DNA of 33,917 nucleotides. Origin: a virus. The number at the start of each line of letters is the position of its first letter. Within the stretch, counting starts at the first letter, position 1. Both the position numbers and the translations under genes were made by a program. The notes under the pieces are model-generated. The model made no database searches. It worked only from the letters and a program-made list of their open reading frames with translations, and had not been told where the DNA came from. Location of the stretch: the IMG/VR virus record IMGVR_UViG_3300031839_001622, positions 1 through 33,917 of that record; one strand, given 5' to 3'. Of this stretch, positions 1 through 33,917 are shown in pieces.

Positions 1-151
1 TCCCCAAGCCCTCCCCACTTCGCGAAAATTGCCCGCCCTCACCAGTCAGCGTCAGGCGCGCTAGCGCCTGTCTCTTTCCCTCTCCCTCCCCAAACTCCCC
101 CAATTGGGGACCCGTAGGGAAGGGGCGCGGGGAAGGGCGCGGCGGCAGGGC
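1..151. repeat. Left copy of 151-bp terminal direct repeat
   Basis: The first 151 bases match the last 151 bases without any gap. Seven positions differ (18, 45, 101, 105, 115, 120, 134), and every difference is an A/C or G/T exchange. A repeat that starts at the first base and stops at the last base is what an assembled circular molecule gives when its contig ends overlap, so this is probably terminal redundancy and not a biological duplication. The copy holds TCCCCAA heptamers, the hairpin CAGGCGC-GCTA-GCGCCTG (52-69) and the dyad CCCCAATTGGGG. Confidence 0.9.
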
Positions 152-292
152 GGGCGTGATTTCGCCTTGCGCGATGGCGGCAGCAGCGATCAGCAAGGGC
201 CGTTCGGCCGTCGCGGACATGCCCGCCGACACCTGAACGGCAGAAGGGGCGGCAAGAATGCCGCCCGCTTGATCTGATGTTAAATTCGCCAT
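2..292 (-). CDS. Hypothetical protein, partial, running off the window start
   Basis: This open frame begins MANLTSDQAGG at 292 and stays open to the first base of the window. If the molecule is circular it continues into the right end and stops at 33762-33764, giving about 97 residues. The N-terminal half is Ala-rich; the C-terminal half is low-complexity Gly/Glu/Pro because it crosses the TCCCCAA repeats read on the minus strand. A GGGA lies about 7 bases before the ATG, and heptad operator site A lies 16 bases upstream. That position is the main argument for a real gene. No family is recognised. The C-terminal part could instead be non-coding control DNA. Confidence 0.4.
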   Translation of the reverse strand, partial: MANLTSDQAGGILAAPSAVQVSAGMSATAERPLLIAAAAIAQGEITPALPPRPSPRPFPTGPQLGEFGEGEGKRQALARLTLTGEGGQFSRSGEGLG

Positions 293-304
293 CCTGAAAT
301 CCCA

Positions 305-335
305 TGCAGCTTGCTAGCGTGCTAGCAAACTATCA
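305..335. promoter_or_regulatory. Heptad operator site A
   Basis: The site contains a perfect dyad, TTGCTAGC-GT-GCTAGCAA (311-328), followed by CTATCA. It fits the pattern shared by six sites: an outer TGATAGC-like heptad, one base, an inner TGCTAGC heptad, two bases, then the inverse complements. It lies 16-40 bases upstream of the minus-strand start at 292. No TTGACT box is visible here, so the promoter is less clear than at sites B and E. Confidence 0.7.
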
Positions 336-356
336 CTTGGGGCGCAAGCGCGACGT

Positions 357-857
357 TCAGCAGTCCCCGCACCACCCGGCAGCAATGCAGCCGGGACAAG
401 CGGCCCCGTCGGGGGTCACAACGTCGGGGAACGCGTCATGGATCGCGCGGGACACGGCCGCCGCCGCCTCGGCCAGAACGGCCGCAGCATCAGCCACCGC
501 GCGCAGCCCTGCCGCCGGGGGCGCGGCTGGCGGAACGCCGTCCAGCGTCGATTTCAGACCATCAAGCGCGCCGCGCAGATCGCCCCAGGCCCCGGCCACA
601 TCAGGGGGAAGCGCGGGGGCGGGTTCCGGGGAGTCCTGGCGGGCGGGGAAGGACAGGGGCGCGGGGACGCGGCAGGGGGCGTAACTGCCCCGACTGATCG
701 CCGCGACCCGCAGCGGCCCCGGCGGAACCTCGGGGACCGGACCCCACACCGCCAGCGTGGCGCAATCAACACACAGCGGCCGTTCGTCCGAAGTCCAGAA
801 CGCGGACGCCTCGGGGTGACGGCCGCAAGCATCGCAAGCGGTCAGTTCGTCAGTCAT
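357..857 (-). CDS. Hypothetical Cys-rich small protein
   Basis: The protein has 166 residues from ATG 857. A longer in-frame start exists upstream, but 857 overlaps the helicase stop by 8 bases, the usual spacing in this operon. The N-terminus carries CDACGRH, then CVDC about 20 residues on, which together could bind one zinc. The C-terminus has a second cluster, CPGCIAAGWCGDC. The middle is Ala/Pro-rich and probably helical (LRAVADAAAVLAEAAAAVSR). Two Cys-rich ends around a helical linker suggest a small zinc protein, perhaps DNA-binding or part of the replisome, since it is the last gene of the primase-helicase operon. No named family is recognised. Confidence 0.6.
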   Translation of the reverse strand: MTDELTACDACGRHPEASAFWTSDERPLCVDCATLAVWGPVPEVPPGPLRVAAISRGSYAPCRVPAPLSFPARQDSPEPAPALPPDVAGAWGDLRGALDGLKSTLDGVPPAAPPAAGLRAVADAAAVLAEAAAAVSRAIHDAFPDVVTPDGAACPGCIAAGWCGDC

Positions 858-2550
858 AGCTTGACCTATCCCCGGCGAAATCCGGCGCGGCAAGATATTT
901 GCGCACCAGTTCGTCATCCTGCCAAGTGAAGCCTTTGAAAACCATGTTTCCATTGTATTTCCCTTTCTCGAATCCCTTTTCCGTCAGGTTGTCGCGCAAG
1001 GCCGCGTCCGAAAACACGCGCGCGCCGTTCTCGCGCGCCCACGCCTTGAAAGCCCGGAAGAATTCAGGCGTTGGGGTGCGGGCCTTGGGGTCCAGCGTTG
1101 CGCAATCCTTCAGGAACGAACCCACGGGGTCCGCCGCTTCCATGATCTTGTCTTTTAGCGTCTGCATGACCTCGGGCGGGTCAATCCCGGGCGGCGTCCC
1201 ATACCCCCCCTCTATCCGGGTGTAGAAATCCCGGAACCCATCCAGCATCCAATTCAGAATCCCAGGCAGTTCGCCCATAAGTTCCGCCTCGGCCTGCAAT
1301 TCCGTCTTGCGCTTTTCGGGCGGAAGTTCGCGCAGATTGACCTCAAGCGGGATAAATACCAGACGCCGCCGCGTGCCCTCGTCCTCATCCTTGATCTTGG
1401 GGGTTCGGTTGAACGAAATCACGGGGATTGCCGTAGGCCGATAAATAAACTGATCCTTGTTCAGACCACGGACCGGGCGCAGATCCCCACCCGTCAGCGA
1501 CTTGATTTTCTTTGCGCTGAAAACGTCCGTCACGGCCGGTTCCGACGCGATGATAACCCGCGCGCCGGGCAGGTCCATTTCCTCGGGGGTGGCCTGCGAT
1601 GGCGATTGCGATTGCGTTTGCAGGAACATTTCCACCCGCGCCGGGGCCGCATAGCCACCGAACGCGTCCAGCACCTCGCCAAGAATTTTCGTCAGGGTGG
1701 ACTTGCCGTTGCCACCGCCGCCGCGCAACAGCAGCGCGACCTGCGCCACGTTGCGCCCGAACAGCAGCGCGCCCGCGCATCGCTGGAAACAGGCCCGAAC
1801 GGCCGCGTCCGGGAAAATCAGTTCCATGAACGCAACCCAATTCGGGCAGTCCGCACCGGGGACAAACGGCACACCCGCGCATTTCGTGGGGTGCGACGAA
1901 CGGTCAACCGGCTTCAGCCAGCCGCGCCGCCATTCGGACAAGGGCGTGGGTTGACCGTTGACCATTTCGCGCGGGGGCTGATCCTTTGCGGCCCGCAGGT
2001 CCACCATGCCATTCTTTACGACCAGGACCCAGGGATTCGAGTCCAATTCCTGAACCTCAACCCGGACTTGCCACGCGGCCGCCTCTAGCGCCTTTTTTTG
2101 CTTGTCCACGTTGCCGCACTTGATCTTGTGCGCGGTCAGCTTTGCAATCAGTTCCGCGCGCAGGTCCTGCGCCACGTCGTCCAGGTCCACATATCGCTTG
2201 CCCTTGCCGCCCTTGGACGCCTTTTCCGCCTCGGACCGCATCCGCCGATTCAACGTGAATTCGTCAAACTCGCGCGTCTTTACCGCGTCGATTTCCTCTT
2301 GAATCAGGGCCGGAAGGCGGGCCGCGATCTCGGCCGCACGCAGGCCGCCCGACTGGAACGAAAAGCGGTTGCCATCCCATACCCCCCAATCCTTGCCGCT
2401 CACGAATATCATATCCGCCGCATAGGCGGCCAGCAGGCGCGCCGCGTTCCCCGCGTCGTTCAATTCAAGGTCCGCGCGCTCCTGCACCGTCAGCGCAAAC
2501 CGGGCCGGGGTGGCGTCCGCAAAGTGACGGCCCGCCAATTGGTCAATCAT
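850..2550 (-). CDS. P4-type SF3 replicative helicase (DUF5906-like)
   Basis: The protein has 566 residues from ATG 2550, whose ATGA overlaps the stop of the primase gene. The Walker A motif GGGGNGKST lies near the middle, followed by acidic and sensor-like segments (ARVIIASEP, then PVISFNRTPKI) and an arginine-rich EGTRRRLVFIPL segment. This is the superfamily 3 order of phage/plasmid primases of the P4 and D5 type. The N-terminal 200 residues are a D5-type region that usually precedes the ATPase. It has no Toprim or CHC2 zinc finger; these are in the upstream gene, so the P4 alpha activities are split between two translationally coupled proteins. Its job is probably unwinding at the phage lytic origin. 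Confidence 0.88.
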   Translation of the reverse strand: MIDQLAGRHFADATPARFALTVQERADLELNDAGNAARLLAAYAADMIFVSGKDWGVWDGNRFSFQSGGLRAAEIAARLPALIQEEIDAVKTREFDEFTLNRRMRSEAEKASKGGKGKRYVDLDDVAQDLRAELIAKLTAHKIKCGNVDKQKKALEAAAWQVRVEVQELDSNPWVLVVKNGMVDLRAAKDQPPREMVNGQPTPLSEWRRGWLKPVDRSSHPTKCAGVPFVPGADCPNWVAFMELIFPDAAVRACFQRCAGALLFGRNVAQVALLLRGGGGNGKSTLTKILGEVLDAFGGYAAPARVEMFLQTQSQSPSQATPEEMDLPGARVIIASEPAVTDVFSAKKIKSLTGGDLRPVRGLNKDQFIYRPTAIPVISFNRTPKIKDEDEGTRRRLVFIPLEVNLRELPPEKRKTELQAEAELMGELPGILNWMLDGFRDFYTRIEGGYGTPPGIDPPEVMQTLKDKIMEAADPVGSFLKDCATLDPKARTPTPEFFRAFKAWARENGARVFSDAALRDNLTEKGFEKGKYNGNMVFKGFTWQDDELVRKYLAAPDFAGDRSSYD

Positions 2551-3647
2551 CGACACGATTTCAGCCTTTCCGCATTCTCGGACGCCGCAAGGTCCGCAAA
2601 GTCCATATCCAAGTCCCACCGCCCGGCCGGAACCGTCAGCAGGACGCGCAAGCCCCGACCCTCAAGCCGGGACTTTGCGCTTTCGTATAGTTCCCGGGCC
2701 TCGCGCGGCCGCTTGCTGGACCCCTCCCCAAGTAGAAGGACCTCGGACACGCCGGGGCGCGGGGTCCACAGGCTGGCAAGGTCCTGCGCCGGTCCCGTGA
2801 TCGCGCCGCGCGATAACCCGGCCTCGGCCGACCAGCCGACATGGCCCGCCGCCATCAGGCCCGACCACCCGGCCAGCGTTGTTTCAATCCCCTCACCCAC
2901 GACAACGGCGGCCGTGGGCGATGAAAGGGCGCAGGGCTGGCCGAACATTTCCCCGGTCCGGCCAAGCCATTGCTTGGCGACCTTGGCCCCGTCAGGGTGG
3001 CGCGCGCGGCCCGTGGCCGTGATCCAGGTTCTATGAACCCCGACCAGCGAACCGCGCCCCACGGCCGCGACCATTGCCGGACCCTGGAAGGCCGGGCGAT
3101 CCCCGTCGCGGGCCGTCAAGGACGGTTGCAGGCGCAAGGACGGGGGGACACCCCCGATTGCGCGCAGATCGACACCCCGGGCCGCCAGATAGTCCGCCAG
3201 CAGGGGCGCGCCCCGTTCGGCCGTGCCCCACAACTGGCGGGCGATGCGCTCCCCCTCGGCCGCCCTGCGGGCGGTTTCGCGCTTGGCGTTAGCCTTGGCT
3301 CGTTCGCGCTTGGCCGTCAGTTCCGCCTTGCGTTCGTCCGACATTTCACCGGCCACCCCGGCCTGATCCGCCAGACGACGAACGGCCGTTGTGAAGTCCA
3401 CCGCGTCCAGCGCCATAACGAAGTCAATAACCGTTCCGCCCGCGCCGCACCCGAAACACTTGAACCACCCGCCCGCGCCGCCCTTTTCGACAACGTGAAA
3501 CGATGCCGTCGCCTCGCCATGAAGGGGGCAAGGCCCCCACCAATCGCCGCGCGCGGGGGCCGATTTGGCAAGGTCCCAAACCACCCCCGACGCTTCCACC
3601 ACCTCGCGCAAAGAAACCTGCGCCTTGATCCGATCCGACTTGTTCAC
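2547..3647 (-). CDS. DNA primase with CHC2 zinc finger and Toprim domain
   Basis: The protein has 366 residues. The CHC2-type zinc finger is in the first 75 residues: CPLH, then CFGC about 25 residues later. A charged helical stretch (about 105-135) follows, then a Toprim-type domain with the acidic motif VVVGEGIETTLAGW near residue 250 and a later LLLGEG. Families of this layout synthesise RNA primers on single-stranded DNA. It is the first gene of an operon with the SF3 helicase (ATGA overlap). Its start lies 27 bases downstream of operator site B, which overlaps a good promoter, so its expression is probably repressed by the heptad-binding protein. Confidence 0.87.
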   Translation of the reverse strand: MNKSDRIKAQVSLREVVEASGVVWDLAKSAPARGDWWGPCPLHGEATASFHVVEKGGAGGWFKCFGCGAGGTVIDFVMALDAVDFTTAVRRLADQAGVAGEMSDERKAELTAKRERAKANAKRETARRAAEGERIARQLWGTAERGAPLLADYLAARGVDLRAIGGVPPSLRLQPSLTARDGDRPAFQGPAMVAAVGRGSLVGVHRTWITATGRARHPDGAKVAKQWLGRTGEMFGQPCALSSPTAAVVVGEGIETTLAGWSGLMAAGHVGWSAEAGLSRGAITGPAQDLASLWTPRPGVSEVLLLGEGSSKRPREARELYESAKSRLEGRGLRVLLTVPAGRWDLDMDFADLAASENAERLKSCR

Positions 3648-3668
3648 GGCCGCCCCTCTTGCTCTTTT

Positions 3669-3702
3669 GCGGGTGATAGCTTGCTAGCGTGCTAGCAGTC
3701 AA
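3669..3702 (-). promoter_or_regulatory. Primase promoter with heptad operator site B
   Basis: The intergenic gap before the primase gene holds TGATAGC, T, TGCTAGC, GT, GCTAGCA (plus strand 3674-3697). Read on the minus strand, TTGACT is followed after 18 bases by TATCAC, a plausible -35/-10 pair with the heptads filling the spacer. A protein bound to the heptads should block RNA polymerase. Site E has the same geometry in front of 8816. Confidence 0.75.
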
Positions 3703-3707
3703 GGGGT

Positions 3708-4469
3708 TCAGGTCAATTCCGCCGCCAGACCCGAAACCAGCCTGCGGGCGTTCGCCTGAAACGCGGCCCGGGCAAACCCCCGGGGAGTGGCGGACCTGAT
3801 GTTTTTGGTTTTCATCGACTTGCCCCCCAATTTTTTCCAGATCAGCGACCCCCCGTAAGAGTCGCCCAAGGGGACCGGCCGCCGCTCGGGCATGACGAAT
3901 CCGCCGCCCGTCCACAGGCAAGTCCGCTTTGTGTATGCGTCCCGGTCCGGGATATAGTCCGGCCAGCGCGGGTGCCGGGCCTCGCCCTCGGGGATATAGC
4001 CCCCGAATTCATTTGGGTTGAACGTATGGTCCGGCCTGCGCCAAAACGTGGACAGGACGGACGCGGGGTTTTCTGCAAACCAGGCGCAGCCAAGGGCCGC
4101 GCCCAGATCGCCGCACCATTTGGCCCGGTCCGCCGCCTTGTGCTGAAACAGCGGGTCAACGGCCCGCTTGGCAGCGAAATGCCGCGCGCCGGACACGGCC
4201 ATGTCCGTGCAGACCGGAAACGACGACAGGAACACCGCGCGCCCCGCGAACCTGTCCGCCAGCCCCATGACGTTGCCACGGTCCCACAGGTCCAGCCGCT
4301 CTTTCGTGATGGAACCGCCACCCGGAAACCGGGTCACGTCGCCCGCCTCGGAATGCTGAATGTCAAAGCAATAGCAGTCGAAACCGGCGCGCGCCCACGG
4401 CAAAACCGCCTCGCCCGTATAGCAGTAAAGGGACAGCACAACGGGCCGCCGAATTTCACACATGAACAT
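3708..4469 (-). CDS. Cytosine-C5 DNA methyltransferase-like protein
   Basis: The protein has 253 residues from ATG 4469, one base after the stop of the HD gene. Motif I is probably LSLYCYTGEAVLPWARAGFD (SAM binding). FDIQHSE fits motif II, SFPVCTDMAVSG carries the PC dipeptide of motif IV with the likely catalytic Cys, and FAENPASVLS fits the ENV-type motif VI. The family would transfer a methyl group to cytosine in DNA. The protein is short for this class and no clear target-recognition domain or late motifs are visible, so activity and specificity are uncertain. No restriction enzyme lies nearby, so an orphan phage methylase protecting its own DNA is likely. Confidence 0.72.
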   Translation of the reverse strand: MFMCEIRRPVVLSLYCYTGEAVLPWARAGFDCYCFDIQHSEAGDVTRFPGGGSITKERLDLWDRGNVMGLADRFAGRAVFLSSFPVCTDMAVSGARHFAAKRAVDPLFQHKAADRAKWCGDLGAALGCAWFAENPASVLSTFWRRPDHTFNPNEFGGYIPEGEARHPRWPDYIPDRDAYTKRTCLWTGGGFVMPERRPVPLGDSYGGSLIWKKLGGKSMKTKNIRSATPRGFARAAFQANARRLVSGLAAELT

Positions 4470-4470
4470 A

Positions 4471-5076
4471 TCAGGACACCCCCAATTCATCAGCGCGGGC
4501 GGCAATCAGGGCCTTGGCACGGGCGATGAAAAGGTGCGCGTCGAACCTCTGAACATGGGCCTGCGCCTGCCAGAACCGGAACCATTTTTCCGCCACGGCC
4601 AGCCATTCGTCCGGGACCTCGGGGGCGGGCGACCAGTCCCCCTTAACGCCGATGAAATGCCGCTCACAGTCCAGGGCCAGCCGGTCAATCTGGCCGACCT
4701 CGGCCGCGAAATCGACCGGGACGCGGGCCACGCCCGCAACCGCCGCCCACAGGCCGGATTCAATCGGCCCGAAGTCCCGCAACAGGCACTTAACGGGCGT
4801 GACCTGATCGCCCAGGACATATTCCGGGGCGTCATGCAGAAGGGCCTGAAGGCGGGTGGCGATGGGCAGGCCCATCTGATCCGCGACCGCCTCGCAAAAT
4901 AGCGAATGCCACGCCACCGAATAAAACGGCAGATCGCGCCGCGTATGGCCGCCAAACCGCACCTTGGCGGAAAGCCCGTGGCCTATATCCTCAATTCGGA
5001 TCGCCTCGGCCGTGGGGTTGAGCACGTCCAGCAAGCCGGACCCCGTGAAAACGATTCCCCGGAATTTCATGTCCAT
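4471..5076 (-). CDS. HD-domain phosphohydrolase (YfbR-like nucleotidase type)
   Basis: The protein has 201 residues; GAAGGA precedes ATG 5076 at good spacing. The HD signature is visible: SVAWHSLFCEAVA supplies the first His, LLHDAPEYVLGD the HD pair, and a later Asp follows in QIDRLALDCE. These residues bind a divalent metal. Phage homologues are usually annotated as HD hydrolases or 5'-deoxynucleotidases that act on dNMPs. The gene sits between a DNA methyltransferase and small unknown genes in the early operon, which fits a role in nucleotide pool control. The substrate cannot be told from sequence alone. Confidence 0.8.
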   Translation of the reverse strand: MDMKFRGIVFTGSGLLDVLNPTAEAIRIEDIGHGLSAKVRFGGHTRRDLPFYSVAWHSLFCEAVADQMGLPIATRLQALLHDAPEYVLGDQVTPVKCLLRDFGPIESGLWAAVAGVARVPVDFAAEVGQIDRLALDCERHFIGVKGDWSPAPEVPDEWLAVAEKWFRFWQAQAHVQRFDAHLFIARAKALIAARADELGVS

Positions 5077-5087
5077 TTTTCAGTCCT

Positions 5088-5336
5088 TCAGAAAAGCGCG
5101 GCCTGCGCCTCATGGGGCGCGGGGGCGACCTTGGCGCGCGGGGTGATATGATTCAGGGCAGCATCCGCCCGGGCCTTCCAGTTCTCGGCCCGGGCCTTGC
5201 ATTCAGGACGGCCACAAACCCACATGACCGTCCGCATTCGCGGCGGCAGGGCCTTGGGGTTTTTTCGGGAATAACCGAAAGCGGCCCAGGGGACGCCACA
5301 GCAGGCGCAGGGGCGGGCTTCAGGCAGTCCGGCCAC
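5088..5336 (-). CDS. Small zinc-finger-like protein
   Basis: The protein has 82 residues and probably starts at GTG 5336, overlapping the previous gene by 17 bases. ACACCGV near the N-terminus and VCGRPECKAR about 30 residues later give a CxxC-x(n)-CxxxxC arrangement that could hold one zinc. The second half is basic and then Ala/Pro-rich. An internal ATG (MRTVMWVC) would lose the first Cys pair, which argues for the GTG. Function is unknown; a small nucleic-acid-binding accessory protein of the early operon is possible. Confidence 0.6.
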   Translation of the reverse strand: MAGLPEARPCACCGVPWAAFGYSRKNPKALPPRMRTVMWVCGRPECKARAENWKARADAALNHITPRAKVAPAPHEAQAALF

Positions 5337-5574
5337 GGATCGCCACCGCAGCGTCCAGTTGCCGGGACAGGCGGCGCAGGTCCGCAGCCTGCGCCCGGGA
5401 CAGAAGGTCGCCTGCCGGGCGATGTTCGCGAACGATGGCCGAAAGCAGGAACGTGGCCGAAAAGGCCGCGAAATCGGACGGCACGTCAGCCACGCGGCAC
5501 AGCTTCAGCGCCACCGCCACGGACGGCAACGACGCGGGGAACAGATCGACAGACCGGGCTGCACTTGATTTCAC
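5320..5574 (-). CDS. Hypothetical protein, 84 aa
   Basis: The ATG at 5574 overlaps the stop of the preceding gene (ATGA) and the stop overlaps the next gene, so it is held in the leftward operon by translational coupling at both ends. The protein is mostly helical and Ala/Leu-rich, with a basic C-terminal part (RAQAADLRRLSRQLDAAVAIRGRTA). No motif or family is recognised. Confidence 0.6.
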   Translation of the reverse strand: MKSSAARSVDLFPASLPSVAVALKLCRVADVPSDFAAFSATFLLSAIVREHRPAGDLLSRAQAADLRRLSRQLDAAVAIRGRTA

Positions 5575-6158
5575 GACGCAGCCCCCACGATCAGCGCCAG
5601 AACCCGGCCGATATGGCGATGAAGGATCAGCGATCCGGCATCCGCGCGCGAAATGCGCTGCGCGGCCGCCACCCGGGCCAGAAACAGGGCCGTCTTTTCC
5701 GTCAACGGGGCCTGAATGCCCCGGACACAGGGGGCGGCAAGCACGGTTCCGCGCTTGATTGACCCTTTCGCCTTCAGAAGCCCGGCGGGGGCCGTGCCCT
5801 TCAGGTCCGCGACCGTGAAAATCTCAGGGAAGGCCGCGACATACCCCAGGACCAGCGCCACAGCCTCGCCCCAAAATGTCAGGCCCATCGCCGCCGAAAT
5901 TCTGGAAAGTTGGGCCTCGGTCGCGGAAAAGGCCCGGACCGACTGACACAGCCCCGCCGGATGCTGCACCGGGTCAACCGGAACGCGATTCAGGAAGCCC
6001 GGGCGAGACAGGTTCACGGAAAGCAACGTGTCCAGATCGGACGCGCGGAATTCCGCCACCGCGCGGCGGTTCGCCGCCTGCATCATCCGCCGGGCCGTGA
6101 CCGGCGAACCCACACAGATTGACATTTGTTCATTGAAATCATTGTGTTGCAGCGACAT
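5571..6158 (-). CDS. Hypothetical protein, first gene of the small-gene cluster
   Basis: The protein has 195 residues, with GAGGGG at good distance before ATG 6158. The N-terminal third is polar and helical (TARRMMQAANRRAVAEF); the centre holds WGEAVALVLGYVAAFPEIFTV; the C-terminus ends in a hydrophobic stretch (GRVLALIVGAAS) too short to call a membrane segment. It is transcribed divergently from repA across a 348-bp gap holding operator site C and the iterons, so it may be controlled together with plasmid replication. No family is recognised. Confidence 0.65.
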   Translation of the reverse strand: MSLQHNDFNEQMSICVGSPVTARRMMQAANRRAVAEFRASDLDTLLSVNLSRPGFLNRVPVDPVQHPAGLCQSVRAFSATEAQLSRISAAMGLTFWGEAVALVLGYVAAFPEIFTVADLKGTAPAGLLKAKGSIKRGTVLAAPCVRGIQAPLTEKTALFLARVAAAQRISRADAGSLILHRHIGRVLALIVGAAS

Positions 6159-6220
6159 TTAGCTGGCCCCTCTCGCGATCCATCGGGGCAAACCGTCGCC
6201 CCGTGGAATCATCGTTTAGA

Positions 6221-6247
6221 TGATAGCAAACTAGCGCGCTAGCTATT
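6221..6247. promoter_or_regulatory. Heptad operator site C between leftward operon and repA
   Basis: The site reads TGATAGC, A, AACTAGC, GC, GCTAGCT: two heptads followed by inverse complements with minor changes. On the minus strand it ends in GCTATCATCT, where TATCAT matches the -10 consensus at five of six positions and points at the gene starting at 6158. A protein bound here could act on both divergent transcripts. The AT-rich iteron region starts about 190 bases to the right. Confidence 0.7.
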
Positions 6248-6351
6248 TTTTCGCCTTTAAGACGAATTTTTATCACTCGCGCGGGTTGAACCTTTCGCGG
6301 CGCTATGGCGTTGCGGGTTCAAGGATCAATGCGCAACGAATCGCGCGGGAA

Positions 6352-6406
6352 AGTGTTATATAGTGTTAGATTCTAGTGTTACGGGTCCGATTTTGTCGCG
6401 TAACAA
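6352..6406. repeat. AGTGTTA repeats and TGTTACG/CGTAACA dyad
   Basis: AGTGTTA occurs three times (6352, 6362, 6375), the first two exactly 10 bases apart. The third extends into TGTTACG, which is followed after about 15 bases by its inverse complement CGTAACA. Repeats of this size next to iterons may bind the initiator in another form, a host factor or a repressor of repA. The role is inferred from position only. Confidence 0.55.
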
Positions 6407-6435
6407 CCTGAATTTTCATTGCAAATTTCACCGTC

Positions 6436-6501
6436 CTGCATCTAAAAACACGAAACCCTGCATCTAAAAACACGATTCGCTGCACTCAAAAACACGAAAG
6501 G
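6436..6501 (+). repeat. Three 22-bp iterons upstream of repA
   Basis: Three direct repeats begin at 6436, 6458 and 6480, a period of exactly 22 bases (two helical turns). The core is CTGCATCTAAAAACACGA; the third copy varies to CTGCACTCAAAAACACGA. They end about 6 bases before the repA start and merge with its ribosome-binding site AAAGGGAAAC. Iterons in this place normally bind the Rep protein for initiation and may let it repress its own gene. Confidence 0.85.
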
Positions 6502-6506
6502 GAAAC

Positions 6507-7520
6507 ATGGCGGACCCCCTGACACAGAACCGGCACCCGCAAGCCGACCTATTCCTTTTCGACGTGGCGTCAGCCCCGATAAAGGACCTTGTGGACACGC
6601 TGGAGCACCCGTTTTATTCACTGTCCAAGCGGCCGGAAATGGCCCCGCGCATCTATCGCCACGGGTCCGTCCAGATCGAAATGATTCCATCCCGCAAGGG
6701 CCTGCCGACGATCTATGACAAGGATCTGTTGATTTACGCCGTGTCCAAGGTCGCAGCCGGGATGCGGCGGGGCCTGCCCGTGGGGCCGGTTGTGGAAATG
6801 CCATCCGCTGAAATCCTGCAATTCACGAACCGGGGCACGTCTGGGCGTGAATATCGCGCGCTCGAAGATGCGCTAGAACGGCTGGCCGGAACGCTTGTCA
6901 AAACCACCTTGCGCGCCAAGGGCGGGGGCAAAGACGTGTCCATGTTCCACCTAGTCGAAATCGCCACCATCGGCCGCCGTGGCCGCCTTGGCGTCACCGG
7001 CTGCACCATCCGCTTGCCCGCGTGGGTTTTTGAAGCAATCGAAGCAAACGCCATCCTAACCCTGCACCCGGATTATTTCCGCCTCAGACGGCCGCTTGAA
7101 AAACGACTCTATGAATTGGGGCGCAAGCATTGCGGCCGCCAGCCGCGATGGAGCATTGGACTGGACACCCTGCACCGGAAATCAGGGTCACAAGGCGCGA
7201 TCCGAAATTTCCGCGTGGCCGTCAAGCGCCTGGCCGAAACCGACCACCTGCCGGATTATCACGTTCAGCTTGACACAGCGGACGATCATGTGACGTTCCG
7301 CCCCCGCGACACACCGGACGCCGACGCCACCGAACCGCCACCCCTGCCCCCATTGTCCGCCTGCACAATTGACGCGGCAAAGGCGGTCCGTCCAGGCGCG
7401 GACGTTTACGCCCTCGAAGGCGAATGGCGGGCATGGGCGGCGGACAAGGCCCCACCGGCCGACGCCGATCTGGCGTTTCTCGGGTTCGTCAGGAACAAGC
7501 CCCGGGTGCGAACGGGTTAA
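6507..7520 (+). CDS. repA: Plasmid replication initiator, RepA (RPA family)
   Basis: The protein has 337 residues; AAAGGGAAAC precedes ATG 6507. The N-terminal half (about 10-200) has the look of the replication initiator protein A family found on Rhodobacterales and other alphaproteobacterial plasmids: DLFLFDVASAPIKDLVDTLEHPFYSLSK, then YDKDLLIYAVSKV, then an FRLRRPLEKRLYELGRKHCG segment that ends the winged-helix region. The C-terminus is Pro/Asp-rich and probably a flexible tail. It should bind the iterons just upstream and start replication of the circular prophage. It is the first of eight rightward genes, opposite to the phage genes, and its presence together with a full virion module is the main evidence for a phage-plasmid. 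Confidence 0.85.
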   Translation: MADPLTQNRHPQADLFLFDVASAPIKDLVDTLEHPFYSLSKRPEMAPRIYRHGSVQIEMIPSRKGLPTIYDKDLLIYAVSKVAAGMRRGLPVGPVVEMPSAEILQFTNRGTSGREYRALEDALERLAGTLVKTTLRAKGGGKDVSMFHLVEIATIGRRGRLGVTGCTIRLPAWVFEAIEANAILTLHPDYFRLRRPLEKRLYELGRKHCGRQPRWSIGLDTLHRKSGSQGAIRNFRVAVKRLAETDHLPDYHVQLDTADDHVTFRPRDTPDADATEPPPLPPLSACTIDAAKAVRPGADVYALEGEWRAWAADKAPPADADLAFLGFVRNKPRVRTG

Positions 7521-7527
7521 CCTTTAA

Positions 7528-7559
7528 GATAGCTTGCTAGCGCACTAGCTTGCTATCAT
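7528..7559. promoter_or_regulatory. Heptad operator site D upstream of parA
   Basis: This is a full four-heptad site in the 88-base gap between repA and parA: GATAGC, T, TGCTAGC, GC, ACTAGCT, T, GCTATCA. On the plus strand the last heptad forms TATCAT, a good -10 box pointing to parA; no clear -35 was found at 17 bases. It could be both the parA operator and the partition centromere, as with parS sites of type Ib systems located before the par operon. Confidence 0.75.
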
Positions 7560-7608
7560 TCTATGAATGACATAAACGGGCAGAACAAACCCAACGGGAC
7601 AACGTGCT

Positions 7609-8244
7609 ATGATTCTTTCACTTATCAGCCAAAAGGGGGGCGTCGGGAAATCCACCCTGGCGCGCCTTTTGGCCGTCGAATTCACCCGCGCCGGATGGGC
7701 GGTCAAGATTGCCGATCTGGACCCCGCGCAAGGCACATCAACGAAATGGACGTTGCGGCGTGACGAAATGGGCGTGAACCCTGAAATCCCGGTCCAGAAA
7801 TACCGCGACCCGCGCCGGGCGATCCAGGACGCGGGCAATCACGACCTGCTAATCCTTGACGGCCCCGCGCACTCCGAACGCTCGGGGGCCATCATGGCCC
7901 ACGCGTCGGATTTGGTCCTGATCCCCACCGGCTATTCCGTGGACGATCTCGACCCGCAAATTCAGGTTGCCTATGACCTCGAAGCGGCCGGGGTGCCGCC
8001 GGAACGAATCAGGTTTGCATTCTGCCGGGCGCGCGGCAGCGCAAAGGTTGACAGGTCCGCCCGTGATTTCATCAAGCGGGCAGGACTGACCGCCCTTGCC
8101 GCATCCGTCCGGGAACTGCCATCCATCCAGCAGGCCCACGCAATCGGCCGGACAGCCGCCGAAACCGGGCACAAGGGAATTGACGGGGAAGGGCGCGCGA
8201 TGGCCGCCGAAGTTTCTAACCTATTGACCGGGGAAAGGCCCTGA
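7609..8244 (+). CDS. parA: ParA-family partition ATPase (small, type Ib)
   Basis: The protein has 211 residues. The deviant Walker A motif KGGVGKST, with the signature lysine, starts at residue 9; IADLDPAQGTS and LLILDGPAHSE follow as the A' and B motifs. At this length it lacks the N-terminal HTH of P1-type ParA, which makes it the short type Ib form that works with small RHH or HTH partners. The protein should oscillate or form gradients on the nucleoid and segregate the plasmid prophage. The gene is one base ahead of the RHH gene and downstream of operator site D. GGGAC serves as a weak ribosome-binding site. Confidence 0.92.
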   Translation: MILSLISQKGGVGKSTLARLLAVEFTRAGWAVKIADLDPAQGTSTKWTLRRDEMGVNPEIPVQKYRDPRRAIQDAGNHDLLILDGPAHSERSGAIMAHASDLVLIPTGYSVDDLDPQIQVAYDLEAAGVPPERIRFAFCRARGSAKVDRSARDFIKRAGLTALAASVRELPSIQQAHAIGRTAAETGHKGIDGEGRAMAAEVSNLLTGERP

Positions 8245-8245
8245 C

Positions 8246-8470
8246 ATGAACGACAAGAAAAAAGGACTGGACGCCATCGCGCCACCGCCCCGCCGCGCCT
8301 CGGGCAATCTTTCGCAACAGGCAGAGGCGGCCAAGGTTCAATTCAACGTCAGGATCAGCAACGACCGCGCGACCTATGCAAAGGTCCTGGCCGCCAAGAC
8401 CGGCCGCCCGCTGAATGATCTTGTCGAAGAAGCAATTACCCTTTTGGAAGAAAAACACGGGGCCGTGTGA
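8246..8470 (+). CDS. Ribbon-helix-helix centromere-binding protein (ParB-like, possible repressor)
   Basis: The protein has 74 residues. A basic, flexible N-terminus (about 1-30) precedes VQFNVRIS, the beta strand that would enter the DNA major groove, then two helices (ATYAKVLAAKTG and LNDLVEEAITLLEEKH). This is the ribbon-helix-helix fold of omega, ParG and similar type Ib partners. It is translationally linked to parA (one-base gap; GGGAAAGG before the ATG). RHH dimers bind short heptads in direct and inverted order, and six such arrays occur in the window, one before parA. I infer that it autoregulates, marks the centromere and may repress phage genes. An antitoxin role is less likely because it follows parA. 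Confidence 0.8.
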   Translation: MNDKKKGLDAIAPPPRRASGNLSQQAEAAKVQFNVRISNDRATYAKVLAAKTGRPLNDLVEEAITLLEEKHGAV

Positions 8471-8691
8471 TGAACATTCCGCAGCAGATTTATTGCGCGC
8501 TAGACGCCGCGCACAAGGAAAACAAATACCCCCACGACTACGCCCGCGACCCCGACGACGTTGTGGCGGAAATTCACGACTGGACAGGCATTCTAAATTT
8601 CGACCCTGAATTTATGCACGACGCAGCGACCGCGCGCGTGGCGGTTCGGGAATGGCGCAAGGCGAACCCACCACCACCCACCACCGTCTGA
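8470..8691 (+). CDS. Hypothetical protein, third gene of the par operon
   Basis: The protein has 73 residues from ATG 8470, overlapping the RHH stop by one base (TGATG), so it is translationally coupled to the partition genes. It is acidic and polar in the middle (YARDPDDVVAEIHDWTG) and ends in a Pro-rich tail. A strong terminator follows 12 bases after the stop, so repA to this gene may form one transcript plus an internal parA promoter. No family is recognised. A partition accessory role or a small toxin are both possible but unsupported. Confidence 0.6.
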   Translation: MNIPQQIYCALDAAHKENKYPHDYARDPDDVVAEIHDWTGILNFDPEFMHDAATARVAVREWRKANPPPPTTV

Positions 8692-8702
8692 CACGCCACC
8701 CG

Positions 8703-8731
8703 AAAGGCCCGCCATCGCGCGGGCCTTTGCC
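8703..8731 (+). terminator. Rho-independent terminator after the par operon
   Basis: A perfect 10-bp stem AAAGGCCCGC / GCGGGCCTTT with a 6-base loop ends in TTTGCCTT. It separates the repA-parA-RHH unit from the next operon, which has its own operator/promoter (site E). Confidence 0.8.
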
Positions 8732-8747
8732 TTGCGTAGCATTCCGG

Positions 8748-8785
8748 CTTGACTGATAGCATGATAGCACGCTATCAAGCTATCA
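8748..8785 (+). promoter_or_regulatory. Promoter with heptad operator site E
   Basis: This is the most regular of the six sites: TGATAGC, A, TGATAGC, AC, GCTATCA, A, GCTATCA (8754-8785), a nearly complete dyad of four heptads. TTGACT (8749-8754) stands 18 bases before TATCAA, so the heptads occupy the spacer and -10 of a normal promoter. It drives the small genes from 8816. The same layout occurs before the primase gene. Confidence 0.8.
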
Positions 8786-8815
8786 CAGCGAATCAGACCG
8801 CAAGGAAACACCGCC

Positions 8816-9088
8816 ATGACCACCCGCCGCAATGAAGTCCTGAAGTTCACCACCCCGGACCGCAAAATTCACTTGCGCAAACTATCCCTTGAAGAACGCT
8901 TTTCCGGCATGATCGGCGCGCCGGTTGAATTGACCATCAGGGGGGAACGCGAATTCACCTTTTCAACCGAAACCGTTTGCGCCGACCTGCCCGGCCGGGT
9001 TGCCGCGTTTTTCGGACCCCTCGCCACCGTCACCGGGGCGCATGACCCGGAATGCGGTTCGTTCGCCTATGTCACGGCGGCCCACTAG
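8816..9088 (+). CDS. Hypothetical protein, first gene of operator-E operon
   Basis: The protein has 90 residues; AAGGAAAC precedes the ATG. It reads as a small beta-rich globular protein (VLKFTTPDRKIHLRKLSLEERF, then VELTIRGEREFTFST). Two cysteines are present but form no pair motif. The gene starts 31 bases after operator site E, so it is probably expressed only when the heptad-binding protein is absent or displaced. Candidate roles such as antirepressor or anti-host protein come from position only; no family is recognised. Confidence 0.6.
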   Translation: MTTRRNEVLKFTTPDRKIHLRKLSLEERFSGMIGAPVELTIRGEREFTFSTETVCADLPGRVAAFFGPLATVTGAHDPECGSFAYVTAAH

Positions 9089-9122
9089 GGCCGCCACCAC
9101 CGCCACGGGAAAGGACCAGAAC

Positions 9123-9350
9123 ATGACCCACCGTATAAAGACAAATCTCAACACGCGCGCAAAGTCCTTTGACGTTGAAGGCCCGAAGGTCCGCGCCATG
9201 CTAGAACAGATCGCAGCGACCCACGGGGCAAGCGGATTGATCGCGCTTGACGCCAGCGGCGCACGGGCCTTTGTCTTGATTAAATTCAGCGGCGGCGCAG
9301 CCCTGCGCGATACTGTTGACGCCCTGGATCGCGGCGGGTTCATTGACTGA
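9123..9350 (+). CDS. Hypothetical protein, 75 aa
   Basis: The ORF starts with AAAGGACCAGAACATGACC, nearly the same leader as the next gene (AAAAGGACCGGAACATGACC), so the two start regions look duplicated. The protein has a helical KVRAMLEQIAATHGASGLIAL core and a short beta segment ARAFVLIKFSGG. There is no signal peptide or membrane segment and no known family is recognised. It belongs to the four-gene rightward cluster downstream of site E. Confidence 0.55.
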   Translation: MTHRIKTNLNTRAKSFDVEGPKVRAMLEQIAATHGASGLIALDASGARAFVLIKFSGGAALRDTVDALDRGGFID

Positions 9351-9378
9351 CCTGCGGACGACACAAAAGGACCGGAAC

Positions 9379-9576
9379 ATGACCCTAACAATCGAAATGA
9401 AATGGAAACAAACCGCCAGCATCGTGATCGCCGCACTTGAAAACGGCACGGATGAAGGGCGGAAAATGGCCCGCGCTGAAATCATGCGAATGGCCGACGT
9501 TGCGGATTTCGCGGTTGACCTGCAACGCGAAATCGAAACCCTCAGAACCACCCAGGCGGAAGGGGCAGGGCAATGA
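9379..9576 (+). CDS. Hypothetical protein, 65 aa
   Basis: This is a small helical protein: MTLTIEMKWKQTASIVIAALE, then DEGRKMARAEIMRMADVADFAVDLQREIETLRT, which may form a short coiled coil or a helical hairpin. AAAAGGACC gives a good ribosome-binding site. Its end overlaps the next gene by 4 bases (ATGA). Similar short proteins occur in phage early regions, but I cannot name a family. Confidence 0.6.
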   Translation: MTLTIEMKWKQTASIVIAALENGTDEGRKMARAEIMRMADVADFAVDLQREIETLRTTQAEGAGQ

Positions 9577-9956
9577 CCACCCCGCGCAGCTATACCACCC
9601 GCAAGGCCGCCGCGACCGCCGCGCGCCGCGCATTGCGCGCCATTCATGGCCCGCGATACCGGCCGAAATCACACGTTGATTTCATTCTGACCCAATGCCG
9701 CACCAGCCTGGAATGGCGGTTTGAAATCATAAACGAAGCGGGCCACAGGGCCGACGCCGAACGCAACGCGACCAAACGGGCCGCGAATGACATTCGCACA
9801 AAAGCGGACGCCATGCGGCCGGGCGAATGGAAAGCATCATGCCCCAGGTGCGGGTCAAATCTCGGGGAAGTTCCTTCAGCGCCGGACAGCCCTAGTCAAG
9901 TGATATGTGGCACCTGCGGGGCGCGCACGCCGCACGCCACGAAAACGGTAGAATGA
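9573..9956 (+). CDS. Small basic zinc-ribbon protein
   Basis: The protein has 127 residues. The N-terminal half is very basic (TTRKAAATAARRALRAIHGPRYRPK); the C-terminal part is a zinc ribbon with CPRCGS and, about 25 residues on, CGTCGA. A DNA- or RNA-binding role fits, for example a transcription accessory factor. It is the last rightward gene and lies directly before a bidirectional terminator. It is translationally coupled to the gene before it. Confidence 0.65.
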   Translation: MTTPRSYTTRKAAATAARRALRAIHGPRYRPKSHVDFILTQCRTSLEWRFEIINEAGHRADAERNATKRAANDIRTKADAMRPGEWKASCPRCGSNLGEVPSAPDSPSQVICGTCGARTPHATKTVE

Positions 9957-9986
9957 CGACACCCCGGACCGACCGCCAGAACGGCC

Positions 9987-10025
9987 AAAAGCCCCGCCCC
10001 GGAATGAACCGGGGCGGGGCTTTCT
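9987..10025. terminator. Bidirectional terminator at a convergent gene boundary
   Basis: A 13-bp stem, AGCCCCGCCCCGG with its exact complement, encloses a 6-base loop. T-rich bases follow on the plus strand (TTTCTC), and AAAA precedes it, giving a T-run on the minus strand. It separates the rightward small-gene operon (ending 9956) from the leftward gene ending at 10030. Confidence 0.88.
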
Positions 10026-10029
10026 CATG

Positions 10030-10788
10030 TTACCATTTCGGCCGATCTGCGCGACCGTGCAAGGCGGCCATCATGCCGGACCAGATGCCGCCCGCGCCAC
10101 GGTTCCCCGCCTCGATCTGGCGGGCCGCCAGAACGTCCAGAATGGCGGCGGCCGTGGCTTCCGGGGTGCCCACGTTCGGCACCTCGAAATCAGCCGCCAC
10201 ACCCCGTTCCGACTCATGCCCGTTCGACCCGTTCAGATCGCCAGCCCGGCCGGTCAGGCGGACCACGACACCGCCCAGGGCGTGAATATGGGCCACCTCA
10301 TTTTCAAAGCGGACGGAATCATTCAGGACGGCCGCACCGGACGCCATGCGAATTTCAGCCTGCCGCCGCCACAGGTCCACCCACAAATCCGGGTGAACCA
10401 TCCGCCGCCCCCACTCCGTCCCCATCGTCTGCATTGCATCCGTGGGGGTCCGGCCGCCCAGGATCGCGCAGGGAACCCGCTTCAGATCGCCGTCAAGCCG
10501 CCTGTTGATCTGCGCGGGGGTCAACCCCCCGGCTTCCAGGATCGCCCGCAATGCGGCCTTCAGGGGCGCGTTGACCGGCAGGACGACCGCGCGGCCGCCA
10601 AGGGCCGCGACCAGCGCGCGGGCGACCGTGGACTTGCCACAACCACCCGGGCCGGACAGGCCCAACACCAGGGGGCGGGGAAGGGCAGGGGCGGCGGCCT
10701 CGGCCGTCACGCGGGGCGGGACCGCATCCATAACCGGGACAGGCCGCGCGTTGCGCTCGAAATGCGCCGCAGGAAACGAAAAGGACAT
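10030..10788 (-). CDS. P-loop kinase, probable deoxynucleoside monophosphate kinase
   Basis: The protein has 252 residues; GAAAGGAATC precedes ATG 10788. The P-loop GPGGCGKSTVA starts near residue 47, followed by TPTDAMQTMGTEWGRRMVHPDLW, a segment typical of phage dNMP kinases, and later VLNDSVRFENEVAHI, the region that would hold catalytic and lid residues. It would phosphorylate dNMPs to feed phage DNA synthesis, together with the HD hydrolase encoded at 4471. The first 40 residues look like an extension without domain content; an internal start at MDAVPPR is possible. A 114-bp gap precedes it, so it may have its own promoter. Confidence 0.78.
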   Translation of the reverse strand: MSFSFPAAHFERNARPVPVMDAVPPRVTAEAAAPALPRPLVLGLSGPGGCGKSTVARALVAALGGRAVVLPVNAPLKAALRAILEAGGLTPAQINRRLDGDLKRVPCAILGGRTPTDAMQTMGTEWGRRMVHPDLWVDLWRRQAEIRMASGAAVLNDSVRFENEVAHIHALGGVVVRLTGRAGDLNGSNGHESERGVAADFEVPNVGTPEATAAAILDVLAARQIEAGNRGAGGIWSGMMAALHGRADRPKW

Positions 10789-10902
10789 GACGATTCCTTT
10801 CGCCCATCACTCGCGATAACTGCACATTATCAGACCAGATGGGCACGGGGTTGAATTGGGTCACTAACCCGCATTGCGGATCAGCAGGCGGGGCAGTCCG
10901 AT
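10789..10902. other. Intergenic gap with GATAA/TTATC dyad
   Basis: The gap between the SSB and kinase genes holds GATAACTGCACATTATC (about 10816-10832), a 5-bp dyad with a 7-base centre lying 28 bases upstream of the kinase start. It differs from the heptad sites. It could be an operator of the kinase gene; no clear -35/-10 pair was found. Confidence 0.3.
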
Positions 10903-11370
10903 TCAGAAAGGGATTTCGTCGTCATAGTCAGGGCGACCGCCGCCCTGCGATCCGCCGCCGGACTGGCCGCCACCCTGGCCGCCACCCGCGCCGCGATCCT
11001 GTCCGCCCTGCGATCCGCCCGGGTTCCGATCCAGAAACCCGATTTCGCCGCCATAAGGGGCCACAACGATTTCCGTTGTGTATCGGTCCTGGCCGTTCTG
11101 ATCCTGCCATTTGCGCGTCTGCAAACGGCCCTCAATGGTCACATAAGACCCCTTGCGCAACCGTTGCTCAACCAGACCCACCAGCCCGTCACTTGTGACG
11201 GCCACGGAATGCCATTCCGTCGCCTCTTTCACCTCGCCGGAATTCCGATCCTTCCAGCGCCGCGTCGTGGCAACCCGCAGATTCGCGACCCGGCCGCCAT
11301 TCTGGAACGACCTCAGTTCCGGGTCCTGACCAAGACAGCCCGTCACCCGCACCTTGTTTTCGTAAAACAT
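10903..11370 (-). CDS. ssb: Single-stranded DNA-binding protein
   Basis: The protein has 155 residues from ATG 11370; AGAGGATC is the ribosome-binding site and a longer upstream extension has no SSB content. The OB fold begins NKVRVTGCLGQDPELRSFQNGGRVANLRVAT and includes the EWHSVAV and LRKGSYVTIEGRLQTRKWQDQNG motifs that define bacterial SSB. A Gly/Gln-rich linker (about 118-145) leads to the acidic tip DYDDEIPF, which recruits partner proteins. It protects single strands during phage replication and lies in a leftward operon of DNA-metabolism genes. Confidence 0.96.
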   Translation of the reverse strand: MFYENKVRVTGCLGQDPELRSFQNGGRVANLRVATTRRWKDRNSGEVKEATEWHSVAVTSDGLVGLVEQRLRKGSYVTIEGRLQTRKWQDQNGQDRYTTEIVVAPYGGEIGFLDRNPGGSQGGQDRGAGGGQGGGQSGGGSQGGGRPDYDDEIPF

Positions 11371-11389
11371 GATTGATCCTCTCGAAAAT

Positions 11390-11695
11390 TCAGGACGCAG
11401 CCAGCAGGGCGTCCCGCAGGCGGAACCCCAAAAGCGGCCAGATTTTTTCGCGGGCGTTGGCGCGCGCGATTTGCCGCCCGATTTCCGCATCAAAGTTCGC
11501 GGGCGATGCCGCAGCACTTTCGCCCGTGACAGTGAACCCGTTGCGCAGCACCAGACAAGCAACCGTCAACGTTGTCCCGGGGAAAACGTGATAATCCTCG
11601 GATACTATTTCCGAGTCCAGCATGTCAGGCGACACACGCGGGGCATTCAAACCCCGCCGCAACAGTTCGGATTCCAGTTCTCGTTCCGCATCCAT
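11390..11695 (-). CDS. Phage protein, N4 gp49 / Sf6 gene 66 family
   Basis: The protein has 101 residues from ATG 11695, with AAAGGGG at proper spacing. It shows the family pattern: NAPRVSPDMLDSEIVSEDYHVFPGTTLTVACLVLRNGFTVTGES (first part quoted in pieces: VSPDMLDSEI, YHVFPGTTLT, LRNGFTVTGES), then PANFDAEIGRQIARANA and KIWPLLGFRLRD. The family is common in phages and its function is not known; small size and company suggest an early accessory protein. It lies 14 bases after the metallophosphoesterase gene and 19 bases before ssb. Confidence 0.85.
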   Translation of the reverse strand: MDAERELESELLRRGLNAPRVSPDMLDSEIVSEDYHVFPGTTLTVACLVLRNGFTVTGESAAASPANFDAEIGRQIARANAREKIWPLLGFRLRDALLAAS

Positions 11696-11708
11696 GATTC
11701 TGCCCCTT

Positions 11709-13301
11709 TCAGTCCGCGCGCCACCGTCCGGCGCGCAATGTGATGATTGACCGCTTGCCGTTGGCATAGGTCAGGATTGCGGAATGCGACCAGGACGACG
11801 GCCCCCGGTTATATCCCATGTCTAACTCCGAAAACGTCCCGCCCTGATAGCAGCCCTGCGAAATCGCGGCGGAATGCGAATGGCCGACGTTCGCCTTTTC
11901 GCCCGTCCGGGCGATGTTGGCGGCCGATCCGCGCGACCCGTTCGGGCCTAAGTCCCCGTGCTGATCGTGACGGACACCCGCAACCACCAGCTTGTCCCGG
12001 CGCGACAGAAACCGAATGGACGGATCAAGACCGGCGCGGGCGAACGCCCAGGCCACAAGGTCAAAATCGCGATCACCCGCCCGGATGGCGTCCACCTTGG
12101 CCGATGCCGCTTGCAGGTAAAAACGGGCGTTCAGCGGATCGCGCTTGAAATCGGCCGTTTCCACCCACTTGTCCAAATGTTCGTCATGGTTTGCCTTTGC
12201 CACGACGGTTTCAGTTTCCGGCCGGATCATGCAATTCAGGATTCCGGCGGTTTCCGAAATCTCGCCCTCGACCGCATCCGCCTTGCCGAAATGGGCCGCC
12301 AGCGTGTCAAAGAATCCGTTGTGATGCGACCGCGACCCGAAATTCAGAACGTCATGCAGGACTTGCACCCGGGGGCGCAGCACGTCCACAAGGCCGCCAG
12401 CGCCCCAAACGGCCGCCATCACGTCCCGGTCAATCCGGGTGCCGTGAATGTCGCCGGGGGTGAACACTTCCACCCGATTTCCGGCCTCCACCTCGCCGCC
12501 ATCCACCCGCAAGTCCAGATCGTAAATCTGGCCCGCGTCCGTCGCATTGATCTGGCGGGCAAACCACACCCCCGCGCCGTCCACCTCGACCAGCAGCGCA
12601 CCGAACGCGTGATGGAATTCAGCCTTTAGACCGGCCTTGCGCTTGATGTAGCGTTTCAGCGTCACAGCCCCGGTTGTGTAGTTCATTTTCGGGTCCGTGC
12701 CCGGGGCCGTGGCAACCGACTTCAGGGCGATTTGCGGGTGCGGAAACACGCAGGATGCCGACCCCGTGAAACTGTCCAGCCCGGACAGCGGATTAAAGGC
12801 CGTGGGAATGATATTCATATCCCCCGCCCAAATCAGGCCCGGGCAGATTTCCACCCGTTCGTCCGCCAGGAACGGTTCAACCTCGGGGGCATACCACAAG
12901 GACCCGTCAGCCTCGCGACCGTCCTTTTCCTGACTCACCTGCGCGTCATTGTGATTGTAACGCAGCCGCGCCACCATCAAGTCCGCGCCGTAGTGATCCC
13001 GCAACGCCAGCAGATTGCGCCAGAAACGGGCGTGAACGGCCGTATTGGACTGCGCGCAGGTCAGCAGGTAGCGGCGGACCCGTCCGGGCGTGGGTTCGAT
13101 CTGGCGGGGAATGGACGCCACCACCTCGCCCGCCGCCGTGATGCCCCACAAGTCCGCCTTGCGCAGCCGCCTTTGCAGCTTGGCGCGGGTGACGCCCAGG
13201 GCGCGCGCCGTGGCGGACACGTTGCCGCCGTTGTCGCCCAGGGCCAGCACGGCCGCGCGGGCCTCGGCCGGGGTGATTTCCAAGGGCCTATGGTCAAGCA
13301 T
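11709..13301 (-). CDS. Metallophosphoesterase with N-terminal HTH (A1-like nuclease)
   Basis: The protein has 530 residues from ATG 13301 (13304 also possible), overlapping the preceding gene by 8 bases. A Fis-like helix-turn-helix lies near residues 18-50 (NVSATARALGVTRAKLQRRLRK). Calcineurin-type metal motifs follow: GDIHGTRID, then KANHDEHLDKW, VRHDQHGDLGPNGSRG and VGHSHSA. Together they give the D-x-H, NHD/E, H and GHxH signature of a two-metal phosphoesterase. The order and size resemble the A1 DNase of phage T5, a link made from memory. A DNA-targeting nuclease is the likely role; the HTH may guide it to DNA. It sits in an early-type operon with SSB. Confidence 0.75.
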   Translation of the reverse strand: MLDHRPLEITPAEARAAVLALGDNGGNVSATARALGVTRAKLQRRLRKADLWGITAAGEVVASIPRQIEPTPGRVRRYLLTCAQSNTAVHARFWRNLLALRDHYGADLMVARLRYNHNDAQVSQEKDGREADGSLWYAPEVEPFLADERVEICPGLIWAGDMNIIPTAFNPLSGLDSFTGSASCVFPHPQIALKSVATAPGTDPKMNYTTGAVTLKRYIKRKAGLKAEFHHAFGALLVEVDGAGVWFARQINATDAGQIYDLDLRVDGGEVEAGNRVEVFTPGDIHGTRIDRDVMAAVWGAGGLVDVLRPRVQVLHDVLNFGSRSHHNGFFDTLAAHFGKADAVEGEISETAGILNCMIRPETETVVAKANHDEHLDKWVETADFKRDPLNARFYLQAASAKVDAIRAGDRDFDLVAWAFARAGLDPSIRFLSRRDKLVVAGVRHDQHGDLGPNGSRGSAANIARTGEKANVGHSHSAAISQGCYQGGTFSELDMGYNRGPSSWSHSAILTYANGKRSIITLRAGRWRAD

Positions 13302-13626
13302 CATCACCCCCGTTTCGCAGGGGCGACAGCACCCACACCACAAACCGGGCAATCATCATCGCGGACGCGATCAGCGCCAGACAGTCCGGGATTGTCAGAA
13401 AAACAGGCTGGCCGTGGAACATGAATTCCACAAGCGGGGCCGTGAACAGGGAAACCGGCTTGGCCCCCGCACCCAACCCCGCCGCGACATGCGCGGCGGC
13501 CGGGGTAGCGGTTGCAGATGCAAGGAACAGGTCAAACCGTGGAATTGACGCGCGCGCCTGCATGAAGTCCCCCAGGACCAGAAAAGCGGCCGCCAGCACC
13601 GGCACCGCGAAAGACAGAAAGCCCAC
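13294..13626 (-). CDS. Small membrane protein
   Basis: The protein has 110 residues with a GTG start at 13626 and AAAGGGGG before it. Two hydrophobic stretches, FLSFAVPVLAAAFLVLG (about 3-20) and CLALIASAMMIARFVVWVL (about 80-100), flank an Ala-rich polar centre, giving a likely two-pass inner membrane protein. The end overlaps the HTH-metallophosphoesterase by 8-11 bases. The pairing with a nuclease gene suggests a role in superinfection exclusion or membrane anchoring of a complex; a second holin is another option. No family is recognised. Confidence 0.6.
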   Translation of the reverse strand: MGFLSFAVPVLAAAFLVLGDFMQARASIPRFDLFLASATATPAAAHVAAGLGAGAKPVSLFTAPLVEFMFHGQPVFLTIPDCLALIASAMMIARFVVWVLSPLRNGGDDA

Positions 13627-13640
13627 TATCCGGCCCCCTT

Positions 13641-14048
13641 TCAGAATGTTGCCATGACGGAAACCGCAACCTGCGCGCGGGCCACGCGCCGTTCCCCGGC
13701 GGCAAGGTCCACGTCCAGGGCCGCCCCGGTCACGAAATCGACAATCCCCCGGATTTCCGGGGACAGACGCAGCGCGTCACGAACAAGCTGGCCGCGCGCG
13801 GCGGCCACGTCCCGGCCGCGCTCGGCCGGGCTGAATTCCATCAGCAGTTCAACACCCACGGTCATTGAAACTTCCTCGCGCGCGGACCCCATCGCCTCGG
13901 GAACCGCGCCGTCCCGGGTGACGGACACCAGGAACGCGCCCAGCTTGTCCGGACGAACAGCGGCTGGATCGTCCGACCAGTCCCGCCAGCCCGGCAGGCA
14001 TTGGGAAACCACCGCCCGGGCGGCGGCCTGAATGGCCGATTCACTCAT
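13641..14048 (-). CDS. Hypothetical protein, tail-terminator-like profile
   Basis: The protein has 135 residues; AAAGGATTTC precedes the ATG. It has alternating helix and strand: AIQAAARAVVSQCLPGWRDW, LGAFLVSVTRDG, VSMTVGVELLMEF, and a C-terminal RRVARAQVAVSVMATF. This resembles small tail terminator or head-tail completion proteins, but the gene lies among DNA-metabolism genes and the match is only by general shape. The usual terminator position before the major tail protein holds other genes, so a displaced terminator cannot be excluded. Confidence 0.45.
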   Translation of the reverse strand: MSESAIQAAARAVVSQCLPGWRDWSDDPAAVRPDKLGAFLVSVTRDGAVPEAMGSAREEVSMTVGVELLMEFSPAERGRDVAAARGQLVRDALRLSPEIRGIVDFVTGAALDVDLAAGERRVARAQVAVSVMATF

Positions 14049-14063
14049 TCTGAAATCCTTTCA

Positions 14064-14081
14064 GGCGGGGAAGGGGCGGGG
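14064..14081 (+). repeat. G-rich intergenic repeat, copy 1
   Basis: GGCGGGGAAGGGGCGGGG lies between the stop at 14084 and the start at 14048. Close copies lie in two other intergenic gaps, at 23140 and 32161. Confidence 0.5.
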
Positions 14082-14083
14082 CG

Positions 14084-14626
14084 TCAGGCCGCGCGCCCGT
14101 GAAAGATCACCGCGCGGTCAATCCGGGGCGGCCCGAAGCGATACCACGCCGCGTTATCCTTGCCGGTTTGCTTGCTCCCCTCGATCCACTTGACCCGGCC
14201 CACGCTCACCACCTCATGCAGCAAGGGCAGGAACGCGGCGGACTGGCGCGTGTGCATCCAATCCGCATCGAACAGCAGCCAGACCGGACCGGCCGGGGCA
14301 AACCGCTGGATAAAGGGGTGAAGGAACTTCCGGTCCCAAGGCGGATTCGTGATGATCGCGTCAGCCTCCCAGGACGCAGCGCAGGGGCCGGGGGACAATT
14401 CCATGGAATCGGCCTGCGCGATCCCGTGGGCGCGTGGCTCAATATCGAAAGCCGCCGCGCATTTCAGCCCGACCGCTTCCAGATGCCGGATCAACCGACC
14501 GTCCCCGGCGCAGGGTTCGCAGAACGTGCGAACGCCGCGCAGATGGGGGACCAGGGGCGCGACAGCCTCGGGTGGCGTCGGGTAATAATCACGCGCCACG
14601 CGCGCGAAATCGGACCGCTTGCCCAT
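14084..14626 (-). CDS. DNA adenine-N6 methyltransferase
   Basis: The protein has 180 residues; CGAGGTGAAAAC precedes ATG 14626. YYPTPPEAV at the N-terminus, FCEPCAGDGRLIRHL as motif I (SAM binding), AFDIEP as motif II, and ITNPPWDR as catalytic motif IV give a class I adenine methyltransferase. It lacks an evident target-recognition domain and has no partner restriction gene, so it is probably a phage-encoded orphan methylase that masks sites on its own DNA. It is the first gene after the late-module terminator and follows the duplicated TTGACT element, so its promoter may be the 14810-14834 element with readthrough of the hairpin. Confidence 0.85.
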   Translation of the reverse strand: MGKRSDFARVARDYYPTPPEAVAPLVPHLRGVRTFCEPCAGDGRLIRHLEAVGLKCAAAFDIEPRAHGIAQADSMELSPGPCAASWEADAIITNPPWDRKFLHPFIQRFAPAGPVWLLFDADWMHTRQSAAFLPLLHEVVSVGRVKWIEGSKQTGKDNAAWYRFGPPRIDRAVIFHGRAA

Positions 14627-14640
14627 GTTTTCACCTCGGA

Positions 14641-14681
14641 AAATGAAAAAGGCCCCGGCCGCATCATGCGGAACCGGGGCC
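14641..14681 (-). terminator. Rho-independent terminator ending the late operon
   Basis: GGCCCCGG (14651-14658) pairs with CCGGGGCC (14674-14681), and an inner CCGC/GCGG stem closes a short loop. On the minus strand it ends in TTTTTCATTTT. It lies between the tail fibre gene and the adenine methyltransferase. It also lies downstream of the TTGACT element at 14810, so it may act as an attenuator of the next operon. Confidence 0.85.
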
Positions 14682-14809
14682 GACCCGCGTTCAGCGGGGC
14701 TTTAGCGCATTGCGCCTTGGCGCGCGTGATCGTCCAGCAATTCGCCTAACGCTTCATTGAAACCCCCTTAAGGGAACCATCCGCACAGGACACCAGAACA
14801 CGAATCACA

Positions 14810-14834
14810 GGGCGGGGGCGGTTCTAAAAGTCAA
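14810..14834 (-). promoter_or_regulatory. Duplicated TTGACT element, copy 1
   Basis: A 25-bp block is exactly repeated at 32982-33006. On the minus strand it starts TTGACTTTTAGAACCG and ends in a C-rich run. TTGACT is a good -35 box; the -10 is unclear (TGTGAT at 19 bases). It precedes the second leftward block. The other copy precedes the late module. Confidence 0.55.
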
Positions 14835-14851
14835 CAGAAAAACGCAGGCGG

Positions 14852-16399
14852 TCAAATCCAGCGCATCGCCAGAACATTGAACCGGATTGCGGGGCCGGTC
14901 CCGGACGGGGTGCAGGCGATGAACGGCGCGAACCGCGCGGCAAGGTTGCTGATCCCAACGTCAGCGCCAAGCCCGTGCAACCCCATGGACACACTTACCC
15001 GCTGGGTTGTCCCCGCCGGAACCGAAATATCCGCATCCGGCAAGGCCGTGCCCCATTGGATAAGGTCCTGGCGGAAGTAATGGCACCCGACCTGCATCAC
15101 GGCCGTGGCGCTCGGGTGATCGTTCCTTATATCAAGGTCAACCACAAGCCGCCGCGTCGGTGAAATCGGCAGCATCTTGCGGGCGAAAATCCGCGTTTGC
15201 GTGTGCGACGGACTGACATAGCACCAGCCCAATTCCGCGTTGTCCTCAATCGTCAAGGGCGTGTCCGCCAAGTAATAGGGTTCGCGCCGGGCATAGGACC
15301 GCTGATCTTGCGACGAAACCAAACCAGTAACCCACCCCAGGCCGCCATCCACGGACAAGTCCGCCGTTGTCGGGTCCAGCTCGACGGGTTTTTGATCCAT
15401 GAACGCCGCGTCAACATATCGCTTTGCAAGGGCGTCCAGGTCCTGGCCCGAGAAATGCAGATCGTCGTTCAGATCGACCGGCTGCAAGCCATCGCTGGAC
15501 GCGATCTTGAACCGGGGAAACGCATCTTCCCGCGTGCCCATCTGCAACCGCCGCAGGGCCGCCGCGTGGCGGACCTGAAACCGGCCGTTTTTCGCGCCGA
15601 CCAGCAATTCCCCCGCGATAATATCGGTTCCGTTGCGCACAATCCGGCCGTTGAACTCGAATCGCTTCAGGACCGTGCGCAGCTTCCGGGCGTAAACCTC
15701 AACCTGATCTTCCTTGTCCGCCTCGCCCTGATGCCAGATCAGATAATCGGCACTTGCGGGCGCGCCGGGAACCAGCGGCAGGGCCGCCGCTAGCTGATCC
15801 ATCACGAATGTGAAAAGATCGGCCTCGCCGGGGACCTGCGCCCATCCATTATTTGCAAGATCAACCGAATTCATAAACGCGGTAATGTGATGCGATCCAA
15901 GGGCGGCCAAGATCAGATAGACCTTGCGACCCGTCCGCCGTTGCAGTTCCTTGCAAAACTGGAATGCAAGGTTGTTCACACCAGCGTTGCCCACAAACGG
16001 GGCCTGCCCGGGCGTTGCAACAACCCACCCCGTCCCGTTCGTCATGGGGGACGCTTGACTATTCCACGCATAGACGTTCGGGTTCACGGACAAATCGCCG
16101 CCCGTCTGGCCGGTCACGGAACGCATATTGGACTGACCCAGGGCCATGACGACCAGCGGCGGGGAAAGGCGGGACCGAATGTCGTCCGCGTCCTCGCGGG
16201 TTTGCCCGGCCCATCCACCCATATCGTCCCACAGGTCCCGGAATTCATCCACCAGCGCGGCGGCCTCTGCATCGCCCAGGTTTGCGACCACGGCCGCGTC
16301 CCACACCGCCGCAAGGCAGCGGTTGATTTCCGCATCATGCGCCGTGACTTGCGCCGCGCCGTTATTGTAAGGCAAGCCATAGACGGGCTTTTTTGCCAT
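14852..16399 (-). CDS. Tail fibre/spike with SGNH acetylesterase domain
   Basis: The protein has 515 residues; GGAGTATGAAGC precedes the ATG. The first 80 residues (KPVYGLPYNNGAAQVTAHDAEIN, then helices) probably attach to the tail tip. An SGNH hydrolase resembling sialate O-acetylesterases follows: block I GQSNM, a central WHQGEADKEDQ block, and near residue 315 DDLHFSGQDLD supplying the Asp and His. The C-terminal 170 residues look beta-rich and may be a trimerisation or binding module. It would remove acetyl groups from surface glycans at adsorption. It is the last late gene and is followed by a strong terminator, a common place for receptor-binding proteins. Confidence 0.82.
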   Translation of the reverse strand: MAKKPVYGLPYNNGAAQVTAHDAEINRCLAAVWDAAVVANLGDAEAAALVDEFRDLWDDMGGWAGQTREDADDIRSRLSPPLVVMALGQSNMRSVTGQTGGDLSVNPNVYAWNSQASPMTNGTGWVVATPGQAPFVGNAGVNNLAFQFCKELQRRTGRKVYLILAALGSHHITAFMNSVDLANNGWAQVPGEADLFTFVMDQLAAALPLVPGAPASADYLIWHQGEADKEDQVEVYARKLRTVLKRFEFNGRIVRNGTDIIAGELLVGAKNGRFQVRHAAALRRLQMGTREDAFPRFKIASSDGLQPVDLNDDLHFSGQDLDALAKRYVDAAFMDQKPVELDPTTADLSVDGGLGWVTGLVSSQDQRSYARREPYYLADTPLTIEDNAELGWCYVSPSHTQTRIFARKMLPISPTRRLVVDLDIRNDHPSATAVMQVGCHYFRQDLIQWGTALPDADISVPAGTTQRVSVSMGLHGLGADVGISNLAARFAPFIACTPSGTGPAIRFNVLAMRWI

Positions 16400-16457
16400 G
16401 CTTCATACTCCGATTTCAGACACGGGGCCGCGCAACCGCAAGGCCGCAGATAAATCA

Positions 16458-16484
16458 AAGGCGGGGCGCAAAGCCACCCCGCCA
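16458..16484 (-). terminator. Possible weak terminator between tail tip and fibre genes
   Basis: GGCGGGG and CCCCGCC (16461-16484) form a 7-bp stem with a 10-base loop, followed on the minus strand by TTTGATTTATC. It could lower transcription into the fibre gene. The T-tract is broken, so the call is tentative. Confidence 0.4.
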
Positions 16485-16498
16485 ACCCATTTTTTGCA

Positions 16499-18694
16499 TT
16501 ACAACGCAGGCGCGCCCGCGCCGGGCGAAAAGTCCGACAGGTTGGCCCATTCATCGCGCGCGCGGGTCCAGTAATATCGCACGTCGCCACTATCCAGGCC
16601 GATTTCGGACGTTTCAATTTCGACATTCGCGCCAGCCTGAAACGGCATCCCGATTTGCGTTGCCGCAAGCGGATTGTTCACCGCCGCGACATACAGCAAC
16701 AGTTCACGGGCGCGCCGATCATTAGATTGACGAATCGTTATATCAATGCGGCCGGAACCCGGGGCAAGGCGTGGGGCGGGCGGGGTTGCGACCGTCGCCG
16801 CCGGTCCCATCGCCATGACCCATTCCGACACCGCCCATTCCGAACGGCCATAAGCCCCGACCGTCTGGACCCGGACGCGGTAATAATGACCCACATCAAC
16901 CCACGGAATGGACGCCGTGAAGATCCCCGATTCATCCGCCGCCGTAACATCAAGCCCGCCGCCCGTTCGCCAGCCGGACGGATCGGACGCGCCATCCTCG
17001 CGCCTCTGCCATTGCCACATATACCCCGACGCCGACGCAGAAGCGGACGCGGACCAGGACGCCAGAACGCCCGGAACAACCGAGTCCCCACTTTGACCGG
17101 CCGCCGCACTTCCCGTCACCATCACGGGGACGGGCGGGGGTTGAACGCGGCCGCGCGCGCCCGTGAAGTCTCCGGGGCGCATGGCTTGTTCCTCGGCCTC
17201 GGGGTTCCATTCCCAAATTTCGTCGGATTCCTCGACCAGCACCGCCGGAAGGCGGACAGTCACGGACGCGTCGTCATTCAGGCCCGCAGCCGGGGAAATG
17301 TTCTGCATCTCATATTTGCGATTCCAGCCCGTATAAGGCGGCGGCAAGTCCAGATCGCAGACCGACCCCGACACCAGGTCAAAGCAATCCGGGAACAATT
17401 CCGCCGACACCTGGCGCTGCATCCGCGACCGCATCACCGCGATTTTTGCCAGCCGTTCGGCCTGCCGGTAATCAATCACGAAATCAAGGTCTAACGTCAA
17501 CCGCTTGGGAACGCCGCCGTCCTCGGCCTGCGCGGCGGGGACGACATAAGCAGGCGTGTCCGCGCTTTCAAAGGCGCGATCCGGGGCGAGGAAACGGGCA
17601 ACCGCTTCCGTGTAAAGATCATCCGACGACCGCCACCGCACCAGATCGACCGGCTGGCCGTCCGTGAAATCCGAAATCGTCTTGACGCTTTCACGCGCCA
17701 CCCCCGGAACAATGCCCAATTTCCCGCCGATGCGGGTGAACCGGGACGCCCCGGCCGCCATCAGCGGTTCTAGCTGATCCTCGATTTCAGCCCCGTCACC
17801 CCACACCAGCACACCGTCGCAGCAATACCGGGGGATCGACCCGAACCCCTTGACGGGAACGGGCTGATCCGCCACGTCCGCCGCCCAGGGAAACGTTTCC
17901 AGCATCAAGTAATCGTCGGAATACGGCCGCAGCGGATTGTTCCGCAGCGCATCCAGGACGATCAGGCCCTGATTCCGGGTGAACCTCTCCACCCCGTCGC
18001 GCGGGTCCAGGACAATCGACCAGTTGCCATCAACATTCAGTGACGGCGGGGTGGCGGGCCATCGCTCTTGGCGATGTTCGTCTTTGCCGCAATGCAGTTT
18101 CGCCCAAAGGACCGTCCGGCCGCGCCACGCATCCGACGCCGTGAAATAGCCCTCTGTTTCATCAATGATCTGGGCCGGGCAAGCCGTCTGATCGCCGCGC
18201 CCGATCCAATATCTGACATGACCATCAAAGGGGGCATTGGTCGCAACCGCGCCGCCAGCCGGGCCGAAATCGAATTCGTCGCCGGTTTTCTCAACCTCGC
18301 GCTTGTCAAACAGCACCGTGAACGGCCCCGCGCTCGGCCTGCTATTCAGCAGGTAGCAGATATACAGGTCGCGGCCCCGAACCGTCCAGGCAACAGGGGT
18401 GCCGGGCGCCCATGTCTTGCCGTAAACAAACCGATATGCGGGCAAGGACGTGGGGCGCGTCAATTCGGACCTGATGGCCTCGCCGCGCGGTTTCTTGCGC
18501 AGCGAACCCACAAGGGCCGAAAGACCATAGGAAACGGCCAGATTGACGACGCCCGAAATCACCGCGAACGCCACCGTCCCCGCCTGCACCCCGAAGGCCG
18601 TGGCGATCGCCAGCGTAACGGGTTCAGCCTCGGCCCGATCAGGGACCAGCGAAAAACCCACGATTGCCGTTGTTATCAGAAGCATTTTCCGCAT
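16499..18694 (-). CDS. Tail tip attachment protein (lambda J-like)
   Basis: The protein has 731 residues from ATG 18694 (AAGGG upstream); the gene overlaps the previous one by 56 bases. The N-terminus has MRKMLLITTAIVGFSLVP, then a long hydrophobic stretch (about 25-65), as in many J-like proteins that begin with glycine/alanine-rich hydrophobic helices. RPTSLPAYRFVYGK, LYICYLLNSRP and a central hub region match J-type tail hub proteins in character. The C-terminal third carries a fibronectin-III-like domain (WQWQRREDG, then YYRVRVQTVGAYGRSEW). It should form the central tip of the siphovirus tail and organise receptor binding with the esterase fibre. Confidence 0.8.
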   Translation of the reverse strand: MRKMLLITTAIVGFSLVPDRAEAEPVTLAIATAFGVQAGTVAFAVISGVVNLAVSYGLSALVGSLRKKPRGEAIRSELTRPTSLPAYRFVYGKTWAPGTPVAWTVRGRDLYICYLLNSRPSAGPFTVLFDKREVEKTGDEFDFGPAGGAVATNAPFDGHVRYWIGRGDQTACPAQIIDETEGYFTASDAWRGRTVLWAKLHCGKDEHRQERWPATPPSLNVDGNWSIVLDPRDGVERFTRNQGLIVLDALRNNPLRPYSDDYLMLETFPWAADVADQPVPVKGFGSIPRYCCDGVLVWGDGAEIEDQLEPLMAAGASRFTRIGGKLGIVPGVARESVKTISDFTDGQPVDLVRWRSSDDLYTEAVARFLAPDRAFESADTPAYVVPAAQAEDGGVPKRLTLDLDFVIDYRQAERLAKIAVMRSRMQRQVSAELFPDCFDLVSGSVCDLDLPPPYTGWNRKYEMQNISPAAGLNDDASVTVRLPAVLVEESDEIWEWNPEAEEQAMRPGDFTGARGRVQPPPVPVMVTGSAAAGQSGDSVVPGVLASWSASASASASGYMWQWQRREDGASDPSGWRTGGGLDVTAADESGIFTASIPWVDVGHYYRVRVQTVGAYGRSEWAVSEWVMAMGPAATVATPPAPRLAPGSGRIDITIRQSNDRRARELLLYVAAVNNPLAATQIGMPFQAGANVEIETSEIGLDSGDVRYYWTRARDEWANLSDFSPGAGAPAL

Positions 18695-19082
18695 GACGCC
18701 AGCCCTTTTCGACGGTTCGCACAAGGGCAAAACCGCGCAACGATTTGCCAGCCCACAACCCCGGCCGGACACAGATTAGAAGCGATGCGCGGCCGCCAAA
18801 TTCAGCCAAGCCGAACCCGCCGGGGGCGTGGCCCGGGACAAGCCCCGCGCGGCGCGCCACACGTTCGGCCCACGGCCTCAAACCACCCTCGGCCGCAAGC
18901 ATCCGGGCGGCCTGCGCGGCCCCCGTATAGCACCGCAGGCCCGTCATGGGGTCACACCCCCACAACGCCGCGAACACGTCACAGGCGGCCGAACAGCAAT
19001 CGCATGGACCCCACGCAAACGGCCGGGACATGACCCGCTCGACCTCGACCATGACGCGTTCAGGCGTCACGGTTCGGGCCAT
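18639..19082 (-). CDS. Tail tip peptidase-like protein (DUF6950/NlpC-like)
   Basis: The protein has 147 residues; GAGGTGACTCT precedes ATG 19082. FAWGPCDCCSAACDVFAALWG resembles the catalytic-Cys segment of the NlpC/P60-like DUF6950 proteins often found just before J in phage tails, and YTGAAQAARMLAAEGGL follows as in that family. A later region (GDx-like glycine-rich FGLAEFGGRASLLI) would hold the second half of the fold, but the catalytic His is not obvious. It may locally open peptidoglycan during DNA entry or act as a structural tip protein like lambda K. Confidence 0.7.
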   Translation of the reverse strand: MARTVTPERVMVEVERVMSRPFAWGPCDCCSAACDVFAALWGCDPMTGLRCYTGAAQAARMLAAEGGLRPWAERVARRAGLVPGHAPGGFGLAEFGGRASLLICVRPGLWAGKSLRGFALVRTVEKGWRHAENASDNNGNRGFFAGP

Positions 19083-19660
19083 AGAGTCACCTCGGCGTCC
19101 GCCTGCGCCGTCAACAGGTGCCGCCCGGCCGTATCGCCGGGAAAGGCGCGTGATTGATCTTCGTCACTATGCGCAACGGCCGACATGGCGCGCCATCCAG
19201 GCCCCGCCGAAAATGTCACGGTCAGGGTGTAAAGAATGAATGTCTGTCCATCATCCCCGACGACCTCGGACCGCAAAACAAGGCCGTCGCAGGTCCCAGA
19301 CACGATGCCGACAGCCCCGATCAGATCGGCCCCGCCCCGCGTGGCCGTGGCACCCAGGTAAACCGACCCGGGGCGGCCACGAATTACCGCGTCCGCATAC
19401 TCGGCCAGTTCGGGAAGGTCGCAGGTCAGGGACATGGTAAATTCCTCGGGGACGCCGCCCATTCCCTCTTGGGGAACGTCTATCGCCCCGAATTTCCCGA
19501 CCCCCTGAAACGTCCGCCCATCCCAGGTGATAGGCCCCGCATTGCCATGCGCCCGAATGCGACCGCCCGGCCAATCAACGTCAACCAGGACGACGGGGAA
19601 GAATGCAGGCCCGGCCAGCGCCGCCAGCAGCGCCGCAGGCGTGTTGCGAATCAAGTCCAC
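19067..19660 (-). CDS. Minor tail protein, tail tip
   Basis: The protein has 197 residues from GTG 19660 (AAAGGG upstream), overlapping the genes on both sides by 10-16 bases. It is beta-rich: PVVLVDVDWPGGRIRAHGNAGPITWDGRTFQG (short pieces FFPVVLVDVDW and ITWDGRTFQGVG), then EFTMSLTCDLPE. Small tail tip proteins that precede the NlpC-like gene and J have this layout and position. I cannot assign it to lambda L or M with certainty. Confidence 0.65.
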   Translation of the reverse strand: MDLIRNTPAALLAALAGPAFFPVVLVDVDWPGGRIRAHGNAGPITWDGRTFQGVGKFGAIDVPQEGMGGVPEEFTMSLTCDLPELAEYADAVIRGRPGSVYLGATATRGGADLIGAVGIVSGTCDGLVLRSEVVGDDGQTFILYTLTVTFSAGPGWRAMSAVAHSDEDQSRAFPGDTAGRHLLTAQADAEVTLWPEP

Positions 19661-20421
19661 ACGTTCGCCCTTTCCCTGAATCCGCCCACCTCATCGGCAA
19701 AAACCTCGCGGAATTTCCATGTATATGACCAGTCACCGGAAAGCGGCTGGACCGCGCGGGGCAAAGGGCCATCGACCCGAAAAACCCCCTCATCCTGGCC
19801 GACCATGTTGACGCGCCCATCAGCGATTTGCGGGACGCGATCCAGCTTCAGAACCACGCCCCCGGAACCGTCCGTCACCGCCTCGCGGATCACGCGGGCG
19901 ACCTCGGACACGGCCGGATTCAAAACGTCATAGATGCGGATGAAATCGCCCGGCCCGGCCACCCGAACACGGCGGGGAAGGCCGGACACCGGCAGAAATC
20001 CCCATTCGCCGGACGCGAACGGCACCCCGCCGCGCACAACCCTGCCCGAATACCACAGCACCGGCAGGGCGTTGGCCCGCCAGCCCAGGGGCGTCCCGTC
20101 CGCGCGCCAGTCCAGCGGTTCCGAATTCATCGCCGCACGGCGGCGGGCGTCGTCCAGATGCCAGTTGATCGGCCCGGATTGCAGGCGGACAGCATGGATG
20201 CCGCCCGCCAGAAAATGTTTCAGCATTTCGCAATATCCAGCCCCAAGACGACCCGACGCGATGGCGGAAACCTCAACCGTTGCGATCCGCCGAACCCGTT
20301 GACTTGCCTGCATCTGATCGCGGCCGGTCAGGGCGGACCGCAGGCGCGCCACGGGGGCGTCCTCGGTCCACTCGGAACCGACCGCGCCGACAGGCGGCCA
20401 CGGGAAAACATCAATCGGCAT
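19651..20421 (-). CDS. Minor tail protein, distal-tail-like
   Basis: The protein has 256 residues; AGGTGAGATC precedes the ATG and it starts 4 bases after the tape measure gene. FPWPPVGAVGSEWTEDAPVARLRSALTGRDQM at the start, many tryptophans (NWHLDD, LDWRAD, LGWRAN) and a GDFIRIYDV segment suggest a beta-barrel tail tip protein. The gene right after the tape measure usually encodes the distal tail protein, so this is the most likely role by position. No decisive motif is visible. Confidence 0.6.
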   Translation of the reverse strand: MPIDVFPWPPVGAVGSEWTEDAPVARLRSALTGRDQMQASQRVRRIATVEVSAIASGRLGAGYCEMLKHFLAGGIHAVRLQSGPINWHLDDARRRAAMNSEPLDWRADGTPLGWRANALPVLWYSGRVVRGGVPFASGEWGFLPVSGLPRRVRVAGPGDFIRIYDVLNPAVSEVARVIREAVTDGSGGVVLKLDRVPQIADGRVNMVGQDEGVFRVDGPLPRAVQPLSGDWSYTWKFREVFADEVGGFRERANVWT

Positions 20422-20425
20422 GATC

Positions 20426-22624
20426 TCACCTATTCAGGAACGATTTGGATTTGCGCGACATGGCGCGGACACGCCCCACCGAGTCCCCGACGATGGCGGG
20501 CCGGGCCTCGGCAATCTTGCGCCCGGCAATGTCGTGCATGACCGCCGTTAGCGATCCGGTTGACGCATCAAAGCCGATGGACACATGGCCGCCCGCCGGG
20601 GAATTTTCAGACCCACGGGGCGCGGGGGCCTCGCCCCGGCGCGTGACCTTGATCGTCTCGCCCTGCGACACCCGAAACGCGGCTATGTTGCGGTCAATCC
20701 CGGCCCGACCGGCAACGGCCATTTCGCCGCCCGTATCGAACCCCGGCAGCGCCGACAGGATCGACCCGCCGACACTGGACAGGAAACCGCCAATGCCACC
20801 ACCGCCACCACCCGAAACACCGCCCGAAACGCGGCTAAAAATTCCGTCCAGGGTTTGCCCGAACGGTTCCCACAGATTCGTCAGCATCCGGTCCAGCAAC
20901 CGCTTTCCCCATTCGTCCACAAAGTCCCCGAAATCCTCGAATTCCTTGCGGCCGGGATTGAATATGCCGCTCATCATTTCGGCCGTTTCCTTGCCGAACC
21001 CCTCCAGGGCGTTCGCGCCGTCATTGGCGTTTGCGATGATCGTGCGCAGCAGTTCCCCAAGTTCATCCTTGGATTCCTTGGCCGCCGCGCCCACCTTCCG
21101 CAGCCCGCCAGCCGCGCCACCCGCACCGCCGCCCAGGCCGTCCAGAACGCCGTCCAGGTCAACCGTGACAGATCCAAGGCCGCCCAGGCTGGAACCAGCT
21201 TCAGCGCCAAGGCCCTTCAGGCGTTCAATCTGCGACTCCGTCTCGGAAAGTTGCTTCAGCAATTCGGGCGGAGTCCCCAACCGCGAAAGGGATTCCATCG
21301 CCATTTGACTTTCACCGTCAACGCGCCGGCCGATTGCCCCGATCCGGTAAAGTTCGGGGTCAATGTGACCCGTGGGGCCAGGGCCGTAATCGTTCAGACC
21401 CCCACGCTTCAGCGCCGACATGGCGTCCTGATATTCCGCCGACCCCTGCACAAGCGCCCGATGTTCCGCGATCACCGCCTTGACGTTTTCATAGCGGGCC
21501 TGCGCCTCGCGCATCTTGGCCGTGGCCGTGTCAACAGACATGGAAATGCCGGAATCAAGCACCCCGGACAGGGCGGCAGTTGCCCGCACCTCATCCGCCA
21601 CCGACGCCACCAGATCGTCAGTCCGGCCTTGCAGGGTTTGCGTTTCACCCGACAAGGACACCGCCGCCGCCGTCACGGCCGCCACGGCACCGGCAACAAG
21701 AGTCAAGGTCAGGGTGACAGGACCCGCCGCGACCATCAGCGCGCCAATCGCAACCGTCAGCACCCCCACGGCGGCCGAAACGGCCGTGAAGGCGATCACC
21801 GCTTTCTGCATGGGATCAGGCAGGGAAGTGAACCCGGCCGCCACGGAACCAAAAAACCCCGTGATCTGCGGCAGCAAATCAGCCACATGACCGCCGACAA
21901 CCTCTTTCAAGTCCCCCCACGCGTTCTGAAACTGGACAAGCGCCCCCATGCCGACAGACGCGGCGGCCTGCGCCTGCCCGCCATAGACCCGCTGGATTTC
22001 GTCCAGAATGACGGCCTGCGCCTCGGCCATCCTGCCGGTTTCCGCCAGCGCCTTGACAACATCTTTTTGCCGTTGCGTGAATGTGATTCCGGCCTCGCCA
22101 AGCGCGCCAAGACCCCGCACCGGGTCATTCAGCGCCTTGCCAAGCATGATCGCCGTGCCCTTCAGGTCCGCATTCAGGACCGTTGACAGGTCAAGGGCGG
22201 CCGTCTGCGCGCGGGTGAAGGCATCCCCCGTGATGTTCGTAAAGGTCAGGAATTGCGCCGTCACGCCGTCAAGAATCGCCTCATCCCCAAACCGCGTAAC
22301 GGCCTGAAGGGCGGACGCCTGCCGGAACAGTTCATCCGCCGCGAACCCGGCCGCGCCGCCAGTTTGCCGGACGGCCTGGACAACCTTTGCCTGCGCCTTT
22401 TCCTGCACATCGAACAGCGACAGCGAGTCCCGGAACGCCAGCAGAACCGGGGCCGTCAGCGCCGTCAGCGCGCCACCCGCCGCGACCAGATTTCCGCCCA
22501 TCCGGTTTGCACGTTCCGTCACACCGGCCATTGCGCCGTCAATGCCGGACAGGCCGCGCCGGACCTTATCGAAGGCCGCGCCCGTCATGTCTTTGGCCCG
22601 GATATTGAAAAACAGGTCGCGCAT
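20426..22624 (-). CDS. Tail tape measure protein
   Basis: The protein has 732 residues. It begins MRDLFFNIRAKDMTGAAFDKVRRGL, a common tape-measure start, and continues with long helical segments and PVRGLGALGEAGITFTQRQKDVVKAL, a conserved region of phage tape measures. A hydrophobic region of about 65 residues (AVIAFTAVSAAVGVLTVAIG and onward) would insert in the host membrane. The C-terminus is Gly-rich (GGVSGGGGGGIGGFLSSVGG). At about 0.15 nm per residue the tail would be near 110 nm, consistent with a siphovirus. It follows the chaperone pair, the usual order. Confidence 0.92.
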   Translation of the reverse strand: MRDLFFNIRAKDMTGAAFDKVRRGLSGIDGAMAGVTERANRMGGNLVAAGGALTALTAPVLLAFRDSLSLFDVQEKAQAKVVQAVRQTGGAAGFAADELFRQASALQAVTRFGDEAILDGVTAQFLTFTNITGDAFTRAQTAALDLSTVLNADLKGTAIMLGKALNDPVRGLGALGEAGITFTQRQKDVVKALAETGRMAEAQAVILDEIQRVYGGQAQAAASVGMGALVQFQNAWGDLKEVVGGHVADLLPQITGFFGSVAAGFTSLPDPMQKAVIAFTAVSAAVGVLTVAIGALMVAAGPVTLTLTLVAGAVAAVTAAAVSLSGETQTLQGRTDDLVASVADEVRATAALSGVLDSGISMSVDTATAKMREAQARYENVKAVIAEHRALVQGSAEYQDAMSALKRGGLNDYGPGPTGHIDPELYRIGAIGRRVDGESQMAMESLSRLGTPPELLKQLSETESQIERLKGLGAEAGSSLGGLGSVTVDLDGVLDGLGGGAGGAAGGLRKVGAAAKESKDELGELLRTIIANANDGANALEGFGKETAEMMSGIFNPGRKEFEDFGDFVDEWGKRLLDRMLTNLWEPFGQTLDGIFSRVSGGVSGGGGGGIGGFLSSVGGSILSALPGFDTGGEMAVAGRAGIDRNIAAFRVSQGETIKVTRRGEAPAPRGSENSPAGGHVSIGFDASTGSLTAVMHDIAGRKIAEARPAIVGDSVGRVRAMSRKSKSFLNR

Positions 22625-22636
22625 GATGAACCCCCG

Positions 22637-22774
22637 TCAACGCTCTGAAAGATGAGTCAAATATGCGACCCACCCCCGTATTTCCTCGGCCGGAAGGTCA
22701 AGGACCTCGGAAACCGACTTGCCCAAATGGGATGCGATCCCATACAGGCCGAAGGTTTCCGGGTCCTCGCGCAT
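22637..22774 (-). CDS. Tail assembly chaperone C-terminal part (gpT-like)
   Basis: This 45-residue frame begins MREDPETFGLYG and ends YLTHLSER, with PAEEIRGWVAYL typical of the T portion of GT chaperones. Its ATG overlaps the stop of the upstream chaperone gene. It is probably made mainly as an extension of that gene through a -1 shift at the heptamer just before the stop, giving a GT fusion of about 160 residues that coats the tape measure during tail assembly. Independent initiation at the ATG is possible but no good ribosome-binding site is seen. Confidence 0.7.
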   Translation of the reverse strand: MREDPETFGLYGIASHLGKSVSEVLDLPAEEIRGWVAYLTHLSER

Positions 22775-23118
22775 CAGTTTCCCAAATCGGAATCCGTGGA
22801 CCCGCTCAGGATGCGGCCAGCGACTCGGCCGATCACGGCCGGGTCCATTGCCGTCTCAAAGGCGGCCAGCGTGGGCGCGTCATTGGCAAAGATGCGCTTG
22901 CCATCCTTGCCTTTCAGGCAATGAATCACCGTCAGCGCCGACAGGCGTGCATCAGACTTGCCCGCCTGATGTTGGATCAGTTGCCGGATTTTCAGCGTCG
23001 GGGGGTCATAGGTCGCAGCGGACTCGCCCGTCAGCCCCCACTCCGGGACCTCGACCGTCTGGCCGCGCAGGCGGTCAAAATGGGCGCGCGCGGCGTCAAG
23101 GATTTGATCTGCATTCAT
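22774..23118 (-). CDS. Tail assembly chaperone (gpG-like)
   Basis: The protein has 114 residues; AAGGCTGAAAAC precedes the ATG. It is a helical, slightly charged protein (NADQILDAARAHFDRLRG, LKIRQLIQHQAG, LAAFETAMDPAVIGRVAGRIL) between the major tail protein and tape measure genes, where all lambda-like phages encode the frameshifted chaperone pair. The last codons are TTG GGA AAC TGA, and GGGAAAC is a slippery heptamer in the correct frame for a -1 shift into the 45-residue frame downstream. Confidence 0.8.
   Translation of the reverse strand: MNADQILDAARAHFDRLRGQTVEVPEWGLTGESAATYDPPTLKIRQLIQHQAGKSDARLSALTVIHCLKGKDGKRIFANDAPTLAAFETAMDPAVIGRVAGRILSGSTDSDLGN
22777..22783 (-). other. Programmed -1 frameshift site
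   Basis: On the minus strand the sequence is G GGA AAC followed directly by TGA. The zero-frame codons are GGA and AAC, as needed for a tandem -1 slip. After the slip translation continues CTG ATG CGC GAG, in frame with the gpT-like sequence. Lambda uses GGGAAAG at the same place. Confidence 0.78.
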
Positions 23119-23139
23119 GTTTTCAGCCTTTCAGAAGGA

Positions 23140-23157
23140 CGGGGAAGGGCGGGGCGG
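23140..23157 (+). repeat. G-rich intergenic repeat, copy 2
   Basis: GACGGGGAAGGGCGGGGC lies between the major tail protein and the chaperone genes. It is a near copy of the elements at 14064 and 32161. Confidence 0.5.
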
Positions 23158-23182
23158 CCAGATCAGCCCGGCCGCGCCGGGG

Positions 23183-23572
23183 TCAGGTGACGGTCGCGCG
23201 GGCCAGCGGCCCCTTGCCCGCGAAATTGATCGTCATGGACACCCACCCGTCTTTTGTGCCGGACGTGGGAATTCCGGTAATGATCGCATCGCCAGAACGA
23301 TACTCCTGACCCGAAGAATCGCCGCCCGGATAGAACTGGACCGCCACGACCTCACCCACACCGGCCGCGATCTGGCCCAGGTCCGCCGGGTCAAAATAGA
23401 CTTCGCAGGACCCGGACCAGCTTTTCACGCCGGTTTCATTGTCCGCCCATTCATCGCCCATCGAATAGCCCTGAAGGACGGCCGCTTGTTCGTCCAGGTT
23501 CCAGCCCTGAAGATGGCCGACCACCTCGGCCGCAATCGTCATGGACCCGCCTTGGCCGTGAATTTTCGCCAT
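23183..23572 (-). CDS. Major tail (tube) protein
   Basis: The protein has 129 residues; GAAAGGGTGTAAAC precedes the ATG. It is beta-rich with VGHLQGWNLDEQAAVLQGYSMGDEW and GVKSWSGSCEVYFDPAD, a pattern frequent in lambda-type and related major tail proteins where the GW and SWSGS-type segments recur, and it ends in VSMTINFAGKGPL. Its place directly before the chaperone pair and tape measure is decisive. It is short for the family (usually 130-250 residues) and has no C-terminal Ig-like domain. Confidence 0.82.
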   Translation of the reverse strand: MAKIHGQGGSMTIAAEVVGHLQGWNLDEQAAVLQGYSMGDEWADNETGVKSWSGSCEVYFDPADLGQIAAGVGEVVAVQFYPGGDSSGQEYRSGDAIITGIPTSGTKDGWVSMTINFAGKGPLARATVT

Positions 23573-23574
23573 GT

Positions 23575-23883
23575 TTACACCCTTTCAAGAATGATCCGGG
23601 ATTGCCCGGACCCGTCCGGCTGAATGTCCGCAACGCGGAAATTCCGGCCGTCAATTTCCACATCATCGTCCTGGCCCGCAGTCTCGGGGACTGCGATTTC
23701 GGGGACGGTCAACACCGGCAACAGGGCCGAAATACCGCCACCCTCGCCGGGCAACACGACCTCGCGGGCGGCCTCGAAAATGCCGTCCACGTCCGCAGAT
23801 TCACCGCCTTGCGTTTCCCAATAGGCCGTCACCCCGAATTCGTCCGGGTCCATGAAAACGCCCCAATCATCGTCACCGATCAT
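23575..23883 (-). CDS. Head-tail joining protein
   Basis: The protein has 102 residues; its ATG overlaps the previous stop (ATGA) and it ends 2 bases before the major tail gene. It is acidic at the N-terminus (MIGDDDWGVFMDPDEFGVTAYW), then has a beta-rich tail with DDDVEIDGRNFRVADIQPDGSGQSRIIL, the layout of small head-closure or connector proteins (lambda FII / HK97 gp7-like). FGVTAYW followed by FRVADIQPDG is a common head-tail joining arrangement. The assignment is by shape and position. Confidence 0.65.
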   Translation of the reverse strand: MIGDDDWGVFMDPDEFGVTAYWETQGGESADVDGIFEAAREVVLPGEGGGISALLPVLTVPEIAVPETAGQDDDVEIDGRNFRVADIQPDGSGQSRIILERV

Positions 23884-24071
23884 TCCGGGACCTCGCGGGA
23901 AGGCGGCGAGGAAGGCAGCAAGGCCGGGGCAACGCCGCCCGTCGTGGACAGCCGCGCGCGGCCGCGATCCACCAGCTTGCCCGCCAGTTCGGCCGGAAGG
24001 TCCAGCCGGGTGCCGGGGTCAAATTCCCGGCGGCCGCGCGTCAATGGCGCGTCCAGATCAACCGATTTCAT
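23880..24071 (-). CDS. Hypothetical connector-region protein, 63 aa
   Basis: This small protein starts at ATG 24071, preceded by GGGGGTTTCAAT, and its stop overlaps the next ATG. FDPGTRLDLPAELAGKLVDRGRA resembles the short FI-like or adaptor proteins that sit between capsid and connector genes and often read as 'lpa.la..lv..G.A'. The C-terminal part is Pro/Ser-rich and flexible. It is likely to be a packaging or head-completion accessory protein. Confidence 0.6.
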   Translation of the reverse strand: MKSVDLDAPLTRGRREFDPGTRLDLPAELAGKLVDRGRARLSTTGGVAPALLPSSPPSREVPE

Positions 24072-24127
24072 ATTGAAACCCCCACAGGGAAGGGCGCGCC
24101 ACCCGACCGGATGGCGCGCAGGTCAGA

Positions 24128-25981
24128 TCACACGCCCGCGCCCGGGTTGCGACCGTGGACGAACGATTCCGCGTGACGCAGGCCGAAATCAACGTCCTGG
24201 AAGGCGCGCAGGACCATGCCGCCCGACGCGGCCAGCGTGGCCGTGTCAACGGTCAGATCAAGACCCGACCACATGGCAAGAATCAGGTCCTGCCAGTTGC
24301 CCAGGATCGAACCGGCCGCCGGGCCGTTGTTCGACATGACGGCTTCATAGCCGTTGACCTCGTTCCCTTGCATCAGGAATTCGGCCGTCCCGGCAACCTT
24401 GGGGGTGGACTTCAGGACGCCACGGAAGGGCGCGCGCATGACGTAGCGCATTGCGTCCACGTCAGCGTCCGCCGACGCAATGGCGCTTTCCATTTCCACG
24501 ATTTCCGCCCAGGTCGGAATATCGGCCGCGAAATCGACCGTCGGGATTCCGTAATCCAGCAGCCCGGCCGGGGCGTCAGGATCGGCCGCGCCGCTGATCC
24601 CGCAGGCATCCAGCGCCAGCGCCAGAACCTGAATCAGATCGTCGCGGACCAGAAATTCAACGTCCGGGGTGGACTGGATCAGGGTGCGGCGGGTGATCGG
24701 CACCGAACCGGCCAACGTGTGCGGGGTCAGGCCGACAGTGTTGAACGACAGGTCCGAATCCGTGGAATTGCCATTTTCCCCGATCCAGTGCGCCGTCGCG
24801 CCCGCCGCTTGACGCGGAATGTCCACGTTGCCGACAAGGCCGGTCAGGGTGCGAACGCCAAGGCGGGTCAGCGCGGCGCGGCGGCGCAGCATGCCGATGA
24901 AAGACCCGTCCAGATGTTCGGTTGCGACCAGCGCGGCAGCGTTGGCATTCGGCACGGCCACCGACGCGCGGGTGAAGTTCTGCGCCGACAGAACGTCAGC
25001 CGGAACCAGAAGGCCCTGCGCCGACCGCTTTAGCGTGGTTTCAGCGGCGTTCGACACCTCGATCTCGAACGCGGCGGCCTCGCGGGCGCGCTTGTCATTC
25101 GGATTCGCCAGATAGCGCACCGCGTTCAACAGCGAAAACTGGCGGATTTCCTTGTCCGTCATGCCGATCTTGCCCGCACGGGCGCGGGTGGCCGTCGACT
25201 CGTCCGATTCCATGTTGTCCAGAACGTCTTTCTGGAAATCGGCTTCAGTCCGGCCTTCCTCGATAGCCGCATCAACCTTGTCATCCGGCATATCGAACCG
25301 CTTGCCCAGGGCGCGGATCGCCTTCACGCGGGCGCGCTCGGCCGACAGGTCCGGGGTTTTGACCTCTGCGGGGTTTGCAGCGGGGTTATCTTTCGTCATG
25401 TCTTGTTCCTCATCGGGAAGGGATACGGAAATTTCGCGTTCGGCCACATCGGCCGCGCGCCCCACGCCCACGGTTGCGTCAGCAGGCACCGGGCAAAGCG
25501 TGATTTCATAGGGACGCCAGCGGGCGCGCAGGACGGGCATTCCGTCGCGCGCGGGTTCGGGCGTCAGGGTCAGGATTTCATATCCGACAGACACGCCGGA
25601 CAATTCGCCATCCCGGACCCGTGCAAGGATCTCGGACGCGCGGGCGGACTGGCCGAACCGGACCACGGCATAGCCGCGCCCGTTTTCGATCCAGAACCTT
25701 TCGACCACCCCCACTTGCGAGTCCACGCTCTGGACGTGATCCACCAGCAGGGGCGCGCGGCCACCTTCCAGACGGGTGAAATCCACCTCCCCGTCCGCGT
25801 GACCCAGGATTTCAAGGCAAAGCGTCGGCTTGCCTGAAATCTCATATGACCGGACAACGGGTTCCTCCGACGAAAACGCCAGAGTCACGCGCCGATCATC
25901 CACGGCCGCGCCATCCTCGGGCGCGGCCATGTCGATTTCCCCGGCGCGGTAGGCCCGCCCGGGAATTCTGATTTTCACCAT
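24128..25981 (-). CDS. Fused prohead protease and major capsid protein
   Basis: The protein has 617 residues. Residues 1-180 are an HK97-type (S78) prohead protease: LLVDHVQSVD gives the His, GELSGVSVGYEI the nucleophilic Ser and RWRPYEITLCPVP the conserved end. A charged helical region (about 195-290; SAERARVKAIRALGKRF, DNMESDESTATRAR) resembles the delta/scaffold domain. The rest is an HK97-fold capsid (SAQNFTRASVAVPNANAAALVATEH, LTGLVGNVDIPRQ, HWIGENGNSTDSD, LAGSVPITRRTLIQ). The protease should cut itself and the scaffold from the capsid domain. An internal GAGGAACAAGAC-ATG at 25399 may also give a separate 423-residue capsid precursor. Confidence 0.9.
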   Translation of the reverse strand: MVKIRIPGRAYRAGEIDMAAPEDGAAVDDRRVTLAFSSEEPVVRSYEISGKPTLCLEILGHADGEVDFTRLEGGRAPLLVDHVQSVDSQVGVVERFWIENGRGYAVVRFGQSARASEILARVRDGELSGVSVGYEILTLTPEPARDGMPVLRARWRPYEITLCPVPADATVGVGRAADVAEREISVSLPDEEQDMTKDNPAANPAEVKTPDLSAERARVKAIRALGKRFDMPDDKVDAAIEEGRTEADFQKDVLDNMESDESTATRARAGKIGMTDKEIRQFSLLNAVRYLANPNDKRAREAAAFEIEVSNAAETTLKRSAQGLLVPADVLSAQNFTRASVAVPNANAAALVATEHLDGSFIGMLRRRAALTRLGVRTLTGLVGNVDIPRQAAGATAHWIGENGNSTDSDLSFNTVGLTPHTLAGSVPITRRTLIQSTPDVEFLVRDDLIQVLALALDACGISGAADPDAPAGLLDYGIPTVDFAADIPTWAEIVEMESAIASADADVDAMRYVMRAPFRGVLKSTPKVAGTAEFLMQGNEVNGYEAVMSNNGPAAGSILGNWQDLILAMWSGLDLTVDTATLAASGGMVLRAFQDVDFGLRHAESFVHGRNPGAGV

Positions 25982-25993
25982 TTGGCCTTATTC

Positions 25994-27592
25994 CTATCCG
26001 GCAGGTTCCGACGCCTCGCCCGGGTCCGGTTCGCCACCCGGCAGGCCGGGGACTTCAGGGGGCGGGGAAGGCGCAGGGCCTTGCGTTTCCGGCAGCATCA
26101 TGGACGACGCCAGCGGCACGCCAGCGGCGCGCAACGTGTCCAGATCATTTGCGAACCTCGAAACCGTTTGCTCGAAATCGCCGCCGCGCTCGGACACAAC
26201 GTCAGACGGGGCGATAAGCCGGTTTTTCAGGTTCATGTCATTGGCGGTTGCGTCGTCTTTCGGGTTCGGGGAAATCCACCCCCGGCCCCGCCACGTCGCC
26301 GCATCCGCCGCGCGGTCCAGATCGTCCAGCGTGACGCCGGGCAATTGCCCGGACAGGTAGGCCGCCTGCAACCAATGCCGGAAAACCTCGCCGTGCAGAC
26401 CTTCCCACAAATCACGCTGGAACATGCGCCATTCGTCGCGTTCCTCGCCCCGGCCATCCTTCAGGCTGGAAAAGTTGGAACCCTCCATGTCGGACGAAAG
26501 ACCGGCATAGGACACGCCCAGGCCCGCAGCGCCGCCACGGATCAGGCTTTTCAGAAAACCCGGCATGTTCGCATCCGGATAGTTCGACGGGTTCGCCGTC
26601 GCCTTGTAACCCGGGGGCAGATCAACGATCATACCCGCTTCCATTTCCTCGGGCAGTTCGTCACCATCAGCCCCAGGGGCCGCAGATGGAACGCCCTCGG
26701 GGTCCGTGTTTTCAAGGAACACCATCGCCGCCGCACCGTAATGCGCCGCCGTCATGGCCGCTTCCTCATACTGTCCAAGCAGGTTGAACCGGCGCAGGGC
26801 CGTGTGACTTTCGGGGACGCCTAGGTTCTGGCCGGTTTCCGATTGCCGGACCGTGTGAACGATCTGATCCGCCGGAACCCGCAGGCGGGTGCGCAGGCGG
26901 CCCGTGTGCGACTCGGCCGGGTGGCCGTCAAAGAAGTGATAAGCAACCGGCCGATTCAGCGCGTCGAATTCCACCCCGCCGTCCACATAGCGGCCGCCCC
27001 CCAGGTCCGCCACCATGTCCACGTCCAGCAGGTCAACCGAAATCAGTTGGACCTGAAACCCGAACCGGCCAAAGGCCCGGCCGCGCCACATGCGCAGGAA
27101 GAAATTCCCCTCACGCGCAAGCATCGTCGCCGCCGTCTTTTCGACATGCCACCAGGACAGCTTGCCGCAGACCGTGCAATTTCCGCGACGGCCCCACTTG
27201 CGCCACGCCTTTTCAATCGTATCATTCAGCGCCCGGTCCCGGGCACCGTCAGACAGGCGCGCATCCATTTGCAGGGCGATCCCGGCAGGCCCGACGACGT
27301 GACGCCGGACCATCATTTCATAGGATTTCAGGTAATCCACGTTCTGCGCCGCATAGCGGGCATGATTGACCAGCCCGCGCAGGTCCTGCCGGGCCTCGGC
27401 CCGGGGCGAGTCCGCCATGATCCCGCCGAATCCCCCGACATTCCGGCCGGGCTTGGCCGCCTTGAACCGGCGGACAGCATGGCGGGGAAGGCCCGCAGGG
27501 GCCAAGGTCACGGGCGGTTCGGCCCGGACCACGGGGGCCGACGATTCGCGGCCGAACATGCGGCCGAACAGGCCGCGCCGCTTGTCAGACAT
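25994..27592 (-). CDS. Portal protein, lambda type
   Basis: The protein has 532 residues; its start overlaps the gpW-like gene by 8 bases. RQDLRGLVNHARYAAQNVDYLKSYEMMVRRHVVGPAG (conserved pieces LVNHARYAAQNVDY and MMVRRHVVGPAG), WRKWGRRGNCTVCG and GNFFLRMWRG lead into VQLISVDLLD, and the middle region IVHTVRQSETGQNLGVP is characteristic of lambda-family portals. The C-terminus is Pro/Gly-rich. Twelve copies form the channel through which the terminase packages DNA. The order terminase, gpW-like, portal, protease-capsid matches lambda with the lysis genes inserted. Confidence 0.92.
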   Translation of the reverse strand: MSDKRRGLFGRMFGRESSAPVVRAEPPVTLAPAGLPRHAVRRFKAAKPGRNVGGFGGIMADSPRAEARQDLRGLVNHARYAAQNVDYLKSYEMMVRRHVVGPAGIALQMDARLSDGARDRALNDTIEKAWRKWGRRGNCTVCGKLSWWHVEKTAATMLAREGNFFLRMWRGRAFGRFGFQVQLISVDLLDVDMVADLGGGRYVDGGVEFDALNRPVAYHFFDGHPAESHTGRLRTRLRVPADQIVHTVRQSETGQNLGVPESHTALRRFNLLGQYEEAAMTAAHYGAAAMVFLENTDPEGVPSAAPGADGDELPEEMEAGMIVDLPPGYKATANPSNYPDANMPGFLKSLIRGGAAGLGVSYAGLSSDMEGSNFSSLKDGRGEERDEWRMFQRDLWEGLHGEVFRHWLQAAYLSGQLPGVTLDDLDRAADAATWRGRGWISPNPKDDATANDMNLKNRLIAPSDVVSERGGDFEQTVSRFANDLDTLRAAGVPLASSMMLPETQGPAPSPPPEVPGLPGGEPDPGEASEPAG

Positions 27593-28151
27593 TGCGGAAC
27601 CTCACTTTTCTATGACGCAGCCCGCCGCCCGGTCCGCCGCCATCCTCGGCCGCGACCTCGCGCAGCAAGCGGGCGCGGGTGGCGCGTAGTTCCGCGAATG
27701 GAATTCGCGTCAAGCTGCGCCCCTCGATTGTGTATGCATCCACGTCCTTTCCCGCGCGCCGTTCCAGAACCGCGTTGATCGCGTCCAGCAGGCGACGGGC
27801 CTGTGACCGCGTGTCTGCGCCGCTTGACGGGTTCGGGCAGATTTCCACGCACCCGGTTGCCTCCGTAACGGCGGCAGCATCGGACGCGCGCGTGACCCTC
27901 AGCGCCCACACCCACGGACCAGCCACAAGCGCGGCCGTGGCCGTGGCCGCAACCGACACCAGGAACCCGTCCGCGTCCGGGGTGGCCGGGGCCACCAGCG
28001 CAGGCCCGCCAGCACGGGGGGCCAGATGATAAGCCAGCGAATAGGCCGGGGCCGGATAGACAGCCGCAAGGCCGTCAGCGCGCCACGCCCAGGCATCGCC
28101 AGCAATCAGCGACCCCGGGACACCCTGCCCCGGGTTGAATGCGTTTGCCAT
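27585..28151 (-). CDS. gpW-like head-tail joining protein with N-terminal extension
   Basis: The protein has 188 residues. The C-terminal 75 residues (ARRLLDAINAVLERRAGKDVDAYTIEGRSLTRIPFAELRATRARLLREV; key parts AINAVLERRAGKDVDAYTI and LTRIPFAELRATRARL) resemble small gpW-like proteins between terminase and portal genes. The N-terminal 110 residues are beta-rich (AWAWRADGLAAVYPAPAYSL) and look like a separate domain. The gene begins 11 bases after heptad site F and has a TATAAT box upstream, so a head-gene promoter probably lies here. Confidence 0.65.
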   Translation of the reverse strand: MANAFNPGQGVPGSLIAGDAWAWRADGLAAVYPAPAYSLAYHLAPRAGGPALVAPATPDADGFLVSVAATATAALVAGPWVWALRVTRASDAAAVTEATGCVEICPNPSSGADTRSQARRLLDAINAVLERRAGKDVDAYTIEGRSLTRIPFAELRATRARLLREVAAEDGGGPGGGLRHRKVRFRNV

Positions 28152-28161
28152 CGGACCCCCA

Positions 28162-28185
28162 TGATAGCGTGATAGGATTATAGCG
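28162..28185. promoter_or_regulatory. Heptad operator site F with TATAAT box
   Basis: TGATAGC, G, TGATAGG, AT, TATAGCG: two good heptads, the rest degenerate. Read on the minus strand it contains TATAAT, a perfect -10 hexamer directed at the gpW-like gene at 28151. No clear -35 is seen at 17 bases. This is the weakest of the six sites by sequence but it shares the position just upstream of a start. Confidence 0.55.
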
Positions 28186-28191
28186 CGCCGA

Positions 28192-28431
28192 TCAGGTCAC
28201 GCCGCCGCGTTTCTTGGCCCACCAGCGCCAGACGACGCCCGCCGACGTGGCCGCACCGCCGCCCGCGATCATGGTCGCACCGACCGCCGCCGCATCCGCG
28301 ACCGTTTTTGCGTCAAAACAAAAATGATTCACGCCCGTTTGCGTGATGATCCCGGCACCGGCCAGCGCGCCACCACCGATCAGCAGCACATAACGGATGG
28401 ACAGGGCCAGCGCCCCTTTCAGAATGAACAT
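28192..28431 (-). CDS. Holin
   Basis: The protein has 79 residues; GGAGGGCTGAAAT precedes ATG 28431. Two membrane segments, LALSIRYVLLIGGGALAGAGII (about 8-29) and AAVGATMIAGGGAATSAGVVWRW (about 48-70), are followed by a basic tail KKRGG, the plan of a small class II-type holin. It is 3 bases after the endolysin gene, so the two form a lysis cassette placed between terminase and gpW-like genes. It would form holes or depolarise the inner membrane at the end of infection. Confidence 0.78.
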   Translation of the reverse strand: MFILKGALALSIRYVLLIGGGALAGAGIITQTGVNHFCFDAKTVADAAAVGATMIAGGGAATSAGVVWRWWAKKRGGVT

Positions 28432-28434
28432 ATT

Positions 28435-29001
28435 TCAGCCCTCCAAGGATTGAATGCAAAGATCGCGCTCGGCCGCGCGACGGTTCGTCAGGCCGCGCAC
28501 CTCACGGCCGCCCGCCTTGTTCCATCGCGGCAGTTGATTGCAGGCCCCGCGCCAGTCCCCCGCGTTCGCCAGCCGGGCCAGCGTTGACCCGCAGGCCGCG
28601 CCGGTCCCGACATTGTAGGACCAGGACACAAGCGCGACCTGCACCCCCTCGGGCTGCACCGGCAAGCCGGGAATGCAGACCGAAAGCAAAGACCTGAATT
28701 CACCCAGGCCCGCCGCCAGCTTGGCCGCGCATTCCTCTGGCGTGTGACTGTCCCCGGCCTTGACGCCGCGCGTCTCGCCATAACAGACCGTCCAGACGGC
28801 CGGGCTTGCGATGCGGTCCAGGTAGGCATCCGTGCGCAGCCCTTCCCAGGGTCCGACGAACGCGGCGGCGGCCGCAAGGATCGCGGCCACGCCGCCGCCA
28901 GCAGCCGCTTTCTTGACCGGCCGCGACACCACCGGAACCGCGCCGGACGCAACCAGCACGAAAACGGCCGCCACGGCCGCAGAAACCATCAAGACGACCA
29001 T
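28435..29001 (-). CDS. Endolysin, GH24 lysozyme with SAR-like N-terminus
   Basis: The protein has 188 residues; AAAGGGCGCGCA precedes ATG 29001. The muramidase motif EGLRTDAYLD gives the catalytic Glu, and VWTVCYGETRG follows as in GH24 lysozymes of the P21/P22 class. Two N-terminal hydrophobic stretches precede it: VLMVSAAVAAVFVLVASGAV (about 3-23) and AAAGGGVAAILAAAAAFVG (about 32-50). The second, Ala/Gly-rich with no charges, looks like the signal-arrest-release anchor of R21-type endolysins. The first is an additional segment not usual in that class. It cuts peptidoglycan after release into the periplasm. Confidence 0.9.
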   Translation of the reverse strand: MVVLMVSAAVAAVFVLVASGAVPVVSRPVKKAAAGGGVAAILAAAAAFVGPWEGLRTDAYLDRIASPAVWTVCYGETRGVKAGDSHTPEECAAKLAAGLGEFRSLLSVCIPGLPVQPEGVQVALVSWSYNVGTGAACGSTLARLANAGDWRGACNQLPRWNKAGGREVRGLTNRRAAERDLCIQSLEG

Positions 29002-29016
29002 TGCGCGCCCTTTCGT

Positions 29017-29241
29017 TTAGTGAATCCCCATCCGGGACAAATCGTCATGCGTGACCGTCCGGCCACGCGGCGGCAGGCCCGGACCATAGACCCGGACCTG
29101 AAACCCCATGTCAGCCCGATCCCGGACCGGACCGACCACCACCGCCCGGCCCTTGCCGTCCGTCAGGTGATCCACCGCAGCCGGGCAGAACAAAGCCGCC
29201 CGGGGGCGGCTGATGAACAGGCAAGGCGTGGGGTCCATCAT
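29017..29241 (-). CDS. Hypothetical protein after large terminase
   Basis: The protein has 74 residues from ATG 29241 (29238 also possible), 4 bases after the terminase stop; GGATGGTGAC is a fair ribosome-binding site. It is a small beta-rich protein (CLFISRPRAALFCPAAVD, GRAVVVGPVRDRADMGFQVRVYGPG). A longer upstream frame inside the terminase gene is arginine-rich and looks like antisense composition, so the short form was chosen. No family is recognised. Confidence 0.6.
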   Translation of the reverse strand: MMDPTPCLFISRPRAALFCPAAVDHLTDGKGRAVVVGPVRDRADMGFQVRVYGPGLPPRGRTVTHDDLSRMGIH

Positions 29242-29245
29242 GGCG

Positions 29246-31375
29246 TCACCATCCAGAAAAGCGCCCGCCACCGCGCTTTGCAGGGCGCGGCCGCTTTTTG
29301 GGCGATGAAGGGGGCAAGGGCGGATCGTCCGCGCCGACCTCGGCCGCGACCTTGGCCGGGGCCTCGGACGGCAGAACCGCGAAACTGTTTCCGGGACCTG
29401 CCAGCGCCCACGCGGGCGGGGCATCCCAATTCAGTTTTTCGACACCCAGGACGATCAGCAAGGCCAAGTCATATACCGCAAGGTCAATCGCCTCGTTTCG
29501 CTTGACGCCCGCGCGCTTGACCCACCCTTTCGGGCCTTTGCGTTCGGCCGCCAGTTCCGCGAAAACCTCGGACGGCGCGCCGCGCGGGACGTGAATGCGC
29601 CGCGATCCCGAATCCTTCCGGGTCAGGCTGGCCGCGATTTCATCCTTCAGCTTGTCCGTTGCCGCCCGGATAATCAGCACATCACGGGCCGCAACCTTTT
29701 TGCCGCCGCCCTTGTGGACCGTCTCGGGGGCCTTGACCTCGGCCCGGGGCTTGTTGACCTGATCGCCCTTTTCCCCCCGGACCAGATGGAACCGGCGCGG
29801 ATGCGATTTGCGGGCGCGCCTATAGAACGCGTATGCATTCGGGGTCACACCCGGCTGGCCGTGCATGTCGCAGACGATAGACAGGATCCTCAAACGATGA
29901 TCCGCGCCCGCCACCGGATAGTCCATCGCAGCCAAGTCCAGCAACGCGTCCCAGTCCTCGCCGTATCGTTCCGGGGCAAGCTGCCGGTCCGCCGCGCGGG
30001 GTGCCGTGGCGGGCGGGGCGTGAATGTCAAACCGATCCACCAGGACCCGTTCCCCGTTCGGCAGATGGGCATGAACCGCCACGACGAAACGGCCCGGCTG
30101 AACGTCCACAGACGCCAGCAGGAACCGCGCGGCGGCCGGGACGACCTGCCAAGCATGGTCAGACGCCGATTCCCGCAGCGCCTTTTCAGACAGCGCCACC
30201 GCCTCGCCTTGCGCGCGGGGCGTGTAGGGCAAGCCCCAATCAAGATTCGTCACAGCCTTCAGCTTGCTATCGTCGCCCGTCGCCTCGAAATGTTCGACCG
30301 CCTCAAGTTCGCGGGCCACGATCTGCGACCAGGACGCCAGCGCGGCCGCCGGGCCGTGCAGCCAATAAGAAACCGTTGTCGTCTTTCGCAGGTCCGGGTG
30401 ATCCAGCGGCACAAGGCCGCCGGACGCCGATTCATGCAGCCACACCGCGCGCCGGTTTAGATCGGCCTTAGCGGCGGGCGGTATCTGGCACCGGCAATGC
30501 AGGCATTCCATCATGGCCGCCGCGCCACGCTCGGCCGGGGTTCCTGCGACCGGATAAACCAACCTTTCCTTTCGGGGTTCAAACAGTTCGCCGCAATGCG
30601 GGCACGTCCAGTAAAGGCGGGCGCGCGTCCCCGTGTTATAAATCCCAAGAATACCCTCGCACGGCGGGGCCTCATGGGGCGTTTTCGCCTCAAACGACTC
30701 ATCCAGGACGGGGAACCGGGGCGACGATTCCGCAACCGTCATGCCCCGCGATCCCGCGCTTGTGGTCCGCTTGCGGCCCATGTCGAATGCAGGCCCCTGA
30801 CCCTCGACATTCTGATAGGCTTTCTGATCGTAGTCAGCCAGCAGCACCAGCGGGATTGTTCGGCCGGACAGCTTGTTATCCACGGGCCAGTCAATCGTCA
30901 GGCGCGCCCCGCCGGAAAACGTCTTTTCGTGGACGTTATCCTTTCGCAGCGCCGCGACCAGTTCGGGCGTATTCTTGATAAGCTGGCCCAATTCCTGCTC
31001 AGACCATTCCTTTGCCGCCGCTTGACTCATGTAGAAAATTGCCGCCATGCGCGGGGATGCGACGACCGCGTGAAACCACGGATTGACAATCAAACCCTCG
31101 GTTTTGGACGACCGCGCAGGCCCCACGAACACAACCGAGTCAAACCGGCGCGACATTGTGGCGTTCATCGGTTCAACCATATAGGGGGCCACGCCATTGT
31201 CCCAAAACGTCCAGCGCCCGCCCGCATTGATCTTGCGGCGGGTGGCAACGTCCGACACCTTCAGGCGCGCAGGCGGGGAAAGGGCAGGCAAGGCGGCAAG
31301 GATCGCGTCCGAAGCGGGCCGGAAGCCCGGCAGGCTTGCGCCCTCGCGGTATTCCGGCGCGTCATTGAACAGCAT
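29246..31375 (-). CDS. Terminase large subunit (lambda gpA type)
   Basis: The protein has 709 residues; AAGGAAGG precedes the ATG and it starts 3 bases after the small subunit gene. SVVFVGPARSSKTEGLIVNPWF holds the Walker-type ATP motif of the gpA family, followed by ARLTIDWPVDNKLSGRTIPLVLLADYD with the acidic site. A CPHCGELF/CLHCRC zinc-like pair sits near residues 280-320. The C-terminal nuclease region includes LLASVDVQPGRFVVAVHAH, with an early metal-binding Asp. It cleaves and packages DNA into the prohead through the portal. gpA-type terminases usually work on cos sites. Confidence 0.94.
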   Translation of the reverse strand: MLFNDAPEYREGASLPGFRPASDAILAALPALSPPARLKVSDVATRRKINAGGRWTFWDNGVAPYMVEPMNATMSRRFDSVVFVGPARSSKTEGLIVNPWFHAVVASPRMAAIFYMSQAAAKEWSEQELGQLIKNTPELVAALRKDNVHEKTFSGGARLTIDWPVDNKLSGRTIPLVLLADYDQKAYQNVEGQGPAFDMGRKRTTSAGSRGMTVAESSPRFPVLDESFEAKTPHEAPPCEGILGIYNTGTRARLYWTCPHCGELFEPRKERLVYPVAGTPAERGAAAMMECLHCRCQIPPAAKADLNRRAVWLHESASGGLVPLDHPDLRKTTTVSYWLHGPAAALASWSQIVARELEAVEHFEATGDDSKLKAVTNLDWGLPYTPRAQGEAVALSEKALRESASDHAWQVVPAAARFLLASVDVQPGRFVVAVHAHLPNGERVLVDRFDIHAPPATAPRAADRQLAPERYGEDWDALLDLAAMDYPVAGADHRLRILSIVCDMHGQPGVTPNAYAFYRRARKSHPRRFHLVRGEKGDQVNKPRAEVKAPETVHKGGGKKVAARDVLIIRAATDKLKDEIAASLTRKDSGSRRIHVPRGAPSEVFAELAAERKGPKGWVKRAGVKRNEAIDLAVYDLALLIVLGVEKLNWDAPPAWALAGPGNSFAVLPSEAPAKVAAEVGADDPPLPPSSPKKRPRPAKRGGGRFSGW

Positions 31376-31378
31376 TCC

Positions 31379-32026
31379 CTAACCTTCCTTGAAAAGCCCC
31401 TCAACCGCCGCGCTTGCCTCGCGCAAAACATCATCAAGGATGCGCTGCGCCGTTTCGACCGCCGCGCCATCCAGGGCCAATTCGCGCGCCAATACGTCCG
31501 GCATTGCGTCCAGGCCGTCCCGGATCGCGCTAAATGCGGCCTCGACCGCGCCCGCAACGTCCTGCGCCAAGATCAGATCGCGCCGCTTTTGGGCCGCAAT
31601 CATCCATTCCTTTTCAACGGCCAGCGCCTCTTTCTGATCCTTGGGGGACAGCGCGGCCCGCGCCCGGTCCCCCTGCGCCCCGCCCAAAAGTTCAAGGCGC
31701 AATTGGGCAACCGCATCCTCGGCAAGCCGCCGGTCCGTCGCCTCGCGGGCGTCCCGGGCCTGCCGCCACGCGAACGCCACCGACAGGCGGAATTCATATG
31801 ACCGCCCGTTCGTCCCCATTGTGACCCACGGAATCCGTTCGTCCGGCGGGCCGATCAGCCACGCATCAACCGTTGTCGTGGACACGTCCAGCGCAGCCGC
31901 CAGAAGTTTCTTGTTCACCAGCGCGTCGGGAACCCCGGGGGGCAATGGAAAACGGGAAACCAAATCCCGTTCCTGCGCCGTCAGGGGCGGCAGATCGCGC
32001 GAACCCGCCTGATTTTCGCCTTTCAT
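31379..32026 (-). CDS. Terminase small subunit (Nu1-like)
   Basis: The protein has 215 residues from ATG 32026; a longer frame upstream lacks domain content. DALVNKKLLAAALDVSTTTVDAWL is a winged-HTH start as in lambda Nu1, followed by VTMGTNGRSYEFRLSVAFAWRQAR. Helices 90-215 (EDAVAQLRLELLGG, KDQKEALAVEKEWMIAAQKRRDLI) would form the oligomer. It recognises the packaging site and recruits the large subunit. No strong ribosome-binding site was found. Confidence 0.85.
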   Translation of the reverse strand: MKGENQAGSRDLPPLTAQERDLVSRFPLPPGVPDALVNKKLLAAALDVSTTTVDAWLIGPPDERIPWVTMGTNGRSYEFRLSVAFAWRQARDAREATDRRLAEDAVAQLRLELLGGAQGDRARAALSPKDQKEALAVEKEWMIAAQKRRDLILAQDVAGAVEAAFSAIRDGLDAMPDVLARELALDGAAVETAQRILDDVLREASAAVEGLFKEG

Positions 32027-32160
32027 ATCAACAACCCCAACCCAAAAACCCGCCCGCCCGATATGCAAAACCGTCTCAAATGACGGGGTGCGAATATACC
32101 CGCGCACGAACCCCCCGGAAGGACCCGCCCGAAATCCTGGCGGGCCTCGGGGCAAGTCCG

Positions 32161-32178
32161 GGCGGGGAAGGGCGGGGC
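32161..32178 (+). repeat. G-rich intergenic repeat, copy 3
   Basis: GGCGGGGAAGGGCGGGGC lies in the 155-bp gap between the minor tail Z-like gene and the small terminase gene. It is a near copy of the elements at 14064 and 23140. The rest of the gap holds TATATT on the minus strand, a possible -10 without a clear -35. Confidence 0.5.
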
Positions 32179-32181
32179 CGG

Positions 32182-32904
32182 TCAGCGGGCGGTTGACATT
32201 GCGGCCGCGAACGCCCGGGCAAAGCGGCCGGGCATGATCCGCGCCGCCGCCTTGTTCATTTTCGGATAGAACTTGAACCGCGCCCGATAGCGCGGGGCCT
32301 TGGACGTGAACGCCAGAACCTTGACCGGCGCGGCCTTGCCCTTGCGCATGTAAACGCCAGGGGACATGCGCCCGCCCTCTTTCGGCACGAAATAGCGGGC
32401 CGCGCCGGACTTGCGTTGCCGCTTTGCCGACGCGGCCGTTTCATTCTGCGCGCCATCGTTCTGCGACTTCAGGCCGGACAGGATGCGCTGCACCTGACCC
32501 GGGGCCATGTTTCCGTGACGGTTGCGCGGCATGTGTTTTGTGGGGACGACGAACCCGACCTGTCCCGCATAGGCCAGCCGCGAATTCAACAGCCGTTCAA
32601 GCCCCGTCTTTTTGCGCGCCCCGCCCTCGGACTGGCGCAGCAGGTAATCACGGGACGCGGCGGCCGTCTTCCGCTTGATCGTGGCAATCGGCCGGGCCTT
32701 TGTCGCCCGCGTGAAGTGAAACGCGTTCAGCGTCCAGCGCGTGGGCGCATCGAATGTGCGGGCCATTTCGCGCTTGTTCAATTCAATCAGGTCCGCCGCC
32801 GTGTCATTGATTGCAACCGACATTGCGAAAGGCACCTGCTTCCGCGCCACGTCCGAAAGATCGCGCTCAACGTCGCGCAGGTTTGACGACATGCCAATCT
32901 GCAT
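32182..32904 (-). CDS. Minor tail protein Z-like / virion assembly protein
   Basis: The protein has 240 residues; AGGTGTTCCGCA precedes the ATG. It starts with a long helix (LRDVERDLSDVARKQVPFAMSVAINDTAADLIELN), then TRWTLNAFHFTRATKARPIATI and YLLRQSEGGARKK, typical of phage proteins annotated as minor tail Z or neck proteins and often encoded near terminase or tail genes. The C-terminus is very basic. It may help tail completion or head-tail joining. It is the second gene of the late module after the duplicated TTGACT element. Confidence 0.6.
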   Translation of the reverse strand: MQIGMSSNLRDVERDLSDVARKQVPFAMSVAINDTAADLIELNKREMARTFDAPTRWTLNAFHFTRATKARPIATIKRKTAAASRDYLLRQSEGGARKKTGLERLLNSRLAYAGQVGFVVPTKHMPRNRHGNMAPGQVQRILSGLKSQNDGAQNETAASAKRQRKSGAARYFVPKEGGRMSPGVYMRKGKAAPVKVLAFTSKAPRYRARFKFYPKMNKAAARIMPGRFARAFAAAMSTAR

Positions 32905-32981
32905 TGCGGAACACCTATCTTTCGGACGTGGGGAAGGCAGGACCAGCGCCCCGCGCCGATTCGTCCACCATAAGACTTAAC

Positions 32982-33006
32982 GGGCGGGGGCGGTTCTAAA
33001 AGTCAA
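32982..33006 (-). promoter_or_regulatory. Duplicated TTGACT element, copy 2 (candidate late promoter)
   Basis: This is an exact copy of the 25-bp block at 14810-14834, lying 78 bases upstream of the start at 32904. TTGACT begins it on the minus strand; CGTTAA stands 18 bases on. Both copies lie in gaps before long leftward gene blocks, so a shared promoter or activator site is likely. Confidence 0.55.
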
Positions 33007-33012
33007 TCGTTT

Positions 33013-33555
33013 TTATTGCGCCATCGGATTGCCCCCTTTGCCCATCGCATCCAGCACGGCCGCCGCCATCGCCTTGACCTCGGACACCGTGGCATTATTC
33101 ACAATCGGGCCGCGCTTGACCCCGAACCGATCCAGCGCCGCCCGAACGGACAGACCGTCAACCGTGAACGCGTGCCAGAAGGTCAGCGCCCCGACCTCAA
33201 CCGGGTTGCGCTTTCCGAACGCCACCACCCGCCCCCGCGACGTGACCCCCGCCGCCATACGCCGCAGAAATGCCGCCTGATCCACAGCGCGCGATTGCCG
33301 CCCCTCGCGCGACGGGCCGCCCGCGCCACCGCTTCCCCCGGCCAGCTTGGCGGACAAGCCGTCGCGGGGCATGGACACCCCCCCAGCCGCGACCGCCTCA
33401 AACGTCGCCCCGTAGGTTTCCACGGCCACGCGTTCGGCCGGGGTCAGGTGATCCAGGATTGCCAGCCCGGACCGCCGCCGCAGGATCACATCAACGTCCG
33501 CGCCGTTGCGCACAAGTGCAGCCTCGAACCGGGTTGCGTCATTCAGGTTTGCCAT
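33013..33555 (-). CDS. Hypothetical protein, first gene of the late block
   Basis: The protein has 180 residues from ATG 33555; AAGGAACTGACA gives a good start and the open frame beyond it crosses the repeat region without domain content. It begins MANLNDATRFEAALVRNGADV; HLTPAERVAVETYGATFEAV and a C-terminal LSVRAALDRFGVKRGPIVNNATVSEVKAM (core VRAALDRFGVKRG) suggest a helical protein with an HTH-like end, vaguely like DUF6456 proteins of Rhodobacterales. Its place ahead of the terminase module would fit a late regulator, but this is inference. Confidence 0.65.
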   Translation of the reverse strand: MANLNDATRFEAALVRNGADVDVILRRRSGLAILDHLTPAERVAVETYGATFEAVAAGGVSMPRDGLSAKLAGGSGGAGGPSREGRQSRAVDQAAFLRRMAAGVTSRGRVVAFGKRNPVEVGALTFWHAFTVDGLSVRAALDRFGVKRGPIVNNATVSEVKAMAAAVLDAMGKGGNPMAQ

Positions 33556-33766
33556 TGTCAGTTCCTTGCCTTGGGGACGATGGGGACGCCCTGCCCGCCT
33601 CGCCCTTAAAATTGCCGTCACGGGGTTTTTCTCATGTGCGTAAATACCCCTCCCTAGTCTCCCCAAAGTCCCCAAGTGATATAATACACCCAAAAGACCC
33701 TTGTTTTTATTGAATATTTCAAACCGCGGCGGCCCCCGGACCCCGTAAATTACCCTCCCCATCACC
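33556..33766. other. Non-coding region with TCCCCAA repeats, candidate packaging site
   Basis: Exact TCCCCAA heptamers begin at 33660, 33669, 33767, 33778, 33853 and 33862, with TCCCCAT at 33756 and an inverted copy at 33571. An AT-rich tract (33676-33722) lies between them. The region is upstream of the terminase genes on the leftward strand. Direct repeats beside an AT-rich bend are the layout of the lambda cosB site bound by Nu1. They could equally be a replication origin. The frame on the minus strand is open but low in complexity, so I do not call a gene. Confidence 0.45.
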
Positions 33767-33917
33767 TCCCCAAGCCCTCCCCAATTCGCGAAAATTGCCC
33801 GCCCTCACCATTCAGCGTCAGGCGCGCTAGCGCCTGTCTCTTTCCCTCTCCCTCCCCAAACTCCCCAAATGGGGGACCCGGAGGGCAGGGGCGCGGGGAC
33901 GGGCGCGGCGGCAGGGC
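33767..33917. repeat. Right copy of 151-bp terminal direct repeat
   Basis: This matches positions 1-151 without gaps and with seven substitutions. Read on the minus strand, the frame that starts at 292 continues through this copy and ends at 33762-33764, which supports joining the two ends in a circle. Confidence 0.9.

Follow-up and report, generated by a model that had tools for sequence, protein, structure and literature searches.

Upstream of a DNA primase gene in the stretch of viral DNA analyzed here (the window; 33,917 nucleotides, positions 1 to 33,917 of IMG/VR record IMGVR_UViG_3300031839_001622), short tandem repeats lie between two promoter-like hexamers, raising the question of what these repeats are, where else they occur, and which protein reads them. 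The closest named relatives of the window are the Rhodobacter phages RcRhea, RcCronus, and RcSaxon, which are listed in a table as temperate by bioinformatic prediction, yet lack an integrase (PMC8601537). We likewise recognized no integrase among the window proteins scanned, and judged by this absence, its gene order, its DNA similarity, and its block of genes for Rep, ParA, and a ribbon-helix-helix (RHH) protein, the window is a Cronusvirus-like phage-plasmid. The virus probably exists in plasmid form inside purple and marine bacteria. Rep, ParA, and RHH are encoded in a rightward block, and the primase, early, and structural genes run leftward. Positions 1-151 and 33767-33917 form a terminal repeat that is 95% identical and differs by single substitutions alone; the contig probably represents an entire genome of ≈33.77 kb, either closed into a circle or permuted, whose ends are error-prone.

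Octads at two promoters and in six arrays

On the minus strand, a −35-like TTGACT (3697-3702) and a −10-like TATCAC (3673-3678), both read directly from the sequence, are separated by an 18-base spacer, GCTAGCACGCTAGCAAGC, and TATCAC lies 26 bases ahead of the primase GTG at 3647. A promoter-like element of the same design stands on the plus strand 5′ of the small-gene operon (8749-8778), where TTGACT (8749-8754) is followed after 18 bases (GATAGCATGATAGCACGC) by TATCAA (8773-8778), all of it ahead of the ATG at 8816. Both elements had been proposed in the initial annotation, and both are present, the first spanning 3702-3673. The pattern TTGAC-N19-TATCA has exactly two matches in the 33.9-kb window where 0.01 are expected, and none of 100 shuffles contained two. 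A generic sigma-70 consensus scan picked neither promoter because TATCAC and TATCAA lack a T at the required position 6.

The repeats between the hexamers had been described as heptads. They are instead octads of the form NGMTAKCN with a CTAG, CTAT, or ATAG core (core forms GATAGC, GCTAGC, and GCTATC), and the cores start every 8 bp, at 3675, 3683, and 3691 and at 8755, 8763, 8771, and 8779. The primase array (3675-3696, minus strand) consists of three octads, in the gene sense GCTAGCAC, GCTAGCAA, and GCTATCAC, that fill the promoter spacer, and the small-gene array (8755-8784, plus strand) consists of four (GATAGC, GATAGC, GCTATC, and GCTATC). Because TTGACT directly abuts the array and TATCA falls within the third octad (as GC-TATCA) at both promoters, the 18-bp spacing follows from the array, and its identity at the two sites is not independent evidence of a common design. 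The real shared feature is the abutment of TTGACT and array, found in one register at four sites in two phages (3697, 8749, and two in RcRhea). The design recurs at RcRhea 25106 and 23914, the latter in a TTGACT-octad promoter copy (23914-23887) that serves the lineage-specific gp25 of RcRhea and is nearly identical to the small-gene one.

Scans allowing two mismatches, and then scans with a matrix built from the RcRhea octads alone, place both sites in a set of six window arrays, beginning at 313, 3675, 6222, 7528, 8755, and 28163, so that the repeats are not restricted to two operons as the initial annotation had it. Each array lies above every shuffle (the primase array scores 31.8 against a shuffle maximum of 15.5 with the RcRhea-trained matrix), and all six are intergenic in a window whose non-coding share is 7%. 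Four octads upstream of parA-rhh (7528-7557, plus strand), a candidate parS and operator, are followed by a degenerate fifth, TCTATG, at 7560-7565. Three octads at 6222-6243 (minus strand) lie 5′ of the leftward early operon, whose first gene is 5571-6158, and also 264 bp upstream of rep. Another three (28163-28184, minus strand) are directly 5′ of the head-tail joining, portal, and capsid genes. The last three-octad array, 313-334, to which we assign no strand, lies in a long non-coding gap leading toward a gp44-like gene and structural genes, and the gap between gp43 and gp44 in RcRhea contains no equivalent array. This C-rich gap occupies window positions 1-356; at the matching place RcRhea has a C-rich gap of different sequence (locus L001, 1339-1705).

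By eye, TATC occupies the gene-proximal octad in ≈10 of 11 arrays and GATA the distal octad in five of 11, a preference for TATC that fits a −10 role. We also observed that the arrays at 313-334 and 3675-3696, both lineage-specific, have 20 identical bases in common, which suggests that one array may have arisen by duplication.

The partition locus and its neighboring replication genes

The four-octad array at 7528 adjoins a gene for a 211-residue ParA-like partition ATPase (7609-8244, plus strand; CbiA/AAA_31 and phrog_164 matches) with a Walker motif, KGGVGKS, near its N terminus and without an N-terminal DNA-binding domain (HTH). Directly 3′ of parA lies rhh (8246-8470, plus strand), encoding a 74-residue RHH (Arc-like) protein (phrog_31093, 1.1e-26) that we propose as the octad-binding centromere protein and repressor. 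The small ParA, the downstream RHH gene, and the adjoining tandem array are features of type Ib (ParA/RHH) partition systems. The RHH protein has weak matches to several Pfam RHH families, all under the curated cut-offs, and a profile search of PDB sequences returned no match, although a missing match says little about relatedness to the pSM19035 omega protein. The AlphaFold model of the monomer is poor (pLDDT 68) and gives no usable fold check, likely because the RHH strands form only in the dimer. An N-terminal Pro/Arg motif is kept in all ten aligned RHH proteins and would, by analogy, suit a ParA-stimulating tail like that of ParG.

Tandem direct repeats on an element that carries a replication initiator might themselves be iterons. 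The window encodes a plasmid-type replication initiator protein A (RepA-type; 6507-7520, plus strand; PF10134, 1.9e-70), but directly 5′ of its gene are three 22-bp iterons of its own (6435-6500, plus strand) that are conserved in RcRhea, and the octads differ from them in period, sequence, and distribution. We rejected the reading of the octads as Rep iterons on account of this separate system and regard it as very improbable.

The primase itself (2547-3647, minus strand; PF01807, 3.7e-19; phrog_510, 1.5e-62) combines a CHC2 zinc finger with a DUF7146/Toprim-like region. Just upstream lies a DNA methylase gene (phrog_757; 3708-4505, minus strand) for which we detected no similarity at the RcRhea locus, and the arrival of this methylase may have left the primase needing an array promoter of its own.

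Arrays in related phages, plasmids, and genomes

The Cronusvirus phages RcCronus, RcRhea, and RcSaxon share the Rep-ParA-RHH block with the window, are 77-80% identical to it at the nucleotide level in matching parts, and have four orthologous arrays. Unlike the window, they have a primase without its own array, a different DNA methylase, and additional arrays before the orpham gp25 and near tail genes. Scanned with the window matrix, RcRhea has arrays at 3749, 17651, 23887, 25079, 26385-26401, and 27888, plus a weak one at 31495 inside the primase gene. The orthologous pairs (window/RcRhea) are 8755/25079 at the small genes, 7528/26385 at parA, 6222/27888 at the early operon, and 28163/3749 at the head-tail joining, portal, and capsid genes. 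Because the RcRhea primase sits inside the early operon, with an array at the promoter heading that operon, the control logic is kept in RcRhea although the primase array is lineage-specific. Among viral contigs, the only close relative was a copy of RcCronus; one further match, L006, looked like chance, and two ParA matches, L011 and L012, lack an octad array upstream of parA. The integrase-bearing relative vB_DshS-R4C, whose annotation contains neither rep nor partition genes, has no octad arrays.

Beyond phages, the RHH gene has relatives on three plasmids and eight genome contigs, in every case following a gene for ParA. The ParA-RHH loci with arrays lie on plasmids as well as contigs, from Rhodobacterales, Acetobacteraceae, and an Acidobacteria bin. 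Upstream of parA in these 11 relatives, which are not fully independent (L018 and L021 are close, as are L017, L019, L022, and pDY25-F), CTAG, CTAT, or ATAG cores (CCTAG-type) recur every 8 bp: at lag 8 we counted 25 core pairs, whereas shuffles gave 0.60 (maximum 4). Lags of 16 and 24 gave 24 and 20 pairs, and lag 7 gave one, so that a heptad period is rejected. The arrays of pDY25-F and RHOApf show phase slips. In the three relatives for which we had wider sequence, arrays also adjoin the par operon at its far end and occur at a few other places. Plasmid octads follow the consensus TCCTAGGA and phage octads TGCTAGCA, defining a ParA-RHH family with its own predicted octad centromere code, while in the putative DNA-reading strand of the RHH proteins one residue differs (QFNKR versus QFNVR). 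At least three RHH matches were present in 394 genomes (family of a Paracoccus relative), a count over the part of the candidates that was scored and a poor guide to the rarity of the protein family.

Chance or a composition artifact would have to account for 11 hits where shuffles average 0.1 and for arrays conserved at orthologous places; this origin is refuted by the lag-8 counts, the two-match pattern statistics, and the cross-trained matrix scans, and its likelihood is negligible. The comparison also bears on which protein binds the octads. Binding by the RHH protein is a prediction, and several small window proteins lack a family match, so that a host regulator or a small phage protein, such as the 74-residue product of 8467-8691, might bind instead. 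However, octad-period arrays accompany ParA-RHH loci across Rhodobacterales, Acetobacteraceae, and an Acidobacteria bin and are absent from R4C with its annotation free of partition genes, making a binder other than RHH improbable.

A proposed dual role for the RHH protein

Finding the same octads 5′ of parA-rhh in the window and its phage relatives, we infer that the RHH protein probably binds the octads as both centromere and operator, so that partition, early replication, and possibly the late genes would share one repressor in the lysogen. The initial annotation had postulated shared repression linking DNA synthesis to the partition locus, and the comparison gives good support to common control by RHH, without the heptads, the independent spacing, or the limit to two operons. 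To go by RHH precedents, RHH dimers probably bind adjacent 8-bp boxes side by side. The four-box arrays at 7528 and 8755 would probably constitute the centromere (parS) and autoregulatory operator. Promoter elements are overlapped or abutted by the arrays of the primase, the early operon, the late head-tail genes, and the small genes, so that RHH bound there should block RNA polymerase. In the primase and small-gene promoters the boxes fill the spacer and include the −10-like TATCA, which should exclude polymerase. In the plasmid prophage, one partition protein might in this way hold down partition, early lytic replication, and possibly the late genes. In support, the window proteins that we scanned included no recognizable repressor, CI-like or otherwise. 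Counting against this reading, arrays 6222, 7528, and 28163 lack TTGACT, array 313 has no clear promoter hexamer, the primase array is restricted to the window lineage, and only two independent phage lineages are known.

The arrays could alternatively be dispersed parS sites only, with RHH autoregulating parA but leaving the primase, early, and late promoters essentially unregulated. Most arrays do cluster around parA-rhh in the three plasmid relatives searched more widely, and the phage-plasmid N15 has several separate centromere sites bound by its partition protein, IR1-4 (PMC7205306). In the window, however, two arrays lie inside a promoter spacer and most of the rest occupy a 5′ gap immediately ahead of genes, and the convergent gap at 9957-10029 has none. 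Moreover, most distal arrays have three boxes, and in plasmid pSM19035 three contiguous repeats activate ParA poorly whereas four suffice (PMC9499535). We therefore consider a purely centromeric function rather unlikely and retain the dual role; by analogy with pSM19035, three-box arrays may be operators only and four-box arrays both centromere and operator.

More tentatively, it is possible that the RHH partition protein is the only immunity repressor of the prophage, so that segregation and lysogeny are one function and array length sets the role, with at least four boxes acting as centromere and three as operator. If extra genome copies titrated RHH, or if RHH were lost, partition failure would then be coupled to lytic induction. 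The protein that probably helps to distribute the virus between daughter cells may also be its dormancy switch.

The nearest precedent is the delta/omega system of pSM19035, in which several operons have promoters overlapped by tandem repeats that an RHH ParB binds, both partitioning and repressing (PMC9499535). Like the window, it pairs a small ParA with an RHH protein and places short tandem repeats at promoters, and its single protein both binds the centromere and represses several operons, as we propose for the window RHH. The window has a period of 8 where the delta/omega system has 7, a CTAG/CTAT core in place of WATCACW, and 3-5 units in place of 7-10; by period and core, its octads stand apart from the repeats of the omega family proper. 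It also differs in being a phage, with arrays ahead of the primase, early, and head-tail/capsid genes as well. In TP228, ParG is the RHH partner of a ParA-type ATPase, autorepresses, and binds the centromere (PMC7308502). ParF-ParG-parH resembles the window in its array of short boxes and flexible N-terminal tail with an arginine motif, but its boxes, as described, are confined to the par locus and have another sequence, with no phage genes (PMC7308502). The dispersed centromeres of N15 are scattered over a phage-plasmid much like the octads but belong to another class, with an HTH-type SopB (ParB) and four single inverted repeats instead of an RHH protein and tandem octads at promoters. The N15 Sop system reportedly facilitates late gene expression, as the title of a 2008 paper by Ravin has it (cited in PMC11652158). 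MetJ is an RHH repressor that acts on tandem 8-bp palindromic met boxes reminiscent of the window octads, but it is a chromosomal metabolic regulator without a ParA partner, unlike the window system.

RHH partition proteins that repress are thus already known, and N15, with its HTH SopB, is a known phage-plasmid that has several separate partition sites. Among the open-licence papers searched, we found none that described the octad code or that placed an RHH partition protein on phage primase, early, and capsid-region promoters. The coupling of plasmid maintenance to the lytic switch in phage-plasmids is poorly known beyond a few cases, and a 74-residue protein with an 8-bp code offers a small system testable in isolated phages (RcRhea and RcCronus, Rhodobacter capsulatus YW1).

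Finally, we noted a second conserved promoter-like element, TTGACTTTTAGAACCG, which occurs twice per phage and without octads, at 14834-14810 and 33006-32982 (minus strand) in the window and at 17688 and 35252 (plus strand) in RcRhea. The genes downstream of its copies are a tail-region gene and gp45.

Follow-up and report, generated by a model that had tools for sequence, protein, structure and literature searches.

A probable programmed -1 ribosomal frameshift of the lambda G/GT type between two tail assembly chaperone frames of a virus related to Cronusvirus

Does the tail assembly chaperone gene of this virus simply end at its stop codon, or do some ribosomes continue into a short second frame? 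The question arises at a minus-strand gene of IMG/VR virus record IMGVR_UViG_3300031839_001622, of which positions 1 to 33,917 form the stretch considered here (the window). The original prediction held that the gene ends with G GGA AAC TGA, that the heptamer GGGAAAC lies in the frame required for slippage, and that a -1 slip leads through CTG ATG CGC into a frame of 45 residues. Each of these points agrees with the sequence. The minus strand at the junction is GAT TTG GGA AAC TGA TGC GCG, the heptamer is correctly phased (Table 1), and the -1 frame past the heptamer, which begins with LMREDPETFG, reads LMREDPETFGLYGIASHLGKSVSEVLDLPAEEIRGWVAYLTHLSER. The ATG of this second frame (T) overlaps the TGA stop codon of the first (G), and a slip would append 46 residues (a Leu plus the 45 residues of T) to G, yielding a protein of 160 amino acids.

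Table 1. Features at and around the G/T junction (positions in the window).
Feature	Position	Strand	Basis or remark
Major tail (tube) protein gene, next upstream	23183..23572	-	phrog_1407, E 1.5e-21
G-like tail assembly chaperone gene, 114 aa	22774..23118	-	phrog_16513, AlphaFold/Foldseek
Slippery heptamer G_GGA_AAC	22783..22777	-	Adjoins TGA stop, X_XXY_YYZ phase
T-like -1 frame, 45 aa from ATG	22637..22774	-	phrog_16513 positions 116-160, E 9.9e-13
Strong predicted stem-loop, possible stimulator	22699..22769	-	Starts 7 nt after heptamer
Tail tape measure gene, 732 aa, next downstream	20426..22624	-	phrog_27166, E 8.5e-165

The phase of the heptamer and its place beside the stop codon are unusual, but GGGAAAC as such is not, as its 8 copies in the window compare with 8.28 expected. 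Among 206 six-frame open reading frames of at least 60 amino acids, only three carry a heptamer of the type XXXAAAN or XXXTTTN at most two codons from their stop, namely CCCTTTC in two cases and the GGGAAAC of the G gene. The longer string GGGAAACTGATG, a pattern that was picked after being seen, is present once in the window and absent from 100 shuffles. Codon bias alone is an unlikely cause for the retention of GGA AAC in diverged relatives, because, in ten late genes listed by hand, GGA is used for 30 of the 453 Gly residues and AAC for 72 of the 129 Asn residues.

Both frames resemble tail assembly chaperones. G matches the PHROG tail assembly chaperone profile phrog_16513 over residues 1-114 (E 8.6e-48). 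The profile comprises 160 positions, of which G covers 1-114 and T covers 116-160, and we infer that it derives from fused G-T proteins. The AlphaFold model of G, which was built from 22 sequences, has a pLDDT of 88.4, and its best Foldseek match among solved structures is the HK97 chaperone 2OB9 (probability 1.00, E 0.016, TM 0.52, 22% identity); no Foldseek match reached an E-value of 0.001 or better. 2OB9 was also the sole match when solved structures were searched with a G profile (E 0.04). Together, these models point to a chaperone fold for G. In Pfam, G matched only BRK (E 0.14) and T only DUF6760 (E 0.0042), both under the cut-off, and NCBIfam returned no match for G or T. The G/T pair is located between the tail tube and the tape measure genes; the tail tube gene additionally matches Phage_tail_2 with an E-value of 3e-4, which is below the cut-off of that family.

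The T frame also appears to be under constraint. In an alignment of 14 T segments that includes lambda T, E31 and W35 are invariant, and the start of lambda T aligns with these shared residues. Ten of the 14 segments match phrog_16513 and nine match phrog_337, a tail protein profile. The Pfam family PF06223 (Phage_tail_T) gave no match to the T of the window at E-values up to 1 and matched one of the 14 segments, a set that contains lambda's own, with an E-value of 0.11. When the T frame alone was compared between relatives, dN was lower than dS in six of seven pairs and dS was saturated in the seventh. For the window and phage RcRhea, dN was 0.24 and dS 0.89, and the pair with the least marked difference had a dN of 0.33 and a dS of 0.66.

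For a broader comparison, 90 loci were assembled, consisting of the window, three Cronusvirus records, Dinoroseobacter phage R4C, Pelagibacter phage HTVC202P, one Tropicimonas contig and IMG/VR contigs, the largest IMG/VR set being the best 80 of 201 relatives. Some of the loci, including the Tropicimonas contig, were found with six peptide patterns, one of which ends in the heptamer-coded LGN. Most of the 90 were found without the heptamer-coded pattern and hence were not chosen for their heptamer. The set contains near copies (L007 and L012, for example, are identical at the heptamer site), and the number of distinct heptamer/T combinations is 55. An in-phase heptamer adjoins the stop codon in 86 of the 90 loci, as AAAAAAC (67), GGGAAAC (11), AAAAAAA (5) or AAAAAAG (3). 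GGGAAAC is present in 12 loci overall, and the remaining 78 are of the A type. In the four loci with a non-abutting heptamer, it lies one codon (L090 and L088), five codons (L080) or 20 codons (L009) before the stop. In 87 of the 90 loci, the -1 frame continues for 30 or more codons beyond the stop. The same place is thus occupied in different relatives by GGGAAAC, which encodes Gly-Asn, and by AAAAAAC, which encodes Lys-Asn; since the encoded residues differ between the two main heptamers, this suggests that selection acts on slippage and not on the encoded protein. The three loci with short -1 frames are L015 (3 codons), L079 (17 codons) and L080 (7 codons), which may reflect loss or sequencing errors. 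L080, which lacks both an abutting heptamer and a T frame beyond its stop, does not speak for a frameshift.

The closest DNA matches to the window, at about 70% identity, are five GenBank phage records, all of them RcRhea, RcCronus or RcSaxon of the genus Cronusvirus. Four of the five were opened, and each contains a coding sequence joined from two pieces beside a short chaperone coding sequence (RCRHEA_11/12 in RcRhea and its equivalents). In the three records in which the site was read, one for each phage, GGGAAACTGATG is identical. Gene order and T length also correspond to the window, and the G proteins share 62% identity over 114 residues. The Cronusvirus phages differ from the window in their DNA, which is about 70% identical in this region, and RcRhea prefers another downstream RNA fold. 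The joined product of RcCronus (KR935217) is labelled a hypothetical protein, and a passage of the genome paper on the three phages mentions the frameshift (PMC4882933). R4C and HTVC202P are more distant. HTVC202P and the A-type IMG/VR contigs have a homologous G (27% and 25-34% identity, respectively) that is followed after its stop by a T-like -1 frame, but their heptamer is mostly A_AAA_AAC and a T start codon is usually lacking.

It had also been suggested that so short a frame can escape gene calling. This is the case for R4C, where the T-like -1 frame after GGGAAAC (L010:1836-1985) has no coding sequence in GenBank, and for HTVC202P, where the same holds after AAAAAAC (L011:1833-2003); in the nearest named relatives, however, the frame is annotated. 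No word starting with "frameshift" occurs in the main texts of two R4C papers (PMC6836515, PMC10276861) or in that of a survey of alphaproteobacterial phages (PMC10783043). A passage in a paper on Rhodobacter capsulatus phages describes a frameshift as usual in tail assembly chaperone genes, and states that RcZahn, unlike most of the phages described there, gives no clear evidence of one (PMC8601537).

Several other genes of the window deserve mention. A replication initiation protein (phrog_23447) and a ParA-like partition protein (phrog_164) are encoded at 6507-8244, as in RcRhea. Their presence suggests an extrachromosomal prophage, a state that PMC4882933 gives for its phages. The 617-residue product of the capsid gene (24128-25981) carries an HK97-type capsid domain at its C terminus, and its N-terminal part resembles a model of a prohead protease/capsid fusion, below the cut-off of that model. 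An open reading frame next to a minor tail gene (14084-14626), an odd place, matches the DNA methyltransferase profile phrog_799 (E 1.3e-32), and a second methyltransferase match is found at 3708-4505.

Profile matches, neighbouring genes, conservation, predicted fold and the annotation of relatives all favour the original prediction that a programmed frameshift joins two chaperone frames, and a tail chaperone gene with a programmed -1 ribosomal frameshift of the G/GT type is very probably the correct reading of this locus. In this model, in which the slip, its rate and the functions of the proteins are predicted, most ribosomes would halt at the TGA and produce the 114-residue G. A minority would slip back by one base on G_GGA_AAC, with pairing shifted from GGA to GGG and from AAC to AAA, and would read the overlapping frame to produce the 160-residue G-T protein. 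In lambda, according to the relevant section of PMC5009743, G is the part that binds the tape measure protein and T the part that recruits the tail tube protein. By analogy, the G part would bind the tape measure protein of this virus and the T part would recruit its tail tube protein; if these roles apply, the ratio of G to G-T would matter for tail assembly.

The same sequence could be read in other ways. T might be a separate small gene, translated by termination and reinitiation at TGATG into a free 45-residue protein without any frameshift. The stop-overlapping ATG that this would need is present in ten of the 12 GGG-type loci, including the window, and pairing of the stretch before the T start with a 16S rRNA tail is weak (-4.2 kcal/mol) but no weaker than that of the capsid gene (-4.2 kcal/mol) and of G (-3.5 kcal/mol). 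R4C, however, keeps GGGAAAC while ATC replaces the ATG, and L090, with a TTG instead of an ATG at the overlap, retains GGGAAAC at a distance of one codon from the stop. Likewise, 73 of the 78 A-type loci have no ATG, GTG or TTG within roughly the first ten T codons; of the other five, one has a TTG at the sixth T codon and four have an ATG at the ninth. What the loci share is the heptamer, because the ATG is absent from R4C, L090 and most A-type loci. In the GenBank records of the near relatives, moreover, G and T are joined. We therefore rejected reinitiation as the sole route, which with an ATG that is often missing while the heptamer stays is very improbable.

A variant of the frameshift reading would combine both routes, with G-T produced mainly by frameshifting and some free T initiated at the overlapping ATG. 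The co-occurrence of TGATG and GGGAAAC in ten of the 12 GGG-type loci would fit such an arrangement, as would the similarity of the pairing before the ATG of T in the window to that before the capsid gene. The ATG is nevertheless missing in R4C and L090, and the Leu-Met that it helps to encode may be retained as part of the fusion, so that we regard this variant as unlikely. The fusion could also result from slippage of the RNA polymerase instead of the ribosome, for which HTVC202P and many A-type contigs offer runs of about nine A residues at the site. Throughout the GGG-type loci, however, the window included, the site is GGGAAAC with no run longer than three, and polymerase slippage is hardly credible as the source of the fusion. 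Ribosomal frameshifting thus stays the preferred reading.

A 3' stimulatory stem-loop would be expected as a conserved structure a few nucleotides downstream of the heptamer. The window has a strong candidate: the predicted 77-nt fold has a free energy of -42.1 kcal/mol and a z-score of -4.77, none of 200 shuffles was as stable, and 90 nt counted from the heptamer reach -45.0 kcal/mol. In a scan of the late region, 23 of 1800 overlapping 77-nt segments, the site itself included, equalled or exceeded the stability of the 77-nt fold. For the 77 nt after the heptamer or stop, z-scores in addition to that of the window were -4.09 (L007), -3.34 (L090), -2.45 (L013) and -2.21 (L005), as compared to -1.31 for R4C, -1.26 for RcRhea and -0.48 for HTVC202P. 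Hence five of the eight folded sequences had a z-score of -2.2 or lower, several of them being G+C-rich relatives.

The picture for a conserved RNA stimulator is nonetheless mixed, as the stem is strong in the window, yet its pairs are kept only in part, covariation is unfavourable and stability relative to the same locus varies. Five relatives retain 13-20 of the 32 pairs, and RNAalifold with six sequences (L005 and L007 left aside) produced no good consensus, with a covariation term of 2.17 (positive values being unfavourable). When the stability of 70 nt was compared with that of other stretches of the same locus in 11 loci, the fraction at least as stable ranged from 0.000 (L007) to 0.957 (L028), and stability was ordinary or low in seven of the 11. 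With 40 nt, the window was unremarkable, a fraction of 0.682 being at least as stable. The four A-type loci tested displayed nothing unusual. The hairpin may help in the window, but it does not define the system. A candidate internal Shine-Dalgarno sequence was considered in the 25 nt upstream of the heptamer, whose calculated duplex energy, taken by itself, is -5.8 kcal/mol. Some frameshifts of tailed phages seem to be independent of a stimulator, as stated in a passage of PMC5009743.

The arrangement resembles lambda G/GT, where G likewise carries a correctly phased GGGAAA(G) close to its end and the T frame precedes the tape measure gene H. The assertion that the lambda heptamer also lies directly before the stop codon proved incorrect, as GGGAAAG is placed five sense codons ahead of the G stop. 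Lambda further differs in having AAG for AAC, and its T is 144 amino acids long compared to 45 in the window. A closer parallel to the site is Burkholderia phage KL1, in which GGGAAAC immediately upstream of a TGA had been predicted earlier for gp18/gp19, according to the pertinent part of PMC3483164; KL1 is likened here by site arrangement alone, and its proteins are 142 and 264 amino acids long. Both main heptamers have been listed for other phages, AAAAAAC for the phiCbK group of Caulobacter phages and GGGAAAC for Colossus, in a section of PMC3556154.

Could the abutting stop codon itself be part of the signal, in that slow termination, while AAC occupies the P site, favours slippage? The abutting position is seen over both GGG-type and A-type heptamers and with TGA, TAA and TAG stops, but the lambda heptamer operates without an abutting stop, and we consider a contribution of the stop rather doubtful. 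If it were real, the ratio of G to G-T would be tied to the supply of release factors, and the 3' stem of the window would be an optional extra.

The predicted frameshift of the window is an unremarkable case of a mechanism that has long been known in lambda, and it is not a discovery, because T is already annotated in the nearest named relatives. It adds one further case to a widespread phage mechanism and draws attention to a short T frame that is unannotated in R4C and HTVC202P. The constant site abutting the stop codon across a wide family provides a comparative set for the question of whether termination aids frameshifting.
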